From Actinomycetes bacterium (GTDB lineage: Bacteria; Actinomycetota; Actinomycetes; Nanopelagicales; Nanopelagicaceae), in assembly GCA_025363635.1 (NCBI GenBank), contig JANYDL010000054.1:1-49898 (forward strand): DNA of 49,898 bases, written 5' to 3'. Within the stretch, counting starts at the first letter, position 1. Each line of letters begins with the position of its first letter. The position numbers were made by a program, and so were the translations under genes. Shown here in pieces: positions 1 through 49,898 of the stretch. The notes under the pieces were generated by a model. That model had not been told where the DNA came from and ran no database searches. It saw only the letters and a list, made by a program, of their open reading frames with translations.

Positions 1-501
1 TCCCACGTAGCCCTAGTGACGCAAGAGCATCACATTTTTGAAGGCACGCTACGTGAGAACATCACTTTGGCCAACCCGGAAGCCTCCGACGACGACGTTT
101 GGCAAGCACTCAAAGCTGTTGATGCCGATGAGTGGGCTCGCAACCTCACTGATGGACTTTTCACCGAAGTGGGCACTGGTGGTGCTCGGCTTCTAGCTCC
201 GCAAGCACAGCAAATTGCTTTGGCGCGGTTAGTGCTTGCTGATCCTCAAACACTGATTCTTGATGAAGCAACTTCACTTCTAGATCAGCGCGCCGCTCGA
301 CATTTAGAATCATCACTCTCCGCCGTTCTTGCCGGTCGAACTGTCATCGCTATCGCTCACCGATTACAAACTGCTCACGATGCGGATGTCATCGCTGTGA
401 TTGAAGATGGGAAAATTAGCGAATGGGGCTCTCACGATGAGCTGATGGCGACAGATGGGGCTTATGCGCAACTTTGGAAATCTTGGAGAGATGAGAACTA
501 A
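1..501 (+). CDS. ABC exporter ATP-binding half, C-terminal part (partial)
   Basis: This is the end of an exporter-type ABC protein whose start lies left of the window; the frame is open to base 1 and the Q-loop (VTQEHHIF) is already in progress there. The remaining nucleotide-binding domain shows Walker B and D-loop (LILDEATSLLD) and an H-loop histidine (AIAHRLQT). The signature LSGGQ is replaced by LLAPQAQQ, so this half carries a degenerate signature beside an intact catalytic glutamate. In heterodimeric exporters such as TM287/288 that pattern marks the half whose partner has the degenerate Walker B, so I infer a partner gene upstream. The substrate cannot be told. Its stop overlaps the SulP gene's stop on the other strand by 4 bases. 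Confidence 0.88.
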   Translation, partial: SHVALVTQEHHIFEGTLRENITLANPEASDDDVWQALKAVDADEWARNLTDGLFTEVGTGGARLLAPQAQQIALARLVLADPQTLILDEATSLLDQRAARHLESSLSAVLAGRTVIAIAHRLQTAHDADVIAVIEDGKISEWGSHDELMATDGAYAQLWKSWRDEN

Positions 502-1754
502 GACTTCGCCTTGAAATGTAAGACTGCGTATAACATGATCCCGATTCCGATGCCCCAAATGAGATCGATTCCCAAAGTGGCTACAGCGGTAACTACCAAA
601 ACTGTTGCTTCACGTTTTGTTGTCCGGAGCGATTCTTTGAGCGATCGAGGATTAAGAATTCGATAACTCGTACCTAGTAATACTCCTGCGATAGCCGCCG
701 CTGGGATGTGGCTTACCCATGGCGCGGCCACTAACGCAACGAAGAGGAGCGCTACAGCGTGCAGAATTGCTGCCATTCGTGTCTGAGCATGCGCCCTTAC
801 ATTGACGCTACTTCTTGCTATAGCGCCAGTGGCAGGTAACCCTCCAAAAAGCGAGGCAATCGCGGTGCCAATGCCTTGTCCAAAAAGTTCGCGATTGGGG
901 TGGTATCGCTCTTCGGATGTCGTGTGGACCATTCCATCTGCCACTCTGGCCGAAAGCAGGGACTCAATCGCGCACAGCACAGCAATGAGAAATGCCGGCC
1001 AAATGAGGTGGGCGAAATCGCTGGCGTTTATTTCGTTGCCTTGCCATGCTCCGACACTTCGCGGGATGTTTCCAATTGTGTTGATATGTAGAGAAAAGAG
1101 TTGAACCACGATGAGCGCCACAACTATCGCAACGAAACTGGCGGGAATATGAATACGAATTTTCAATTTTCGGATCAGAGCCGGGTACGTGAACTTCACA
1201 CATAAAGTCAGAGCAACAATGGACAGGCTTGTCCAGTTAATCCCAATATCTAGCGCATTTGTGATTGTGTGCCACGCAACGACAAGACTTCGATCCCCTT
1301 CTCCTTTTTTGATTCCGAGGGCAAGTGGTATCTGTTGAAGAGCAATAACACAAGCGATTCCAGCGGTGAATCCTTCTACCACCGACCATGGCACTCGATT
1401 GATAATTTTGCCCAAACGCAGAACTGCCATCAAAATGACAATGGCTCCAGCGAGAAGACCTAGAAAAGGAATAGCGCGAATTCCATAAGAGTGAATGATG
1501 GGAATGAGAACTACTGTCATGGCCCCAGTAGGACCACTGACCTGATACTTTGAACCGCCAAAGACTGCAGCTAAAAAACCCGCGATTATTGCCGTGGTGA
1601 GTCCTGCGGCAGCGGAAGCCCCAGAAGTCAATCCGAATCCGAGAGCCAGTGGCAGCGCCACTACCGCCACCGTCACGCCTGCAATCAGATCCTTGGTGAA
1701 AGTTGTGCGGTCAAAACGATAATCATGACGCCTCGGTAAGAGGTTGTTGGGCAC
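498..1754 (-). CDS. SulP family anion transporter without STAS domain
   Basis: A 418-residue polytopic membrane protein with the SulP N-terminal signature (DLIAGVTVAVVALPLALGF, then SKYQVSGPTGAMT). Members move sulfate, bicarbonate or other anions, usually with Na+ or H+. Most bacterial SulP proteins run to 500 or more residues with a cytoplasmic STAS domain; this one ends right after the last membrane segment, so that regulatory domain is missing. The start is a GTG at 1754 with no clear Shine-Dalgarno sequence. Nothing beside it fixes the substrate; sulfate and bicarbonate are both possible. Confidence 0.9.
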   Translation of the reverse strand: MPNNLLPRRHDYRFDRTTFTKDLIAGVTVAVVALPLALGFGLTSGASAAAGLTTAIIAGFLAAVFGGSKYQVSGPTGAMTVVLIPIIHSYGIRAIPFLGLLAGAIVILMAVLRLGKIINRVPWSVVEGFTAGIACVIALQQIPLALGIKKGEGDRSLVVAWHTITNALDIGINWTSLSIVALTLCVKFTYPALIRKLKIRIHIPASFVAIVVALIVVQLFSLHINTIGNIPRSVGAWQGNEINASDFAHLIWPAFLIAVLCAIESLLSARVADGMVHTTSEERYHPNRELFGQGIGTAIASLFGGLPATGAIARSSVNVRAHAQTRMAAILHAVALLFVALVAAPWVSHIPAAAIAGVLLGTSYRILNPRSLKESLRTTKREATVLVVTAVATLGIDLIWGIGIGIMLYAVLHFKAKS

Positions 1755-1856
1755 AGTTGGATACCAATACTTTCCTGCAAAATTGATCGCACTTGGGTTG
1801 CTAGTCTCTGCAATACCTATGCTACCGCTACCCTCTAGGCAATTAAGTGCATCATT

Positions 1857-1884
1857 TCGACATTTGGGGCGCCCTTGCTAAAGT
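1857..1884 (+). promoter_or_regulatory. Predicted promoter of the amino-acid ABC transporter operon
   Basis: A -35-like TCGACA (1857-1862) and a -10-like TAAAGT (1879-1884) lie 16 bases apart. Six bases further on is A1891, the predicted +1, exactly at the start of the folded leader, giving an untranslated leader of about 96 bases. The positions are seen; promoter activity is inferred. Confidence 0.5.
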
Positions 1885-1890
1885 ATCGCG

Positions 1891-1962
1891 AGGTCATGAG
1901 AGACAGCGAATAGCCTCGGCTAGCTGTACGACTACCCTCCACCGTGGTGGGGCGATGACGCG
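1891..1962 (+). ncRNA. Candidate SAM-I/SAM-IV-like riboswitch leader
   Basis: The leader can fold into a closing stem (GTCAT 1893-1897 with ATGAC 1955-1959), a second arm (ACAGC 1903-1907 with GCTGT 1923-1927, inner TAGCC/GGCTA) and a third arm (CCAC 1939-1942 with GTGG 1947-1950). Order and sequence (GGTCATGAG, ACAGCG, AGCC-CGGCT, ACCCTCC, GGTGGGG, GATGAC) closely follow the SAM-IV core as I remember it. Differences: the CGGCAACC internal loop reads CGACTACC, and the 3' joining segment that makes the SAM-IV pseudoknot is missing. It may therefore be a SAM-I/IV variant or a related aptamer with another ligand. It sits between the predicted +1 and an amino-acid importer, where a riboswitch would be expected. 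Confidence 0.45.
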
Positions 1963-1986
1963 GAAAAGGACTCTGGTGAATACACA

Positions 1987-2847
1987 ATGAAATTAAAAAA
2001 GAAATTCATTCTTGGCGCGACGATTCTTTTGGCCCTAGGACTCACTTCATGTGCAAGCCAAAAGAGCGCTACGGAAACTGCAAGTGGGTCAACATCATCG
2101 ACCTGCACTCCCTCTTCACTAAAAACTGTTACTCCAAATTCTTTGACAGTCGCAACGGGCGCACCGGCATATGAACCATGGGTTCTTAACGACAAGCCAG
2201 AATCTGGGCAGGGTTTCGAGGCAGCAGTTGCCTATGCAGTCGCAAAACAATTGGGCTATGAAAACAGTGCTGTGAAATGGGTACGAACCACTTTTGACTC
2301 AGCAATTGCACCAGGACCTAAAACCTTTGACTTCAACATTCAGCAATATTCCATCACTGATGAGCGCGCGAAAGTCGTCGATTTCTCAAGTGCCTATTAC
2401 TTCTCTAATCAGGCAATCGTTTCTTCCAAGTCAAGCAAGATTGCTAAGGTCACAACAATCGCTGGACTTGCTGGAGCCAAACTTGGAGCAGCAGTTGGCT
2501 CAACTTCGTTGGATACCATCGAAAAACAGTTAGGGCTAAAGCCACAGGTCTTCAATGACAATGCTGCCGCTGTGTCCGCTCTCAAGAACGGCCAAATTGA
2601 TGGACTTGTCGTAGACCTCCCCACAGCCTTCTATCTCTCTGCTGCTGAAGTTCCTAACGGACTTATCGTTGGCCAGATAGAGAATCGTGATACGAACGAC
2701 AAGGGCGCCGGTCTTTTGCTTGCTAAAAACAGTCCCCTTACATCTTGCGTAACAAAAGCGTTGGATGCCGTGCGAGCAAGCGGCGAACTGCAGGCGATTC
2801 AAGATAAATGGCTGACAACTTCTGCTGGCGCGCCGGTCCTTAAGTAA
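1987..2847 (+). CDS. Amino-acid ABC transporter substrate-binding lipoprotein
   Basis: A 286-residue periplasmic-type binding protein of solute-binding family 3 (polar amino acids). It opens with a lysine-rich lipoprotein signal peptide and a lipobox LTSC with the anchoring cysteine at residue 22. A Thr/Ser-rich linker follows, then a two-lobed domain with family 3 landmarks (SITDERAKVVDFSSAYY; GAAVGSTS). It should deliver its ligand to the permease and ATPase downstream. The ATG at 1987 has only a weak GGTGAA 6 bases upstream and no in-frame alternative. The candidate riboswitch lies directly upstream, so expression may respond to a metabolite. The ligand is not visible; methionine, glutamate or a modified amino acid would fit the context. 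Confidence 0.92.
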   Translation: MKLKKKFILGATILLALGLTSCASQKSATETASGSTSSTCTPSSLKTVTPNSLTVATGAPAYEPWVLNDKPESGQGFEAAVAYAVAKQLGYENSAVKWVRTTFDSAIAPGPKTFDFNIQQYSITDERAKVVDFSSAYYFSNQAIVSSKSSKIAKVTTIAGLAGAKLGAAVGSTSLDTIEKQLGLKPQVFNDNAAAVSALKNGQIDGLVVDLPTAFYLSAAEVPNGLIVGQIENRDTNDKGAGLLLAKNSPLTSCVTKALDAVRASGELQAIQDKWLTTSAGAPVLK

Positions 2848-2863
2848 GGAGAGGCATCTCCTT
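2846..2863 (+). promoter_or_regulatory. Intergenic hairpin between binding protein and permease
   Basis: A perfect 7-bp inverted repeat, AAGGAGA-GGCA-TCTCCTT, begins at the stop codon of the binding protein and fills most of the gap to the permease. It buries the only Shine-Dalgarno-like AAGGAG. Such hairpins often stabilise the upstream message so that more binding protein than permease is made. No T-run follows, so a full terminator is unlikely. Confidence 0.5.
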
Positions 2864-2871
2864 CTAAACTC

Positions 2872-3786
2872 ATGTCATCGCTCAACGAAGGTGCGAAATC
2901 AGGTCCAGGATCCTCTGGCTTTGAAAATCGCACCTTCGTTGCGTGGAAACCAAGCGCTTTAGAACTTGAGCGCAGAAAGATCAGAAGCCAACAAAACCAA
3001 CGGAATATTCTCATCGCTGGTCTTTCAAGTGTGGTCGTTCTTGGTGCTTTGCTGGCAGTTCTGGTCACCTCGCCGGGTTGGAAAAGTTTGACCGATACTT
3101 TCTTTGCTTGGGCTTATGGTTTCGAAGTTTTTCCAAAAATCATTTTGGGTTTTACAACAAACATCATGTTGACTCTCATCGCAGCAAGTTGCGTCGCTGT
3201 GATTGGAATGACCTTAGCGTTAATTCGCACATCTCGCTCGCCTGCCCTAACCCCTTTCAGAATTCTTGCAACTATTTACGTGGACATATTCCGTGGGATC
3301 CCGATGCTTCTCATTATTCTTCTCGTAGGTTTTGGAGTTCCGGCGCTACGCCTTCGCGGTGTGACCAATAATGTTCTAATTCTCGGAACGACAGCCGTCG
3401 TCATCACTTACTCAGCCTATGTAGCAGAAGTCCTCCGCAGCGGAATTCTCACCGTCCATCCAAGCCAACGTGCCGCCGCACGATCACTTGGTTTATCTAA
3501 TTTCCAAACGCTGAGACATGTGGTCCTTCCTCAGGCCCTGCGACGAGTTACTCCCCCTCTCCTCAACGATCTTGTATCGCTCATCAAGGACACCGGCCTA
3601 GTCTCAATATTGGGTGTCACTGACGCGGTAAGAGCGGCGCAGATTTCCAGCTCCAGAAGCTTCAACTACACCCCTTATGTCATGGCGGCCATTCTCTTCC
3701 TACTCGTAACGATCCCATTGACGCGATTTACCGATAGAACGATGAGGCAGGCAATTGAGCGACAGAATGCGCAGGGCAATGCATGA
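2872..3786 (+). CDS. Amino-acid ABC transporter permease (HisM/GlnP type)
   Basis: A 304-residue inner-membrane subunit of a polar amino-acid importer. A hydrophilic N-terminal stretch of about 45 residues precedes the first membrane helix, longer than in typical GlnP proteins. The BPD_transp_1 domain follows, with the EAA loop that docks on the ATPase (RSLGLSNFQTLRHVVLPQAL). The DIFRGIPMLLIILLVGFG segment is typical of the family. The ATG at 2872 lacks a good ribosome-binding site apart from the hairpin-buried AAGGAG 20 bases upstream. It overlaps the ATPase gene by 4 bases (ATGA), pointing to coupled translation. Confidence 0.93.
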   Translation: MSSLNEGAKSGPGSSGFENRTFVAWKPSALELERRKIRSQQNQRNILIAGLSSVVVLGALLAVLVTSPGWKSLTDTFFAWAYGFEVFPKIILGFTTNIMLTLIAASCVAVIGMTLALIRTSRSPALTPFRILATIYVDIFRGIPMLLIILLVGFGVPALRLRGVTNNVLILGTTAVVITYSAYVAEVLRSGILTVHPSQRAAARSLGLSNFQTLRHVVLPQALRRVTPPLLNDLVSLIKDTGLVSILGVTDAVRAAQISSSRSFNYTPYVMAAILFLLVTIPLTRFTDRTMRQAIERQNAQGNA

Positions 3787-4532
3787 ATACCCCCGTGCTT
3801 TCCCTCGATGGAGTTCGCAAATCTTTTGGAACCGATGTCGTCCTCGAGGATATTTCCTTTGACGTACCGGTTCACACCGCTACGGTCTTCATCGGCGCCT
3901 CTGGTTCAGGTAAGTCCACCCTTTTGCGCTGTATCAATCTTCTCGATGGAATAGATGACGGCGTGATCAGCCTTGATGGGGAATCAATAAGCGATCCACG
4001 CATCAATACCGATGAAGTGCGACGAAAATTGGGAATGGTTTTTCAATCATTTAATTTGTTTCCACATATGACGGTCATGGAAAACGTGACTCTTGCGCCC
4101 ATTCGCGTTCAAGGGCTATCAAAATCAGATGCGCAGGAGCAAGCGGCAGAACTTCTCAAAAGATTTGGGCTTCTCGATAAATCTGAAAGCTACCCTGATC
4201 GACTCAGCGGCGGCCAGCAACAACGTGTTGCGATCATTAGATCCCTAGCTGTCCGCCCGCGATTACTACTCTTAGATGAGATTACTTCCGCCTTGGATCC
4301 CGTTCTGGTCAATGAAGTGCTCAGCACTGTACGTGATTTGAAACGTGATGGTATGACGATGGTTTTAGCAACTCATGAAATGGGTTTTGCAAAACAAGTG
4401 GCTGACGAGGTTTGCTTTCTCCACGAAGGGCGAATTGTGGAATGGGGTCCGCCTGCACAAGTCCTAGACTCTCCGCAGGATTATCGAACGAGAGATTTTC
4501 TCAAGAGGGTTCATGAAGCCGGTCGCTTGTAG
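3783..4532 (+). CDS. Amino-acid ABC transporter ATP-binding protein (GlnQ type)
   Basis: A 249-residue ATPase that powers the importer from the cytoplasmic face. All motifs are intact: Walker A GASGSGKST, Q-loop VFQSFNLFPHMTV, signature LSGGQQQRVAI, Walker B LLLLDEITSALDP and switch histidine ATHEMGF. Length and motif spelling are standard for the polar amino-acid (GlnQ/HisP) group. It overlaps the permease by 4 bases and the next gene by 1 base, so all four genes probably share one transcript. Confidence 0.95.
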   Translation: MNTPVLSLDGVRKSFGTDVVLEDISFDVPVHTATVFIGASGSGKSTLLRCINLLDGIDDGVISLDGESISDPRINTDEVRRKLGMVFQSFNLFPHMTVMENVTLAPIRVQGLSKSDAQEQAAELLKRFGLLDKSESYPDRLSGGQQQRVAIIRSLAVRPRLLLLDEITSALDPVLVNEVLSTVRDLKRDGMTMVLATHEMGFAKQVADEVCFLHEGRIVEWGPPAQVLDSPQDYRTRDFLKRVHEAGRL

Positions 4533-5329
4533 TGGATGAGATTCCTAATCTTCGAATAATTCCGGGAGATCCACTTTCGCCTTTCATTCTGCATGTTCCA
4601 CATTCATCTCGCTTCATCCCAGATGAGGTACGTTCTGACATTCTCCTAACAGATGAAGATCTGAAAAATGAACTAGATGAGATGACCGATTCTCATACGG
4701 AGGTTCTAGCCGAAACCGCGGCCAGAGAATCAAAGATACGGCCTTGGATATTTCTTAACACTTTATCTCGTCTCGTAATCGATCCAGAACGTTTTCCTGA
4801 TGCCAGAGAACAAATGAATACGATAGGAATGGGTGCTGTTTATCAATCGACTTCAACGGGAAAAAACCTACGTCGCCCCGATGAGGGTAAAGAAAAGGAT
4901 TTACTTGAAAAATTTTTTCATCCTTATGCTCGCGTTTTCGAAAATTTCGTCACTCGCCGTCTTTCAACTCTCGATCAAGTCATCATCGTTGATGTGCACT
5001 CATACCGAGCTCGTATTCACATGAATTCCTTGAACAAAGGCCTACGACGTCCTGCGATATGTATAGGAGTAGATGGCTTTCACACCCCAGAATGGTTGCA
5101 AGAAAGAGCCAAGAAATGCTTCAGCCAAATCGGTGACATCGCCATCAACGAGCCTTACTCGGGTACTTATGTGCCACTTACTAAATGGGGCGTGGACGCG
5201 AAGGTTTCATCAATAATGATGGAAAATCGCGCTGACACTTTTGTAGATGATTCGCTACGGCTGACACAAGGTTTTAAGCCGCTTGCTCAAGCGCTAACAA
5301 ATTTCTTGAACGAAGGATCTAAGCCTTAA
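4532..5329 (+). CDS. N-formylglutamate amidohydrolase family enzyme
   Basis: A 265-residue member of the FGase family (N-formylglutamate amidohydrolase fold). The N-terminal LHVPHSSRFIPDEVR and the VDVHSYRAR region carry the histidines and acidic residues expected to bind the catalytic metal. The classical enzyme releases formate from N-formyl-L-glutamate, the last step of one histidine-degradation route. No other hut gene is in the window, so the true substrate may be another N-acylated amino acid. The GTG start overlaps the ATPase stop by one base, tying it to the importer: I infer that the imported compound or its derivative is deacylated here. The 3' end overlaps the opposing FAH gene by 11 bases. 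Confidence 0.8.
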   Translation: MDEIPNLRIIPGDPLSPFILHVPHSSRFIPDEVRSDILLTDEDLKNELDEMTDSHTEVLAETAARESKIRPWIFLNTLSRLVIDPERFPDAREQMNTIGMGAVYQSTSTGKNLRRPDEGKEKDLLEKFFHPYARVFENFVTRRLSTLDQVIIVDVHSYRARIHMNSLNKGLRRPAICIGVDGFHTPEWLQERAKKCFSQIGDIAINEPYSGTYVPLTKWGVDAKVSSIMMENRADTFVDDSLRLTQGFKPLAQALTNFLNEGSKP

Positions 5330-6164
5330 CCACTCGAGATCGAATAGTTCCGAGACCTTCTACTCCAGTCTCGATAATCTCTCCACCGTGGATATACTTT
5401 TCGGGCTTGAAACCCATACCTACTCCTTGTGGAGTTCCGGTATTGATAACGTCCCCAGCTTTCAATTCCATGAATTGCGTGATGTACCAAATGCAATGGT
5501 CAATGCCAAAGATCAAATCACTGGTACGTGAATCCTGACGCTTCTCACCATCCACGGTGCACCACAAGCGAACATCCGTAGGGTCAAAAGAATCAGCAGT
5601 AACAATCCAAGGACCCATGGGGTTGAAAGTTGGAAATGACTTTCCCTTAACCCATTGACCGCTTCGCTCAATCTGCCAGTGTCGCTCCGATACGTCCTGT
5701 GAAATGGTGTAACCAAGGACGTGATCTTTTACCTGATCTACGGAATCGAGGTAGAGAGCATCTTTGCCAATCACAACGCACACCTCTACTTCGTAATCGG
5801 TTTTCTCCGATCCTTTGGGGACGACAATGTCATCAAACCCTCCAATAACCGTGTCAGGTGCCTTCATAAAAATAACTGGCTCTGCCGGTGGAGTAGCCCC
5901 AGTTTCCAGAGCATGTTGAAGATAATTTAATCCAACGCAGATCACTTTTGTTGGCCGAGCCACCGGTGAACCGAGTCGATAATCTGCAAGAGCCACCCTT
6001 GGTCGTCCACTTAGGTCCAAAGCCCGAACTTTTTCCATCGCGCCCGCGTGCAATCCATCGCGGCTCCAATCTCCCACGACATCATCAACAAAAACGGCTT
6101 CTGTATCGCTCACAATTACTGCCGCACGTTCTTTTCCAAATTCGCCTAAGCGACCAACTCTCAT
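5319..6164 (-). CDS. Fumarylacetoacetate hydrolase family protein, likely 2-keto-3-deoxy sugar-acid dehydratase
   Basis: A 281-residue FAH-family protein. The short N-terminal region is followed by the catalytic fold with KVICVGLNYLQHALETG, a metal-binding set around YEVEVCVVIGKDA, and GDVINTGTPQGVGMG. The family includes acylpyruvases, 2-keto-3-deoxy-L-fuconate-pathway enzymes and 2-keto-3-deoxy-pentonate dehydratases. The gene abuts the aldehyde dehydrogenase (its ATG directly follows that gene's TAA) and its Shine-Dalgarno AGGAG lies inside that gene. That pairing favours a dehydratase making 2,5-dioxopentanoate, which the dehydrogenase would oxidise to 2-oxoglutarate. The family call is firm; the substrate is inferred. 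Confidence 0.85.
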   Translation of the reverse strand: MRVGRLGEFGKERAAVIVSDTEAVFVDDVVGDWSRDGLHAGAMEKVRALDLSGRPRVALADYRLGSPVARPTKVICVGLNYLQHALETGATPPAEPVIFMKAPDTVIGGFDDIVVPKGSEKTDYEVEVCVVIGKDALYLDSVDQVKDHVLGYTISQDVSERHWQIERSGQWVKGKSFPTFNPMGPWIVTADSFDPTDVRLWCTVDGEKRQDSRTSDLIFGIDHCIWYITQFMELKAGDVINTGTPQGVGMGFKPEKYIHGGEIIETGVEGLGTIRSRVVKA

Positions 6165-7628
6165 TTAATTGCTCCTATTTTCGTAAGTAAGCGATGATAG
6201 CAACTCATCTTGAAACCCTTGGAAAGAAATCGGTCGTAAGAATCGTGTGATGGCATGGATGCCCACTGACGTATGTAGCGGTGAAGTTGCTGCTGGATAA
6301 GGGCCGCCATGATGTTGTCCAGTTGTGACAGCCACCCCCGTTGGCCACGAATTCCAAGTGATACGTCCAGCAATTCGAGTAAGAGAGGAAAGTATGTCCT
6401 TCACACCTTCATCGGACTCGTGAGCAAATATCGACGCCACAAGAGCACCTTCAAGTTGATTGATAATGCTTAAAGCGGATTCGACATTCTCGTATGTAAT
6501 GACGATTCCAGTTGGTCCAAAATATTCACGGTGCAAGTCTTCCAAGGTAGATATCTGACTGGTTTGGAAAATGTGGACTTGGGCATCGGTGTAAAGACCC
6601 TTGGCAGGTGCTTCCTTTGCCTTAATGATAATCCCCTGAGTTGATGACGAAAGAATTGCACGGTTGCGATCATGCAATTCTTTAGTCGCCGGGCTCAAAA
6701 ATGGTTGGGCTTCTCGGCCTGAGAGATTGTTTTCCAAAGCCGATAAGAATTCTTCGTTACGCGGTACAAAAAGAATGCTCGGATTTGTGCAGAACTGCCC
6801 ATTGCCTAATAAGAGAGAGTCTAAATATGCCACCGCAAATTGGGTTGGATCAGCAAGTGCAGAGGAGGTGGCCACCACGGGGTTGATGCTTCCCAATTCA
6901 CCATAAAAAGGGATGGGACTAATTCGCGCTTGCGCCATATCAAAAAGCGCTCGACCACCGGATTTCGATCCCGTGAATGAACCGGCGCTAATACGCGGAT
7001 CGGAAATGACGACCTTTCCAAATTCATGTCCATGTCCCAGTCCAATAATCCCAGTAGGAGCCCCGGACTTTACTAGAGCATCAAGGGCGATATCAAAGAC
7101 TTTTTGGGAGGTTTGCGGATGAGCAGAGTGGGCTTTGATCACCACCGAGCAACCGGCCGCCAAGGCAGAGGCTGTATCTCCACCCAAAACACTAAATGCA
7201 AAGGGGAAATTGCTCGCTCCGAAAACAACGATCGGGCCAAGCCCGACAGTAGTACGAACAAAACGAGGATGGCCAGCAGGTAGCGGTCCATCAACCGCAG
7301 CATCCAAGTGACTATCTACAAAATCTCCAGATTCAAGTGCCCCAGCAAAGGTTCTGATCTGGAAAGTAGTGCGACCCACTTCGCCGGCTAAACGTCCTAT
7401 CCCTAATCCCGTTTCTCGATCGGCAATGGCAACAAGTGCTTCGCTCTGCGCATCTAGGGCATCGGCGACCGCGCGGAGGGCAAAGGCTCTCTTGCGTGGT
7501 GAAGTTCTCGACCAGGTTGAGAAAGCGCTGGCCGCTGCACCCACGATGCCATCAATTTCATTGTTAGTTGTCGCAGAAAATTCCGGACCAAAAGCTTCCC
7601 CTGTGCGAGGATCTAAAGAGCGAATCAC
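6165..7628 (-). CDS. Aldehyde dehydrogenase (NADP+), alpha-ketoglutarate-semialdehyde dehydrogenase type
   Basis: A 487-residue aldehyde dehydrogenase of the divergent NADP-dependent group that includes 2,5-dioxovalerate dehydrogenases. Diagnostic stretches are GPIVVFGASNFPFAFSVLGG and CSVVIKAHSAHPQTS for cofactor binding, ELGSINPVV with the general-base glutamate, and NGQFCTNPS with the catalytic cysteine. Such enzymes finish oxidative pentose, galactarate or hydroxyproline routes by turning 2,5-dioxopentanoate into 2-oxoglutarate. The GTG start at 7628 has a strong AAGGAGA site. It is first of a two-gene unit with the FAH-family gene; the aldolase, dehydratase or transporter of such a route is not in the window. 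Confidence 0.87.
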   Translation of the reverse strand: MIRSLDPRTGEAFGPEFSATTNNEIDGIVGAAASAFSTWSRTSPRKRAFALRAVADALDAQSEALVAIADRETGLGIGRLAGEVGRTTFQIRTFAGALESGDFVDSHLDAAVDGPLPAGHPRFVRTTVGLGPIVVFGASNFPFAFSVLGGDTASALAAGCSVVIKAHSAHPQTSQKVFDIALDALVKSGAPTGIIGLGHGHEFGKVVISDPRISAGSFTGSKSGGRALFDMAQARISPIPFYGELGSINPVVATSSALADPTQFAVAYLDSLLLGNGQFCTNPSILFVPRNEEFLSALENNLSGREAQPFLSPATKELHDRNRAILSSSTQGIIIKAKEAPAKGLYTDAQVHIFQTSQISTLEDLHREYFGPTGIVITYENVESALSIINQLEGALVASIFAHESDEGVKDILSSLTRIAGRITWNSWPTGVAVTTGQHHGGPYPAATSPLHTSVGIHAITRFLRPISFQGFQDELLSSLTYENRSN

Positions 7629-7703
7629 ACCTTCTCCTTAATGACGAGTTGTTTGCGAATTACTTCGCTTTTACGCAAGACGAATGAGAAATGCAATTGA
7701 TAC

Positions 7704-8534
7704 TTAGTCGAGAAAGAAATCTGTAAGGAAATCGGTTGTACCTGGCACTACTGAATACTTATCTAGATCGATAATTCCTTCACTTGCCAGCACCTCATCA
7801 TCAACAAAGAAATTACCCGTGCATTCTTTTGAATTCCGATTCAGAATTACATAGGCAGCATCTGACAAAATTTCCGGAGTACGACAAGTTGCGAGGTCAA
7901 CTCCTGGAATCATGGCAAGGGCTGCCGTATCAATTGCAGTTCGCGGCCACAAAGCGTTCACTGCAATGGCATCTCGACGAAATTCTTCCGACATTCCAAG
8001 GACGCACATGCTCATTCCATACTTGGCCATGGTGTAGGCAAGGTTATTTTTAAACCATTTAGGTTTCAAAGAAAGAGGCGGCGAAAGATTTAGAATATGG
8101 GGGTTTCTGCCGGCGAGACCTGAAGCTCGCAGATGGGGAATTGCCGCCTGAGAGGTAAGAAATGTGCCTCGCACGTTGACGTCGAACATAAGATCGAATC
8201 TTTTCGCAGGTGTCTCTTCTGTGCGGGTTAAGTTTATGGCGCTTGCATTATTGATCAGAATATCTATCCCGCCAAATTCGGCAGCGGCTTGATCCATTGC
8301 CGCTACAATTTGCACTTCATCCCTTAAGTCGCACTTAATGGGCAATGCAACTCCCCCAGCGTTTCGAATCTCATCTGCCGCGGTGAAAATTGTGCCTGGT
8401 AATTTTGGATTTACATGCGTTGTCTTCGCCGCAATCGCTACTGATGCGCCGTCGCGAGCCGCCCGAAGTGCTATCGCTAGCCCAATTCCGCGCGAGCCTC
8501 CTGTGATGAAGATTTTCTTGCCTTGAAGGCTCAT
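7704..8534 (-). CDS. SDR family oxidoreductase (HSDL2-like)
   Basis: A 276-residue short-chain dehydrogenase. It has the nucleotide-binding TGGSRGIGLAIA near residue 12, NNASAI, and the catalytic YTMAK after NLSPPLSLKPKWF. The phrases NLSPPL, AYTMAKYGMS and VNALWPRTAIDTAA are characteristic of the HSDL2-like branch, often linked to fatty-acid or sterol-like substrates. Its ATG overlaps the stop of the enoyl-CoA hydratase gene (ATGA), so the pair is probably one leaderless transcript starting at 9277. The substrate is unknown; acyl-CoA or lipid metabolism fits the partner. Confidence 0.88.
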   Translation of the reverse strand: MSLQGKKIFITGGSRGIGLAIALRAARDGASVAIAAKTTHVNPKLPGTIFTAADEIRNAGGVALPIKCDLRDEVQIVAAMDQAAAEFGGIDILINNASAINLTRTEETPAKRFDLMFDVNVRGTFLTSQAAIPHLRASGLAGRNPHILNLSPPLSLKPKWFKNNLAYTMAKYGMSMCVLGMSEEFRRDAIAVNALWPRTAIDTAALAMIPGVDLATCRTPEILSDAAYVILNRNSKECTGNFFVDDEVLASEGIIDLDKYSVVPGTTDFLTDFFLD

Positions 8535-9277
8535 TTCTTTCCTCTTCTCATCGCGAATTTCATGAGGGCATCCCGTGCCTCGTCTGAATGTAGTGCCATT
8601 TGGAAAAGGGCGCCCTCTGCCTTGATCACCTCGGTCACGGCATGATGGGCGCCACTTTTAAGGAGCGCTTTTGTATTTGTCACTGCCGTAGGAGGCTGGG
8701 ACGCAATCATTTCAGCAATTGCCAATCCCTGTTCTCGCGCATCTTCGGCGATAGTTCCCACTAGCCCCATCTCTTGTGCCTCCACGACAGTGAAACTTTT
8801 TCCAGTCAAGAGGATTTCGGCAGCTCGCTGATAGCCAACAAGTTGTGGAAAGAGATAGCTAGAGCCGGCCTCCGGGACCAATCCAAGTGTTACAAATGGC
8901 AAAGAGAAGACTGAAGAAGGCGTTGCTAGAACCACATCGCAATGCAAAAGCATGGTGGTCCCTATTCCAACTACTGACCCTTGGACCACGACGATTAAGG
9001 GCTTGGGAAAGTTATGCAATTCAAGAATGAATTGAAAACCATCTGCCTCCATGTTAGTAGGTGGATTTTCCAAAAAATCGTAGATGTCATTGCCTGCAGT
9101 GAAATGAGGACCTTCGGCCAGAATAAGGATCGCTCGAATCTCCGAATCCTGCGCGGCAGATCGCAACTGAGAGACCAGTTCTGCGTACATAGCGGTATTT
9201 ATCGCATTCATTTTCGCAGGGCGATTGAGGGTGAGAGTTAAAACACCCTTACTTCTCTCTGAAAGAATCTCATTCAT
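8531..9277 (-). CDS. Enoyl-CoA hydratase/isomerase family protein
   Basis: A 248-residue crotonase-fold protein. The oxyanion-hole segments are HFTAGNDIYDFLE (about residue 53) and QGSVVGIGTTMLLHCD (about residue 98). The usual catalytic glutamates are not both obvious: LGLVPEAGSSYLFPQ keeps one in the GLVPEAG motif, while the first glutamate position looks replaced. It may therefore be an isomerase or another crotonase activity rather than a hydratase. It is followed with a 4-base overlap by the SDR gene. The start has a leaderless-type promoter. Confidence 0.87.
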   Translation of the reverse strand: MNEILSERSKGVLTLTLNRPAKMNAINTAMYAELVSQLRSAAQDSEIRAILILAEGPHFTAGNDIYDFLENPPTNMEADGFQFILELHNFPKPLIVVVQGSVVGIGTTMLLHCDVVLATPSSVFSLPFVTLGLVPEAGSSYLFPQLVGYQRAAEILLTGKSFTVVEAQEMGLVGTIAEDAREQGLAIAEMIASQPPTAVTNTKALLKSGAHHAVTEVIKAEGALFQMALHSDEARDALMKFAMRRGKK

Positions 9278-9283
9278 CTATCA

Positions 9284-9289
9284 ATCTTA
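9284..9289 (-). promoter_or_regulatory. Leaderless -10 element for the enoyl-CoA hydratase gene
   Basis: Read on the minus strand, TAAGAT stands 6 bases before the ATG at 9277 and no Shine-Dalgarno sequence lies between. This is the spacing expected if transcription begins at the start codon. Confidence 0.5.
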
Positions 9290-9391
9290 TGGGTGCTCGC
9301 ACTATTATGAGACTAATACCAAGGCGTCCAAGCCCGACGCGTAACCGAAGATAGATGCACGAGCTCTAGAAAGGCCAGGTGCGAAGTAGCC

Positions 9392-9712
9392 ATGACAGCC
9401 GACATCACCATTACCTCTCGAGATTTAACGCCCTTCGAATGCCTTGTCATGGATCTGCTCTGCGAAGGTAAATCCAATGCCGCTATCGCGGCGGAGACTG
9501 CCCACACGGAAAAGGTCGTTGAAAACACTGTGAGCCGGACCGCGAAGGCTTTCGGAATTCGGGCAGATGGAGAGACAAATCTTCGGGTTCTCCTAGCACT
9601 TGCCTACCGAACCCACTACGGAGACAAGGCTTTTGATCGCCTCGGAGTAGCGTGCCAACATTTTGAAATTGACGAAAATGGGCGAAATATCTGCACACGC
9701 CATCTGGATTAG
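9392..9712 (+). CDS. Small LuxR-type HTH protein
   Basis: A 106-residue protein made almost wholly of a GerE/LuxR-like helix-turn-helix (LTPFECLVMDLLCEGKSNAA, then ETAHTEKVVENTVSRTAKAF), with no receiver or sensor domain. The C-terminal 40 residues are not familiar and include two cysteines and a histidine (CQHFEI...CTRHLD) that might bind a metal. It is a probable DNA-binding regulator, but the HTH is less canonical than in NarL proteins. It stands alone between the divergent hydratase gene and the membrane-protein gene, with no operon partner. Confidence 0.72.
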   Translation: MTADITITSRDLTPFECLVMDLLCEGKSNAAIAAETAHTEKVVENTVSRTAKAFGIRADGETNLRVLLALAYRTHYGDKAFDRLGVACQHFEIDENGRNICTRHLD

Positions 9713-9763
9713 CACGTTGAATTGCTGGGCTCATCTCGGCAAGATGCGCCTATGCTCAAACTC

Positions 9764-9805
9764 TTTATCTTTTAGTGCGTGAGCAACATTACTTCTTAAG
9801 ATAAA
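9764..9805. repeat. Inverted repeat in the 9713-9912 gap
   Basis: TTTATCTT (9764-9771) and AAGATAAA (9798-9805) are perfect 8-base inverted arms 26 bases apart. They lie beyond the HTH gene and upstream of the membrane-protein gene. This could be a weak transcription-end structure or a binding site; no T-run follows. Confidence 0.35.
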
Positions 9806-9841
9806 TCACAATTTAGCAGGTGCTACCACTCTATATTCTCC

Positions 9842-9869
9842 TTATCGACGCATCTTTGCGCCGAGATAA
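9842..9869 (+). other. Hairpin upstream of the 9913 gene
   Basis: Nested inverted repeats, TTATC...GATAA outside and CGCA-TCTT-TGCG inside, form a hairpin 44 bases before the ATG at 9913. If promoted from further upstream it would be part of the leader. Function unknown. Confidence 0.35.
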
Positions 9870-9912
9870 TTTGCTATTCCACATATCGGGATATTAATAG
9901 GAGAGAGAAAAA

Positions 9913-10461
9913 ATGAAACGTCGCACTTTTGATTCAATGGTTACCTTGGTTGGACTGGGAGTTACGATCGCACTTCTTGCTGCATCGGCACTTCTCAACT
10001 GGGGCTACTCATTTGCTAATAACACAGTAAGCAGCCAACTTAAGGCGCAGCAAATCACGCTACCTGCCGCAACTGGAAATTCAGCAGAACCTGCTGACGT
10101 GACAGCATTTTTTAAAGCTAACGGAAATAAGCTCATGACAACAGGCAAACAAGCACAAATGTATGCAGACCACTTCCTGGGATTCCATCTCTCAAAAATG
10201 GGAACTTACGCTCAAGCATCTACGGCAGCTCGAGCTGCTGCTGGCACCGATAAAGCTGCCGCCGCAAATGCAACGCTTGAAACTGTATTCAAGGGCACAA
10301 CTCTACGAGGAACTCTCTTGACCGCTTATGCGTTTTGGGAGTTAGGACAGATTGCCAGAATCGCATCGGGTGTAGTGCTCGCAGGAGGAATTCTCTTGTT
10401 CTTCTTTGTGCTAGCAGGATGGCGCAATCTTCGTCGCACTCCAGAAGACGCGACGATCTAG
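9913..10461 (+). CDS. Membrane protein of unknown function
   Basis: A 182-residue protein with one membrane helix near residues 10-30 and another near 145-170 (RIASGVVLAGGILLFFFVLA), separated by an Ala/Thr-rich extracytoplasmic region of about 110 residues. The second helix is followed by RNLRR, a typical inside anchor. I know no function for it; similar two-helix actinobacterial proteins are sometimes mislabelled as LigA. The ATG is well placed behind AGGAGAGAG. It is a single-gene unit, preceded by two inverted repeats and closed by a strong terminator. Confidence 0.75.
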   Translation: MKRRTFDSMVTLVGLGVTIALLAASALLNWGYSFANNTVSSQLKAQQITLPAATGNSAEPADVTAFFKANGNKLMTTGKQAQMYADHFLGFHLSKMGTYAQASTAARAAAGTDKAAAANATLETVFKGTTLRGTLLTAYAFWELGQIARIASGVVLAGGILLFFFVLAGWRNLRRTPEDATI

Positions 10462-10490
10462 CCCTCTACTCTCCGTGAGGGTGAAGAGAA

Positions 10491-10523
10491 ACGCCCCCCC
10501 GATTTATCGGGGGGGCGTTTTTT
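10491..10523 (+). terminator. Strong rho-independent terminator, probably bidirectional
   Basis: A perfect 13-bp stem, ACGCCCCCCCGAT paired with ATCGGGGGGGCGT, with a minimal loop is followed by a T-run to 10523. It lies between two convergent genes: it ends the membrane-protein transcript and, with a poorer T-run, may also stop ino1 transcripts on the other strand. Confidence 0.93.
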
Positions 10524-10553
10524 AATGCGTAGATATTTTCAAGCAGATAGTTC

Positions 10554-11666
10554 TTATCTCTCAATTGTTCCAGCAATAAATTGCTCAACACGATCATGCG
10601 CCTGTTCATCGGAATATTGGACTGGAGGCGTCTTCATAAAATAACTTGCAGGTGAAAGAAGCGGTCCACCAATGCCACGATCAAGTGCAATTTTGGCGCA
10701 ACGTAGCGCGTCAATGATGACCCCCGCAGAGTTCGGCGAATCCCAAACCTCTAACTTGTACTCCAAGTTTAGAGGGACATCGCCGAAGGCTCGACCTTCG
10801 AGTCGGACATAGGCCCACTTACGGTCATCAAGCCAAGGAATGTAATCTGAAGGTCCGATGTGTACATTGCGGGCACCAAGATCGTGATCGAGTTGTGATG
10901 TGACTGAATTAGTTTTAGAAATCTTTTTTGATTCAAGTCGATCTCGTTCCAACATGTTCTTAAAGTCCATATTGCCGCCGACATTAAGTTGGTAGGTGCG
11001 ATCTAAGTGCACGCCGCGATCCTGGAAAAGCTTCGCCATGATGCGGTGAGTAATCGTTGCTCCAACTTGGCTCTTTATGTCATCACCGACGATCGGGATT
11101 CCAGCTTTGGTGAATTTGTCGGCCCACACCGGATCCGATGCGATAAAGACGGGAAGCGCGTTAACAAATGCACAACCAGCATCAATCGCACATTGTGCAT
11201 AAAACTTTGCCGCTTCCTCAGATCCCACAGGCAGATAGCAGATGAGTACATCCACTTCGGCGTCCTTCAGTGCTTTCACCACGTCAACTGCCGGCTCGGA
11301 AGATTCAGTAATTGTTTCGCGGTAGTAACGCCCTAACCCATCTAGAGTCGTTCCTCGCTGAACCGCAACGCCAGATGTCGGGACATCGGCGAATTTAATG
11401 GTGTTGTTCTCACTTGCCCAAATGGCATCGGCTAAGTCAAGACCAACTTTCTTCTGATCGACATCAAAAGCAGCGACAAATTTTACGTTTCGGATATGAT
11501 AGCCACCAACCACTGCATGCATGAGGCCAGGGATTTCTTGGTCGGTTGCTGCATCTTTGTAGTAGACGACGCCTTGCACGAGCGAGTTGGCGCAGTTACC
11601 TACACCCACAATCGCCACGCGAATATCGCCCTCGTTAGAATTGATTCTGGTGATTGAAGCAGTCAC
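10554..11666 (-). CDS. ino1: Inositol-3-phosphate synthase
   Basis: A 370-residue protein of the actinobacterial/archaeal-length myo-inositol-1-phosphate synthase group. It converts glucose 6-phosphate to inositol 3-phosphate through an NAD-bound intermediate, feeding phosphatidylinositol, PIM lipids and mycothiol. Visible features are the Rossmann [16 protein letters not shown], the [14 protein letters not shown] segment, and the conserved [14 protein letters not shown] and [12 protein letters not shown] motifs. The GTG start sits one base after the PadR gene's stop, with its ribosome site AAAGGAAA inside that gene. A PimB-like mannosyltransferase elsewhere in the window fits the use of the inositol. 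Confidence 0.95.
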
Positions 11667-11667
11667 G

Positions 11668-12204
11668 CTATTTCCTTTCGGTATTAATCATGTCTTCCAA
11701 CCAAGTGATTTCTCGCTCGTAGGAATCTAAAGAATGACGTCGCCATTCCTCGAGATATTTATCAATGCCAACCGGTGACCTCTCAAGTTCGGCCCGGAGA
11801 ATTTCCGCCCGTTCTCTTAATCGACGGTGGCGGCCTTCTAATATCCGCAATCGATTGCTAGGAGTGGTTGGACTAAAGAAGGCAAAACGAACTTCAAACC
11901 CCTCGTCCTCCCACGTATCTGGCCCCACTCTCTCCGTGAGGTCCCTAAAACGTTGCCTTCCCTTTTCTGTAAGGCGATAAACGATGCGAGAACGACGAGA
12001 CATACCTGCATCGGCGAGAAAGGACTCTTCAATCAAACCCGACTCCAGCATTCGTCGAAGTTGGGGGTATAAAACGGAGAAAGAGAGAGCGCGAAAAGGT
12101 CCAAAAATGGTGGTCAAGCGCTTTCGAAGCTCATAACCATGTAAATCACTTTGTTCAAGAAAGCCCAAGAGCGCGAATTCTAAGGATTCACCACGCGATC
12201 TCAT
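11668..12204 (-). CDS. PadR family transcriptional regulator
   Basis: A 178-residue PadR protein: an N-terminal winged helix ([20 protein letters not shown], then [17 protein letters not shown]) and a C-terminal helical dimerisation region (about 100-178). It is co-transcribed with ino1, a pairing also found in mycobacteria (Rv0047c-Rv0046c, from memory), so it probably controls inositol synthesis and itself. A near-perfect palindrome 47 bases upstream of its start is a good operator candidate. The inducer is unknown. Its ATG has a GGAAGG site, and a hairpin lies in its leader. Confidence 0.92.
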
Positions 12205-12220
12205 CGCTTCAGCCTTCCCT

Positions 12221-12239
12221 CGGAGGATTGGCTCCTCCG
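12221..12239 (-). other. Hairpin in the PadR leader
   Basis: CGGAGGA-TTGGC-TCCTCCG is a perfect 7-bp inverted repeat about 17 bases before the PadR start. In the minus-strand mRNA it would form a stable hairpin just upstream of the ribosome-binding site and might tune translation. Confidence 0.4.
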
Positions 12240-12250
12240 TACCTTATATA

Positions 12251-12272
12251 TCTAATCGATATATCGAATAGA
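12251..12272. promoter_or_regulatory. Candidate PadR operator
   Basis: A 22-base imperfect palindrome centred on GATATATC (ATCGATATATCGA core, flanking TCTA and TAGA, two mismatched positions) lies between the divergent PadR-ino1 and NCS2 permease genes. It overlaps AT-rich -10-like sequences on both strands. Autoregulation by PadR is the simplest reading; control of the permease from the same site is possible. Confidence 0.5.
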
Positions 12273-12313
12273 TAGCCAATCAGAGGTGGCCATTAAATGC
12301 AAATTGGACCTCG

Positions 12314-12422
12314 GCGTGGCGTGCGCAACGCTCACCTTTGTGAGGGAGCAAGATCTACGATCTCCACAATCCCCTGCTTCAGGCTCGGTAGGCACCACTA
12401 ACGAGACCTGAATTACCTGAAG
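12314..12422 (+). ncRNA. Structured leader upstream of the NCS2 permease
   Basis: The region contains consecutive hairpins: GCGT/ACGC (12319-12331), CTCAC-CTTT-GTGAG (12331-12344), AGATC-TAC-GATCT (12351-12363), and a long arm CTTCAGGCTCG (12377-12387). The last can pair either with CGAG-A-CCTGAA (12402-12412) or with CCTGAAG (12416-12422), two mutually exclusive partners. That is the layout of a regulatory leader, but I do not recognise a known riboswitch class. The permease start follows 33 bases after the last arm. Confidence 0.4.
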
Positions 12423-12454
12423 AATCCAACAAATCACGCATGGGAAGGAAAATC

Positions 12455-13717
12455 ATGAGTTTGCTTTCATGGAAATTGCACGGAAATGGAAAGACGATCT
12501 TGGTCGGCGAAGTCGTATCAACCGACGAACGTTTGAGTTGGCCGCGGACCATCGGTGTCGGGCTGCAACATATAGCGGCCATGTTTGGAGCAACTTTTCT
12601 CGTTCCGATTATCACCGGGTTACCACCGACGACCACACTCTTCTTCTCCGGAATTGGCACCCTCCTATTTCTTACCATCACTAAAAATCGGGTTCCTAGT
12701 TATCTGGGATCATCCTTTGCATTCTTAGCTCCGATTGCTGCCGCAGTTTCCAAAGGTGGCATGTCAGATGCCCTCGGTGGAGTTGTAGTCACCGGTCTTA
12801 TTCTCGCACTTATAGGGCTAGCAGTGCGGGCGGCTGGAATCACGTGGATTAACTGGATGTTGCCTCCTATTGTCACGGGAACCATCGTGATGGTTATCGG
12901 TTTGAATCTAGCCGGAGCAGCAAAGGGGAATTTCGCTAAGGGCCCTGGAATCGGCATCCTCACTTTGGGTTCCATTGCCCTTGTATCTGTCATATCTCGA
13001 GGGTTCTTAAGTCGAATCAGTATTTTCATCGGACTTGTCATCGGTTACGTTGTTGCCTTCTTCATCGGTGACGTCGATACGAAAGGCATCAAAGCAGCAA
13101 AATGGATTGCGGCTCCACACTTTAGTTCGCCCACTTTTAAACTTAGCGCAATTGTTTTGTTCCTACCCGTTGTTCTCGTGCTCATTGCTGAAAATGTCGG
13201 CCATGTAAAAGCCGTCTCGGCGATGACTGGGAAAAACTTGGATGACCAAATGGGAATGGCTCTCTTCGCCGACGGTGTTTCTACAACTCTTGCGGGTATT
13301 GGAGGCGGTTCGGGTACAACAACGTATGCAGAAAATATAGGAGTAATGGCGGCTACGAAGGTTTACTCAACGGCTGCATACTGGATTGCGGGAATGGGGG
13401 CAATTGTTCTCTCCCTCTCACCAAAATTCGGTGCAGTTCTCAGCGCGACTCCAGTGGGCGCCTTGGGCGGCGTGGGAGTTGCGCTCTTCGGAATGATCGG
13501 TGTTCTTGGAGCGAGAATCTGGATTGAAGGTAAAGTAGATTTTGCTAACTCAACGAATTTGTTAATCGCCGCATCTGCACTCATCATTGGAATATCCGAT
13601 ATGTCGTGGAGCCGTGGCAACTACACATTTAACGGAATCATCAATGCGACTCTAGTTGCCATCATCGGTTATCGAGTATTGACGGCGATAGCAAAGGCCC
13701 GCAAGAGCGCACGTTAA
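12455..13717 (+). CDS. NCS2 family nucleobase permease (uracil/xanthine type)
   Basis: A 420-residue polytopic transporter of the NCS2 family, importing uracil or purines with protons. Family marks are LQHIAAMFGATFLVPIITG near the N-terminus and the GGGSGTTTYAENIGVMAATK loop that carries substrate-binding residues; the ALFADGVSTTLAGIGGG stretch is also typical. The UraA-like motif spelling slightly favours uracil over xanthine. I chose the ATG at 12455 because GGAAGGA lies just upstream; an in-frame ATG at 12440 is less likely. It is divergent from PadR-ino1 and preceded by a structured leader. Confidence 0.92.
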   Translation: MSLLSWKLHGNGKTILVGEVVSTDERLSWPRTIGVGLQHIAAMFGATFLVPIITGLPPTTTLFFSGIGTLLFLTITKNRVPSYLGSSFAFLAPIAAAVSKGGMSDALGGVVVTGLILALIGLAVRAAGITWINWMLPPIVTGTIVMVIGLNLAGAAKGNFAKGPGIGILTLGSIALVSVISRGFLSRISIFIGLVIGYVVAFFIGDVDTKGIKAAKWIAAPHFSSPTFKLSAIVLFLPVVLVLIAENVGHVKAVSAMTGKNLDDQMGMALFADGVSTTLAGIGGGSGTTTYAENIGVMAATKVYSTAAYWIAGMGAIVLSLSPKFGAVLSATPVGALGGVGVALFGMIGVLGARIWIEGKVDFANSTNLLIAASALIIGISDMSWSRGNYTFNGIINATLVAIIGYRVLTAIAKARKSAR

Positions 13718-13731
13718 GCAAAACTTGACAT

Positions 13732-13737
13732 AGAATT
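13732..13737 (+). promoter_or_regulatory. Leaderless -10 element for the LysE gene
   Basis: TAGAAT lies 5 bases before the ATG at 13743, inside the 25-base gap after the permease gene, with no Shine-Dalgarno sequence. The LysE gene may thus have its own promoter. Confidence 0.45.
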
Positions 13738-13742
13738 CCCAG

Positions 13743-14393
13743 ATGCCCATTCCTTCGCGCATCTGGGAATTCGTTGCAACCTCTATTGTGATTATTTTGG
13801 CGCCGGGCCCAACCGTTCTTTTCATTATTGCTCGAGCAGTGGCTTGGGGACGAAAGACTGCGGTCTTAACGGCGGTTGGCGGCATTCTTGGCTCATTTAT
13901 TCTCTCAGCTCTCATCGCTGTCGGACTTGGCCCACTCCTCCAACGATCAACGCTCGCATACGCGATCATTCAATGGGGTGGAGGGTTGTATTTGATCTAC
14001 TTAGGCGTTGACTCTTTGCGTCATCGCCACTTCCACGCTTCCGAAATGATTGAAACACATGGCCGTGAACCAACCTCTCTGAAATCTATGCAAGAGGGAT
14101 TTTTGGTCGGAGTTCTCAATCCGAAAACGCTGGTCTTTTATGCTGCAATCTTGCCTCAATTCATTGATCGAAAGAAAGGGTCAATCACGGCCCAGCTACT
14201 CCTCCTTGGCGCACTTTTTGCCGCCATGGCGCTGATCTCGGATGTAAGTTGGGGTCTGCTCGCTGGTACGGCGCGCAATTGGTTGGCAGGAGATACGAAA
14301 AGGCTCATTGCCTTGAGAGTCGTGGGAGGCTGCGTCATGGTCATTTTGGGAACACTTGTGATTTTCTCCGCCCTTGCTCGAGGCACATCGTGA
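13743..14393 (+). CDS. LysE/RhtB family exporter
   Basis: A 216-residue membrane protein with the LysE/RhtB layout. The family motif APGPTVLFIIARAVAWGRK lies after the first helix. GGGLYLIYLGVDSLRH closes the third, and GFLVGVLNPKTLVFYAAILP contains the second conserved stretch. Members export amino acids, homoserine lactones or similar small metabolites. The stop overlaps the GTG of the MFS gene (GTGA), so the two transporters are translated together. The substrate is unknown. Confidence 0.92.
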   Translation: MPIPSRIWEFVATSIVIILAPGPTVLFIIARAVAWGRKTAVLTAVGGILGSFILSALIAVGLGPLLQRSTLAYAIIQWGGGLYLIYLGVDSLRHRHFHASEMIETHGREPTSLKSMQEGFLVGVLNPKTLVFYAAILPQFIDRKKGSITAQLLLLGALFAAMALISDVSWGLLAGTARNWLAGDTKRLIALRVVGGCVMVILGTLVIFSALARGTS

Positions 14394-15643
14394 CATTGCC
14401 AGAGATTTCGCGCGATACAGAAAAGTTAGAAGGTAAAGTCGTTCGAACGCTGGCATCCGCCCAAATTCTCAACGGGGTAGGCACCGCAGGCACAGTTGCG
14501 GCGGGCTCTCTTCTTGTTTCATCCATTTCACATTCTGAAACGTTGGCAGGGTTGGCACAAACCACAGCGGTCTTGGGTGCGGCGGCAATGGCCATTCCAC
14601 TTTCTCGATTGACGAACTTTGGCGGAAGGCGTCTCGCTCTCTCAGTTGGATATCTCACTGGCGTGGTCGGCGCAATTATCGCGATTCTCGGTGGAACTAA
14701 TCAGAAACTTTTTTTGATGTTGATCGGAACTTTTCTCGTTGGTGCCGCGTCTGCCGCTGGGTATCAAGCCAGATTTGCCGCCGTCGATCTCGCCTCTGAA
14801 TCTTCTCGATCTCGTAAATTGTCGATCGTGGTGTGGGGATCAACAGTGGGTGCAGTGACAGGGCCGAATCTGATGGAACCTGCGGGCAACGTCGCAGAAA
14901 ACTTGGGCTTACCCAGACTCGTTGGCCCGTATCTTCTAGCTGGAGTTACGCTCACGTTAGCCACGTGTGTCATCGTAATATTTTTGAAACCTGATCCTTA
15001 TCTAGTAGCCCGCGGGATACGTTCACAAGCACAACGCAATCACCCTGACATTCAACCGAAGGAGTCGGTTGGCACTTTGAAAACGATTAGAGCCATCTCT
15101 CGTCAGCCAAGAGCGTTATTTGCTATTTCTGCCATCGGAATCGGGCATCTTGTCATGGTGGCTATTATGGTGATGACACCAGTTCACATGGCTCATGTCG
15201 ATGTAACTCTTTCTATCATCGGTCTAGTCATTAGCGTCCATGTGGCAGGCATGTATTCGCTCTCCCCACTCATTGGGTACGTGAGTGATCGTTTTGGTCG
15301 GGTACGTACAATCCAATTAGGAATATTTATTCTTCTCGCGGCTGCACTCATTGCTGGAAGATCTCCTGGCAATAGCGCACCGAGTCTGGCTCTTGGCCTC
15401 TTTCTTTTAGGGCTTGGGTGGTCATGCACTCTCATCGCGGGCTCCACTCTGCTGTCAGAGGTTGTGGACCAAAGTGCGAGGACAGCAACACAGGGCGCGT
15501 CCGACCTCATCATGAACCTCATGGGAGCTGGCGGTGGAGTGATGGCTGGAATTGTCATCTCTGTTCTGAGTTACGGGTGGTTGTGCGTCTTTGCATCGGT
15601 TCCAGTAGTTCTCTTGGGAATATGGACACTCCGACTTAAGTGA
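14390..15643 (+). CDS. MFS transporter
   Basis: A 417-residue major facilitator protein with about twelve membrane helices. The N-terminal half has SRLTNFGGRRLALSVGYLTG after helix 2, the equivalent of the RxGRR loop, and the second half has GYVSDRFGRVRTIQLG. I start it at the GTG at 14390, which overlaps the LysE stop; a longer open frame from 14249 would lie inside LysE and lacks family-like sequence. Drug or metabolite efflux is likely given the LysE partner; no specific substrate can be named. Confidence 0.9.
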   Translation: MTLPEISRDTEKLEGKVVRTLASAQILNGVGTAGTVAAGSLLVSSISHSETLAGLAQTTAVLGAAAMAIPLSRLTNFGGRRLALSVGYLTGVVGAIIAILGGTNQKLFLMLIGTFLVGAASAAGYQARFAAVDLASESSRSRKLSIVVWGSTVGAVTGPNLMEPAGNVAENLGLPRLVGPYLLAGVTLTLATCVIVIFLKPDPYLVARGIRSQAQRNHPDIQPKESVGTLKTIRAISRQPRALFAISAIGIGHLVMVAIMVMTPVHMAHVDVTLSIIGLVISVHVAGMYSLSPLIGYVSDRFGRVRTIQLGIFILLAAALIAGRSPGNSAPSLALGLFLLGLGWSCTLIAGSTLLSEVVDQSARTATQGASDLIMNLMGAGGGVMAGIVISVLSYGWLCVFASVPVVLLGIWTLRLK

Positions 15644-15692
15644 GAATTCGATTCTGGATAGAAATGTCTGACTCGTTGGGCAGACTTACCCC

Positions 15693-16385
15693 ATGAAGAA
15701 ACCTGAAACTCCAGCGCGAGAATTTATTTCACCTTCGGATCTAACTTTTGGCCTTTCAACCTGTAGGCGGTGTCTCTGGATAAAGTATTGGTACAAAGTA
15801 ATACTTCCAGGCACGTTTCCACTTGTCGGCACCTTTTCGTCGATGCAAGAGAATAATTTTCGTGGCTTTTCAACGACGACGATTGACTCTTCTTTGCGTC
15901 CTGGAAAAGTTACGAAGTTGGCAGGTTGGGTACGAAGCACGCACCTGCTGGTAAATGGTGAAACCACTCGCTGGCGTATTAACGGCAAGTATGACCTCGT
16001 CGCAGAAAATGATGATGGAACCGTCGCTCTTATCGATTGTAAAGTCTCTGACAGTTCGAGAGATTCGGGTGAGTTCTACTCCCCGCAACTCGAAGCGTAT
16101 GCATACGCGCTGGAACAACCAGCAACTGGGAAATCGGTTGAGGTAGCGACGATGGGTCTTCTCGTATGGAAGCCAGAGAAAGTTATCGAGCAATTGGGAG
16201 CTTTTGGAATTGCGATGAAACAAAGTTACCTGCCCGTCGAGAGAGATCACTTAAAATTTACGGCCGTGCTGAGCGATCTCATTCAGATGCTTGAAGGTCC
16301 CATGCCCGAGGCGGGACCCGAATGTCTCACCTGTAATTATTTAGTCGAGCGGCTTGCGCTAAATAATATTACCGATGGAGAGTAG
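15693..16385 (+). CDS. PD-(D/E)XK nuclease family protein with four cysteines (Cas4/RecB-like)
   Basis: A 230-residue protein with a RecB/Cas4-type nuclease core. Asp101 (NGKYDL) precedes IDCKVS with Asp115 and Lys117, followed by the Q-x3-Y motif (QLEAY, 132-136). Two cysteine pairs bracket the core: CRRC at 24-27 and CLTC at 211-214. In Cas4 and AddB, cysteines bracketing the nuclease fold hold an iron-sulfur cluster; the 2+2 spacing here could hold an Fe-S cluster or zinc. There is no cas gene or CRISPR array nearby, so a stand-alone DNA repair or processing nuclease is more likely. It is a single gene convergent with the acyltransferase. Confidence 0.78.
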   Translation: MKKPETPAREFISPSDLTFGLSTCRRCLWIKYWYKVILPGTFPLVGTFSSMQENNFRGFSTTTIDSSLRPGKVTKLAGWVRSTHLLVNGETTRWRINGKYDLVAENDDGTVALIDCKVSDSSRDSGEFYSPQLEAYAYALEQPATGKSVEVATMGLLVWKPEKVIEQLGAFGIAMKQSYLPVERDHLKFTAVLSDLIQMLEGPMPEAGPECLTCNYLVERLALNNITDGE

Positions 16386-16387
16386 TT

Positions 16388-17071
16388 CTACTCTTCTTCG
16401 GTCATCTCCGCCTTGCGCCGGGTAGCGTAAATATCCACATACTCTTGACCCGAAAGTGCCTGAATTGTGCGCATGAGTTCGTCAGTTTTATCCCGTAACA
16501 ATTGTAAATTCGTGGAGTCGCCAGTCACGTACATTGGCTCGCCAAATGTCATTTTGACTCTCATAATTTTAGGAATGACTTTCCCAGTAGGTTGAATCTT
16601 TTCAGTGTCAAACATTGCAACTGGAATAATCGGTGCGCCAGAATCGATCGCCAAGCGCACCAATCCCGTTCGCCCCTTATATAAACGACCATCTGGTGAA
16701 CGAGTGCCTTCGGGATATATGCCTAAGCAGTGGCCATCTCCAAGTACCTTTAAACCAGTAATTAGCGCCGCTTCACTTCTCCTCCCACCCGTCCGATCCA
16801 CAGGCACTTGACCCAAGGCAATAAAAATCAATTTCTTCAATAGTCCTTTGGGTCCAGGAGAAGTGAAGTACTCACTCTTCGCCAAAAAAGTAACTTTTCG
16901 TGGAACAACCAGGGGCATGAAGATCGAGTCGCTAAAAGAGAGATGATTCGAAGCGATGATCACTGGCCCAAGCGAAGGGACATTTCTCAGGCCAGTAACT
17001 TTCGGACGGAATAACAACATCAAAAATGGAGTCAGGAATGCCCGCAAAAGCCCATAGGGCAGATTGACCAT
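16388..17071 (-). CDS. 1-acyl-sn-glycerol-3-phosphate acyltransferase family (PlsC-like)
   Basis: A 227-residue membrane-associated acyltransferase with the catalytic NHLSFSD (NHx4D), the phosphate-binding YPEGTRSPDGRLYKGRTG, and a hydrophobic N-terminal anchor. It transfers acyl chains onto lysophospholipids, making phosphatidic acid or remodelling lipids; related mycobacterial PlsM sits in a similar neighbourhood. The start has a good GGGAGG site. The C-terminal tail is charged (RRKAEMTEEE) and cytoplasmic. It is convergent with the nuclease gene, 2 bases apart. Confidence 0.92.
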   Translation of the reverse strand: MVNLPYGLLRAFLTPFLMLLFRPKVTGLRNVPSLGPVIIASNHLSFSDSIFMPLVVPRKVTFLAKSEYFTSPGPKGLLKKLIFIALGQVPVDRTGGRRSEAALITGLKVLGDGHCLGIYPEGTRSPDGRLYKGRTGLVRLAIDSGAPIIPVAMFDTEKIQPTGKVIPKIMRVKMTFGEPMYVTGDSTNLQLLRDKTDELMRTIQALSGQEYVDIYATRRKAEMTEEE

Positions 17072-17146
17072 GGAGCCTCCCGACGATGAAGGGTTAAATT
17101 TACCTGTAATTTACTAGGTCGACACCATTTATGACACTATACGAAA

Positions 17147-18118
17147 GTGACGGATATCCCTTTTGAGCAGGGAGCCCCACTCCATGGCGCGATTGGCGTG
17201 CTCCTTCTTTGCTCACCGGACTCCCCAAGCCACTTTATCGAACAATGGAGTAAGCACCTCGAAGCGAGTGGTCGATTTATTCACGCTCCTTTCCTACAAT
17301 CCATGGGAGTTGACTGGAATGACTTCACAGATGAAGGTTGGCGAAGCTGGCTCGTGAAAGCCGAAGCCGCGCTCGATGATCTGTTATCGAGATGCGAAAA
17401 CGTATTTGTCGCTGGACTGGCACATGCCGCATCACTCGCACTTCGATTGTCGGAAAAACGTGGTGATGTGATCGATGGGATCTTGATACTCGATCCACTA
17501 TTGCCTCACGAAAATCGTAAGTCAAAGAAAGCACGAAGGGAGCTAGACGATGAATTGTATTTCATCGACCAACCTTTGCTTTTGATTTATGCGCTCAAGG
17601 CCGAGGGCGCGATCAACCCTTACGCACAAGTTATTTCAAATTCTGTCTCTTCTCCACTCATTAGAGAGATCGCGTTGGAAACTCCTTTTGAGGAACTTTC
17701 TTTGGTCGCAGGAGAAATAGATTCTTTTGTATCAGAGGTAGTACATGGCTTTTGGAATCGAGACCTCGGAGGCGACGATAGCGACCTCATCGATGCGGAA
17801 TTTGATGCAATCGTTGCAGGACTTTCTTTAGATGAGTCCTCACCGTCGAACTTTCTTGACGATTTGGATCGCTTAGAGCCAGAAGAACACTTCATTCCGC
17901 CCGATCCATCAATGGCTCCTATTTCTAATCGAGCCAGACGGAATTCAATTTTTGCCATGATTGCCGGGCCGATCTATGCCATAACCGCAGCGCTCACGGG
18001 GTTCAATCCCTTTGGAATCGAGCCGTGGCCTGGAATTCTGGCAGCCATCGGCGGCCTCGGGTACTTCTTCTATTCCCTGCAAGATGAGGGTCCAGAAGAC
18101 GATGGCGCAATTCTCTGA
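17147..18118 (+). CDS. Degenerate alpha/beta-hydrolase-fold protein with C-terminal membrane hairpin
   Basis: A 323-residue protein. Residues 15-210 follow the plan of small carboxylesterases: strand with GVLLL, W-x-D near 57, then the elbow at 90-94. The elbow reads GLAHA where active enzymes have G-x-S-x-G, so the nucleophile serine is alanine; the oxyanion HG is CS (22-23). An acidic linker follows (about 225-265) and then two membrane helices (about 275-312). I read it as a catalytically dead hydrolase anchored to the membrane, perhaps a scaffold or ligand sensor. The GTG start is preceded by CACTAT 6 bases upstream, a leaderless-type spacing. Confidence 0.65.
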   Translation: MTDIPFEQGAPLHGAIGVLLLCSPDSPSHFIEQWSKHLEASGRFIHAPFLQSMGVDWNDFTDEGWRSWLVKAEAALDDLLSRCENVFVAGLAHAASLALRLSEKRGDVIDGILILDPLLPHENRKSKKARRELDDELYFIDQPLLLIYALKAEGAINPYAQVISNSVSSPLIREIALETPFEELSLVAGEIDSFVSEVVHGFWNRDLGGDDSDLIDAEFDAIVAGLSLDESSPSNFLDDLDRLEPEEHFIPPDPSMAPISNRARRNSIFAMIAGPIYAITAALTGFNPFGIEPWPGILAAIGGLGYFFYSLQDEGPEDDGAIL

Positions 18119-18125
18119 CCGGCTT

Positions 18126-18131
18126 TAGTAT
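18126..18131 (+). promoter_or_regulatory. Leaderless -10 element for the Gfo/Idh/MocA gene
   Basis: TAGTAT stands 5 bases before the ATG at 18137 and no ribosome-binding site is visible in the 18-base gap after the preceding gene. Confidence 0.45.
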
Positions 18132-18136
18132 CGACT

Positions 18137-19117
18137 ATGGAAAAATTTCGATGGGGAATTCTAAGTACCGGGCAGATCGCACAAGCATTCGCTAAAGATA
18201 TGCAACGACTGGAAGGTCACGTTGTCGCTGCAGTCGGTTCGCGAACGCGCGAAAAGGCTCAAATATTCGCATCACAGTTTGATGGGTGTCGTACATTTTC
18301 CAGCTACGAAGCCCTCGTCTCTGATCCAGATCTCGATGCTATCTATATCGCGACGCCTCAACCTTTTCATCTTGCTCATACTTTGCTAGCTCTGCATGCT
18401 GGCAAACCGGTGCTCTGTGAAAAGCCTTTCGCTGTAAATGCTGCACAGGCAAAACTCATGATTGACACCGCTCATTCAAGCAATCTGGCTCTCATGGAGG
18501 CAATGTGGACACGCTTTCTGCCTCACATTCATACAGTGCGTGAAATACTCACCGCCGGCACACTCGGAGAAATATATTCGGTAGAAGCAGATCATGGGCA
18601 ACGACTAGCGGTAAAAAATATCCCGCGACTTGCCCTTCCTGAATACGCTGGCGGCGCTTTGTTAGATCTGGGTGTTTACCCCATCTCCTTTGCACATCTC
18701 GTCTTGGGGGTTCCAGCTAAAATCACGGCAAGTTCTTCTTTCACAAAAGAGGGAGTTGATAGTTCTACGACTGCAATATTTGATTATTCATCTGGTGCCC
18801 AAGCGATCCTCCACTCAAATATGGTTGTTGCAACACCATGCACTGCGGTCATCAGTGGATCGCTCGGACGATTAGAAATTGATCGAACCTTTTACAATCC
18901 AGCGAGTATGCGTGTCACCCTCGATGACGGTTCAGTGAAAGAGTATGCCCGTGATTATGTGGGACATGGATTACGCGAACAGGCCATTGAGTTTGCGCGC
19001 ATTGTCCGTGCAGGTCTGATTGAATCGCCATACCTCACTCACGCCGAGACTCTCAGCATCATGAAATCAATGGATGAGATTCGCCGCCAGGTAAAACTAG
19101 TGTATCCATTCGAATGA
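18137..19117 (+). CDS. Gfo/Idh/MocA family oxidoreductase
   Basis: A 326-residue NAD(P)-dependent sugar or polyol dehydrogenase. The Rossmann domain begins at GILSTGQIAQAFAKDM, the catalytic lysine is in CEKPFAVNA, and the C-terminal domain starts near EAMWTRFLPHI with LLDLGVYPISF, typical of the dihydrodiol-dehydrogenase-like branch. The exact substrate is unknown; inositol, glucose and related sugars occur in this family. It stands between the degenerate hydrolase and, convergent, the glucokinase. Confidence 0.9.
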   Translation: MEKFRWGILSTGQIAQAFAKDMQRLEGHVVAAVGSRTREKAQIFASQFDGCRTFSSYEALVSDPDLDAIYIATPQPFHLAHTLLALHAGKPVLCEKPFAVNAAQAKLMIDTAHSSNLALMEAMWTRFLPHIHTVREILTAGTLGEIYSVEADHGQRLAVKNIPRLALPEYAGGALLDLGVYPISFAHLVLGVPAKITASSSFTKEGVDSSTTAIFDYSSGAQAILHSNMVVATPCTAVISGSLGRLEIDRTFYNPASMRVTLDDGSVKEYARDYVGHGLREQAIEFARIVRAGLIESPYLTHAETLSIMKSMDEIRRQVKLVYPFE

Positions 19118-19140
19118 GTCTTAAATAATATTGCAATTAA

Positions 19141-20085
19141 TTATCTGCGAGCTAAGTCGGCTACTCCAACAAGTCCAGCTTCATTGCCAAGTTTCGCTGC
19201 AATGATCGTAGGCGAGGGATGCTTGCCAGCAAATGGCATGTAACGTTCAACTGCAGCGCGAGTTGGCGCAAGTAAAATCTCTCCCGCGGCAATGACTCCC
19301 CCACCAATGACAACGCATGCAGGATCAAGAAGGACCGATAGAGAGGCAATCCCGGCGCCCAACCATTGCGCTGTTGTATTGAAAGCGGCGAGCGCTACAG
19401 CGTCTCCTTCTCGGGCCGCTTCTGTGATGTGATTTCCAGTCAGACCTGCAACCGTTCCATCGCCGCGTGAGAGCAAATTTCTTGCCATCTCGGGTGAACC
19501 GTTCACGGCTTCTCGTGTGTGACGTAGGAGCGCATTCCCTGATGCATATTGTTCAAAGCATCCTCGAGAACCGCATCCGCAAAGATGTCCCTCAGGCACC
19601 ACCCGCATGTGACCAAATTCGGCTGCGATTCCGAATGCCCCTCTATACAGCTCGCCATCCACGACGATTCCACCGCCGATGCCGGTGCCAATAGTGAGCA
19701 TCATCAAATGATCTTCGCCCATGCCTGCACCAAAACGTGCTTCACCCCATGCTGCAGCATTTGCATCATTTTCAATCACGAGCGGCAAACCAATGAGCGC
19801 ACTTAGCTCAGCATCGAGGTTTACACCATTCCAACCAGCAATGTTTGGCGTGGCCAGCATCGTTTTACGATCAGAGGAAACAAAACCAGCTGCCGAAATC
19901 CCTACCGTTGCAATATTGAAGCCCGATTTCAATTCGATCGCGACATCGGCTATTGCCTGAGTTAAATCTGCACCACCTTGACGTGGAGTATCCCTTCTAG
20001 CTCGCGCAACAACACTGCCATCTTCGTCAACAACGCCACCTAATACTTTTGTCCCACCAACATCTACCCCGAGCGAATAAACCAC
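19141..20085 (-). CDS. glk: ROK family glucokinase
   Basis: A 314-residue ROK sugar kinase, most likely ATP-dependent glucokinase making glucose 6-phosphate. Visible are the phosphate-binding LGVDVGGTKVLGGVVD, the second-domain GTGIGGGIVVDGELYRG, the catalytic NDANAAAWGEA, and the zinc motif CGCGSRGCFEQYASG. The HTH domain of ROK repressors is absent, consistent with an enzyme. The GTG start directly follows the SRPBCC gene's TAA, with its GGAG site inside that gene. Glucose 6-phosphate is also the substrate of Ino1 in this window. Confidence 0.92.
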   Translation of the reverse strand: MVYSLGVDVGGTKVLGGVVDEDGSVVARARRDTPRQGGADLTQAIADVAIELKSGFNIATVGISAAGFVSSDRKTMLATPNIAGWNGVNLDAELSALIGLPLVIENDANAAAWGEARFGAGMGEDHLMMLTIGTGIGGGIVVDGELYRGAFGIAAEFGHMRVVPEGHLCGCGSRGCFEQYASGNALLRHTREAVNGSPEMARNLLSRGDGTVAGLTGNHITEAAREGDAVALAAFNTTAQWLGAGIASLSVLLDPACVVIGGGVIAAGEILLAPTRAAVERYMPFAGKHPSPTIIAAKLGNEAGLVGVADLARR

Positions 20086-20520
20086 TTACATCTCCGCGAA
20101 TGCTTTTAACTGAGTCAAGGCAGTATCAATAACCGTCTGCTCAGCCTTGTGGCGCATCATCGCTGGCAATGACATTGAAAGTTCCACAGTGAGACTATAG
20201 GTAACCTTTGTATTTTCATCATCTCCTGAGATGATGTAGGTGCCATCCATCGCAGTCAAAATATCTGCGTCAGAGAGAGCGAAGGTAAGCGTGTCGGGGG
20301 CGTGGCTCCAGTCGTAGTCCAAAACCACCTTGTCTTTCATCATTCCCGCATCGACTAGAAGGCGCGCACTTGTAACCCGACCTTCGCCATCGCTACTTAG
20401 AACTTCCACTGACTTTATTGCTTTCGACCACGTGGGATAATTTCCAATGTCGAAAAGAAGTTTTTGTACTTCACTTATGGGGGCTTCTATGGACACGGAT
20501 CCGCTCGTAATATCGCTCAT
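20086..20520 (-). CDS. SRPBCC family protein (START/cyclase-like)
   Basis: A 144-residue helix-grip protein of the polyketide cyclase/START-like superfamily, with SGSVSIEAPISEVQKLLFDI and YPTWSKAIKSVEVL at the front and a long C-terminal helix. These proteins bind hydrophobic ligands; the actinobacterial members next to FadD and PlsC have no proven function (Rv2185c is a likely relative from memory). It begins a leaderless transcript with glk and is divergent from the acyl-CoA synthetase gene, 53 bases away. Confidence 0.85.
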   Translation of the reverse strand: MSDITSGSVSIEAPISEVQKLLFDIGNYPTWSKAIKSVEVLSSDGEGRVTSARLLVDAGMMKDKVVLDYDWSHAPDTLTFALSDADILTAMDGTYIISGDDENTKVTYSLTVELSMSLPAMMRHKAEQTVIDTALTQLKAFAEM

Positions 20521-20526
20521 GGGGTA

Positions 20527-20532
20527 AGGTTA
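20527..20532 (-). promoter_or_regulatory. Leaderless -10 element for the SRPBCC-glk unit
   Basis: On the minus strand TAACCT stands 6 bases before the ATG at 20520. It is part of GGGGTAAGGTTACCCC, a near-palindrome that could also be an operator for this divergent pair. Confidence 0.5.
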
Positions 20533-20560
20533 CCCCTTCCCCAAATGAGGATCTTCTCGC

Positions 20561-20566
20561 TACCGT
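20561..20566 (+). promoter_or_regulatory. Leaderless -10 element for the acyl-CoA synthetase gene
   Basis: TACCGT lies 7 bases before the ATG at 20574 with no Shine-Dalgarno sequence. It faces the SRPBCC promoter across 28 bases, so both promoters share one short control region. Confidence 0.5.
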
Positions 20567-20573
20567 TTGCCCC

Positions 20574-22361
20574 ATGAATGAAGTGACGATCCCTGCCCTT
20601 GTCCCATCGGCTACCGCTGGCAACCTCACCAATCTTGTTGCCGAAAGAGCGTGGTTTGAACCAGAGCGACTCATGCTCTCGCGACCATTGGGAAATGGCT
20701 GGCAAAGTGTCACGGCTCGCGAATTTGAAGCTGAAGTGCGTGCATGCGCGAAAGGACTTATTGCGGCAGGTATCAACATAGGTGATCGCGTAGCCATCAT
20801 GGCGCGCACACGTTACGAATGGACGATTCTCGATTTCGCAATTTGGTTTGCCGGCGGGTGCGTTGTACCTATTTTCGAAACCTCATCTGCAGAGCAAGTG
20901 CGCTGGATTCTCAGCGATTCTGGGGCGGTGGCGATTGTGGTTGAAACTCCCGTTTTGTCAGAATTAGTGGCGCCAGTCTTACCAGGATTTACAAAACTCA
21001 TCTGGACCATCACCGATGACATTATTCACAAGTTGACCCAGGCAGGGCAAGGCGTCTCTGATGCTGAAATCGACCGTCGAAGAAACGCACTCGTTCCCGA
21101 TACTTTGGCGACACTGATTTACACATCTGGTACTACAGGACGCCCCAAAGGCGTTCAACTCACTCACGGGAATTTCCTTTCAGAATGTGGCAATGTCGTG
21201 CAAGGGGCAAGTGATCTCTTCCTCAAACCAGGCGGTTCCACCTTGCTCTTTTTGCCAGTGGCACACGTCTTTGGTCGCATGGTTCAGATAGGTGCCGTCA
21301 GCGCTGGTCTACATATGGCCCATTGCGGAGATCCGGCAGGGCGACTTCCCATTGACCTTGCATCTTTCAAACCAACCTTCGTTCTCGCGGTCCCCAGAAT
21401 TTTTGAAAAAATTTACAACGGCGCAGAGGCCCGAGCTGAGGCTGCCGGAAAAGGATCAATTTTCCGAAAGGCCGCCGCGGTTGCCATTCGTTATAGCGAA
21501 GCAATGGATCGCGGTAAAATCCCATTAATGCTAAGGGCGAAGCATCTTCTTTTCGACCGGTTAGTTTTTTCTAAAATACGAACAGGTATGGGCGGAAGAG
21601 TTGAAGCGGCGATATCAGGAGGCGCACCACTGGGCGCACGACTTGGTCACTTCTACCGAGGAGCTGGCGTGCGAATCCTGGAAGGTTATGGATTAACTGA
21701 AACGACAGCAGGTGCAACACTCAACCTCACAAAATTTCACCGTGTCGGATCAGTTGGACGTCCAATTCCTGGAACCTCTCTTCGAATCGATGACGACGGA
21801 GAAGTTTTGATCAAGGGATCAATTGTGATGCGCGGATACTGGCAAAACGAAGAGGCGAACCGTGAAGTCTTCACTGAAGACCACTGGTTTAGATCCGGTG
21901 ACCTCGGCCGAATAGATGAGGAAGGCTTTCTCTACATCGTCGGTCGTAAAAAAGAATTGATCGTCACCTCAGGTGGAAAAAATGTTGCGCCAGCAGTCCT
22001 TGAAGATCAATTGCGCGCTCACCCTCTGGTGAGTCAGTGCATGGTTGTTGGAGACAACAAGCCCTTTATCGCCGCGTTGGTCACTCTGGATGTTGATGCC
22101 TTGAAACCTTGGATCATCATTCATAAGAAAGAAGGAGTCCCGCTCTCAGAACTCGTCAATGATCCTGATCTCATTGCAGTGATTCAAACAGGAGTAGACG
22201 AAGCAAATAAGGCCGTTAGTCGGGCCGAGTCCATACGAAAATTTGCTATTCTGCCTGTAGATTTCACGATCGCAGGGGGTCATCTCACCGCAAAACTTTC
22301 TATAAAAAGACATGTGGTATCCCAGGAATTCGCTAAGGAAATCGAGGCGCTCTACAACTAG
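20574..22361 (+). CDS. Long-chain acyl-CoA synthetase (FadD15-like)
   Basis: A 595-residue AMP-forming ligase that activates fatty acids to acyl-CoA. Motifs are the phosphate loop TLIYTSGTTGRPKG, the LEGYGLTETT adenine motif, and GDLGRIDEEGFLYIVGRKKE with VTSGGKNVAP for the C-terminal hinge and catalytic lysine region. It has the usual length for the FadD15/FACS branch. The gene is followed after 8 bases by a two-component kinase gene, so the three may be co-transcribed. It fits the lipid context with PlsC-like and beta-oxidation enzymes. Confidence 0.94.
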   Translation: MNEVTIPALVPSATAGNLTNLVAERAWFEPERLMLSRPLGNGWQSVTAREFEAEVRACAKGLIAAGINIGDRVAIMARTRYEWTILDFAIWFAGGCVVPIFETSSAEQVRWILSDSGAVAIVVETPVLSELVAPVLPGFTKLIWTITDDIIHKLTQAGQGVSDAEIDRRRNALVPDTLATLIYTSGTTGRPKGVQLTHGNFLSECGNVVQGASDLFLKPGGSTLLFLPVAHVFGRMVQIGAVSAGLHMAHCGDPAGRLPIDLASFKPTFVLAVPRIFEKIYNGAEARAEAAGKGSIFRKAAAVAIRYSEAMDRGKIPLMLRAKHLLFDRLVFSKIRTGMGGRVEAAISGGAPLGARLGHFYRGAGVRILEGYGLTETTAGATLNLTKFHRVGSVGRPIPGTSLRIDDDGEVLIKGSIVMRGYWQNEEANREVFTEDHWFRSGDLGRIDEEGFLYIVGRKKELIVTSGGKNVAPAVLEDQLRAHPLVSQCMVVGDNKPFIAALVTLDVDALKPWIIIHKKEGVPLSELVNDPDLIAVIQTGVDEANKAVSRAESIRKFAILPVDFTIAGGHLTAKLSIKRHVVSQEFAKEIEALYN

Positions 22362-22369
22362 AGCCCGCC

Positions 22370-22969
22370 ATGTCGCGCTCTCAGAGAATTCACCTAGCGC
22401 AAGAGTTACACGACGGCATTGCCCAAGATTTAGTTGGATTGGGGTACTCACTTGATCTTCTCTTGGCGCAACCAGATACTCCCAACTCAACTCGCGCTGG
22501 ATTGCGAAACTTACGTTTTTCAATAACTGATTTACTGGAAAGAGTGCGAGGTGAAATTCACCAATTGCACCGCGCAAACGGCGTAGCTGTTTCACAGGAA
22601 ATTATTGATTCAGCAAAGGAATTTTGCGAAGGGCTGACACTTGAAATGGAAGTCTCACATATCTCACTCGAAAATGACGAGGAAATCGCCTATGGAATTA
22701 TCCAAATCGCACGAGAACTTCTCAGAAATATTGCCGTGCACGCGCACGCTAGCCACGTTCATGTCAATCTCGCATCTCAAAACGATGTGATTACCTTGAT
22801 CATTAGGGATGACGGAATAGGCGGAGTTTCTAAAACTACTCATCGATTTGGGATCGTAGGCGCCAAGTCGCGGGCAGCAAACCTTGGTGGCACGCTCGCA
22901 ATCAATTCTCTCTCAACCGGTACTCGAGCCGAACTTGTCATTCCCACGTCACACGTGATGAATTCCTAA
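22370..22969 (+). CDS. Sensorless NarL-type histidine kinase
   Basis: A 199-residue kinase containing only the catalytic core. The phosphoacceptor is His14 in AQELHDGIAQDL (HisKA_3 type); the ATPase domain has ELLRNIAVHAHASHVHV as N-box and DDGIGG with RFGIVGAKSRA as the ATP lid. There is no membrane helix, GAF, PAS or other sensor before His14, and upstream frame 2 is closed by a stop within 36 bases, so the lack is not an annotation artefact. The signal must come through a partner or the core itself. It is 8 bases after the acyl-CoA synthetase and 1 base before its response regulator. Confidence 0.88.
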   Translation: MSRSQRIHLAQELHDGIAQDLVGLGYSLDLLLAQPDTPNSTRAGLRNLRFSITDLLERVRGEIHQLHRANGVAVSQEIIDSAKEFCEGLTLEMEVSHISLENDEEIAYGIIQIARELLRNIAVHAHASHVHVNLASQNDVITLIIRDDGIGGVSKTTHRFGIVGAKSRAANLGGTLAINSLSTGTRAELVIPTSHVMNS

Positions 22970-22970
22970 C

Positions 22971-23597
22971 ATGTCACAACAAGAAGGTCAGTCGGTACTA
23001 ATTATCGATGATCATCAGGTGGTACGCGAAGGGTTGCGCAACGCCCTAAGTCGCGAGGGGTATGTAGTCGTTGGAGAAGCTGCGAGCAAAACGGAAGCAT
23101 TCGCGCAAATTGCGCATAAGAATCCCACGATTATCATCGTCGATCTTCATTTGCCCGACGGCAGTGGCCTTGAAGTAGTTGAGTGGGCGAGAAGAATTTC
23201 ATCCACAATTGGAATTGTTGTACTTACCTTGAGTGACTCTGATGAACATCTACTCGCCGCACTTCATGCGGGAGCAAGCGCCTTTGTAAACAAAAGTGCA
23301 CCCCTTTCGGAAGTAATAGCAGCGGTTCGACATAGCGCTACCTCGCCACTAACTTTTTCAGGTGAGGGTTTGTCTTTGGCTCTCAAGAGGCAGTCAGATA
23401 CTTATGGCCTTACTCCACGTGAAATGGAAGTTCTTGCTCTGATTCCCAATGCAGGAACATCAGCAAATATTGCAACACTCCTCTATATAACAGAGGCAAC
23501 TGTGAAGTCTCATTTAGCTTCGATTTATAGAAAACTTTCGGTGACAAATCGAACAGAGGCCGTCGTCATTGCCCTCAAAAATGGACTCGTTTCCTAA
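22971..23597 (+). CDS. NarL/FixJ family response regulator
   Basis: A 208-residue two-domain regulator. The receiver has the acidic pair Asp13-Asp14, phosphorylation site Asp58 (IIIVDLHLPDG), LTLSDSDEH with the switch threonine and a conserved lysine in FVNKSAP. The LuxR-type DNA-binding domain (about 145-208) has GLTPREMEVLALI and TEATVKSHLASIYRKL. It follows the kinase by 1 base and is its obvious partner. Targets are unknown; position behind the acyl-CoA synthetase suggests lipid or envelope genes. Confidence 0.93.
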   Translation: MSQQEGQSVLIIDDHQVVREGLRNALSREGYVVVGEAASKTEAFAQIAHKNPTIIIVDLHLPDGSGLEVVEWARRISSTIGIVVLTLSDSDEHLLAALHAGASAFVNKSAPLSEVIAAVRHSATSPLTFSGEGLSLALKRQSDTYGLTPREMEVLALIPNAGTSANIATLLYITEATVKSHLASIYRKLSVTNRTEAVVIALKNGLVS

Positions 23598-23599
23598 AG

Positions 23600-24748
23600 T
23601 TAGACCCGTAAAAGACTACGAAACTCTTCTGACCACTTTTCCCATGACCACTCCTTGACAATCCACTCACGTCCGGCCGAGCCCATGCGTTGAGCCATTT
23701 GGGGATTGCCTAGAATCTTCACAATCGCATTAGCTATTTCAAGAACTTTTGTACCGTCAACAACAAGTCCCGTTACTCCATCTTGCACGGCATCTGGGGC
23801 GCCACCTGATTCGCCAGCTATGACTGGAATTCCGCAAGCGCTTGCCTCCAGATAGACAATTCCAAGACCTTCGACTTCTAGCCCGCAAAATCGTGAACGC
23901 GAAGGCATCACAAATAAATCCCCACATCGAATGTATTTAGGAAGCCGTGAGAATTGGACTCGCCCAATGAAAGTCACTGCGTCACTCACTCCTTCATGTG
24001 CGGCAATCTCCTTAAGTTTCTTTAAATATGGTCCTTCTCCTACCAACAGCAGATGCACATTCGTAATTTCTTTACGCACGATTGCCAATGACTCGATCAA
24101 GCGATCCTGACCTTTTCGATGAACAAGTCGACCAACGCTCACAATGAGTTTTTTTTCTTCAAGTCCCAATTCATTTCGCAAAGTTTCGGCTGGACCGCCT
24201 TCTGAGCGCGGGGCAAAATGGTTGACATCAATCCCTGGTGCCAGGCGCACCATTTTCTGACTGGCTTGCTGTGATAGCGCCTTTGAGATCGCGTTCCTCG
24301 TGAACTCTCCTAGGTAGGTGAGGCAATCAATTTGTGTGCCAATCCTTCGCAGAATGAGAGAGAAAGGGAATACTTTCGCCCACCACACTTCATGTCCATG
24401 CGTCAGAGAAATAATTCGTTGCACTCCGGCCCGTCGAAGAATCGGTGCGAGAACGCCCAAAGGCGCAGCAGCTCCAAAACAAGCGCTCTCTATCTCATAT
24501 TCGCGAGCTACTCTACGAATCGCTCTTGCCACCCTCAGCGTTGGAAGCAGTACTGTCGTTTTGTCCCGGATAACACGCACGCCAAAATTATCCAACCAAT
24601 CTTGATCATATTTCTGGAACTCAGGTTGCGAAGATGTGTAGACGACGACAGAACCTCTGGGCAAACGTTCGATCAAGCCAATAACAAAAGTTTCGATCCC
24701 TCCCGCACGAGGTCCAAAATCGTTCGTGACAAAGAGAGTTGATGGCAA
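23600..24748 (-). CDS. pimB: GT4 mannosyltransferase, PimB'-like
   Basis: A 382-residue GT-B glycosyltransferase family 4 protein. The N-terminal TLFVTNDFGPRAGGIETFV is the acceptor/donor loop seen in PimB' enzymes, which add the second mannose to phosphatidylinositol monomannoside from GDP-mannose. The C-terminal half has the donor region IVSVGRLVHRKGQDRLIE and the EX7E-type segment EVEGLGIVYLEASACGIPVI. I place the start at TTG 24748, one base after the upstream gene's stop, which matches family length; a frame open to 24856 would overlap the NlpC gene. It lies near acyltransferase, FadD and NlpC genes as in mycobacteria. Confidence 0.87.
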   Translation of the reverse strand: MPSTLFVTNDFGPRAGGIETFVIGLIERLPRGSVVVYTSSQPEFQKYDQDWLDNFGVRVIRDKTTVLLPTLRVARAIRRVAREYEIESACFGAAAPLGVLAPILRRAGVQRIISLTHGHEVWWAKVFPFSLILRRIGTQIDCLTYLGEFTRNAISKALSQQASQKMVRLAPGIDVNHFAPRSEGGPAETLRNELGLEEKKLIVSVGRLVHRKGQDRLIESLAIVRKEITNVHLLLVGEGPYLKKLKEIAAHEGVSDAVTFIGRVQFSRLPKYIRCGDLFVMPSRSRFCGLEVEGLGIVYLEASACGIPVIAGESGGAPDAVQDGVTGLVVDGTKVLEIANAIVKILGNPQMAQRMGSAGREWIVKEWSWEKWSEEFRSLLRV

Positions 24749-24749
24749 T

Positions 24750-25760
24750 TTAGAATCTTCTTGCGGAAACAAATCTGAGGTCCCCAAAGTGTGAACTAAA
24801 GGATTCAACACGCACTCGAGCGCCTGTGTGCGGAGCATCCACCATTCGGCCTCCACCTAAATAAATTCCGTTATGCGAAATTGGGCTTCCAAAGAAAACT
24901 AAATCCCCCGGCTTGAGTGCGTTCAGTGGCACCCAACGTCCATAATTTGCTTGCGCCGCCGCGGAGTGTGGCAGCGAAACCCCTGCCGCCTGATAGGCAC
25001 GCATAGTTAAGCCCGAGCAATCCCAATAGAGCATTCCGGCTGCGCCGAATACATAACGATCTCCAATTTGCTTAAGTGCAAAACGAATGGCAATTCCCGC
25101 TCGGCCAGAGATACCGCCCGTTGATTTTGCAAATTTTAGGGAAGACTGTTGGTCTCGATCGTTGGCGGCTTGAGTTAATTTTGCCAATCGAATGCGGTCG
25201 CTCTTCTTTAACTTCGCAAGTAATTTTTCAATATCTTTGAGTTTTGATTGTGCCTGCGCGCTTTGCGCCAACAACCTCTGTTGCGTTGCACGAACTAAGG
25301 CAAGTTTGTCATTGACAGTCAGAGTGGTGGCGTTGAGACGTTGTTGTGCGGCAGAGAATTTGCGCAGTTGGATTCCCTTACGACGCGTCAACGCTGCCAA
25401 GGAACCTGCAGAAGATAAGTACAAAGTCGGATCTGAAGCGAAAAGTAGTTCTAGGCCCTGGCCGAGTCCGCCTGATTTATATTGTTCGATAGCGATAGTT
25501 CCCAAAGATTTACGAAGTTGCGCAACCGTTTGACCTTGAGCAGAGGCTTGTTGTCGAATGCCAGTTAAGGTTCGGTTGAGGGAAGCGAGTTGAACCTTGG
25601 CCGCTTGGGCGCCTTCGGCTGCCGTTGCGGCCTCTTGCTGGAGCCGGATGACCTGTCTTTGAACATCGACCAATGAAGGTGCCGCCTCGGCCGGGGCTCC
25701 GAGTAGGGCACTTCCCACCACTAGCGCAATCGAACTCACCACTAGCTTTGAAAATTTCAT
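24750..25760 (-). CDS. Secreted NlpC/P60 peptidoglycan hydrolase with coiled coil
   Basis: A 336-residue exported cell-wall hydrolase. It has a signal peptide (cleavage probably after AEAA at about residue 27), a long coiled-coil region (about 30-200, rich in Gln, Ala and Lys) and a C-terminal NlpC/P60 domain. Catalytic Cys is in YWDCSGLTMRAY, the histidine in ISHNGIYLGGG, with DAPHTG as the third position. The architecture is that of RipA-like D,L-endopeptidases that cut stem peptides at division; the coiled coil may autoinhibit or recruit. Leaderless promoter; PimB gene follows after 1 base. Confidence 0.93.
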   Translation of the reverse strand: MKFSKLVVSSIALVVGSALLGAPAEAAPSLVDVQRQVIRLQQEAATAAEGAQAAKVQLASLNRTLTGIRQQASAQGQTVAQLRKSLGTIAIEQYKSGGLGQGLELLFASDPTLYLSSAGSLAALTRRKGIQLRKFSAAQQRLNATTLTVNDKLALVRATQQRLLAQSAQAQSKLKDIEKLLAKLKKSDRIRLAKLTQAANDRDQQSSLKFAKSTGGISGRAGIAIRFALKQIGDRYVFGAAGMLYWDCSGLTMRAYQAAGVSLPHSAAAQANYGRWVPLNALKPGDLVFFGSPISHNGIYLGGGRMVDAPHTGARVRVESFSSHFGDLRFVSARRF

Positions 25761-25766
25761 TCGGTC

Positions 25767-25772
25767 AGGCTA
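25767..25772 (-). promoter_or_regulatory. Leaderless -10 element for the NlpC/P60 gene
   Basis: Minus-strand TAGCCT stands 6 bases before the ATG at 25760, with no ribosome-binding site. The hexamer is the same as before the EamA gene at 27454. Confidence 0.5.
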
Positions 25773-25811
25773 GTGCTAGGGGAAGAAGGTACTCAACTCA
25801 GAGTCTAGAAA

Positions 25812-26000
25812 TCAGCCCTGACCTGCACTTTTAAAACGGAGTGGTCTCACCAATCCTCGATCTGAAAGCACCTCTAAGGCGTGGATAGTGGATTGGCTAA
25901 CCTCTGGTGCAAAATCAATCACAGGTGCTAGAAAAGCCGCCACGACGCACTCTCCGCAAGCGATCTCCTTCATCACACATTTTTCGCAATCGATGATCAT
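25812..26000 (-). CDS. Small cysteine-rich protein (CxxC...CxxC)
   Basis: A 62-residue protein with DCEKCVMKEIACGECVV: two CxxC-type pairs separated by seven residues, followed by a hydrophobic run and a short helical region (SQSTIHALEVLSDRGLVRPL). I recognise the CEKC...CGECVV pattern as recurring in small actinobacterial proteins near NlpC/P60 genes, but no function is known to me. The cysteines could bind zinc or an Fe-S cluster. The leaderless-type TACGCT before its ATG supports it as real. Confidence 0.72.
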   Translation of the reverse strand: MIIDCEKCVMKEIACGECVVAAFLAPVIDFAPEVSQSTIHALEVLSDRGLVRPLRFKSAGQG

Positions 26001-26006
26001 AGGTAA

Positions 26007-26012
26007 AGCGTA
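26007..26012 (-). promoter_or_regulatory. Leaderless -10 element for the 62-residue protein gene
   Basis: Minus-strand TACGCT lies 6 bases before the ATG at 26000, without a Shine-Dalgarno sequence. Confidence 0.5.
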
Positions 26013-26083
26013 AATCTCGCCACTGACATCGGCTTGTCAATTCCTTCTGCCTATTCTGCACTCCTCTGGTTATTAAGAGTCAA

Positions 26084-26089
26084 TACAGT
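26084..26089 (+). promoter_or_regulatory. Leaderless -10 element for the RibD_C-like gene
   Basis: TACAGT stands 7 bases before the ATG at 26097. This decides the start against a TTG at 26034, which has neither promoter nor ribosome-binding site. Confidence 0.5.
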
Positions 26090-26096
26090 AAGGCGC

Positions 26097-26612
26097 ATGA
26101 CCGTCACTGCCAATCTCGTCGTCGGAGCGGACGGATCAACTCGCATGGGTGGGAACTCTCGTGGGCTCAGCACTTCTGCAGATAGAGCCTTTTTTTTACA
26201 GGAGCGCAAGAGCCGCAACTGCATCATCATTGGAGGGCGTACCGCAGAAGGAGCGGACTATGAGGAATCCCCGGCTCCCATCATCGTTCTTTCACATTCC
26301 CTCCCTCCACTTTTAGAGAGAAATGCTCAAGCTCTCTGGTGGAATTGTTCACCGACGGAGGCAATAGAAAGGGCCGGGAAGGATTTCGGAAAGGAGATCG
26401 GGATTGAAGCGGGACCAAAATTGCTCATCTCGTTCTTGCAATCCAGAGTTGTTGATGTCCTTGACATGAGCGTTACTCCAATTTATGGCGGCGAAGGTCA
26501 TGTTGATGCGCAGTACCTATTTTCTTTTTTTGATCACGTAGAGCAGTCCGAAATTGATGACACTATTTTTTATCATTGCACAAAAACTCAAGCATCTCTT
26601 TTAACTCATTAA
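26097..26612 (+). CDS. RibD C-terminal / dihydrofolate-reductase-like domain protein
   Basis: A 171-residue protein with the DHFR-like fold of the RibD C-terminal domain. The N-terminal TANLVVGADGSTRMGGNS matches the family's substrate strand and NSRGLSTSADRAFFLQ its first helix, with NCIIIGGRTAEG as the NADPH-binding G-x-G-R/T segment. RibD_C reduces a pyrimidine ribosyl intermediate of riboflavin synthesis, but stand-alone actinobacterial members do other or unknown reductions. At 171 residues it is shorter than most (about 230); the distal part is atypical. The deaminase half of RibD is absent. Confidence 0.7.
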   Translation: MTVTANLVVGADGSTRMGGNSRGLSTSADRAFFLQERKSRNCIIIGGRTAEGADYEESPAPIIVLSHSLPPLLERNAQALWWNCSPTEAIERAGKDFGKEIGIEAGPKLLISFLQSRVVDVLDMSVTPIYGGEGHVDAQYLFSFFDHVEQSEIDDTIFYHCTKTQASLLTH

Positions 26613-26617
26613 GAAAT

Positions 26618-27454
26618 CTATAAGGACACCAACGCCACTCCACTAATTGCCAATATTATTCCAAGATATTGCACTGAGTGAAGTCGTTCATGTAAGAATC
26701 TAAACGCGAGTATTGCGGTCATGATTGGAAAGAGTGAACCTAATACCATTACAACAGAAACAAGTCCTAATGTAGAAGCAATCCCGACAAGTGCATTGGC
26801 GCTAAAGTCTGCAATTCCAATAAAAGAAAGTCGAGGAATATCCGAACGTCTTAGACCACCGAAGCTTCGACGCTTGGCAGCGATCCCGGCAGAAATTATC
26901 AACGTAGTCACACGCATGGCAACCATCGTCATGAGCGGATTGATTTGCGAACCCTTTGCCATAAAAGTCAAAGCAGTGCCAAACCCGCACGCTGCACCTA
27001 GTGCAAGGATCAGAGGACGAAGAGGCAAAGTGGAAGATAATTCTGGGCCGCTGGCACAAAAAGCGCCTACCAGCGCTACAGCAATTCCGACTCCTTGTAA
27101 GAGAGGTAGATGCTCTCCCCTTAAAAGTGCATATGCGACTGGAACAATTGCACAAAGAGAACTAATTGGTGATACGACACCCATACGACCGGTCGATAGA
27201 CCTGCATAGAGCGCAACAAGACCTAGGTATCCACTCACGCCTGCGAAGATGGCAGATTGTAAATATCCCTCCGGCCCAAGTAAAGGTGAATGCCACTGAT
27301 GTGAAATGAGCGCAACTGCAATTCCAAAAACTAAACCAAGTCCTTGCGAAGCACCTGTTACTGCGATTGCAGGGAGCCGCTTTGCTAATCTTCCACCTTC
27401 AAAATCGCCGGTTCCCCAGAGCGCCGCAGAGAAAAGTGCGAGAAGTATGGCCAT
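26618..27454 (-). CDS. EamA/DMT family transporter
   Basis: A 278-residue protein with about ten membrane helices in two repeats of the EamA domain; the N-terminal ALLSALWG-like segment is LALFSAALWGTGDFEGGRLA and the second repeat ends with FLHERLHSVQYLGIILAISG. Family members export amino acids, nucleotides or sugars. The substrate is unknown. It is a single gene with its own leaderless promoter, convergent with the RibD_C-like gene and divergent from the DUF3000 gene. Confidence 0.92.
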   Translation of the reverse strand: MAILLALFSAALWGTGDFEGGRLAKRLPAIAVTGASQGLGLVFGIAVALISHQWHSPLLGPEGYLQSAIFAGVSGYLGLVALYAGLSTGRMGVVSPISSLCAIVPVAYALLRGEHLPLLQGVGIAVALVGAFCASGPELSSTLPLRPLILALGAACGFGTALTFMAKGSQINPLMTMVAMRVTTLIISAGIAAKRRSFGGLRRSDIPRLSFIGIADFSANALVGIASTLGLVSVVMVLGSLFPIMTAILAFRFLHERLHSVQYLGIILAISGVALVSL

Positions 27455-27460
27455 TCGGCA

Positions 27461-27466
27461 AGGCTA
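27461..27466 (-). promoter_or_regulatory. Leaderless -10 element for the EamA gene
   Basis: Minus-strand TAGCCT lies 6 bases before the ATG at 27454, without a Shine-Dalgarno sequence. Confidence 0.5.
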
Positions 27467-27502
27467 CCGCCCTGCCTCCCACCTTTGCCTCCTGACTATC
27501 TT

Positions 27503-27508
27503 TACATT
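27503..27508 (+). promoter_or_regulatory. Leaderless -10 element for the DUF3000 gene
   Basis: TACATT stands 6 bases before a GTG at 27515. This points to that GTG as the start rather than a TTG at 27485. The same TACATTGAG string precedes the FTR1 gene. Confidence 0.5.
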
Positions 27509-27514
27509 GAGGCA

Positions 27515-28096
27515 GTGGATCCAAGAGTCTTTCAAAATGTAGTTGACGTCTTACAAGGATTCAATCCAAGATCTGAAATTTTACTGGAAGAAGTCCCTGC
27601 CCCACAAAAACTTGCAATGCACTCTTTCGCATTTTCGGCAGATGTAAGTAACGGTCTATCAGGAGATGCAGAAGATGAAATTGCATCAGGACGTTTTGTA
27701 TTGCTTCATGAGCCAGACGGACAGGACACCTGGGATGGCGAATTCCGCTGCGTCACATATATTCGCGCAGATGTTGATGTCATGATGCAAGAAGATCCCC
27801 TTCTGCCTTCCGTGGGATGGAACTGGCTTCTACAATCGTTAGATGCATCTCAGTGCGCTTACGCCGCCGCTAGCGGCACGGTGACTCGTGTGGCAAGTGC
27901 TTCTTTTGGAAAACTTTCTACCCGAAGTGATGAAGCTGAAATTGAAATTCGGGCATCATGGACTCCCATCCTTTCGAGCGCCGAAAAAATTGCCAACCAC
28001 ATTCAAGGCTGGTGCACTCTTCTTGAAGAACTCGCCATGTTGCCGCCCATTCCAGAAGGTGTTACCGCAATTCGCTCACCTCATGTTTCGAGGTAG
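27515..28096 (+). CDS. DUF3000 family protein
   Basis: A 193-residue protein of the actinobacterial DUF3000 family, whose function is unknown to me. The family hallmark is the front block FNPRSEILLEEVPAPQKLA followed by MHSFAFSADV, then a domain with WDGEFRCVTYIRADV and WLLQSLDA. It lies directly before RNase D, 3 bases apart, as in other actinobacteria, so a shared role in RNA metabolism is conceivable. No signal peptide or membrane helix. The start is chosen by the leaderless-type promoter. Confidence 0.86.
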   Translation: MDPRVFQNVVDVLQGFNPRSEILLEEVPAPQKLAMHSFAFSADVSNGLSGDAEDEIASGRFVLLHEPDGQDTWDGEFRCVTYIRADVDVMMQEDPLLPSVGWNWLLQSLDASQCAYAAASGTVTRVASASFGKLSTRSDEAEIEIRASWTPILSSAEKIANHIQGWCTLLEELAMLPPIPEGVTAIRSPHVSR

Positions 28097-28099
28097 TTG

Positions 28100-29431
28100 A
28101 TGGAAACCGTTGCAATACCGTTGCTTGCTCCTCTCGAAGGAGTTCCTGAAATCATCAACTCGGAGAGTGCGCTGGCTAAAGCAATTGCGGAATTAACAAC
28201 GGGGGTTGGTCCTTTTGCTATCGATGCCGAACGAGCGTCGGGATATAAATACAGTTCGCGCGCTTATCTCATCCAAATCAAACGCACTGGCGGAGGGTTA
28301 CACCTCTTGGATCCCATCGCATTTCCATCAGATGGAATCCATCCGCTCTTTACACAATTGAACGAACTACTTTCTACTGGTGAAGTAATTCTTCATGCCA
28401 GTACTCAAGACCTGCCATGTTTGCGAGAAGTTGGACTTGACCCTTCACGACTTTTTGATACAGAGTTAGCGGGCAGAATTGCAGGTTTGCCTCGAGTGGG
28501 TCTTGGACCGCTCCTTGAAAGTTTACTTGGTGTAACACTTGCTAAGGAGCACAGTGCAGTTGACTGGTCCATCAGGCCGCTTCCACTTGCATGGTTAACT
28601 TACGCTGCCCTTGATGTCGAACTACTTGTGGAACTTCGAAATATCATGAGCGAAATTTTAGAATCGCAAGGAAAACTGGCATGGGCGTCAGAGGAATTCG
28701 CATCAATTCTTGCTGCAAGGCCACCGGAGAAAAAGAAAGATCCCTGGCGTCGTACTTCGGGTATGCATAAAATTAAAAAAAGAAATGTATTGGCAGTTGT
28801 TCGGGCGCTCTGGTTACGTCGAGACGAAATTGCTCGCGGCCTTGATGTTTCCCCCAGCAAACTCCTCTCTGATTCTGCTTTGCTGGAGTTGGCAGTTCAT
28901 ACTCCAAAAAATCGTAAAGAGATGGAGAAAGTCTTAAGGCCCATTGGGGCACGCGCCCGTTGGTTTGAGCAGACCGATGAGTGGCTGAACGAAATAGAAA
29001 GTGCTGTTGCACTTCCTGAGAGTGAATGGCCTCAAATGAGGGCTCAATCAGATGGCCCTCCTCCTGCGAAGATCTGGCGGGAGAAATATCCTCAGAAATA
29101 CGCTCCCCTTTCCCACGCGCGCGCGGGGATTGAGGCGAAAAGCGCTGAGTTGGCAATCCCCGCGGAGAATCTCATTAGCCCTGAGATAGTTCGCCGGGTG
29201 ATCTGGGAGCCGCCTACCGGATCCATGCAGGCGCTCGACGTCGAGAGCGTAGAAAGCACCCTTCGCGAGCGCGGAGCGCGTCCATGGCAAGCCTCGATAG
29301 TTGCGCCTCTACTTGCGGCAGCACTGTTGGAGCGCGAAGCGATTACTCTGCCAGAATCGCCCATGGAAACGCCAGCAACGCCAGCAGAGCCAGCAACGCC
29401 AGCAGTTGGAGGAGATAAGCCGAAGGTGTGA
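28100..29431 (+). CDS. rnd: Ribonuclease D family 3'-5' exonuclease with HRDC domain
   Basis: A 443-residue RNase D-like enzyme that trims 3' ends of structured RNAs such as tRNA precursors. The DEDDy exonuclease motifs are DAER (D-x-E), the middle aspartate in STQDLPCL, and YAALDVELL with the tyrosine-type third motif. An HRDC domain follows (about residues 225-300). The C-terminal 20 residues are a repeated ATPA/EPATPA low-complexity tail. The ATG at 28100 has a GAGG site at 7-base spacing, preferred over the in-frame TTG at 28097. Confidence 0.9.
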   Translation: METVAIPLLAPLEGVPEIINSESALAKAIAELTTGVGPFAIDAERASGYKYSSRAYLIQIKRTGGGLHLLDPIAFPSDGIHPLFTQLNELLSTGEVILHASTQDLPCLREVGLDPSRLFDTELAGRIAGLPRVGLGPLLESLLGVTLAKEHSAVDWSIRPLPLAWLTYAALDVELLVELRNIMSEILESQGKLAWASEEFASILAARPPEKKKDPWRRTSGMHKIKKRNVLAVVRALWLRRDEIARGLDVSPSKLLSDSALLELAVHTPKNRKEMEKVLRPIGARARWFEQTDEWLNEIESAVALPESEWPQMRAQSDGPPPAKIWREKYPQKYAPLSHARAGIEAKSAELAIPAENLISPEIVRRVIWEPPTGSMQALDVESVESTLRERGARPWQASIVAPLLAAALLEREAITLPESPMETPATPAEPATPAVGGDKPKV

Positions 29432-29457
29432 ATTACGCAACATTAGAGTTGCGTAAT
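29432..29457. promoter_or_regulatory. Perfect inverted repeat upstream of the FTR1 gene
   Basis: ATTACGCAAC (29432-29441) and GTTGCGTAAT (29448-29457) are perfect 10-base arms with a 6-base spacer, starting just after the RNase D stop and ending 15 bases before the FTR1 -10 element. With no T-run a terminator is unlikely; an operator over the -35 region, perhaps for an iron-responsive repressor, fits. The arms do not spell a classical Fur or IdeR box. Confidence 0.55.
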
Positions 29458-29471
29458 ACCTGAATGCGCTT

Positions 29472-29477
29472 TACATT
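29472..29477 (+). promoter_or_regulatory. Leaderless -10 element for the FTR1 gene
   Basis: TACATT lies 6 bases before the GTG at 29484. The inverted repeat 29432-29457 overlaps the place where a -35 element would be. Confidence 0.5.
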
Positions 29478-29483
29478 GAGCAG

Positions 29484-30311
29484 GTGTTCAGCACATTCAT
29501 CATCGCCCTACGCGAAGGGCTAGAAGCCTCCCTCATCGTTGGCATTCTCTTGGCTTATCTCCACAAAAGTGAGCGTAAATCACTTCGTGGAGCGCTCTGG
29601 ACTGGCGTCACCCTGGCTGTAGCCCTCTCCCTGGGCCTCGGCGCCTTCTTGACCTTTACCTCACATGAATTACCTAAACACGGTGAAGAGGTTTTTGCCG
29701 GCACGCTAGCGGTGGTTGCGGTAGCGCTCGTGACAGCGATGGTCTTCTGGATGAAACGCACCGCACGAAATATGCGAACAGAGCTGGAAGGAAAAGCGTC
29801 CCAGGCCGCCCACTTAGGCACCCTCGCAATGATTGCGACAGCTTTCGTTGCAGTAGCGCGGGAAGGTTTGGAGACCGCCCTCTTTCTCTATACAAATTTT
29901 GCGACAGTAAAGACTTCACGTGGTCCCGGAATCGGCCTCATTTTGGGGCTCGGCGCCGCGATCGCTTTGGGATTTCTAATCTACCGTCGGACAATCTCGA
30001 TCAACCTAGGTAAGTTTTTTAAAGTTACAGGCATCGCTCTTATTGTCGTAGCAGCTGGAGTACTTGCAAATGGAATCGGTGACTTGCAAGGAGCGGGTTG
30101 GATTCCTGGAAGTGGTGCGCGCGCTTGGAACATCGAAAGTTGGCTCTCCCCTGATTCACTCATCGCGAGCGCCCTTGCTGGGTCTATTGGTTTTTCATCA
30201 GTGATGACGTGGCTTCAAGTCGCAACCTGGGCCGCCTATATCTCGACGGTTTTAACTATTTTTCTCAAAGCGGGCGCTCCCAAGATCGTGGCGCAAAAAG
30301 TTACTCAGTAA
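29484..30311 (+). CDS. FTR1 family iron permease
   Basis: A 275-residue membrane protein with about seven helices. It carries the two REGLE iron-binding motifs that define FTR1/EfeU (ALREGLEASLIVGILLAYL near the start, AVAREGLETALFLY about residue 127). FTR1/EfeU permeases move Fe3+ inward. The usual partners EfeO and EfeB, or a multicopper oxidase, are absent from the window, so it works alone or with distant genes. GTG start, leaderless promoter; it appears inserted between RNase D and fadA, genes that are usually closer together in actinobacteria (from memory). Confidence 0.93.
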   Translation: MFSTFIIALREGLEASLIVGILLAYLHKSERKSLRGALWTGVTLAVALSLGLGAFLTFTSHELPKHGEEVFAGTLAVVAVALVTAMVFWMKRTARNMRTELEGKASQAAHLGTLAMIATAFVAVAREGLETALFLYTNFATVKTSRGPGIGLILGLGAAIALGFLIYRRTISINLGKFFKVTGIALIVVAAGVLANGIGDLQGAGWIPGSGARAWNIESWLSPDSLIASALAGSIGFSSVMTWLQVATWAAYISTVLTIFLKAGAPKIVAQKVTQ

Positions 30312-30328
30312 ACTTTTCTAACTGAGTA
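30302..30328 (+). other. Hairpin across the FTR1 stop codon
   Basis: TACTCAGT and ACTGAGTA are perfect 8-base arms with an 11-base loop, spanning the stop codon. Probably protects the 3' end or helps termination. Confidence 0.4.
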
Positions 30329-30339
30329 TTGCGACTTTG

Positions 30340-30372
30340 GCCGTTTGACTCAACGGCTAGAGGTACCTTTTT
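30340..30372 (+). terminator. Weak terminator-like hairpin after FTR1
   Basis: GCCGTT-TGACTC-AACGGC is followed, 10 bases later, by TTTTT. The distance to the T-run makes this a poor terminator by itself; together with the previous hairpin it may end the FTR1 transcript. Confidence 0.4.
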
Positions 30373-30437
30373 CCCCTACTGACGAGTAACCTACATCTGA
30401 CCTCGTGATACCACTGGTCCCAGAAGAAGGAACTCAT

Positions 30438-31625
30438 ATGTCGCGCTCCGTAGTGCTAGTCGATGCTGTTCGAACTCCATTCGGAAAGTCAGGCTCGTTG
30501 TATGCGGAGGTCAGAGCCGATGACCTCATGGTCAGAGCAATTCGAGGACTTCTCGATCGCAATCCGCACGTTCCTCTAGAACAAATTGACGATGTCGCCA
30601 TTGCCGCCGCAACTCAAATGGGAGATCAAGGGATGAATCTTGGTCGCAGCGTTGGGCTGCTCGCTGGTTTACCTAAAACAGTTCCTGGATATTCGGTTGA
30701 TAGATGGTGCGCTGGCGCACTCACTGCAGTCACGACGATTTCTGCTGCGATCGCATTTGGCGCCTACGACATCGCAATTGCCGGTGGAGTCGAACACATG
30801 GGACGCCACCCTATTGGAGAGGGCCTTGATCCCAATCCACGTTTTCTTGCAGAGAAGATTGTTGATCAAGATGCCCTTGCCATGGGAGCGACTGCAGAGA
30901 GACTTCACGATCGCTTTGATCATTTAACAAAGTCACGAACAGATGCCTATGCCTACAACTCTCAAATGAAAACTGCAGCGGCCTATGCAGCAGGAAAATT
31001 GCAAAGAGATTTGATTCCAGTCGCGACTCGCAGCAGTGAACTTGGTTGGGGTATTGCTAGCGTTGATGAACCACCTCGTCCTTCAACAACGATGGAGGGA
31101 TTAGCCGGACTGAAGACGCCTTTCAGACCATCTGGGCGAGTAACAGCTGGCAACTCATCTGGCATTAATGATGGTGCGACTGCCTCTCTCTTGATGAGTG
31201 AAGATAAAGCAAAAGAATTGGGAGTTGGCATCAAGGCGCGATTGGTGACCTTTGCATTTGCTGGAGTGGAGCCAGAAATCATGGGATTTGGTCCGGTACC
31301 TGCCACAATTAAAGCTTTAGAAAAAGCAGGGCTGAGTATTTCCGAGATTGGTCTCTTCGAAATTAATGAAGCATTTGCGATTCAGGTTCTGGCATTTCTT
31401 GATCATTTTGGAATTGCAGATGACGATCCACGCGTTAATTTATTCGGGGGCGCGATTGCGGTAGGACATCCACTCGCATCTTCAGGAGTCAGGCTCATAC
31501 TCAACCTTGCTCGGGGCTTTGAAGAGCACCCAGAAGTTCGCTACGGAATTACAACGATGTGCATTGGCCTTGGAATGGGCGGCACCGTTATCTGGGAGAA
31601 CCCATCATGGAAAGGTGGGAAATAA
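30438..31625 (+). CDS. fadA: Acetyl-CoA acyltransferase (thiolase)
   Basis: A 395-residue thiolase, the last step of beta-oxidation, cutting 3-ketoacyl-CoA to acetyl-CoA and a shorter acyl-CoA. The acylated cysteine is in DRWCAGALTAV, the catalytic histidine in GGAIAVGHPLASSG and the second cysteine in TMCIGLGMGG; NEAFAIQ is also conserved. The ATG at 30438 has AAGGA in front; a GTG at 30405 in the same frame is less likely. It is one base from fadB, the trifunctional partner. Confidence 0.95.
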   Translation: MSRSVVLVDAVRTPFGKSGSLYAEVRADDLMVRAIRGLLDRNPHVPLEQIDDVAIAAATQMGDQGMNLGRSVGLLAGLPKTVPGYSVDRWCAGALTAVTTISAAIAFGAYDIAIAGGVEHMGRHPIGEGLDPNPRFLAEKIVDQDALAMGATAERLHDRFDHLTKSRTDAYAYNSQMKTAAAYAAGKLQRDLIPVATRSSELGWGIASVDEPPRPSTTMEGLAGLKTPFRPSGRVTAGNSSGINDGATASLLMSEDKAKELGVGIKARLVTFAFAGVEPEIMGFGPVPATIKALEKAGLSISEIGLFEINEAFAIQVLAFLDHFGIADDDPRVNLFGGAIAVGHPLASSGVRLILNLARGFEEHPEVRYGITTMCIGLGMGGTVIWENPSWKGGK

Positions 31626-31626
31626 A

Positions 31627-33735
31627 ATGACATCACTTGAAATCCCAGCCGGAGCGCCAGAAGAAGTTGTTACACACGCAATTGTTCGTGATATTGATTT
31701 GACTGCCTTTGGAGTCAGTGGCACTTTTTCTTTGATCACTCTTGATAACGGACAAGATCACAACCGCCCCAACACTTTTGGTCCAAAATCTTTGCTCGAA
31801 CTTGATATGGCGATTTCAACCGCAGTATTGCGTAAGCCGATGGCGATTGGCATTACAGGAAAGCCTTTCATCTTTGCCGCAGGCGCAGATCTCACCGGGC
31901 TCTCGTTTATTTCTGCTAGAGAACAATCTCTTGCAGTGGGCAAAATGGGTCACGATGTATTTCGACGTCTTGGTGAAAGTGGGATTCCAACTTTCGCTTT
32001 CATCAACGGACTAGCCCTTGGTGGTGGACTTGAGGTCGGTCTCCATTGCGATTATCGAACCCTTGCTACGACAGCACTCACCGGACTTCCTGAAGTATTC
32101 CTTGGACTCGTACCTGGATGGGGTGGCGCGACCTTGCTTCCGAAGTTGATCGGGCCAGAAAAAGCAGTTCAAGTCATCATGTTGAACGCTCTTAACAACA
32201 ACACGATGTTGAAAGCAAAAGACGCGCTCTCCCTCGGAGTCGTTGATGCCGTCTTTGAACCCGCAGATTTTTTAGAACGCTCAGTGGGGTTTGCTGCCGA
32301 TATTCTGGGTGGCAAAAAGAAAATTGGCCGCGAGGATTTCTCGCATGACACTGGATGGGAAAGCGCACTTGCGCGTGGACGGGCAGCTGCTGCTAAAAAA
32401 TATGGTGGTGCAGATATTGACGCGCCTCGTCGCGCCCTTGAAATTATCTCCGCGGCACGAACGGCCACTCGAGACGAAGGATTTGCCGCGGAAGATAACG
32501 CTCTGGCAGATCTCACAATGAGCGACCCGCTTCGCGCTTCTCTCTATGCCTTCAACCTCATTCAAAAGAAACGCAAAAAAGTCGAAGGCGCTCCGAAACC
32601 AGCCCTAGCGAGAAAGGTCGCAAAAGTTGGTGTAGTTGGAGCCGGATTGATGGCCTCCCAATTGGCCTTGATTCTTGTTCGCAATTTGAAATGCCCCGTT
32701 GTGATGTCAGACCTGGATCAATCCAGAGTCGACAAAGGTGTCGCGTGGGTGCACCAAGAGCTCGCCAAACTTGTTGAAAAGAAGCGCATGAGTGCAGAGT
32801 CTGCGCGACGTTTAGGATCCCTAGTTACCGGCTCGGTTGATCAAAATGTATTTGCCGGTTGTGACTTCATTATTGAAGCGATTTTTGAAGAGCTTTCCCT
32901 CAAGCAAGTTCTCTTTAAGAATTTAGAATCTATCGTTGGCCCCGAATGCGTGCTCGCCACGAATACATCATCACTCTCAGTTGAAGCTATGAGCAAGGAT
33001 TTAGACCATCCAGAAAGGGTTATCGGCTTTCACTTTTTTAATCCAGTCTCACTGATGCCTTTGCTCGAAATCGCGCGCACCTCCAAGACGGATGACGCAA
33101 GCACGGCCACGGCTGTCAGCGTTGGCAAAGAGCTCAAGAAGACCATGGTCATTACTAAAGATGCACCTGGCTTTGTCGTTAATCGACTTCTGACTCGCTT
33201 CATGGGGGAAATCACGGATGCCATGGATGAAGGAACGAGTCCGGATATCGCAGATAGTGCAATGCGCAGTATTGGTTTTCCAATGACACCTTTCGAACTT
33301 TTGGGACTAGTGGGTCCAGCAGTTGCTCTCCATGTAGCAGAGACATTGCACGAAAATCTTGGACCTCGATATCGCATCTCCCCAACCATGCAGCGTATGG
33401 TGAAGGAAAACATTCGTACTTTTTACATCAAAGGCGAAAACGGAACATACTCACCAAATCCCGCCGCACTTGCACTAGTGGAAAAGGGAGATAAACCATC
33501 CACTTCAGAAGAGGTGAGAAATCGGGCACTTTCCGCGCTAGCCGAAGAAGCACGCATGATGTTGGATGAAGGCGTCGTATCTAGTCCTGCAGAAATTGAT
33601 CTTTGCATGCTGCTTGGAGCCGGCTGGCCATTGGTCCTCGGAGGGATTTTGCCGTATCTAGATCGTGCGGGAGTCAGCAAAGTTGTATGCGGGAAACGCT
33701 TTCATGAAAAGGGAGTCGCCTCTCTTCCAGCGTAA
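31627..33735 (+). CDS. fadB: 3-hydroxyacyl-CoA dehydrogenase / enoyl-CoA hydratase
   Basis: A 702-residue fusion enzyme of beta-oxidation. The N-terminal crotonase domain (about 1-290) has AAGADLTGL and GLALGGGLEVGLHCDYR with TGLPEVFLGLVPGWGG carrying the catalytic glutamates. A linker leads to the NAD-binding domain (about 335-520) with GVVGAGLMASQLA, where the last glycine of GxGxxG is replaced by alanine as in many FadB proteins, and FHFFNPVSLMPL with the catalytic histidine. The C-terminal 3HCDH domains close the protein. Start is the ATG directly after fadA. The last 62 bases overlap dxs on the other strand. Confidence 0.95.
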   Translation: MTSLEIPAGAPEEVVTHAIVRDIDLTAFGVSGTFSLITLDNGQDHNRPNTFGPKSLLELDMAISTAVLRKPMAIGITGKPFIFAAGADLTGLSFISAREQSLAVGKMGHDVFRRLGESGIPTFAFINGLALGGGLEVGLHCDYRTLATTALTGLPEVFLGLVPGWGGATLLPKLIGPEKAVQVIMLNALNNNTMLKAKDALSLGVVDAVFEPADFLERSVGFAADILGGKKKIGREDFSHDTGWESALARGRAAAAKKYGGADIDAPRRALEIISAARTATRDEGFAAEDNALADLTMSDPLRASLYAFNLIQKKRKKVEGAPKPALARKVAKVGVVGAGLMASQLALILVRNLKCPVVMSDLDQSRVDKGVAWVHQELAKLVEKKRMSAESARRLGSLVTGSVDQNVFAGCDFIIEAIFEELSLKQVLFKNLESIVGPECVLATNTSSLSVEAMSKDLDHPERVIGFHFFNPVSLMPLLEIARTSKTDDASTATAVSVGKELKKTMVITKDAPGFVVNRLLTRFMGEITDAMDEGTSPDIADSAMRSIGFPMTPFELLGLVGPAVALHVAETLHENLGPRYRISPTMQRMVKENIRTFYIKGENGTYSPNPAALALVEKGDKPSTSEEVRNRALSALAEEARMMLDEGVVSSPAEIDLCMLLGAGWPLVLGGILPYLDRAGVSKVVCGKRFHEKGVASLPA

Positions 33736-35470
33736 GCGCTTCCACGATTTTTGCTGAAATCGCACCGACAATGAGGTCGCATTCTGCGAGAACTGTGCTC
33801 CGTTTACCGTGATCAAGAAATTTCAAAGGGATTCCACAGGAAATGATGGTCTTATTGGATCTGCACTTTTGTAATTTCTCGGAGAGAGAACTTGCAACGC
33901 CGCCGTGTTCAATTCCATCTTCGATAACAACTACCAATGAAAAATTCTCGCAATAATTCAGAATTTCAGATGAGAGAGGTTTTACCCACAACGGATCAAT
34001 AACGCTTATCGAAAGATCGATTAGCTCATCAGCAATTTCGCACGCCATTGTGGCTAAAGGGCCCACCGCAACAATAAGTACCCGTGCTTGCTCCCCTTCG
34101 CGCAAAACGTCAAAACTACTCTGACGGCGTATCGCATCAATATCCGCTCCCAGTGCTCCTTTCGGAAAGCGCACGATGGTTGGGCCGTCTTCAACGCTCA
34201 CCGCCTGTCTCAAGAGTTCTTTAAGGCGTCGCTCATCACGTGGCACAGCAATCCTGAGATCAGGAACGATGCCCGCCAAAGCCAGGTCCCATACCCCATT
34301 GTGCGACGGGCCATCATCACCTGTAATGCCTGCACGATCTAAAACAAAGGTCACACCTGCCTTATGCAGGGCAACGTCCAAGAGAAGTTGATCGAATGCT
34401 CGATTGAGAAAAGTTGAATAGATAGCGACAACAGGGTGCAGACCTGCAAAGGCAAGTCCGGCTGCGCTGGTAACCGCATGTTGTTCGGCAATGCCCACAT
34501 CAATTGTTCGCTCTGGAAAAAGTTTTTGAAATTCATTTAGGCCAGTGGGTCCCTGCATCGCTGCAGTGATTGCAACGATGTCTTTGCGTTCGCCACCTAG
34601 CAGAGCAATTTCTTTGGCAAATACACTCGTCCACGATTTCGTGGACTGTGAAATTGGTATACCTGTTACGGGGTCCACGACTCCCACTGCATGAAATTTT
34701 TCGGCTTCATCTTCTAGTGCTGGTTGGTGACCTCGCCCTTTTTCCGTGACGGCATGAACCACAACTGGACGAGTAAAGCCCTTGGCAAGTTCCAACGTCT
34801 TTTCTAAAAGCTCTAGGTCGTGACCATCGATCGGTCCCAGGTAGGAAATTCCTAACGTACGAAATATCCCCGCATGCTCGCCATCTTTCGCACGCAGTTT
34901 TTCGAGAGAAAGTGCAATCCCACCTATGGTTGGTGAATAAGAACGCTCGTTGTCATTGAGCACAATTACTAATCGACGATTCTGCGCCGTTGAAATATTA
35001 TTGAGCGCCTCCCACGCCATTCCTCCAGTGAGAGCGCCATCGCCAATAACTGCAACGACGCATCGATCGCTTTCTTCCAAGAGAGAAAAGCCATGAGAAA
35101 TTCCGTCAGCCCATGAAAGTGAGGTCGAGGCGTGTGAATTTTCGACGACGTCATGTGCGCTTTCGGATCGAGATGGATATCCAGCAAGACCACCGCCTTG
35201 GCGAAGCTGATCAAAGAGCCCTGCTCGCCCCGTCAAAATTTTGTGGACGTATGTCTGATGGCCAGTATCGAAAAGGATCACATCGGCAGGTGAATCGAAG
35301 ACCCTATGCAGGGCCAGGGTGAGTTCCACGACCCCAAGGTTGGGTCCAAGGTGCCCACCACTTCGCGACACCTTTTCTATAAGGAAGGTACGGATTTCCT
35401 GGGCAAGGCTCTCCAATTGCTCAAAGGTGAGGCCAGAGAGGTCCTGGGGCGAATTCAAGGAGTCGAGCAC
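33674..35470 (-). CDS. dxs: 1-deoxy-D-xylulose-5-phosphate synthase
   Basis: A 598-residue thiamine-diphosphate enzyme that condenses pyruvate and glyceraldehyde 3-phosphate, the first step of the MEP isoprenoid route. Visible: GGHLGPNLGVVELT, the ThDP-magnesium motif GDGALTGGMAWEALNN, and the pyrimidine domain with YSTFLNRAFDQ and DRAGITGDDGPSHNG. The last about 18 residues (LEERRLPFHESVSRIQLC) continue past the usual end and overlap the fadB 3' end by 62 bases. GTG start; GGAGG lies almost touching it, an unusually tight spacing, but an upstream stop leaves no better choice. Confidence 0.94.
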   Translation of the reverse strand: MLDSLNSPQDLSGLTFEQLESLAQEIRTFLIEKVSRSGGHLGPNLGVVELTLALHRVFDSPADVILFDTGHQTYVHKILTGRAGLFDQLRQGGGLAGYPSRSESAHDVVENSHASTSLSWADGISHGFSLLEESDRCVVAVIGDGALTGGMAWEALNNISTAQNRRLVIVLNDNERSYSPTIGGIALSLEKLRAKDGEHAGIFRTLGISYLGPIDGHDLELLEKTLELAKGFTRPVVVHAVTEKGRGHQPALEDEAEKFHAVGVVDPVTGIPISQSTKSWTSVFAKEIALLGGERKDIVAITAAMQGPTGLNEFQKLFPERTIDVGIAEQHAVTSAAGLAFAGLHPVVAIYSTFLNRAFDQLLLDVALHKAGVTFVLDRAGITGDDGPSHNGVWDLALAGIVPDLRIAVPRDERRLKELLRQAVSVEDGPTIVRFPKGALGADIDAIRRQSSFDVLREGEQARVLIVAVGPLATMACEIADELIDLSISVIDPLWVKPLSSEILNYCENFSLVVVIEDGIEHGGVASSLSEKLQKCRSNKTIISCGIPLKFLDHGKRSTVLAECDLIVGAISAKIVEALTLEERRLPFHESVSRIQLC

Positions 35471-35551
35471 CCTCCAACCCTAGGGGTCAGAGGGCGATCA
35501 TGCTCACTTTTGTGAGGATCTTTTCACACCTCTTCTTAGGTTCCTAGGCTC

Positions 35552-38212
35552 TTAGGCATGGAGAAGTGATCGCAGAACGTATTGCATGATTCCACCGTGG
35601 CGGTAGTAATCCGCTTCTCCTGGAGTATCAATGCGTACCTTAGCGCGGAAGACTTCTCCATCCGCTCTGACCTCAACTTCGTTAGGGGTCGAACCGCCAT
35701 TGAGCGCCTCGATACCGGTAACTGAAAATGTTTCAGATCCGGTAAGTCCTAGGCTCGCGGCAGTATCGCCAGATAAGAATTGAAGTGGCAAGACGCCCAT
35801 TCCGATGAGGTTAGAGCGATGAATTCTTTCGAAGGATTCTGCAATTACTACTCGCACTCCCAGAAGCGCTGTGCCTTTAGCAGCCCAATCTCGAGATGAT
35901 CCAGAGCCATATTCTTTGCCCGCCAAAATGACGAGCGGAATCCCTGCACTTTGATAAGCCACTGATGCATCATAAATTGTGGATTGCGCACCACCACCGA
36001 CAAAGTTGAGAGTAAAACCGCCTTCAACGCCATCGAGCAGAAGATTCTTCAGTCGGATATTTGCAAAAGTTCCACGAATCATGACTTCATGGTTTCCACG
36101 GCGAGAACCGTAAGAGTTGAAATCCTTGCGATCTACTCCGTGTTCGGCTAAATACTTTCCAGCCGGTGAATCAACTTTGATATTTCCAGCCGGTGAAATG
36201 TGATCTGTCGTAACAGAATCTCCCAGAACGGCGAGAACTCGCGCTGCATGAATATCTTTGACGGGGGTCGGTTGGGCTGGCATATTGTCAAAGTAAGGAG
36301 GCTTGCGAACATATGTGGAATTTGACTCCCATTCAAAGGTGTTGCCCGCAGGAGTCTCCAAAGAGTTCCAACGATGATCACCTTGAAAAACGCTGGCATA
36401 ATCCTTGGTAAACATGGATGAAGAAATCGAAGCTTCAACCACTTCAGAAATTTCACTCTCACTGGGCCAAATATCTTTCAGGAATACGGGATTTCCTTGC
36501 TGATCATTTCCTAAAGAGTCAGTATCGAAGTCGTGGTCCATTGTTCCCGCAATTGCATAGGCGACCACCAAGGGAGGCGATGCAAGGTAATTCATTTTTA
36601 CATCAGGACTAATGCGACCTTCAAAGTTTCTGTTACCCGAGAGTACGGCCGTGACTGCGAGGTCATGCTCGTTGACTGCTTTGCTTACATCAACTGGAAG
36701 TGGTCCAGAATTACCAATGCAGGTTACGCATCCGTAGCCAACTAAATTGAAGCCAAGTTTTTCCATGTATTGAGTAAGTCCTGCACGATCGTAATAATCA
36801 GTGACAACTTTCGATCCTGGCGCCAAAGTGGTCTTCACCCACGGCTTAGATGTCAAACCCCTTTCTACGGCCTTTTTAGCTAAAAGAGCCGCACCGATCA
36901 TGACAGAAGGATTAGAGGTATTTGTGCATGAGGTTATGGAAGCAATAACCACATCGCCATTTTTTACGGTGGTTGCTTTGCCGTTTACCGCGATATCAAT
37001 CGCCGATTTACTCGACTTGTCAGAGAGATAGGTAGGAAGAATTTTTTCGAGGGCGCTCTTTGATGCAGTCAACGCAATGCGATCTTGCGGTCGCTTTGGT
37101 CCGGCTATCGACGGAACGACAGATGAGAGGTCGAGTTCGATGTGCTCGGAGAATCGAGGAGAATCTGAAGAATTGTGCCAAAGTCCTTGCTGCTTCGCAT
37201 AACTTTCCACGAGGGCGATCTGGGCTGCACTTCGACCGGTCAGAATTAAGTACTTCAACGTCTCCTCATCGATTGGGAAGATTGCGCACGTAGAACCATA
37301 TTCAGGGCTCATATTTCCGATAGTGGCGCGATTGGCCATCGGTATCGCAGAAACGCCTGGTCCATAAAATTCTACAAACTTTCCAACGACTCCATGTTTG
37401 CGAAGCATTTCCGTAATGGTCAGAGCGAGGTCTGTAGCGGTCGTTCCGGCCGGCAATTCCCCATTCAATTTGAAACCAACGACGCGTGGAATCAACATCG
37501 ACACTGGCTGTCCAAGCAGAGCCGCTTCGGCTTCAATGCCACCTACTCCCCATCCAAGAACGCCAAGACCATTCACCATCGTCGTATGAGAGTCAGTGCC
37601 AACAACGGTGTCGGGATATGCACGTCGAACGCCATCAACTTCCCGAATCATGACAACACGAGCCAAGAATTCAATATTTACTTGGTGAACAATTCCTGTT
37701 CCTGGTGGTACGACTTTGAATTCATCAAATGCGCCTTGCCCCCATCGCAGAAAGCGATAGCGCTCGTGGTTGCGCTCGTACTCGACGTTGGTGTTCTGCT
37801 CAAAAGAAGTATTAGTGCCAAAAAAATCTGCGATGACTGAGTGATCAATGACGAGTTCAGCTGGGGCAAGTGGATTGACTTTTGCAGGATCTCCACCCAG
37901 ATCGACAATCGCTTCTCGCATTGTCGCTAAGTCCACGACACATGGGACGCCTGTGAAATCCTGCATCACAACACGAGCAGGAGTGAATTGAATTTCAGTA
38001 TCGGGCTCAACTTTCGGATCCCAATTGGCCAGAGCGCTAATTTGCGCAGCCGTAATGTTCGCTCCATCTTCGGTGCGCAGGAGATTTTCCAGAAGAATTT
38101 TCAGGCTAAACGGAAGGGATGCAGCACCTGAAATCTTAGAAATATCAAAGATCTCAAAGTTTTCACCCTGCACATTCAAGGTGGTCTTGGATTGGAAGGA
38201 ATCTATGCTCAT
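35552..38212 (-). CDS. acnA: Aconitate hydratase AcnA
   Basis: An 886-residue aconitase of the IRP1/AcnA type, isomerising citrate to isocitrate in the TCA cycle. The iron-sulfur ligands are the cysteine in [14 protein letters not shown] and the pair in [14 protein letters not shown]; the swivel domain has [19 protein letters not shown] and [13 protein letters not shown]. The ATG has a GCGAGG site. A perfect palindrome at 38230-38247 sits just upstream and is a likely control site. Confidence 0.96.
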
Positions 38213-38229
38213 TCTGACCTCGCTTAATT

Positions 38230-38247
38230 TATCTTGATATCAAGATA
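38230..38247. promoter_or_regulatory. Perfect palindrome upstream of acnA
   Basis: TATCTTGATATCAAGATA reads the same on both strands over 18 bases. It ends 17 bases before the acnA ATG and overlaps the stop codon of the RNA methyltransferase gene. MarR- and TetR-type repressors use such sites; position suggests repression of acnA near its transcription start. Confidence 0.6.
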
Positions 38248-39463
38248 CCTCATTTGGCACCTTTTGTGAAGGTTCGAAGTGCGCGACACACTCGACGTGA
38301 TGTGTCATGGGGAAAAGGTCAAAGGCGCGGAGAGCGCTCAATTTGTATCCCAATTCCGAAAGGTAGGCGGTATCCCGGGCAAGTGATGCTGGGTCACACG
38401 CTACATAGACGACAGAACGAGGGCGATAGATCACGACTTGGCGCAATGCTGACTTTCCCGCACCTTCGCGTGGAGGATCCAGAATGACAAGATCGGCCGC
38501 AGAGATATTTTTCAACTGCAGGTCCACATCACCCGTGTAAATACGTACCTGAGAATTCCCAGCAAAATTTCGCTGCGCATCTTGGGTGGCTGCGCGACTC
38601 GATTCGATCAGTTCCACTGTGCCATACGATCCAATTCGATCAAGTACCGCAGCGGTGAATAGTCCAACTCCCCCATAGAGGTCGAGAACATGGTCGTCTT
38701 TTTGTACAAATTCAAGTACCGCTTGGGTGAGAACTGAAGGAGCAAGTGAGTGACTCTGCCAGAATGAATTCTGACTCACATCAAGTTTGCGGCCTTCAAT
38801 AACTTCATGTGCGACTTTGGGTCCTTCGGTAATCCGCGACTTTGAACCTCGATCGGTGGAAGCAATAGCGACAGTTCGTTCTGCTTGACCGCTTATAGAA
38901 ATCTCTACACGCGATCGAGGTGGCCAAGTCTTTTTGGCTAACTCTGGGAACTTGATCTCTTCAACGAGAATCATGCAATCATCAACAGGAACGACATCGT
39001 GAGTGCGTGATGCATAAAAGCCCAATCTGCCATTCTCATTGCTTGATGCAATCGATCGAGTGCGCCAATGTGTCGGTAGACCGACTTCTTCCACTACAAC
39101 TTGGACTTCCATCTTTGCTAGACGTTTGAATTGCTCCTTGATCACTTCCGCTTTAAGTAGCCGCTGATAAAGCGCCGAAATATGTTGAAAATCGCATCCG
39201 CCACACAAATCAGGCGCTGCGAACTGACAGGGTGGAAGAACACGCTCTGGTGAAGCGGTAATAATCTTGACCGCGTCCGCCCTCACAAAATTTTTTGCAA
39301 CGCCAGTGATCTTTACTTCGACCGTTTCTCCCGGGATGGCATGTCGCACGAAAATCACATGCCCGTCGAATCGGGCAACAAAATGTCCCCCGTGGGCTAC
39401 TTTTTCAATAGTAACGGTGTGATGTTGGCCCACTTCAAGGGATTTACCTCGTTCAATTGCCAT
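38240..39463 (-). CDS. TRAM-domain class I RNA (uracil-5) methyltransferase, TrmA/RumA-like
   Basis: A 407-residue SAM-dependent RNA methyltransferase. The N-terminal TRAM domain (about 1-70) is followed by CQFAAPDLCGGCDFQH, three cysteines of an Fe-S-type site, then a Rossmann domain with DLYGGVGLFTAAVLD, LDPPREGAGKSALRQ and the catalytic VYVACDPASLARD. It probably makes 5-methyluridine in rRNA or tRNA; which base is not decidable. The fourth conserved cysteine of the cluster is the one in the catalytic region. It is divergent from the TrkA genes. Confidence 0.9.
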   Translation of the reverse strand: MAIERGKSLEVGQHHTVTIEKVAHGGHFVARFDGHVIFVRHAIPGETVEVKITGVAKNFVRADAVKIITASPERVLPPCQFAAPDLCGGCDFQHISALYQRLLKAEVIKEQFKRLAKMEVQVVVEEVGLPTHWRTRSIASSNENGRLGFYASRTHDVVPVDDCMILVEEIKFPELAKKTWPPRSRVEISISGQAERTVAIASTDRGSKSRITEGPKVAHEVIEGRKLDVSQNSFWQSHSLAPSVLTQAVLEFVQKDDHVLDLYGGVGLFTAAVLDRIGSYGTVELIESSRAATQDAQRNFAGNSQVRIYTGDVDLQLKNISAADLVILDPPREGAGKSALRQVVIYRPRSVVYVACDPASLARDTAYLSELGYKLSALRAFDLFPMTHHVECVAHFEPSQKVPNEVS

Positions 39464-39492
39464 AGAACCGAAGCCTATTGCGAAAGGTGGTG

Positions 39493-39498
39493 TAGGTT
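39493..39498 (+). promoter_or_regulatory. Leaderless -10 element for the TrkA pair
   Basis: TAGGTT lies 6 bases before the GTG at 39505, without a Shine-Dalgarno sequence. Confidence 0.5.
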
Positions 39499-39504
39499 TT
39501 CACC

Positions 39505-40170
39505 GTGCACGTGGTAATCATGGGATGCGGACGCGTCGGTTCCTCACTCGCGAGTGAACTTGAGGCAGCTGGTCATTCAGTCGCTATCATCGACCTTTCC
39601 CGCGAGGCCTTTCGTCGACTCGGCGCGGATTTCAAAGGGAAAACAATCACAGGCGTCGGTTTCGATCGCGACACTTTGATTGAGGCAGACATCGAGCACG
39701 CAGACGCTTTTGCAGCAGTGAGCAACGGTGACAACTCCAATATTTTGGCGGCACGTGTAGCACGAGAAACTTATGGGATCAAAAATGTTGTTGCGAGAAT
39801 TTACGACCCAGGTCGTGCTGAGATTTACCAGCGCTTAGGAATTCCTACCGTAGCGACCGTTTTATGGACATCCGACCAGATCATGCGGCGACTTCTTCCC
39901 CAAGGTTCCCAGTCTGAATGGCGAGATGCCAGCGGTTTAATCCAACTCTGCGAAATGCATATTGATGGAAGTTGGTTTGGCAGCCCAGTCTCGCTGATTG
40001 AAAATATCACCCCCGCTCGCGTGGCATTTATTACACGACTCGGCGAAGGACTTATTCCTGATGCACACACCGTCTTGCAGGATGGCGATCTCGTGCACGT
40101 AATCGTGCACGACAACGAGATATCGATCGTTGAGAATGCACTTGCGCATTCACCGGCGGAAGCCTCATGA
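39505..40170 (+). CDS. trkA: TrkA family potassium uptake regulatory protein (first copy)
   Basis: A 221-residue RCK protein with a nucleotide-binding Rossmann domain (VIMGCGRVGSSLASELEAAG) and a TrkA-C domain (about 140-221). Such proteins form the cytoplasmic gating ring of Trk/Ktr K+ transporters or channels, sensing NAD(H) or ATP. No membrane subunit is in the window. Its stop overlaps the next gene's ATG (ATGA), and both copies are similar in length, as in the ceoB-ceoC pairs of actinobacteria. GTG start. Confidence 0.92.
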   Translation: MHVVIMGCGRVGSSLASELEAAGHSVAIIDLSREAFRRLGADFKGKTITGVGFDRDTLIEADIEHADAFAAVSNGDNSNILAARVARETYGIKNVVARIYDPGRAEIYQRLGIPTVATVLWTSDQIMRRLLPQGSQSEWRDASGLIQLCEMHIDGSWFGSPVSLIENITPARVAFITRLGEGLIPDAHTVLQDGDLVHVIVHDNEISIVENALAHSPAEAS

Positions 40171-40832
40171 GAGTAGCGATTGCAGGTGCGGGCAATGTCG
40201 GGCGAGCAATTGCTCGAGAACTTCTCGATAGCGGCCACCAGGTACTGTTGATAGATCGCGATCCACGCGCGCTGAAATTAGAAAGTGTCCCTGATGCCGA
40301 ATGGCTTATGGCGGATGCTTGCGAAATTTCATCACTCGATAAAGCAAAATTGAATTCTTGCCATGTTCTCATCGCTGCCACCGGCGATGACAAAGTTAAC
40401 CTTGTTGCATCGCTTTTGGGTAAGACTGAATACGGTGTGCCGAGGGTTGTTGCTCGCGTAAATCATCCAAAGAATGAATGGCTCTTTGATTCTTCTTGGG
40501 GCGTGGATGTCGCCGTATCGACACCGCGAATTATTTCAGCCCTTGTCGAAGAGGCGGTCAGCGTAGGTGATGTTGTTCGCTTATTTTCGTTCAAGAAGGG
40601 ACAAGCGAATCTAGTTGAGATAACACTTCCCGATAGCTCACTATGTCTCGGAAAAACCGTTGAGGAAATTGAGTTGCCTGAAAACTCAACGTTGGCTGCT
40701 ATCGTCCGCGACGGTCGAGTTATTTCGGCCAAAGCACATGACGTTTTTACCGCTGGGGATGAACTTCTGTTTGTGGCATCTACTCAGGCAGAGTCTCTTC
40801 TCAAGGAATGCTTCGTAGCCAAACAAAGCTAG
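40167..40832 (+). CDS. trkA2: TrkA family potassium uptake regulatory protein (second copy)
   Basis: A 221-residue paralogue of the previous gene, with VAIAGAGNVGRAIARELLDSG as Rossmann motif and LLIDRDPRAL at the adenine-ribose end of strand 2; the TrkA-C domain follows (about 140-221). The two proteins probably form a mixed ring. Its 4-base overlap with the first copy suggests equal amounts. Both are followed by the convergent DUF3159 gene, 21 bases away. Confidence 0.92.
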   Translation: MRVAIAGAGNVGRAIARELLDSGHQVLLIDRDPRALKLESVPDAEWLMADACEISSLDKAKLNSCHVLIAATGDDKVNLVASLLGKTEYGVPRVVARVNHPKNEWLFDSSWGVDVAVSTPRIISALVEEAVSVGDVVRLFSFKKGQANLVEITLPDSSLCLGKTVEEIELPENSTLAAIVRDGRVISAKAHDVFTAGDELLFVASTQAESLLKECFVAKQS

Positions 40833-40853
40833 AGCATGTGATTTCGAGCCAGA

Positions 40854-41471
40854 CTATTCGCTTGCATCAGTAATCTTCGCTGTGGGCACATTTCGAATCA
40901 CGATCCACGATCCCCATGCCGCTAACAAGAAGAGTGGGTATCCCATTACCAGCCGCGCTGTTCCTAGAGCGTTTACGTTGCCAGATTTGTAGAGCGGATA
41001 TTGAACAAGCAATCGCAAAACAAAAAGAGCAACCCAGAGCCAGCCCGCACGAATATATGCCTGCTTACGTGCAGGAACTTTTCTCCACGCAAGGTTCTCT
41101 CCGAGGATCGGCCCAAGGAGTAATCCGAGTAGCGGTAAACCAACGAGATTCAAGATCCCGTAAGCAAAGGCATATACGACATTGATGATCAGGCCGGGAA
41201 GATAGAAATCTGCAGCTTGACCTGTTTTCCTTGCTAGGAAGGCGCAAAATGCCACGCCTACAAACCCGGAAAGCACGTGTTGCAAGGTATCTTTTTTTGC
41301 CAATCTAATTACTGTCAGAAATGCAGAAGTGATCACAGCTGCGATCGCTGCATCCTTTAATCCATGTGTAACGTTATAAGCGATCAGAAAAACAAGAGAT
41401 GGAAGTCCAGAATCGAGAATTCCCTTCTTTCCGCCAAGTGCGTTCATGACTTTCTTCTCGTCACTCTCCAT
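40854..41471 (-). CDS. DUF3159 family membrane protein
   Basis: A 205-residue polytopic protein of the actinobacterial DUF3159 family, with the conserved GGKKGILDSGLPSLVFLIAY at the N-terminus, RLAKKDTLQHVLSGFVGVAF, and TGQAADFYLPGLIINVVYA. About five to six membrane helices; function unknown. It overlaps the dut stop by one base (TAATG), so it is translated with dut. In other actinobacteria an OB-fold protein and DUF3710 usually lie between (from memory); both are missing here. Confidence 0.88.
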   Translation of the reverse strand: MESDEKKVMNALGGKKGILDSGLPSLVFLIAYNVTHGLKDAAIAAVITSAFLTVIRLAKKDTLQHVLSGFVGVAFCAFLARKTGQAADFYLPGLIINVVYAFAYGILNLVGLPLLGLLLGPILGENLAWRKVPARKQAYIRAGWLWVALFVLRLLVQYPLYKSGNVNALGTARLVMGYPLFLLAAWGSWIVIRNVPTAKITDASE

Positions 41472-41908
41472 TACGCTCTCCCCGTTGACCCAAAACCACC
41501 TGTACCTCGCCCAGAACCTGGGAGTTCGCCAACTTCAACAAAATCTGCTCGCTCTACTTTTTGAATAATTAATTGGGCAATTCGATCTCCTCGTTTGAAA
41601 GAAATTGCTTCTTTCTGATCATGATTAATGAGAATCACTTGGATTTCTCCACGATATCCAGCATCGATTGTCCCAGGTGCATTCACTACGGATACACCAT
41701 GCTTTATTGCAAGACCCGATCGCGGATGGACGAAGGCAGCGTAGCCATCGGGCAGTGCTATGGAAATTCCCGTAGGAGCAAGCGCTCTCTCCCCTGGTTG
41801 TAAGGTGAGATCAATGCAGGTTATTAAATCGGCACCGGCGTCTCCGCCTTTTGCATACGAAGGAAGTGGGACTTCTGGATCGAGGCGCTTAATGAGAACT
41901 TCGATCAT
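41471..41908 (-). CDS. dut: Deoxyuridine 5'-triphosphate nucleotidohydrolase
   Basis: A 145-residue trimeric-type dUTPase, turning dUTP into dUMP and pyrophosphate to keep uracil out of DNA and feed dTMP synthesis. All five motifs are visible: GDAGADL, PRSGLA, the uracil-binding GTIDAGYRGEI, RIAQLI and the C-terminal GRGTGGFGSTG arm that closes the site. The ATG follows AGGGAG at 8 bases and overlaps the stop of an 11-codon mini-ORF created by a tandem duplication. Confidence 0.95.
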   Translation of the reverse strand: MIEVLIKRLDPEVPLPSYAKGGDAGADLITCIDLTLQPGERALAPTGISIALPDGYAAFVHPRSGLAIKHGVSVVNAPGTIDAGYRGEIQVILINHDQKEAISFKRGDRIAQLIIQKVERADFVEVGELPGSGRGTGGFGSTGRA

Positions 41909-41951
41909 GGATTGATCTCCCTAGTTCTTTGCTCGATCATGGATTGATCTC
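41901..41951. repeat. 32-bp tandem duplication at the dut start
   Basis: TCGATCATGGATTGATCTC occurs at 41901-41919 and again at 41933-41951, an offset of 32. The copy nearer dut holds the dut start codon; the other holds the thioesterase stop. On the minus strand each copy reads GAGATCAATCC followed by ATGATCGA, a start codon with its leader. Confidence 0.85.
41905..41940 (-). CDS. 11-codon mini-ORF between thioesterase and dut
   Basis: The frame MIEQRTREINP starts at the ATG at 41940, which overlaps the thioesterase stop as ATGA, and its TGA overlaps the dut ATG in the same way. It results from the 32-bp tandem duplication; its first three codons copy those of dut (MIE) and its end copies the thioesterase end (EINP). 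It may carry ribosomes from one gene to the next or damp dut translation. Whether the peptide is made is unknown. Confidence 0.4.
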   Translation of the reverse strand: MIEQRTREINP

Positions 41952-42521
41952 GAAATTAGGGTCCACAAATGCGAGAAGTTCTGGATGCGCTTTGAGATAT
42001 TCCAAATATTCGGTCGGAGCGTTGTCAAAGAAATGTCTCATAGGAACAATGACAAAGAGAGCCGACGCCCGAACCGCTATTTCACCCTCCGGAGAGTCCA
42101 GACGTCCTTCAGCGGAGGTGTACACCTTGCGACTTACCTGACCCGAAATTCTTGCGGATATATGCAATCGCGTTCCAATAGGCACAGGTTTAATAAAATC
42201 CGTTTCTAAACGGGCTGTCACCGCAGGTGCACGAAGTAGCCACATCAATTTTCCTAGCGCTTCATCAAAAGCCAACGAAAGTAAGCCGCCGTGAGCCAGC
42301 CCTGGTGCGCCTTGATGGTCTTCCGTCACAGTGAATCCTGCGGTGAGATCTAGCCCTTCACCCGCATGGGCAACGAGATGAAGACCTGTCGGATGTAACG
42401 CACCACAGCCAAAGCAATGGCCAAAGTGCGAAGGAATTTGCGTGCCAGGTGGAGGGGCGAGTTCATGTCTGAGTGGAATTCTTGCGCCCTCTGGTGGAAT
42501 CGTACTGGGTACCCTGCTCAT
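41937..42521 (-). CDS. Hotdog-fold thioesterase (PaaI/YbgC-like)
   Basis: A 194-residue single-domain thioesterase. HFGHCFGCGALHPTGLHLV begins the fold, GAPGLAHGGLLSLAFDEALG holds the conserved HGG on the central helix with a catalytic-type Asp/Glu, and LETDFIKPVPIGTRLHISA is the substrate-side strand. It probably releases free acids from acyl-CoA. I start it at the ATG 42521, 7 bases after a TAACCT leaderless element; a frame open to 42560 would abut the opposing start. A cysteine-containing front (HCFGCGALHP) is common in this subfamily. Confidence 0.85.
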   Translation of the reverse strand: MSRVPSTIPPEGARIPLRHELAPPPGTQIPSHFGHCFGCGALHPTGLHLVAHAGEGLDLTAGFTVTEDHQGAPGLAHGGLLSLAFDEALGKLMWLLRAPAVTARLETDFIKPVPIGTRLHISARISGQVSRKVYTSAEGRLDSPEGEIAVRASALFVIVPMRHFFDNAPTEYLEYLKAHPELLAFVDPNFEINP

Positions 42522-42528
42522 GCGCTCA

Positions 42529-42534
42529 AGGTTA
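42529..42534 (-). promoter_or_regulatory. Leaderless -10 element for the thioesterase-dut unit
   Basis: Minus-strand TAACCT stands 7 bases before the ATG at 42521, the same hexamer as before the SRPBCC gene. It decides the shorter start. Confidence 0.45.
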
Positions 42535-42547
42535 CTTGATAATCCAA

Positions 42548-42553
42548 TAACAT
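42548..42553 (+). promoter_or_regulatory. Leaderless -10 element for the DUF3093 gene
   Basis: TAACAT lies 7 bases before the GTG at 42561; no ribosome-binding site is visible. Only 13 bases separate it from the divergent thioesterase element, so the two promoters must interfere. Confidence 0.5.
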
Positions 42554-42560
42554 CAGACAT

Positions 42561-43028
42561 GTGAAGCCTGAAGAATCTGAAAAAAACGCGCTCAGTAGAT
42601 ACGTTGAGGTGGTTCGCCCACCATTCTGGCTTAATATGTTTATTTTTTTTCTTCTGGGCTCTCTCGCTCTCTCAATTTGGGCAGCTTTTGATAACCCAGC
42701 CGGGCAAATTTCCCTTATCATCGCAATCATTGCTACGCCTGCAATATCAGACCAACTGTCGATGCGGATACTTGTATCAGAAAATGAATTGCGCATTGGC
42801 GATGCGCACATAGAACGCAACTACTTGGGTCAGGTTCAAGAACTTTCAGCAGATGCCATGCGTTTGGCTCGTGGCCGTAACGCCGACCCGGCTGCCTTTC
42901 TTGCCATCCGTTTTTGGCAGCCACGTGGTATCAAAATTGAAATCTGCGATCCGCGAGACCCAACTCCATATTGGCTCGTGAGTTCTAAGCGGGCTGATTT
43001 ACTATCTGGAGCGCTCCAAAAAAAATAA
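42561..43028 (+). CDS. DUF3093 family membrane protein
   Basis: A 155-residue protein with two membrane helices near the N-terminus (about 23-65) and a cytoplasmic-looking domain with RILVSENELRIGDAHIERNY and AIRFWQPRGIKIEICDPRDP. It matches the actinobacterial DUF3093 family, whose members lie near dut; function unknown. GTG start, leaderless-type promoter. It is convergent with the DUF4193 gene, 12 bases apart. Confidence 0.86.
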   Translation: MKPEESEKNALSRYVEVVRPPFWLNMFIFFLLGSLALSIWAAFDNPAGQISLIIAIIATPAISDQLSMRILVSENELRIGDAHIERNYLGQVQELSADAMRLARGRNADPAAFLAIRFWQPRGIKIEICDPRDPTPYWLVSSKRADLLSGALQKK

Positions 43029-43040
43029 TCAAAAAAAGTT

Positions 43041-43337
43041 CTACGCGCATTCCTTACAAACTGCAGTTGTACCATCACCTTTTGCTCGTTGGGTAATGTG
43101 ATGCACTAAGAAACAACGCGAGCATGCAAATTCGTCCACCTGTCGTGGCACAACTCGGACGGATAACTCTTCGCCCGAAAGATCCGCTCCCGGAAGTTCA
43201 AGAGTTTCTGCTGCTTCTGCCTCGTCAACATCGACCTGGCCCGATTGGGCATCAACTCGACGGGCTTTAAGTTCTTCTAAAGATTCTTCATGTAACTCTT
43301 CGTCAGTTTTCCTGGGGGTGTCGTAGTCAGTCGCCAC
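43041..43337 (-). CDS. DUF4193 family protein
   Basis: A 98-residue acidic protein of the actinobacterial DUF4193 family. The N-terminal half is charged (EELHEESLEELKARR) and the C-terminal half has FACSRCFLVHHITQ and TAVCKECA, two CxxC pairs with a histidine pair between, which could form a zinc ribbon. Function unknown to me; the family is strongly conserved near dut in actinobacteria. The GTG start has GAGGG upstream. The 173-base gap beyond it shows no gene. Confidence 0.9.
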   Translation of the reverse strand: MATDYDTPRKTDEELHEESLEELKARRVDAQSGQVDVDEAEAAETLELPGADLSGEELSVRVVPRQVDEFACSRCFLVHHITQRAKGDGTTAVCKECA

Positions 43338-43510
43338 GTATCGCCCTCGCCTTCATAATGTTTACCGTTCATCGTCGCTGGGGAGAATTACCACAACGGG
43401 CGCATAGTCGCGCAAATCTAACCAATCAGAGCGTTAAACCCTCGGCGTGTCGCAAATATTCCCGACTGGCCGCTAGGAGATTCGTCTCACTGGGCCACCA
43501 TAGGTTGGAA

Positions 43511-44968
43511 CTACCCCTTCACCAAATCGGCGATTTGCTGGGCTAGAGCCGCATCGACCCGGGCATGGAGGGAGGTTCCTTCGGCTAGATACTCCTGGCT
43601 AATTATCTCACCCCGTTCGTGCACCGCGCTGACCAGATCTCCTCGTGAATAGGGGATCACCGCGTCAATTTCGACCTTGAGTATAGGAAGTGAACTCTCG
43701 ATTGCCAGAACAAGCCCGGTTACACCAAATCCCGAGCGAGCCGAAAATGCATATGCACGGCTCTCCTTACGCAAGATGTTCATAATCATCGTTGGGTCCG
43801 AAATATCCACCTTATTTACAGCGATGATCTCAGGAATATCGGAGGCGCCGATCTCGTCGAAAACTTCTCTCACAGCGCGTATCTGCTCAAATGGATCTGG
43901 GTGTGAACCATCTACGACGTGCACTATTAAATCGGCGTCTTGTACCTCTTCCAACGTTGACTTAAATGCATCCACCAATTGATGTGGCAAATGGCGAACA
44001 AATCCTACTGTGTCTGTGAGTGTAAAAATTCTGCCATCTGTCGTGTGCGATTGTCGTACTGTCGGATCAAGAGTGGCGAAGAGTGCATTTTCTACGAGAA
44101 CCCCTGCATCAGTTAAAACATTGAGTAGTGATGACTTTCCCGCGTTTGTGTAGCCCGCGATTGCGACCGATGGAATTCGATGTCGACGCCGCTCCTGTCG
44201 TTTAGTATCGCGGGAGACTTTCATTTCCTTTATCTCGCCACGTAATTTTGCTTGCTTATCGCGAATCCGACGGCGATCCGTCTCGATTTTAGTTTCACCT
44301 GGTCCGCGCCCACCGATACCTGCGCCACCGGCGGCACGTCCGCCCACTTGTCGCGATAGTGATTCACCCCAACCACGTAACCGAGGAAGTAAATACGAAA
44401 TCTGTGCAAGCTCTACTTGGGCTTTGCCTTCTTTACTTTTTGCGTGCTGTGCAAAAATATCAAGAATGAGGGCGGTCCGGTCAACAACTTTTACCTTGAG
44501 TTTGTCCTCTAATTGTCGAAGCTGCGATGGAGAGAGTTCGCCATCACAAATGACGGTGTCCGCACCAGTGGCAACCACTATTTCCTTGAGTTCAGAAACT
44601 TTTCCTGAGCCAATATAAGTCGCGGGGTCTGGCTTATCTCGTCTTTGAATAAGACCATCAAGAACTTCAGAACCAGCAGTTTCTGCTAGCGCTTTTAATT
44701 CAGCTAGAGAGTTTTCCGCCATTTCCGCACTGCCTTCGGTCCATACCCCCACGAGTACAACTCGTTCCAACTGCAACTGACGATATTCAGCCTCAGAAAT
44801 ATCTTGTAATTCAGTAGAAAAGCCTTTTACTCGACGAAGAGCTTGCCTTTCGAGGAGAGCGGGTTGAGAATCTTCCGCGCCTGAATCGTAATCCGCAGCA
44901 ACCTGCGCACTCTCCCGCAGGAGAGCTTCAAATTGATCATCACCTTCGTGATCGCGTTGCTTGGCCAT
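43511..44968 (-). CDS. hflX: GTPase HflX
   Basis: A 485-residue ribosome-associated GTPase of the HflX/Obg-like group that splits or rescues stalled ribosomes. The N-terminal glycine-rich region includes GGRAAGGAGIGGRGPGETKI, followed by a coiled stretch, then the GTPase domain with GYTNAGKSSLLN (G1), DTVGFVRHLPHQLVDAF (G3 and switch) and NKVD (G4). The front has about 60 residues of extra charged sequence before the conserved domain. Start ATG with AAAGGA. It is 10 bases after dapF's stop. Confidence 0.95.
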   Translation of the reverse strand: MAKQRDHEGDDQFEALLRESAQVAADYDSGAEDSQPALLERQALRRVKGFSTELQDISEAEYRQLQLERVVLVGVWTEGSAEMAENSLAELKALAETAGSEVLDGLIQRRDKPDPATYIGSGKVSELKEIVVATGADTVICDGELSPSQLRQLEDKLKVKVVDRTALILDIFAQHAKSKEGKAQVELAQISYLLPRLRGWGESLSRQVGGRAAGGAGIGGRGPGETKIETDRRRIRDKQAKLRGEIKEMKVSRDTKRQERRRHRIPSVAIAGYTNAGKSSLLNVLTDAGVLVENALFATLDPTVRQSHTTDGRIFTLTDTVGFVRHLPHQLVDAFKSTLEEVQDADLIVHVVDGSHPDPFEQIRAVREVFDEIGASDIPEIIAVNKVDISDPTMIMNILRKESRAYAFSARSGFGVTGLVLAIESSLPILKVEIDAVIPYSRGDLVSAVHERGEIISQEYLAEGTSLHARVDAALAQQIADLVKG

Positions 44969-44978
44969 TTTCTATCCT

Positions 44979-45782
44979 TTAATTCACTAAATACTTCGAA
45001 ATATCAACATCTCTGACGAGCACAGCAGGGCCGGTCAAGATGCCGTTGAAATGAGGATCGATTTCTACCTGCACAGCCCCACCGGGTGGAGATATCTTCC
45101 ATGTCGCTGGCAACTTTGCCTTTTGATAAATTGATGCAGCAAGTGCAACAGCGCAGGTTCCTGTTCCACAGGAACGAGTTTCCCCTACGCCTCTTTCGAA
45201 GACGCGCATCTTTACTTCTCGCTCATCGACCAATTCGACGAATTCAACATTGACGCCATCAGGATAATCCTCTGCTGGAGTCACGACTGGGGCTACCTTT
45301 AGATCCCCAGCATCCTCTATAGAATCCACGAAAACTACGGCGTGTGGATTGCCTACGCTGACGTTGTATCCACTCCACGTCTTTCCATTTGCGGTCACTG
45401 ATATCCGACCTTCTTCCTCAGTCACATGTCCCATATTCACAGTGATGTCACCTTCTGCCGGGACTCGCAAATGTTTCAGGCCATCCCGTGTATCGATGGG
45501 GAAAATTCCCTCTTTCTGATGTCCTCGTTCAACAAGATATTTCGCCATCACTCGAATTCCATTGCCACACATTTCTGCAATTGATCCGTCGGCATTGCGA
45601 TAATCCATGAACCATCGATTTTTTGATTTGGCGATGCGGATTAATCCATCCGCGCCAATTCCTTTCCCGCGATCGCAAATGGCGACAATCTCCTCGGGGG
45701 TAATTACAAAGTGATTCTCGGGATCGAAAATGAGTACAAAATCGTTTTCGGTGCCATGCCCGTATGTCGCAAGAGTATTCAT
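44979..45782 (-). CDS. dapF: Diaminopimelate epimerase
   Basis: A 267-residue epimerase converting LL- to meso-diaminopimelate for lysine and peptidoglycan. The catalytic cysteine pair is visible: EMCGNGIRVMAKYL and RSCGTGTCAVALA. The start of the fold is YGHGTENDFVLI. The protein matches family length. A TAAACT 8 bases before the ATG may give an additional promoter. Confidence 0.96.
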   Translation of the reverse strand: MNTLATYGHGTENDFVLIFDPENHFVITPEEIVAICDRGKGIGADGLIRIAKSKNRWFMDYRNADGSIAEMCGNGIRVMAKYLVERGHQKEGIFPIDTRDGLKHLRVPAEGDITVNMGHVTEEEGRISVTANGKTWSGYNVSVGNPHAVVFVDSIEDAGDLKVAPVVTPAEDYPDGVNVEFVELVDEREVKMRVFERGVGETRSCGTGTCAVALAASIYQKAKLPATWKISPPGGAVQVEIDPHFNGILTGPAVLVRDVDISKYLVN

Positions 45783-45793
45783 ATGGCGTCAGT

Positions 45794-46714
45794 TTATTGC
45801 ATTATCGATGGCGCAGGCTTTCCTAATATTTCAAGGACAGTTTCTAGGCGTAGTTGGACTGGCGATATCCAAACGATCCTTTCGTCTCGCGAAAACCAGG
45901 TCTCTTGACGCCTTGCATATTGACGTGTGGCTCGTTTCGTATCTTCACGGGCTTGATCTTGAGTAAATATCCCATCACGATATTTGAGAATTTGGGCATA
46001 GCCCAAGGCTAATTGGGCTGTCCTTCCTTCGCGTATTCCCTCTTCTATTAGCCGATCGACCTCGGAAACAAAACCCCTCTCCCACATAGCATCCACGCGA
46101 TCGCTGATGCGCGCATCCAACTTTTCTCGATCCATCACCAGTCCGACTTGGCGTGCATCGGGATATCGCGAACTTTCTTTGCGTGGCAGATTCGCCGTAA
46201 ATGGTTTTCCTGTAATTTCGATAACCTCGAGAGCTCTAATTACGCGTCGGAGATTTTGCGAATCAATTGCTAGCGCTGCGGCAGGGTCGAGCGCTTGCAA
46301 TCTTTGGAACATTCCCTGTGCTCCAATCTTCTCAGCCAATAGATTAAATCTTGCTCGAACTTCTGGATCGGTATCTGGAAAATTAAGTTCATCAAGAATC
46401 GCTTTGATATAAAGACCAGTTCCGCCAGCGATGATGGGACGTTTTCCGCGAGATTCAATATCGGAAATTAGTTCACGAGCGGTGTTCTGATACGAAGCCA
46501 CGCTCGCTTCCTCTTTGACATTCAAGATATCGAGAAGATGATGAACAATGCCTTCACGTGCGGCCACCGATATTTTGGCAGTGCCAATATCCATACCTTT
46601 ATAGAGTTGCATGGAATCTGCGTTGATGATTTCTCCATCAAAGTGTTTGGCTAGAGCAATTGCCAAATCACTTTTTCCCGTAGCAGTTGCCCCACAGACA
46701 ACAATCACGCTCAT
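45794..46714 (-). CDS. miaA: tRNA dimethylallyltransferase
   Basis: A 306-residue enzyme adding a dimethylallyl group to A37 of tRNAs reading UNN codons. Visible: P-loop [18 protein letters not shown], the [15 protein letters not shown] substrate loop, [15 protein letters not shown], and the C-terminal [14 protein letters not shown]. It acts before MiaB, whose gene lies upstream with a 4-base overlap, so both steps of the ms2i6A37 modification come from one mRNA. The isoprenoid donor derives from the Dxs pathway, also in this window. Confidence 0.96.
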
Positions 46715-48150
46715 GGTCGTGACGCAGGCATTCCTAAAAGCAGCGGCTCGGACTCTCTCTCCTCTGTCCGTAATTGATGAGCATCGCCTCCACGAGTTCG
46801 GCGTACTGAGATTGCATCGCCAATCAAAAAATGTGATGCGGCATCGGTAATTTCAACTTTAACTACATCACCTGGTCGGGCAAGTAATTCAGGTGTATAC
46901 GTGAAATGAGCCAATCTAAAATCTTCAGTTCTCCCCGACATCCTTGCGCGTTCAACATCTCGCCTTCCTTCGTGCTCCGTGACGAGAACATGCGCTTGAG
47001 TGCCGATTGCCTCGAGATTGACAGAATTCGAAATTTTTTCTTGGTGAGCGTGCAATCGCGTGTACCGCTCTCCCACAACATCTGCAGTGACTTGATCGGG
47101 CATTGTGGCTGCAGGAGTCCCGGGACGCTTGGAATATTGATAGGTGTAGGCCGCGCTGAATCGAGCCTGCGTGCATAAATCTAAAGTTGCCTGGAAATCT
47201 TCCTCAGTCTCCCCCGGGAATCCGACGATGATGTCGGTAGTAATTTGCGACTGAGGGATTGCCGCTCGCACCCTGTCAATGATTCCTAAGTATCGATCAG
47301 TTCTGTATGAACGACGCATTTCTTGAAGAATTCGATTAGAGCCGGATTGAAGTGGCATGTGTAGGTGAGGCATAGCATTGGGCGACAAAGCCATCGCCTC
47401 AATGACATCATCAGTGAAATCACGTGGATGCGGAGACATAAACCGCACCCGCTCTAGTCCATCCACTTTGCCGCACTCTGCCACTAATTTTGCGAATGCT
47501 TCACGATCACCAAAATCCACGCCATATGCATTGACATTCTGGCCAAGCAAAGTTATTTCAATGACGCCAGAATCCACCAACGTCCGCACTTCGCGCATGA
47601 TGTCCGAGGCTTCGCGATCCTTCTCGATTCCGCGCAGGGTAGGAACAATGCAGAAAGTGCAGGTGTTATTACATCCCACTGAGACCGACACCCACGCTGA
47701 AAATGCGGAAAAACGTCGCGCCGGAAGAGTAGAAGGAAAATGTTCAAGCGATTCAAGAATCTCGATTTGAGATTCCTCTTCGATGCGAGCCCTTTCCAGA
47801 AGGACGGGAAGCGAACCCACGTTGTGAGTTCCGAAAACGACGTCCACATATGGCGCCTTTTTGATGATCGTAGCTTGATCTTTCTGGGCAAGGCATCCCC
47901 CGACGGCAATCTGCATGTGCGGATTTGCCTTTTTTATAGGAGCGAGAAAACTCAAATTTCCGTAGAGTTTGTTATCTGCATTTTCTCGGACCGCACAGGT
48001 ATTAAAGACAACCACGTCGGCCTGAACTCCTGGGAGAGCGGGTATATAGCCAGCCTCATCAAGAAGACCTGCTATGCGCTCTGAATCGTGGACGTTCATC
48101 TGACAGCCATAGGTTTCCACCGTGTATGTGCGCGCCATCTGCAAATCCAT
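46711..48150 (-). CDS. miaB: tRNA-2-methylthio-N6-dimethylallyladenosine synthase
   Basis: A 479-residue radical-SAM methylthiotransferase. The auxiliary-cluster cysteines are in [25 protein letters not shown] and GGCLAQKD; the radical-SAM triad is CNNTCTFC; a TRAM domain ends the protein. It adds a methylthio group to i6A37. The ATG at 48150 is supported by a TACGAT leaderless element 6 bases upstream, although the conserved sequence starts four codons later at MARTYTVE. Confidence 0.95.
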
Positions 48151-48156
48151 GGGTCA

Positions 48157-48162
48157 ATCGTA
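48157..48162 (-). promoter_or_regulatory. Leaderless -10 element for the miaB-miaA unit
   Basis: Minus-strand TACGAT stands 6 bases before the ATG at 48150 in the gap after recX. miaB-miaA may therefore be transcribed apart from the SOS-controlled recA-recX. Confidence 0.45.
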
Positions 48163-48168
48163 GTGGGG

Positions 48169-48636
48169 CTATACAACGCCGATTTCACGTAAAACAGAGT
48201 TGATTACTGAGGATGAGAATCCTTTACGCATCAAAGTTCCGTGTACTCTGCGACGAATTAACTCTGGGTCAAGATGAGCAATGGGACGATATTTTCGTAA
48301 GGCTAATTCCAAGGCGATGGCATATTCGGTATCTGGATCAATCTCGGATGTGACAATCTCAATAATTTCAGAGCTCACGCCTTTTTCTCGCAACTCCCCT
48401 GCGATAATTCTGCGCGAAAGTTTCTTGGTGCGCTGACGCGATTCACTCCACGCGCGTGCGAATTCCTCATCATTTACAAAGCCTTGCTCTTGAAGCCTAT
48501 AAATCACCGCATTTGCGACATCATCAGTGACGCCACGTTTCTTGAGATGAGCAAAGAGTTCACCCCTACTCTTGGCACGAGGAGCAAGCGCAATCAGCGC
48601 TATCGATTCGGCCGTTGAGTAGGGGTCAGCATCCAC
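48169..48636 (-). CDS. recX: Regulatory protein RecX
   Basis: A 155-residue inhibitor of RecA filaments, built of three RecX three-helix repeats. Landmarks are ALIALAPRAKSRGELFAHLKKR at the front and FVNDEEFARAWSESRQRTKK in the second repeat, with RRRVHGTLMRKGFSSSVINS at the end. It follows recA by 29 bases, so it shares the SOS-induced transcript. The GTG start at 48636 has no clear ribosome site. Confidence 0.93.
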   Translation of the reverse strand: MDADPYSTAESIALIALAPRAKSRGELFAHLKKRGVTDDVANAVIYRLQEQGFVNDEEFARAWSESRQRTKKLSRRIIAGELREKGVSSEIIEIVTSEIDPDTEYAIALELALRKYRPIAHLDPELIRRRVHGTLMRKGFSSSVINSVLREIGVV

Positions 48637-48665
48637 TACTTTGTGTGTAGCAGTTTGAGCAGAAA

Positions 48666-49727
48666 TTAGAAGTCAACCTCTGCTGCTGCTTCATTGACCG
48701 CTGCTACAAGCTCGGGGTCAATCGGTGCTGGTGCAAAGTGCGCGCGAATCTTGGTCTCGATATCGTTGCTGAGATCTGGATTATCGAGAAGGAAGTTACG
48801 CGAATTCTCTTTACCTTGGCCAAGTTGATCTCCTTCGTAGGTGTACCAGGATCCAGATTTCTTCACGATTCCAGCATCGACGCCAAGATCAAGAAGTGAA
48901 CCTTCACGTGAGATTCCAACACCGTAAAGAATGTCGAACTCTGCTTGCTTGAATGGTGGCGCCATCTTATTCTTGACGACTTTGACGCGTGTGCGGTTGC
49001 CGACTGCCTCTTGACCATCCTTCAAAGTTTCAATTCGACGGATATCCAATCGAATAGATGCGTAGAACTTCAGCGCTTTCCCTCCGGTCGTTGTCTCAGG
49101 AGAGCCAAAGAAGACGCCGATCTTCTCGCGAAGCTGGTTGATAAAGATTGCAGTGGTCTTTGACTGATGAAGTGCACCAGTAATCTTTCTTAGCGCCTGT
49201 GACATCAAACGTGCTTGAAGACCCATATGAGAATCGCCCATCTCGCCTTCAATCTCTGCGCGAGGCACGAGAGCGGCTACAGAGTCCACGACAACAATGT
49301 CGAGAGCGCCAGAACGAATCAACATATCCATGATCTCGAGTGCTTGCTCACCGGTGTCTGGTTGTGAAACAAGAAGGGCATCGATGTCGACGCCGAGTTT
49401 CTTTGCATACTCTGCATCAAATGCATGCTCTGCATCGATGAAGGCCGCAATTCCGCCGCCTTTTTGCGCATTTGCTATTGCATGGAGTGCAAGCGTTGTC
49501 TTACCTGAAGATTCAGGTCCGTAAATCTCTACGATGCGTCCTCGTGGAAGTCCGCCGATACCAAGTGCGATATCCAGGCTGATTGACCCTGTTGGAATTA
49601 CTTCGACGGTCGCGTTGCCGCGCTCGCCCATCTTCATGACCGCACCTTTACCGAATTGACGTTCAATCTGGGCAAGGGCGGTATCTAGGGCTTTAGAGCG
49701 ATCGTTATTAGCTTTTTCTGTAGCCAC
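48666..49727 (-). CDS. recA: Recombinase RecA
   Basis: A 353-residue recombinase that pairs DNA strands and triggers LexA cleavage. Walker A is [10 protein letters not shown], Walker B lies in [12 protein letters not shown], loop 1 in [20 protein letters not shown] and loop 2 in [17 protein letters not shown]. No intein is present. The GTG start has AAAGGAAAG upstream. About 130 bases before it is a near-consensus actinobacterial SOS box, so DNA damage should induce it. Confidence 0.97.
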
Positions 49728-49855
49728 GTATCTTTCCTTTCAATAAACGTCTCATCGACGGGTAACGATCCAGAAGGTACGGAAGGCCACTGACGAGGGA
49801 ACAAGGGCTTGCCTTGAGTCGTGGAAACCGCTCTGGTTGGGTACGAGAAGAGTAT

Positions 49856-49871
49856 CCGAACACCTGTTCGA
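49856..49871. promoter_or_regulatory. LexA-binding SOS box upstream of recA
   Basis: CGAAC-ACCT-GTTCG (49857-49870) is an exact 5-4-5 inverted repeat matching the actinobacterial SOS box TCGAAC-N4-GTTCGA with one flanking mismatch (C at 49856). It lies 129 bases upstream of the recA start, implying a long leader or a distal promoter. Confidence 0.85.
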
Positions 49872-49898
49872 ATTGTGGATGAGGGGGGCGACACGCTG

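Follow-up and report, generated by a model that had tools for sequence, protein, structure and literature searches.

The SAM-IV riboswitch (Rfam RF00634), as resolved by cryo-EM, contains two pseudoknots, and its pocket residues 2-4, 7-8, 63-65 and 77 were modelled within 5 Å of SAM (PMC6890682). The SAM-I (RF00162) and SAM-I/IV (RF01725) riboswitches have the core pocket in common with SAM-IV. A literature search on riboswitch loss or truncation returned nothing on point, and no entry in which 'riboswitch' was paired with 'Nanopelagicales'. Here, we analysed 49,898 nt of contig JANYDL010000054.1 (this whole stretch is called the window) from a host assembly of 1.85 Mb in 104 contigs, and compared it with relatives, which are bins of freshwater actinobacteria of the Nanopelagicaceae type. 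The leader of an importer operon in the window shares with RF00634 the 5' half of the aptamer (P1 5' strand, J1/2, P2a/P2b, PK-1 loop and upper P3) and the position before a gene that bears a full SAM-IV in a sister species; unlike RF00634, it has no UGC, no PK-1 partner, no P1 3' strand and just one of the two sides of P5, and a pocket A is replaced by U. The leader is very probably a recently truncated SAM-IV riboswitch in which SAM sensing has most likely gone.

Results

Promoter and importer operon

The promoter, the start of the leader, the ribosome-binding region and the genes behind it were located as follows.

1876-1884, + strand: conserved extended -10 promoter element TGCTAAAGT, read directly
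1892-1900, + strand: GGTCATGAG, read directly
1976-1980, + strand: likely Shine-Dalgarno GGUGA, conserved as GGTGAATA in L095
1987-2847, + strand: family 3 extracellular solute-binding protein of an amino-acid importer (PF00497, 2.7e-24)
2872-3786, + strand: ABC permease (PF00528)
3783-4532, + strand: ABC ATPase, GlnQ-like (PF00005; nearest NCBIfam GlnQ, below cut-off)
4532-5329, + strand: N-formylglutamate-amidohydrolase-like enzyme (PF05013, 3.2e-36)

Direct reading of the letters recovered all motif strings of the original prediction at their coordinates. The proposed promoter (-35-like TCGACA at 1857-1862, a 16-base spacer and TAAAGT at 1879-1884) is present as an arrangement, and its -10 part is well supported by TTGCTAAAGTA, a block conserved ahead of the same gene in both L095 and L094, whereas the -35 region is not alignable. 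The operon content proposed at the outset, i.e. binding protein, permease, ATPase and N-formylglutamate-amidohydrolase-like enzyme, was borne out by the domain matches. The gene for the last of these scores far below the HutG cut-off; most close relatives (L095-L102) retain it after the importer under SAM-IV control, and its substrate may, as a guess, be formylmethionine or some other N-formyl amino acid. A SulP-type permease gene (498-1754, - strand) is a conserved divergent neighbour in L094, L096-L098, L100 and L103 and is not there in L095.

The surviving half of a SAM-IV aptamer

In the cmscan of the window, RF00634 matched positions 1892-2007 with 42.5 bits (cut-off 38; E 0.0003 over the window as a whole) and was the sole match above any curated cut-off; a local scan gave nothing else at E<=1. 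The SAM-IV kinship first suspected from the motifs is thus confirmed by a match above the gathering cut-off and, judged from the letters, the leader RNA is real and SAM-IV by descent. SAM-I and SAM-I/IV were rejected as families for this leader, neither model matching anywhere in the genome at E<=0.001. What remains of the aptamer is the following.

1892-1952, + strand: surviving SAM-IV aptamer 5' half (P1 5' strand, J1/2, P2a, P2b, PK-1 loop, upper P3), RF00634 positions 1-62, 45.4 bits alone
1892-1895, + strand: P1 5' strand GGUC, its SAM-IV partner GACC deleted (GACC is found in the listed orthologous elements except L106)
1903-1927, + strand: P2a/P2b hairpin carrying the PK-1 loop CUCGG, every pair but 1902-1928 intact
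1931-1934, + strand: altered ligand-side strand ACUA replacing GCAA (CM alignment)
1935-1952, + strand: upper P3 hairpin CCC-U-CCA/UGG-U-GGG, intact

This 61-nt half is 75-85% identical to intact orthologues (L095, L096-L103), with 85% for the copy in L095. In the P2a/P2b and P3 helices, 14 of 15 tested pairs hold. The homologous leaders that were collected included intact SAM-IV copies, and among 31 distinct intact copies the P2a pairs covary. Lower P3 is unformed in the importer leader and its partner strand is missing. The change on the ligand side had been correctly noticed (CGGCAACC to CGACTACC): U1933 stands in place of a pocket A, and CAA is found there in 31/31 distinct intact copies.

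Strands removed by the deletion

Pairwise alignments to intact orthologous leaders placed a deletion at the end of this half, and two overlapping motifs that were read beyond it are listed with the junction.

1952-1953, + strand: deletion junction
1954-1959, + strand: GATGAC, read directly
1955-1959, + strand: AUGAC, aligned to ATGACAAGCG of L100 and GTGACAAGCG of L095, able to pair with GUCAU 1893-1897 as a neo-P1

The strands gone at the junction are the UGC pocket segment, PK-1, the P1 3' strand and the P5 5' strand, and the leader is shorter by 30-36 nt than those of relatives with a short P5 and by 74 nt than that of L095, which has a long P5. From the alignments the breakpoint would lie about just 3' of P3 and is placed no more finely than that. 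After GGGG the importer leader reads CGA where 42/42 intact copies have TGC or TGT, i.e. the UGC segment (63-65) is not found. The CCGGG/CUGGG strand, the PK-1 partner of the P2 loop, is deleted; the original prediction had rightly noted the absence of a pseudoknot strand, and the best remaining candidate by inspection, CGCGG at 1959-1963, makes 4/5 pairs. For the P1 helix GGUC/GACC, only GACU at 1969-1972 or the neo-P1 strand AUGAC is left, and of the P5 hairpin with the PK-2 3' strand AAGCG, the P5 5' strand is deleted and the remnant reads AUGAC-GCG. Past the junction, the sequence corresponds to the terminal part of the L095 leader (GACG..GAAAAGGA..GGTGAATA), with 11 of 5000 shuffles doing as well. 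AUGAC at 1955-1959 is, judged by its alignment with L100, probably the former P5 3' strand. GATGAC had been taken for the P1 3' strand; it is not the SAM-IV P1 strand and most likely derives from the P5 3' strand after the deletion. Since the P5 and P1 5' strands both read GGUCAU in some relatives, AUGAC is able to pair with the old P1 strand, and this pairing accounts for the closed three-arm RNA that was originally described.

Both 63-65 and 77 of the published pocket list lie within the deleted stretch. With 63-65 and the P1 3' strand with its contact residue 77 gone, the RNA is most likely unable to bind SAM, and we infer that SAM binding and regulation have been lost. Lacking these four defining features (UGC, PK-1, P1, and P5 with PK-2) in the alignments, the leader should not be classed as a functional SAM-IV riboswitch.

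Complete, halved and absent copies in relatives

Orthologues of the binding protein were found across the family. The nearest relative, L095/G003 (a Lac Pavin MAG; binding protein 88% identical), has the same operon and the same -10 box and carries at the same position a SAM-IV of 81.5 bits which, unlike that in the window, is complete and keeps the P1, PK-1 and UGC segments. Complete elements also stand at this position before the same operon in L096, L097, L098, L099, L100, L101, L102 and L103, and intact copies before the importer, which most close relatives have, score 81-108 bits. In a tree of binding protein, permease and ATPase, the window joins L095 (support 96/90) and both sit within a set of mostly SAM-IV-bearing genomes, which indicates that the truncated state is derived. 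Descent from SAM-IV, missing strands and derived loss can all be read from the sequences.

The leader of L094/G002 has the -10 box (TTGCTAAAGTACCGCGA) and the importer in common with the window, and neither has a working SAM-IV; in L094/G002, however, no trace of the element remains in a leader of ~30 nt, unlike the half aptamer of the window. A single common loss shared with L094 passes the AU test (p-AU 0.16) without being favoured by the protein data, the best tree instead grouping the window with the intact L095. The element is also absent at the importer operon from several other lineages of the family, indicating that its loss there was repeated. In the same genome as the window, an intact SAM-IV (92 bits) precedes a metX-like gene, whose identity was read from the translation.

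Neither the leader DNA search of 296 family genomes nor the leaders of ~120 importer loci (some genomes counted twice) yielded the truncated form elsewhere; these searches returned intact elements or none, and a wider truncated class was rejected. Two further partial matches to the profile, L141/L176 and L204, stop where the extracted stretch stops, and L196 covers 1-87. The proposal of a minimal SAM-I/IV variant or of a drifted aptamer for another metabolite is not supported, given the deletion through the pocket, the full aptamer in the sister and the lack of this form in the other family genomes searched; nor does the evidence favour a new class of aptamer.

Further SAM-IV elements were observed in the family. 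In L122, L130, L131, L136 and L142, a second SAM-IV follows ~2.6-3.6 kb further downstream, placing one such element on each side of the importer operon. A divergent SAM-IV-like subfamily (L002:1501-1616, i.e. G000:C77:9718-9833; L222:4914-5030; L222:9757-9873; L216; L217; L218) scores 43-66 bits where above cut-off, with L217 below it, and precedes different short ORFs; in most of its copies the pseudoknot CUCUGG/CCAGAG is perfect. Two full copies and one partial copy occur within ~6 kb in the relative G015, and the copy in the present genome reads GCUAACC where most others have CCAACC.

Folding, constraint and alternative readings

At 35 near-invariant positions the surviving half shows 2 deviations, one of them common to the intact L095. 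In the two flanking genes, 59-69% of fourfold sites differ between the window and L095, and free drift since the split predicts ~14-18 changes at 34 near-invariant positions, where 1 window-specific change was seen (an estimate from a single sequence under a simple model of substitution). The half is thus barely eroded, so either constraint was lifted no earlier than the last ~15-25% of the lineage or it still acts on the half. Judged by this comparison, either the deletion would be recent or the stub would keep some structural role.

A stub under constraint could be an RNA switch of another kind, in which the neo-P1 pairing of AUGAC with GUCAU frees GGUGA, UCAUGAGAG is otherwise paired to CUCUGGUGA so that the ribosome site is masked, and a ligand or the timing of folding chooses between the two. 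Both pairings are present in the sequence. In the minimum free energy fold (-31.3 kcal/mol), GGUGA 1976-1980 pairs with the region of the P1 5' strand at 1894-1897 and is predicted to be almost always paired, and forcing the neo-P1 gives -26.0 kcal/mol, a cost of 5.3 kcal/mol. Together with the uneroded half, these alternatives speak for such a switch; against it, the fold of the complete leader is no more stable than those of shuffled sequences (z -1.36), ATGAC turns up in ~7% of shuffled versions of the 20 bases that follow P3, and the truncated form occurs in a single genome and in no second one. We consider this reading unlikely. A more specific proposal, that the deletion rewired the riboswitch by freeing the P5 strand as a new P1 partner and that a ~60-nt aptamer or anti-Shine-Dalgarno switch, still maintained by selection, controls the importer, is a shade more doubtful still.

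The leader could instead be SAM-IV with a drifted 3' half as laid out by the covariance model, with UGAC for UGCC, CGCGG as PK-1 strand and GACU as P1 3' strand. The model does align all 116 positions above the cut-off and a GGUC/GACU P1 is possible. However, adding the 3' part drops the score from 45.4 to 42.5 bits, which indicates that the full-length alignment of the 3' half is forced, and positions 1953-2030 alone gave no SAM match even at E 10. The PK-1 mismatch and the broken lower P3 also count against it, and what aligns over the junction is the final part of the L095 leader, making a drifted 3' half very improbable. Equally improbable is an assembly or consensus error in a metagenome bin whose organism has a normal SAM-IV here: the fragmentation into 104 contigs would allow it, but the pocket A-to-U change and a second small gap lie apart from the main junction, the flanking gene is intact and no obvious direct repeat was seen by eye at the junction.

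Discussion

Truncation of a SAM-IV riboswitch is the reading we prefer, and the leader is most likely a control element caught midway through loss. By analogy with what SAM riboswitches are known to do, the ancestral SAM-IV presumably repressed the importer, whose substrate would be an amino acid (probably methionine or a related one), at high SAM. The tie to SAM and methionine that was first suggested for this locus therefore stands for the ancestral state, as complete SAM-IV elements precede the importer operon in relatives, but would not extend to the truncated copy, which is most likely blind to SAM.

In the present genome, transcription would start near 1891 and run into the old aptamer 5' half (P1 5' strand, P2 and upper P3), which the deletion would join straight to the old leader end and the ribosome-binding region. 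The importer operon would then run without SAM control, being either constitutive or set to a level by residual structure around the Shine-Dalgarno, and the importer would no longer answer to SAM while the metX-like gene keeps its intact SAM-IV.

For annotation and regulon counts, the locus indicates that a database match above a curated cut-off can be a riboswitch without a complete pocket. For the family, one riboswitch is found in three states, complete, halved and gone, before one operon in close relatives, which may allow the loss of metabolite control to be traced stepwise.
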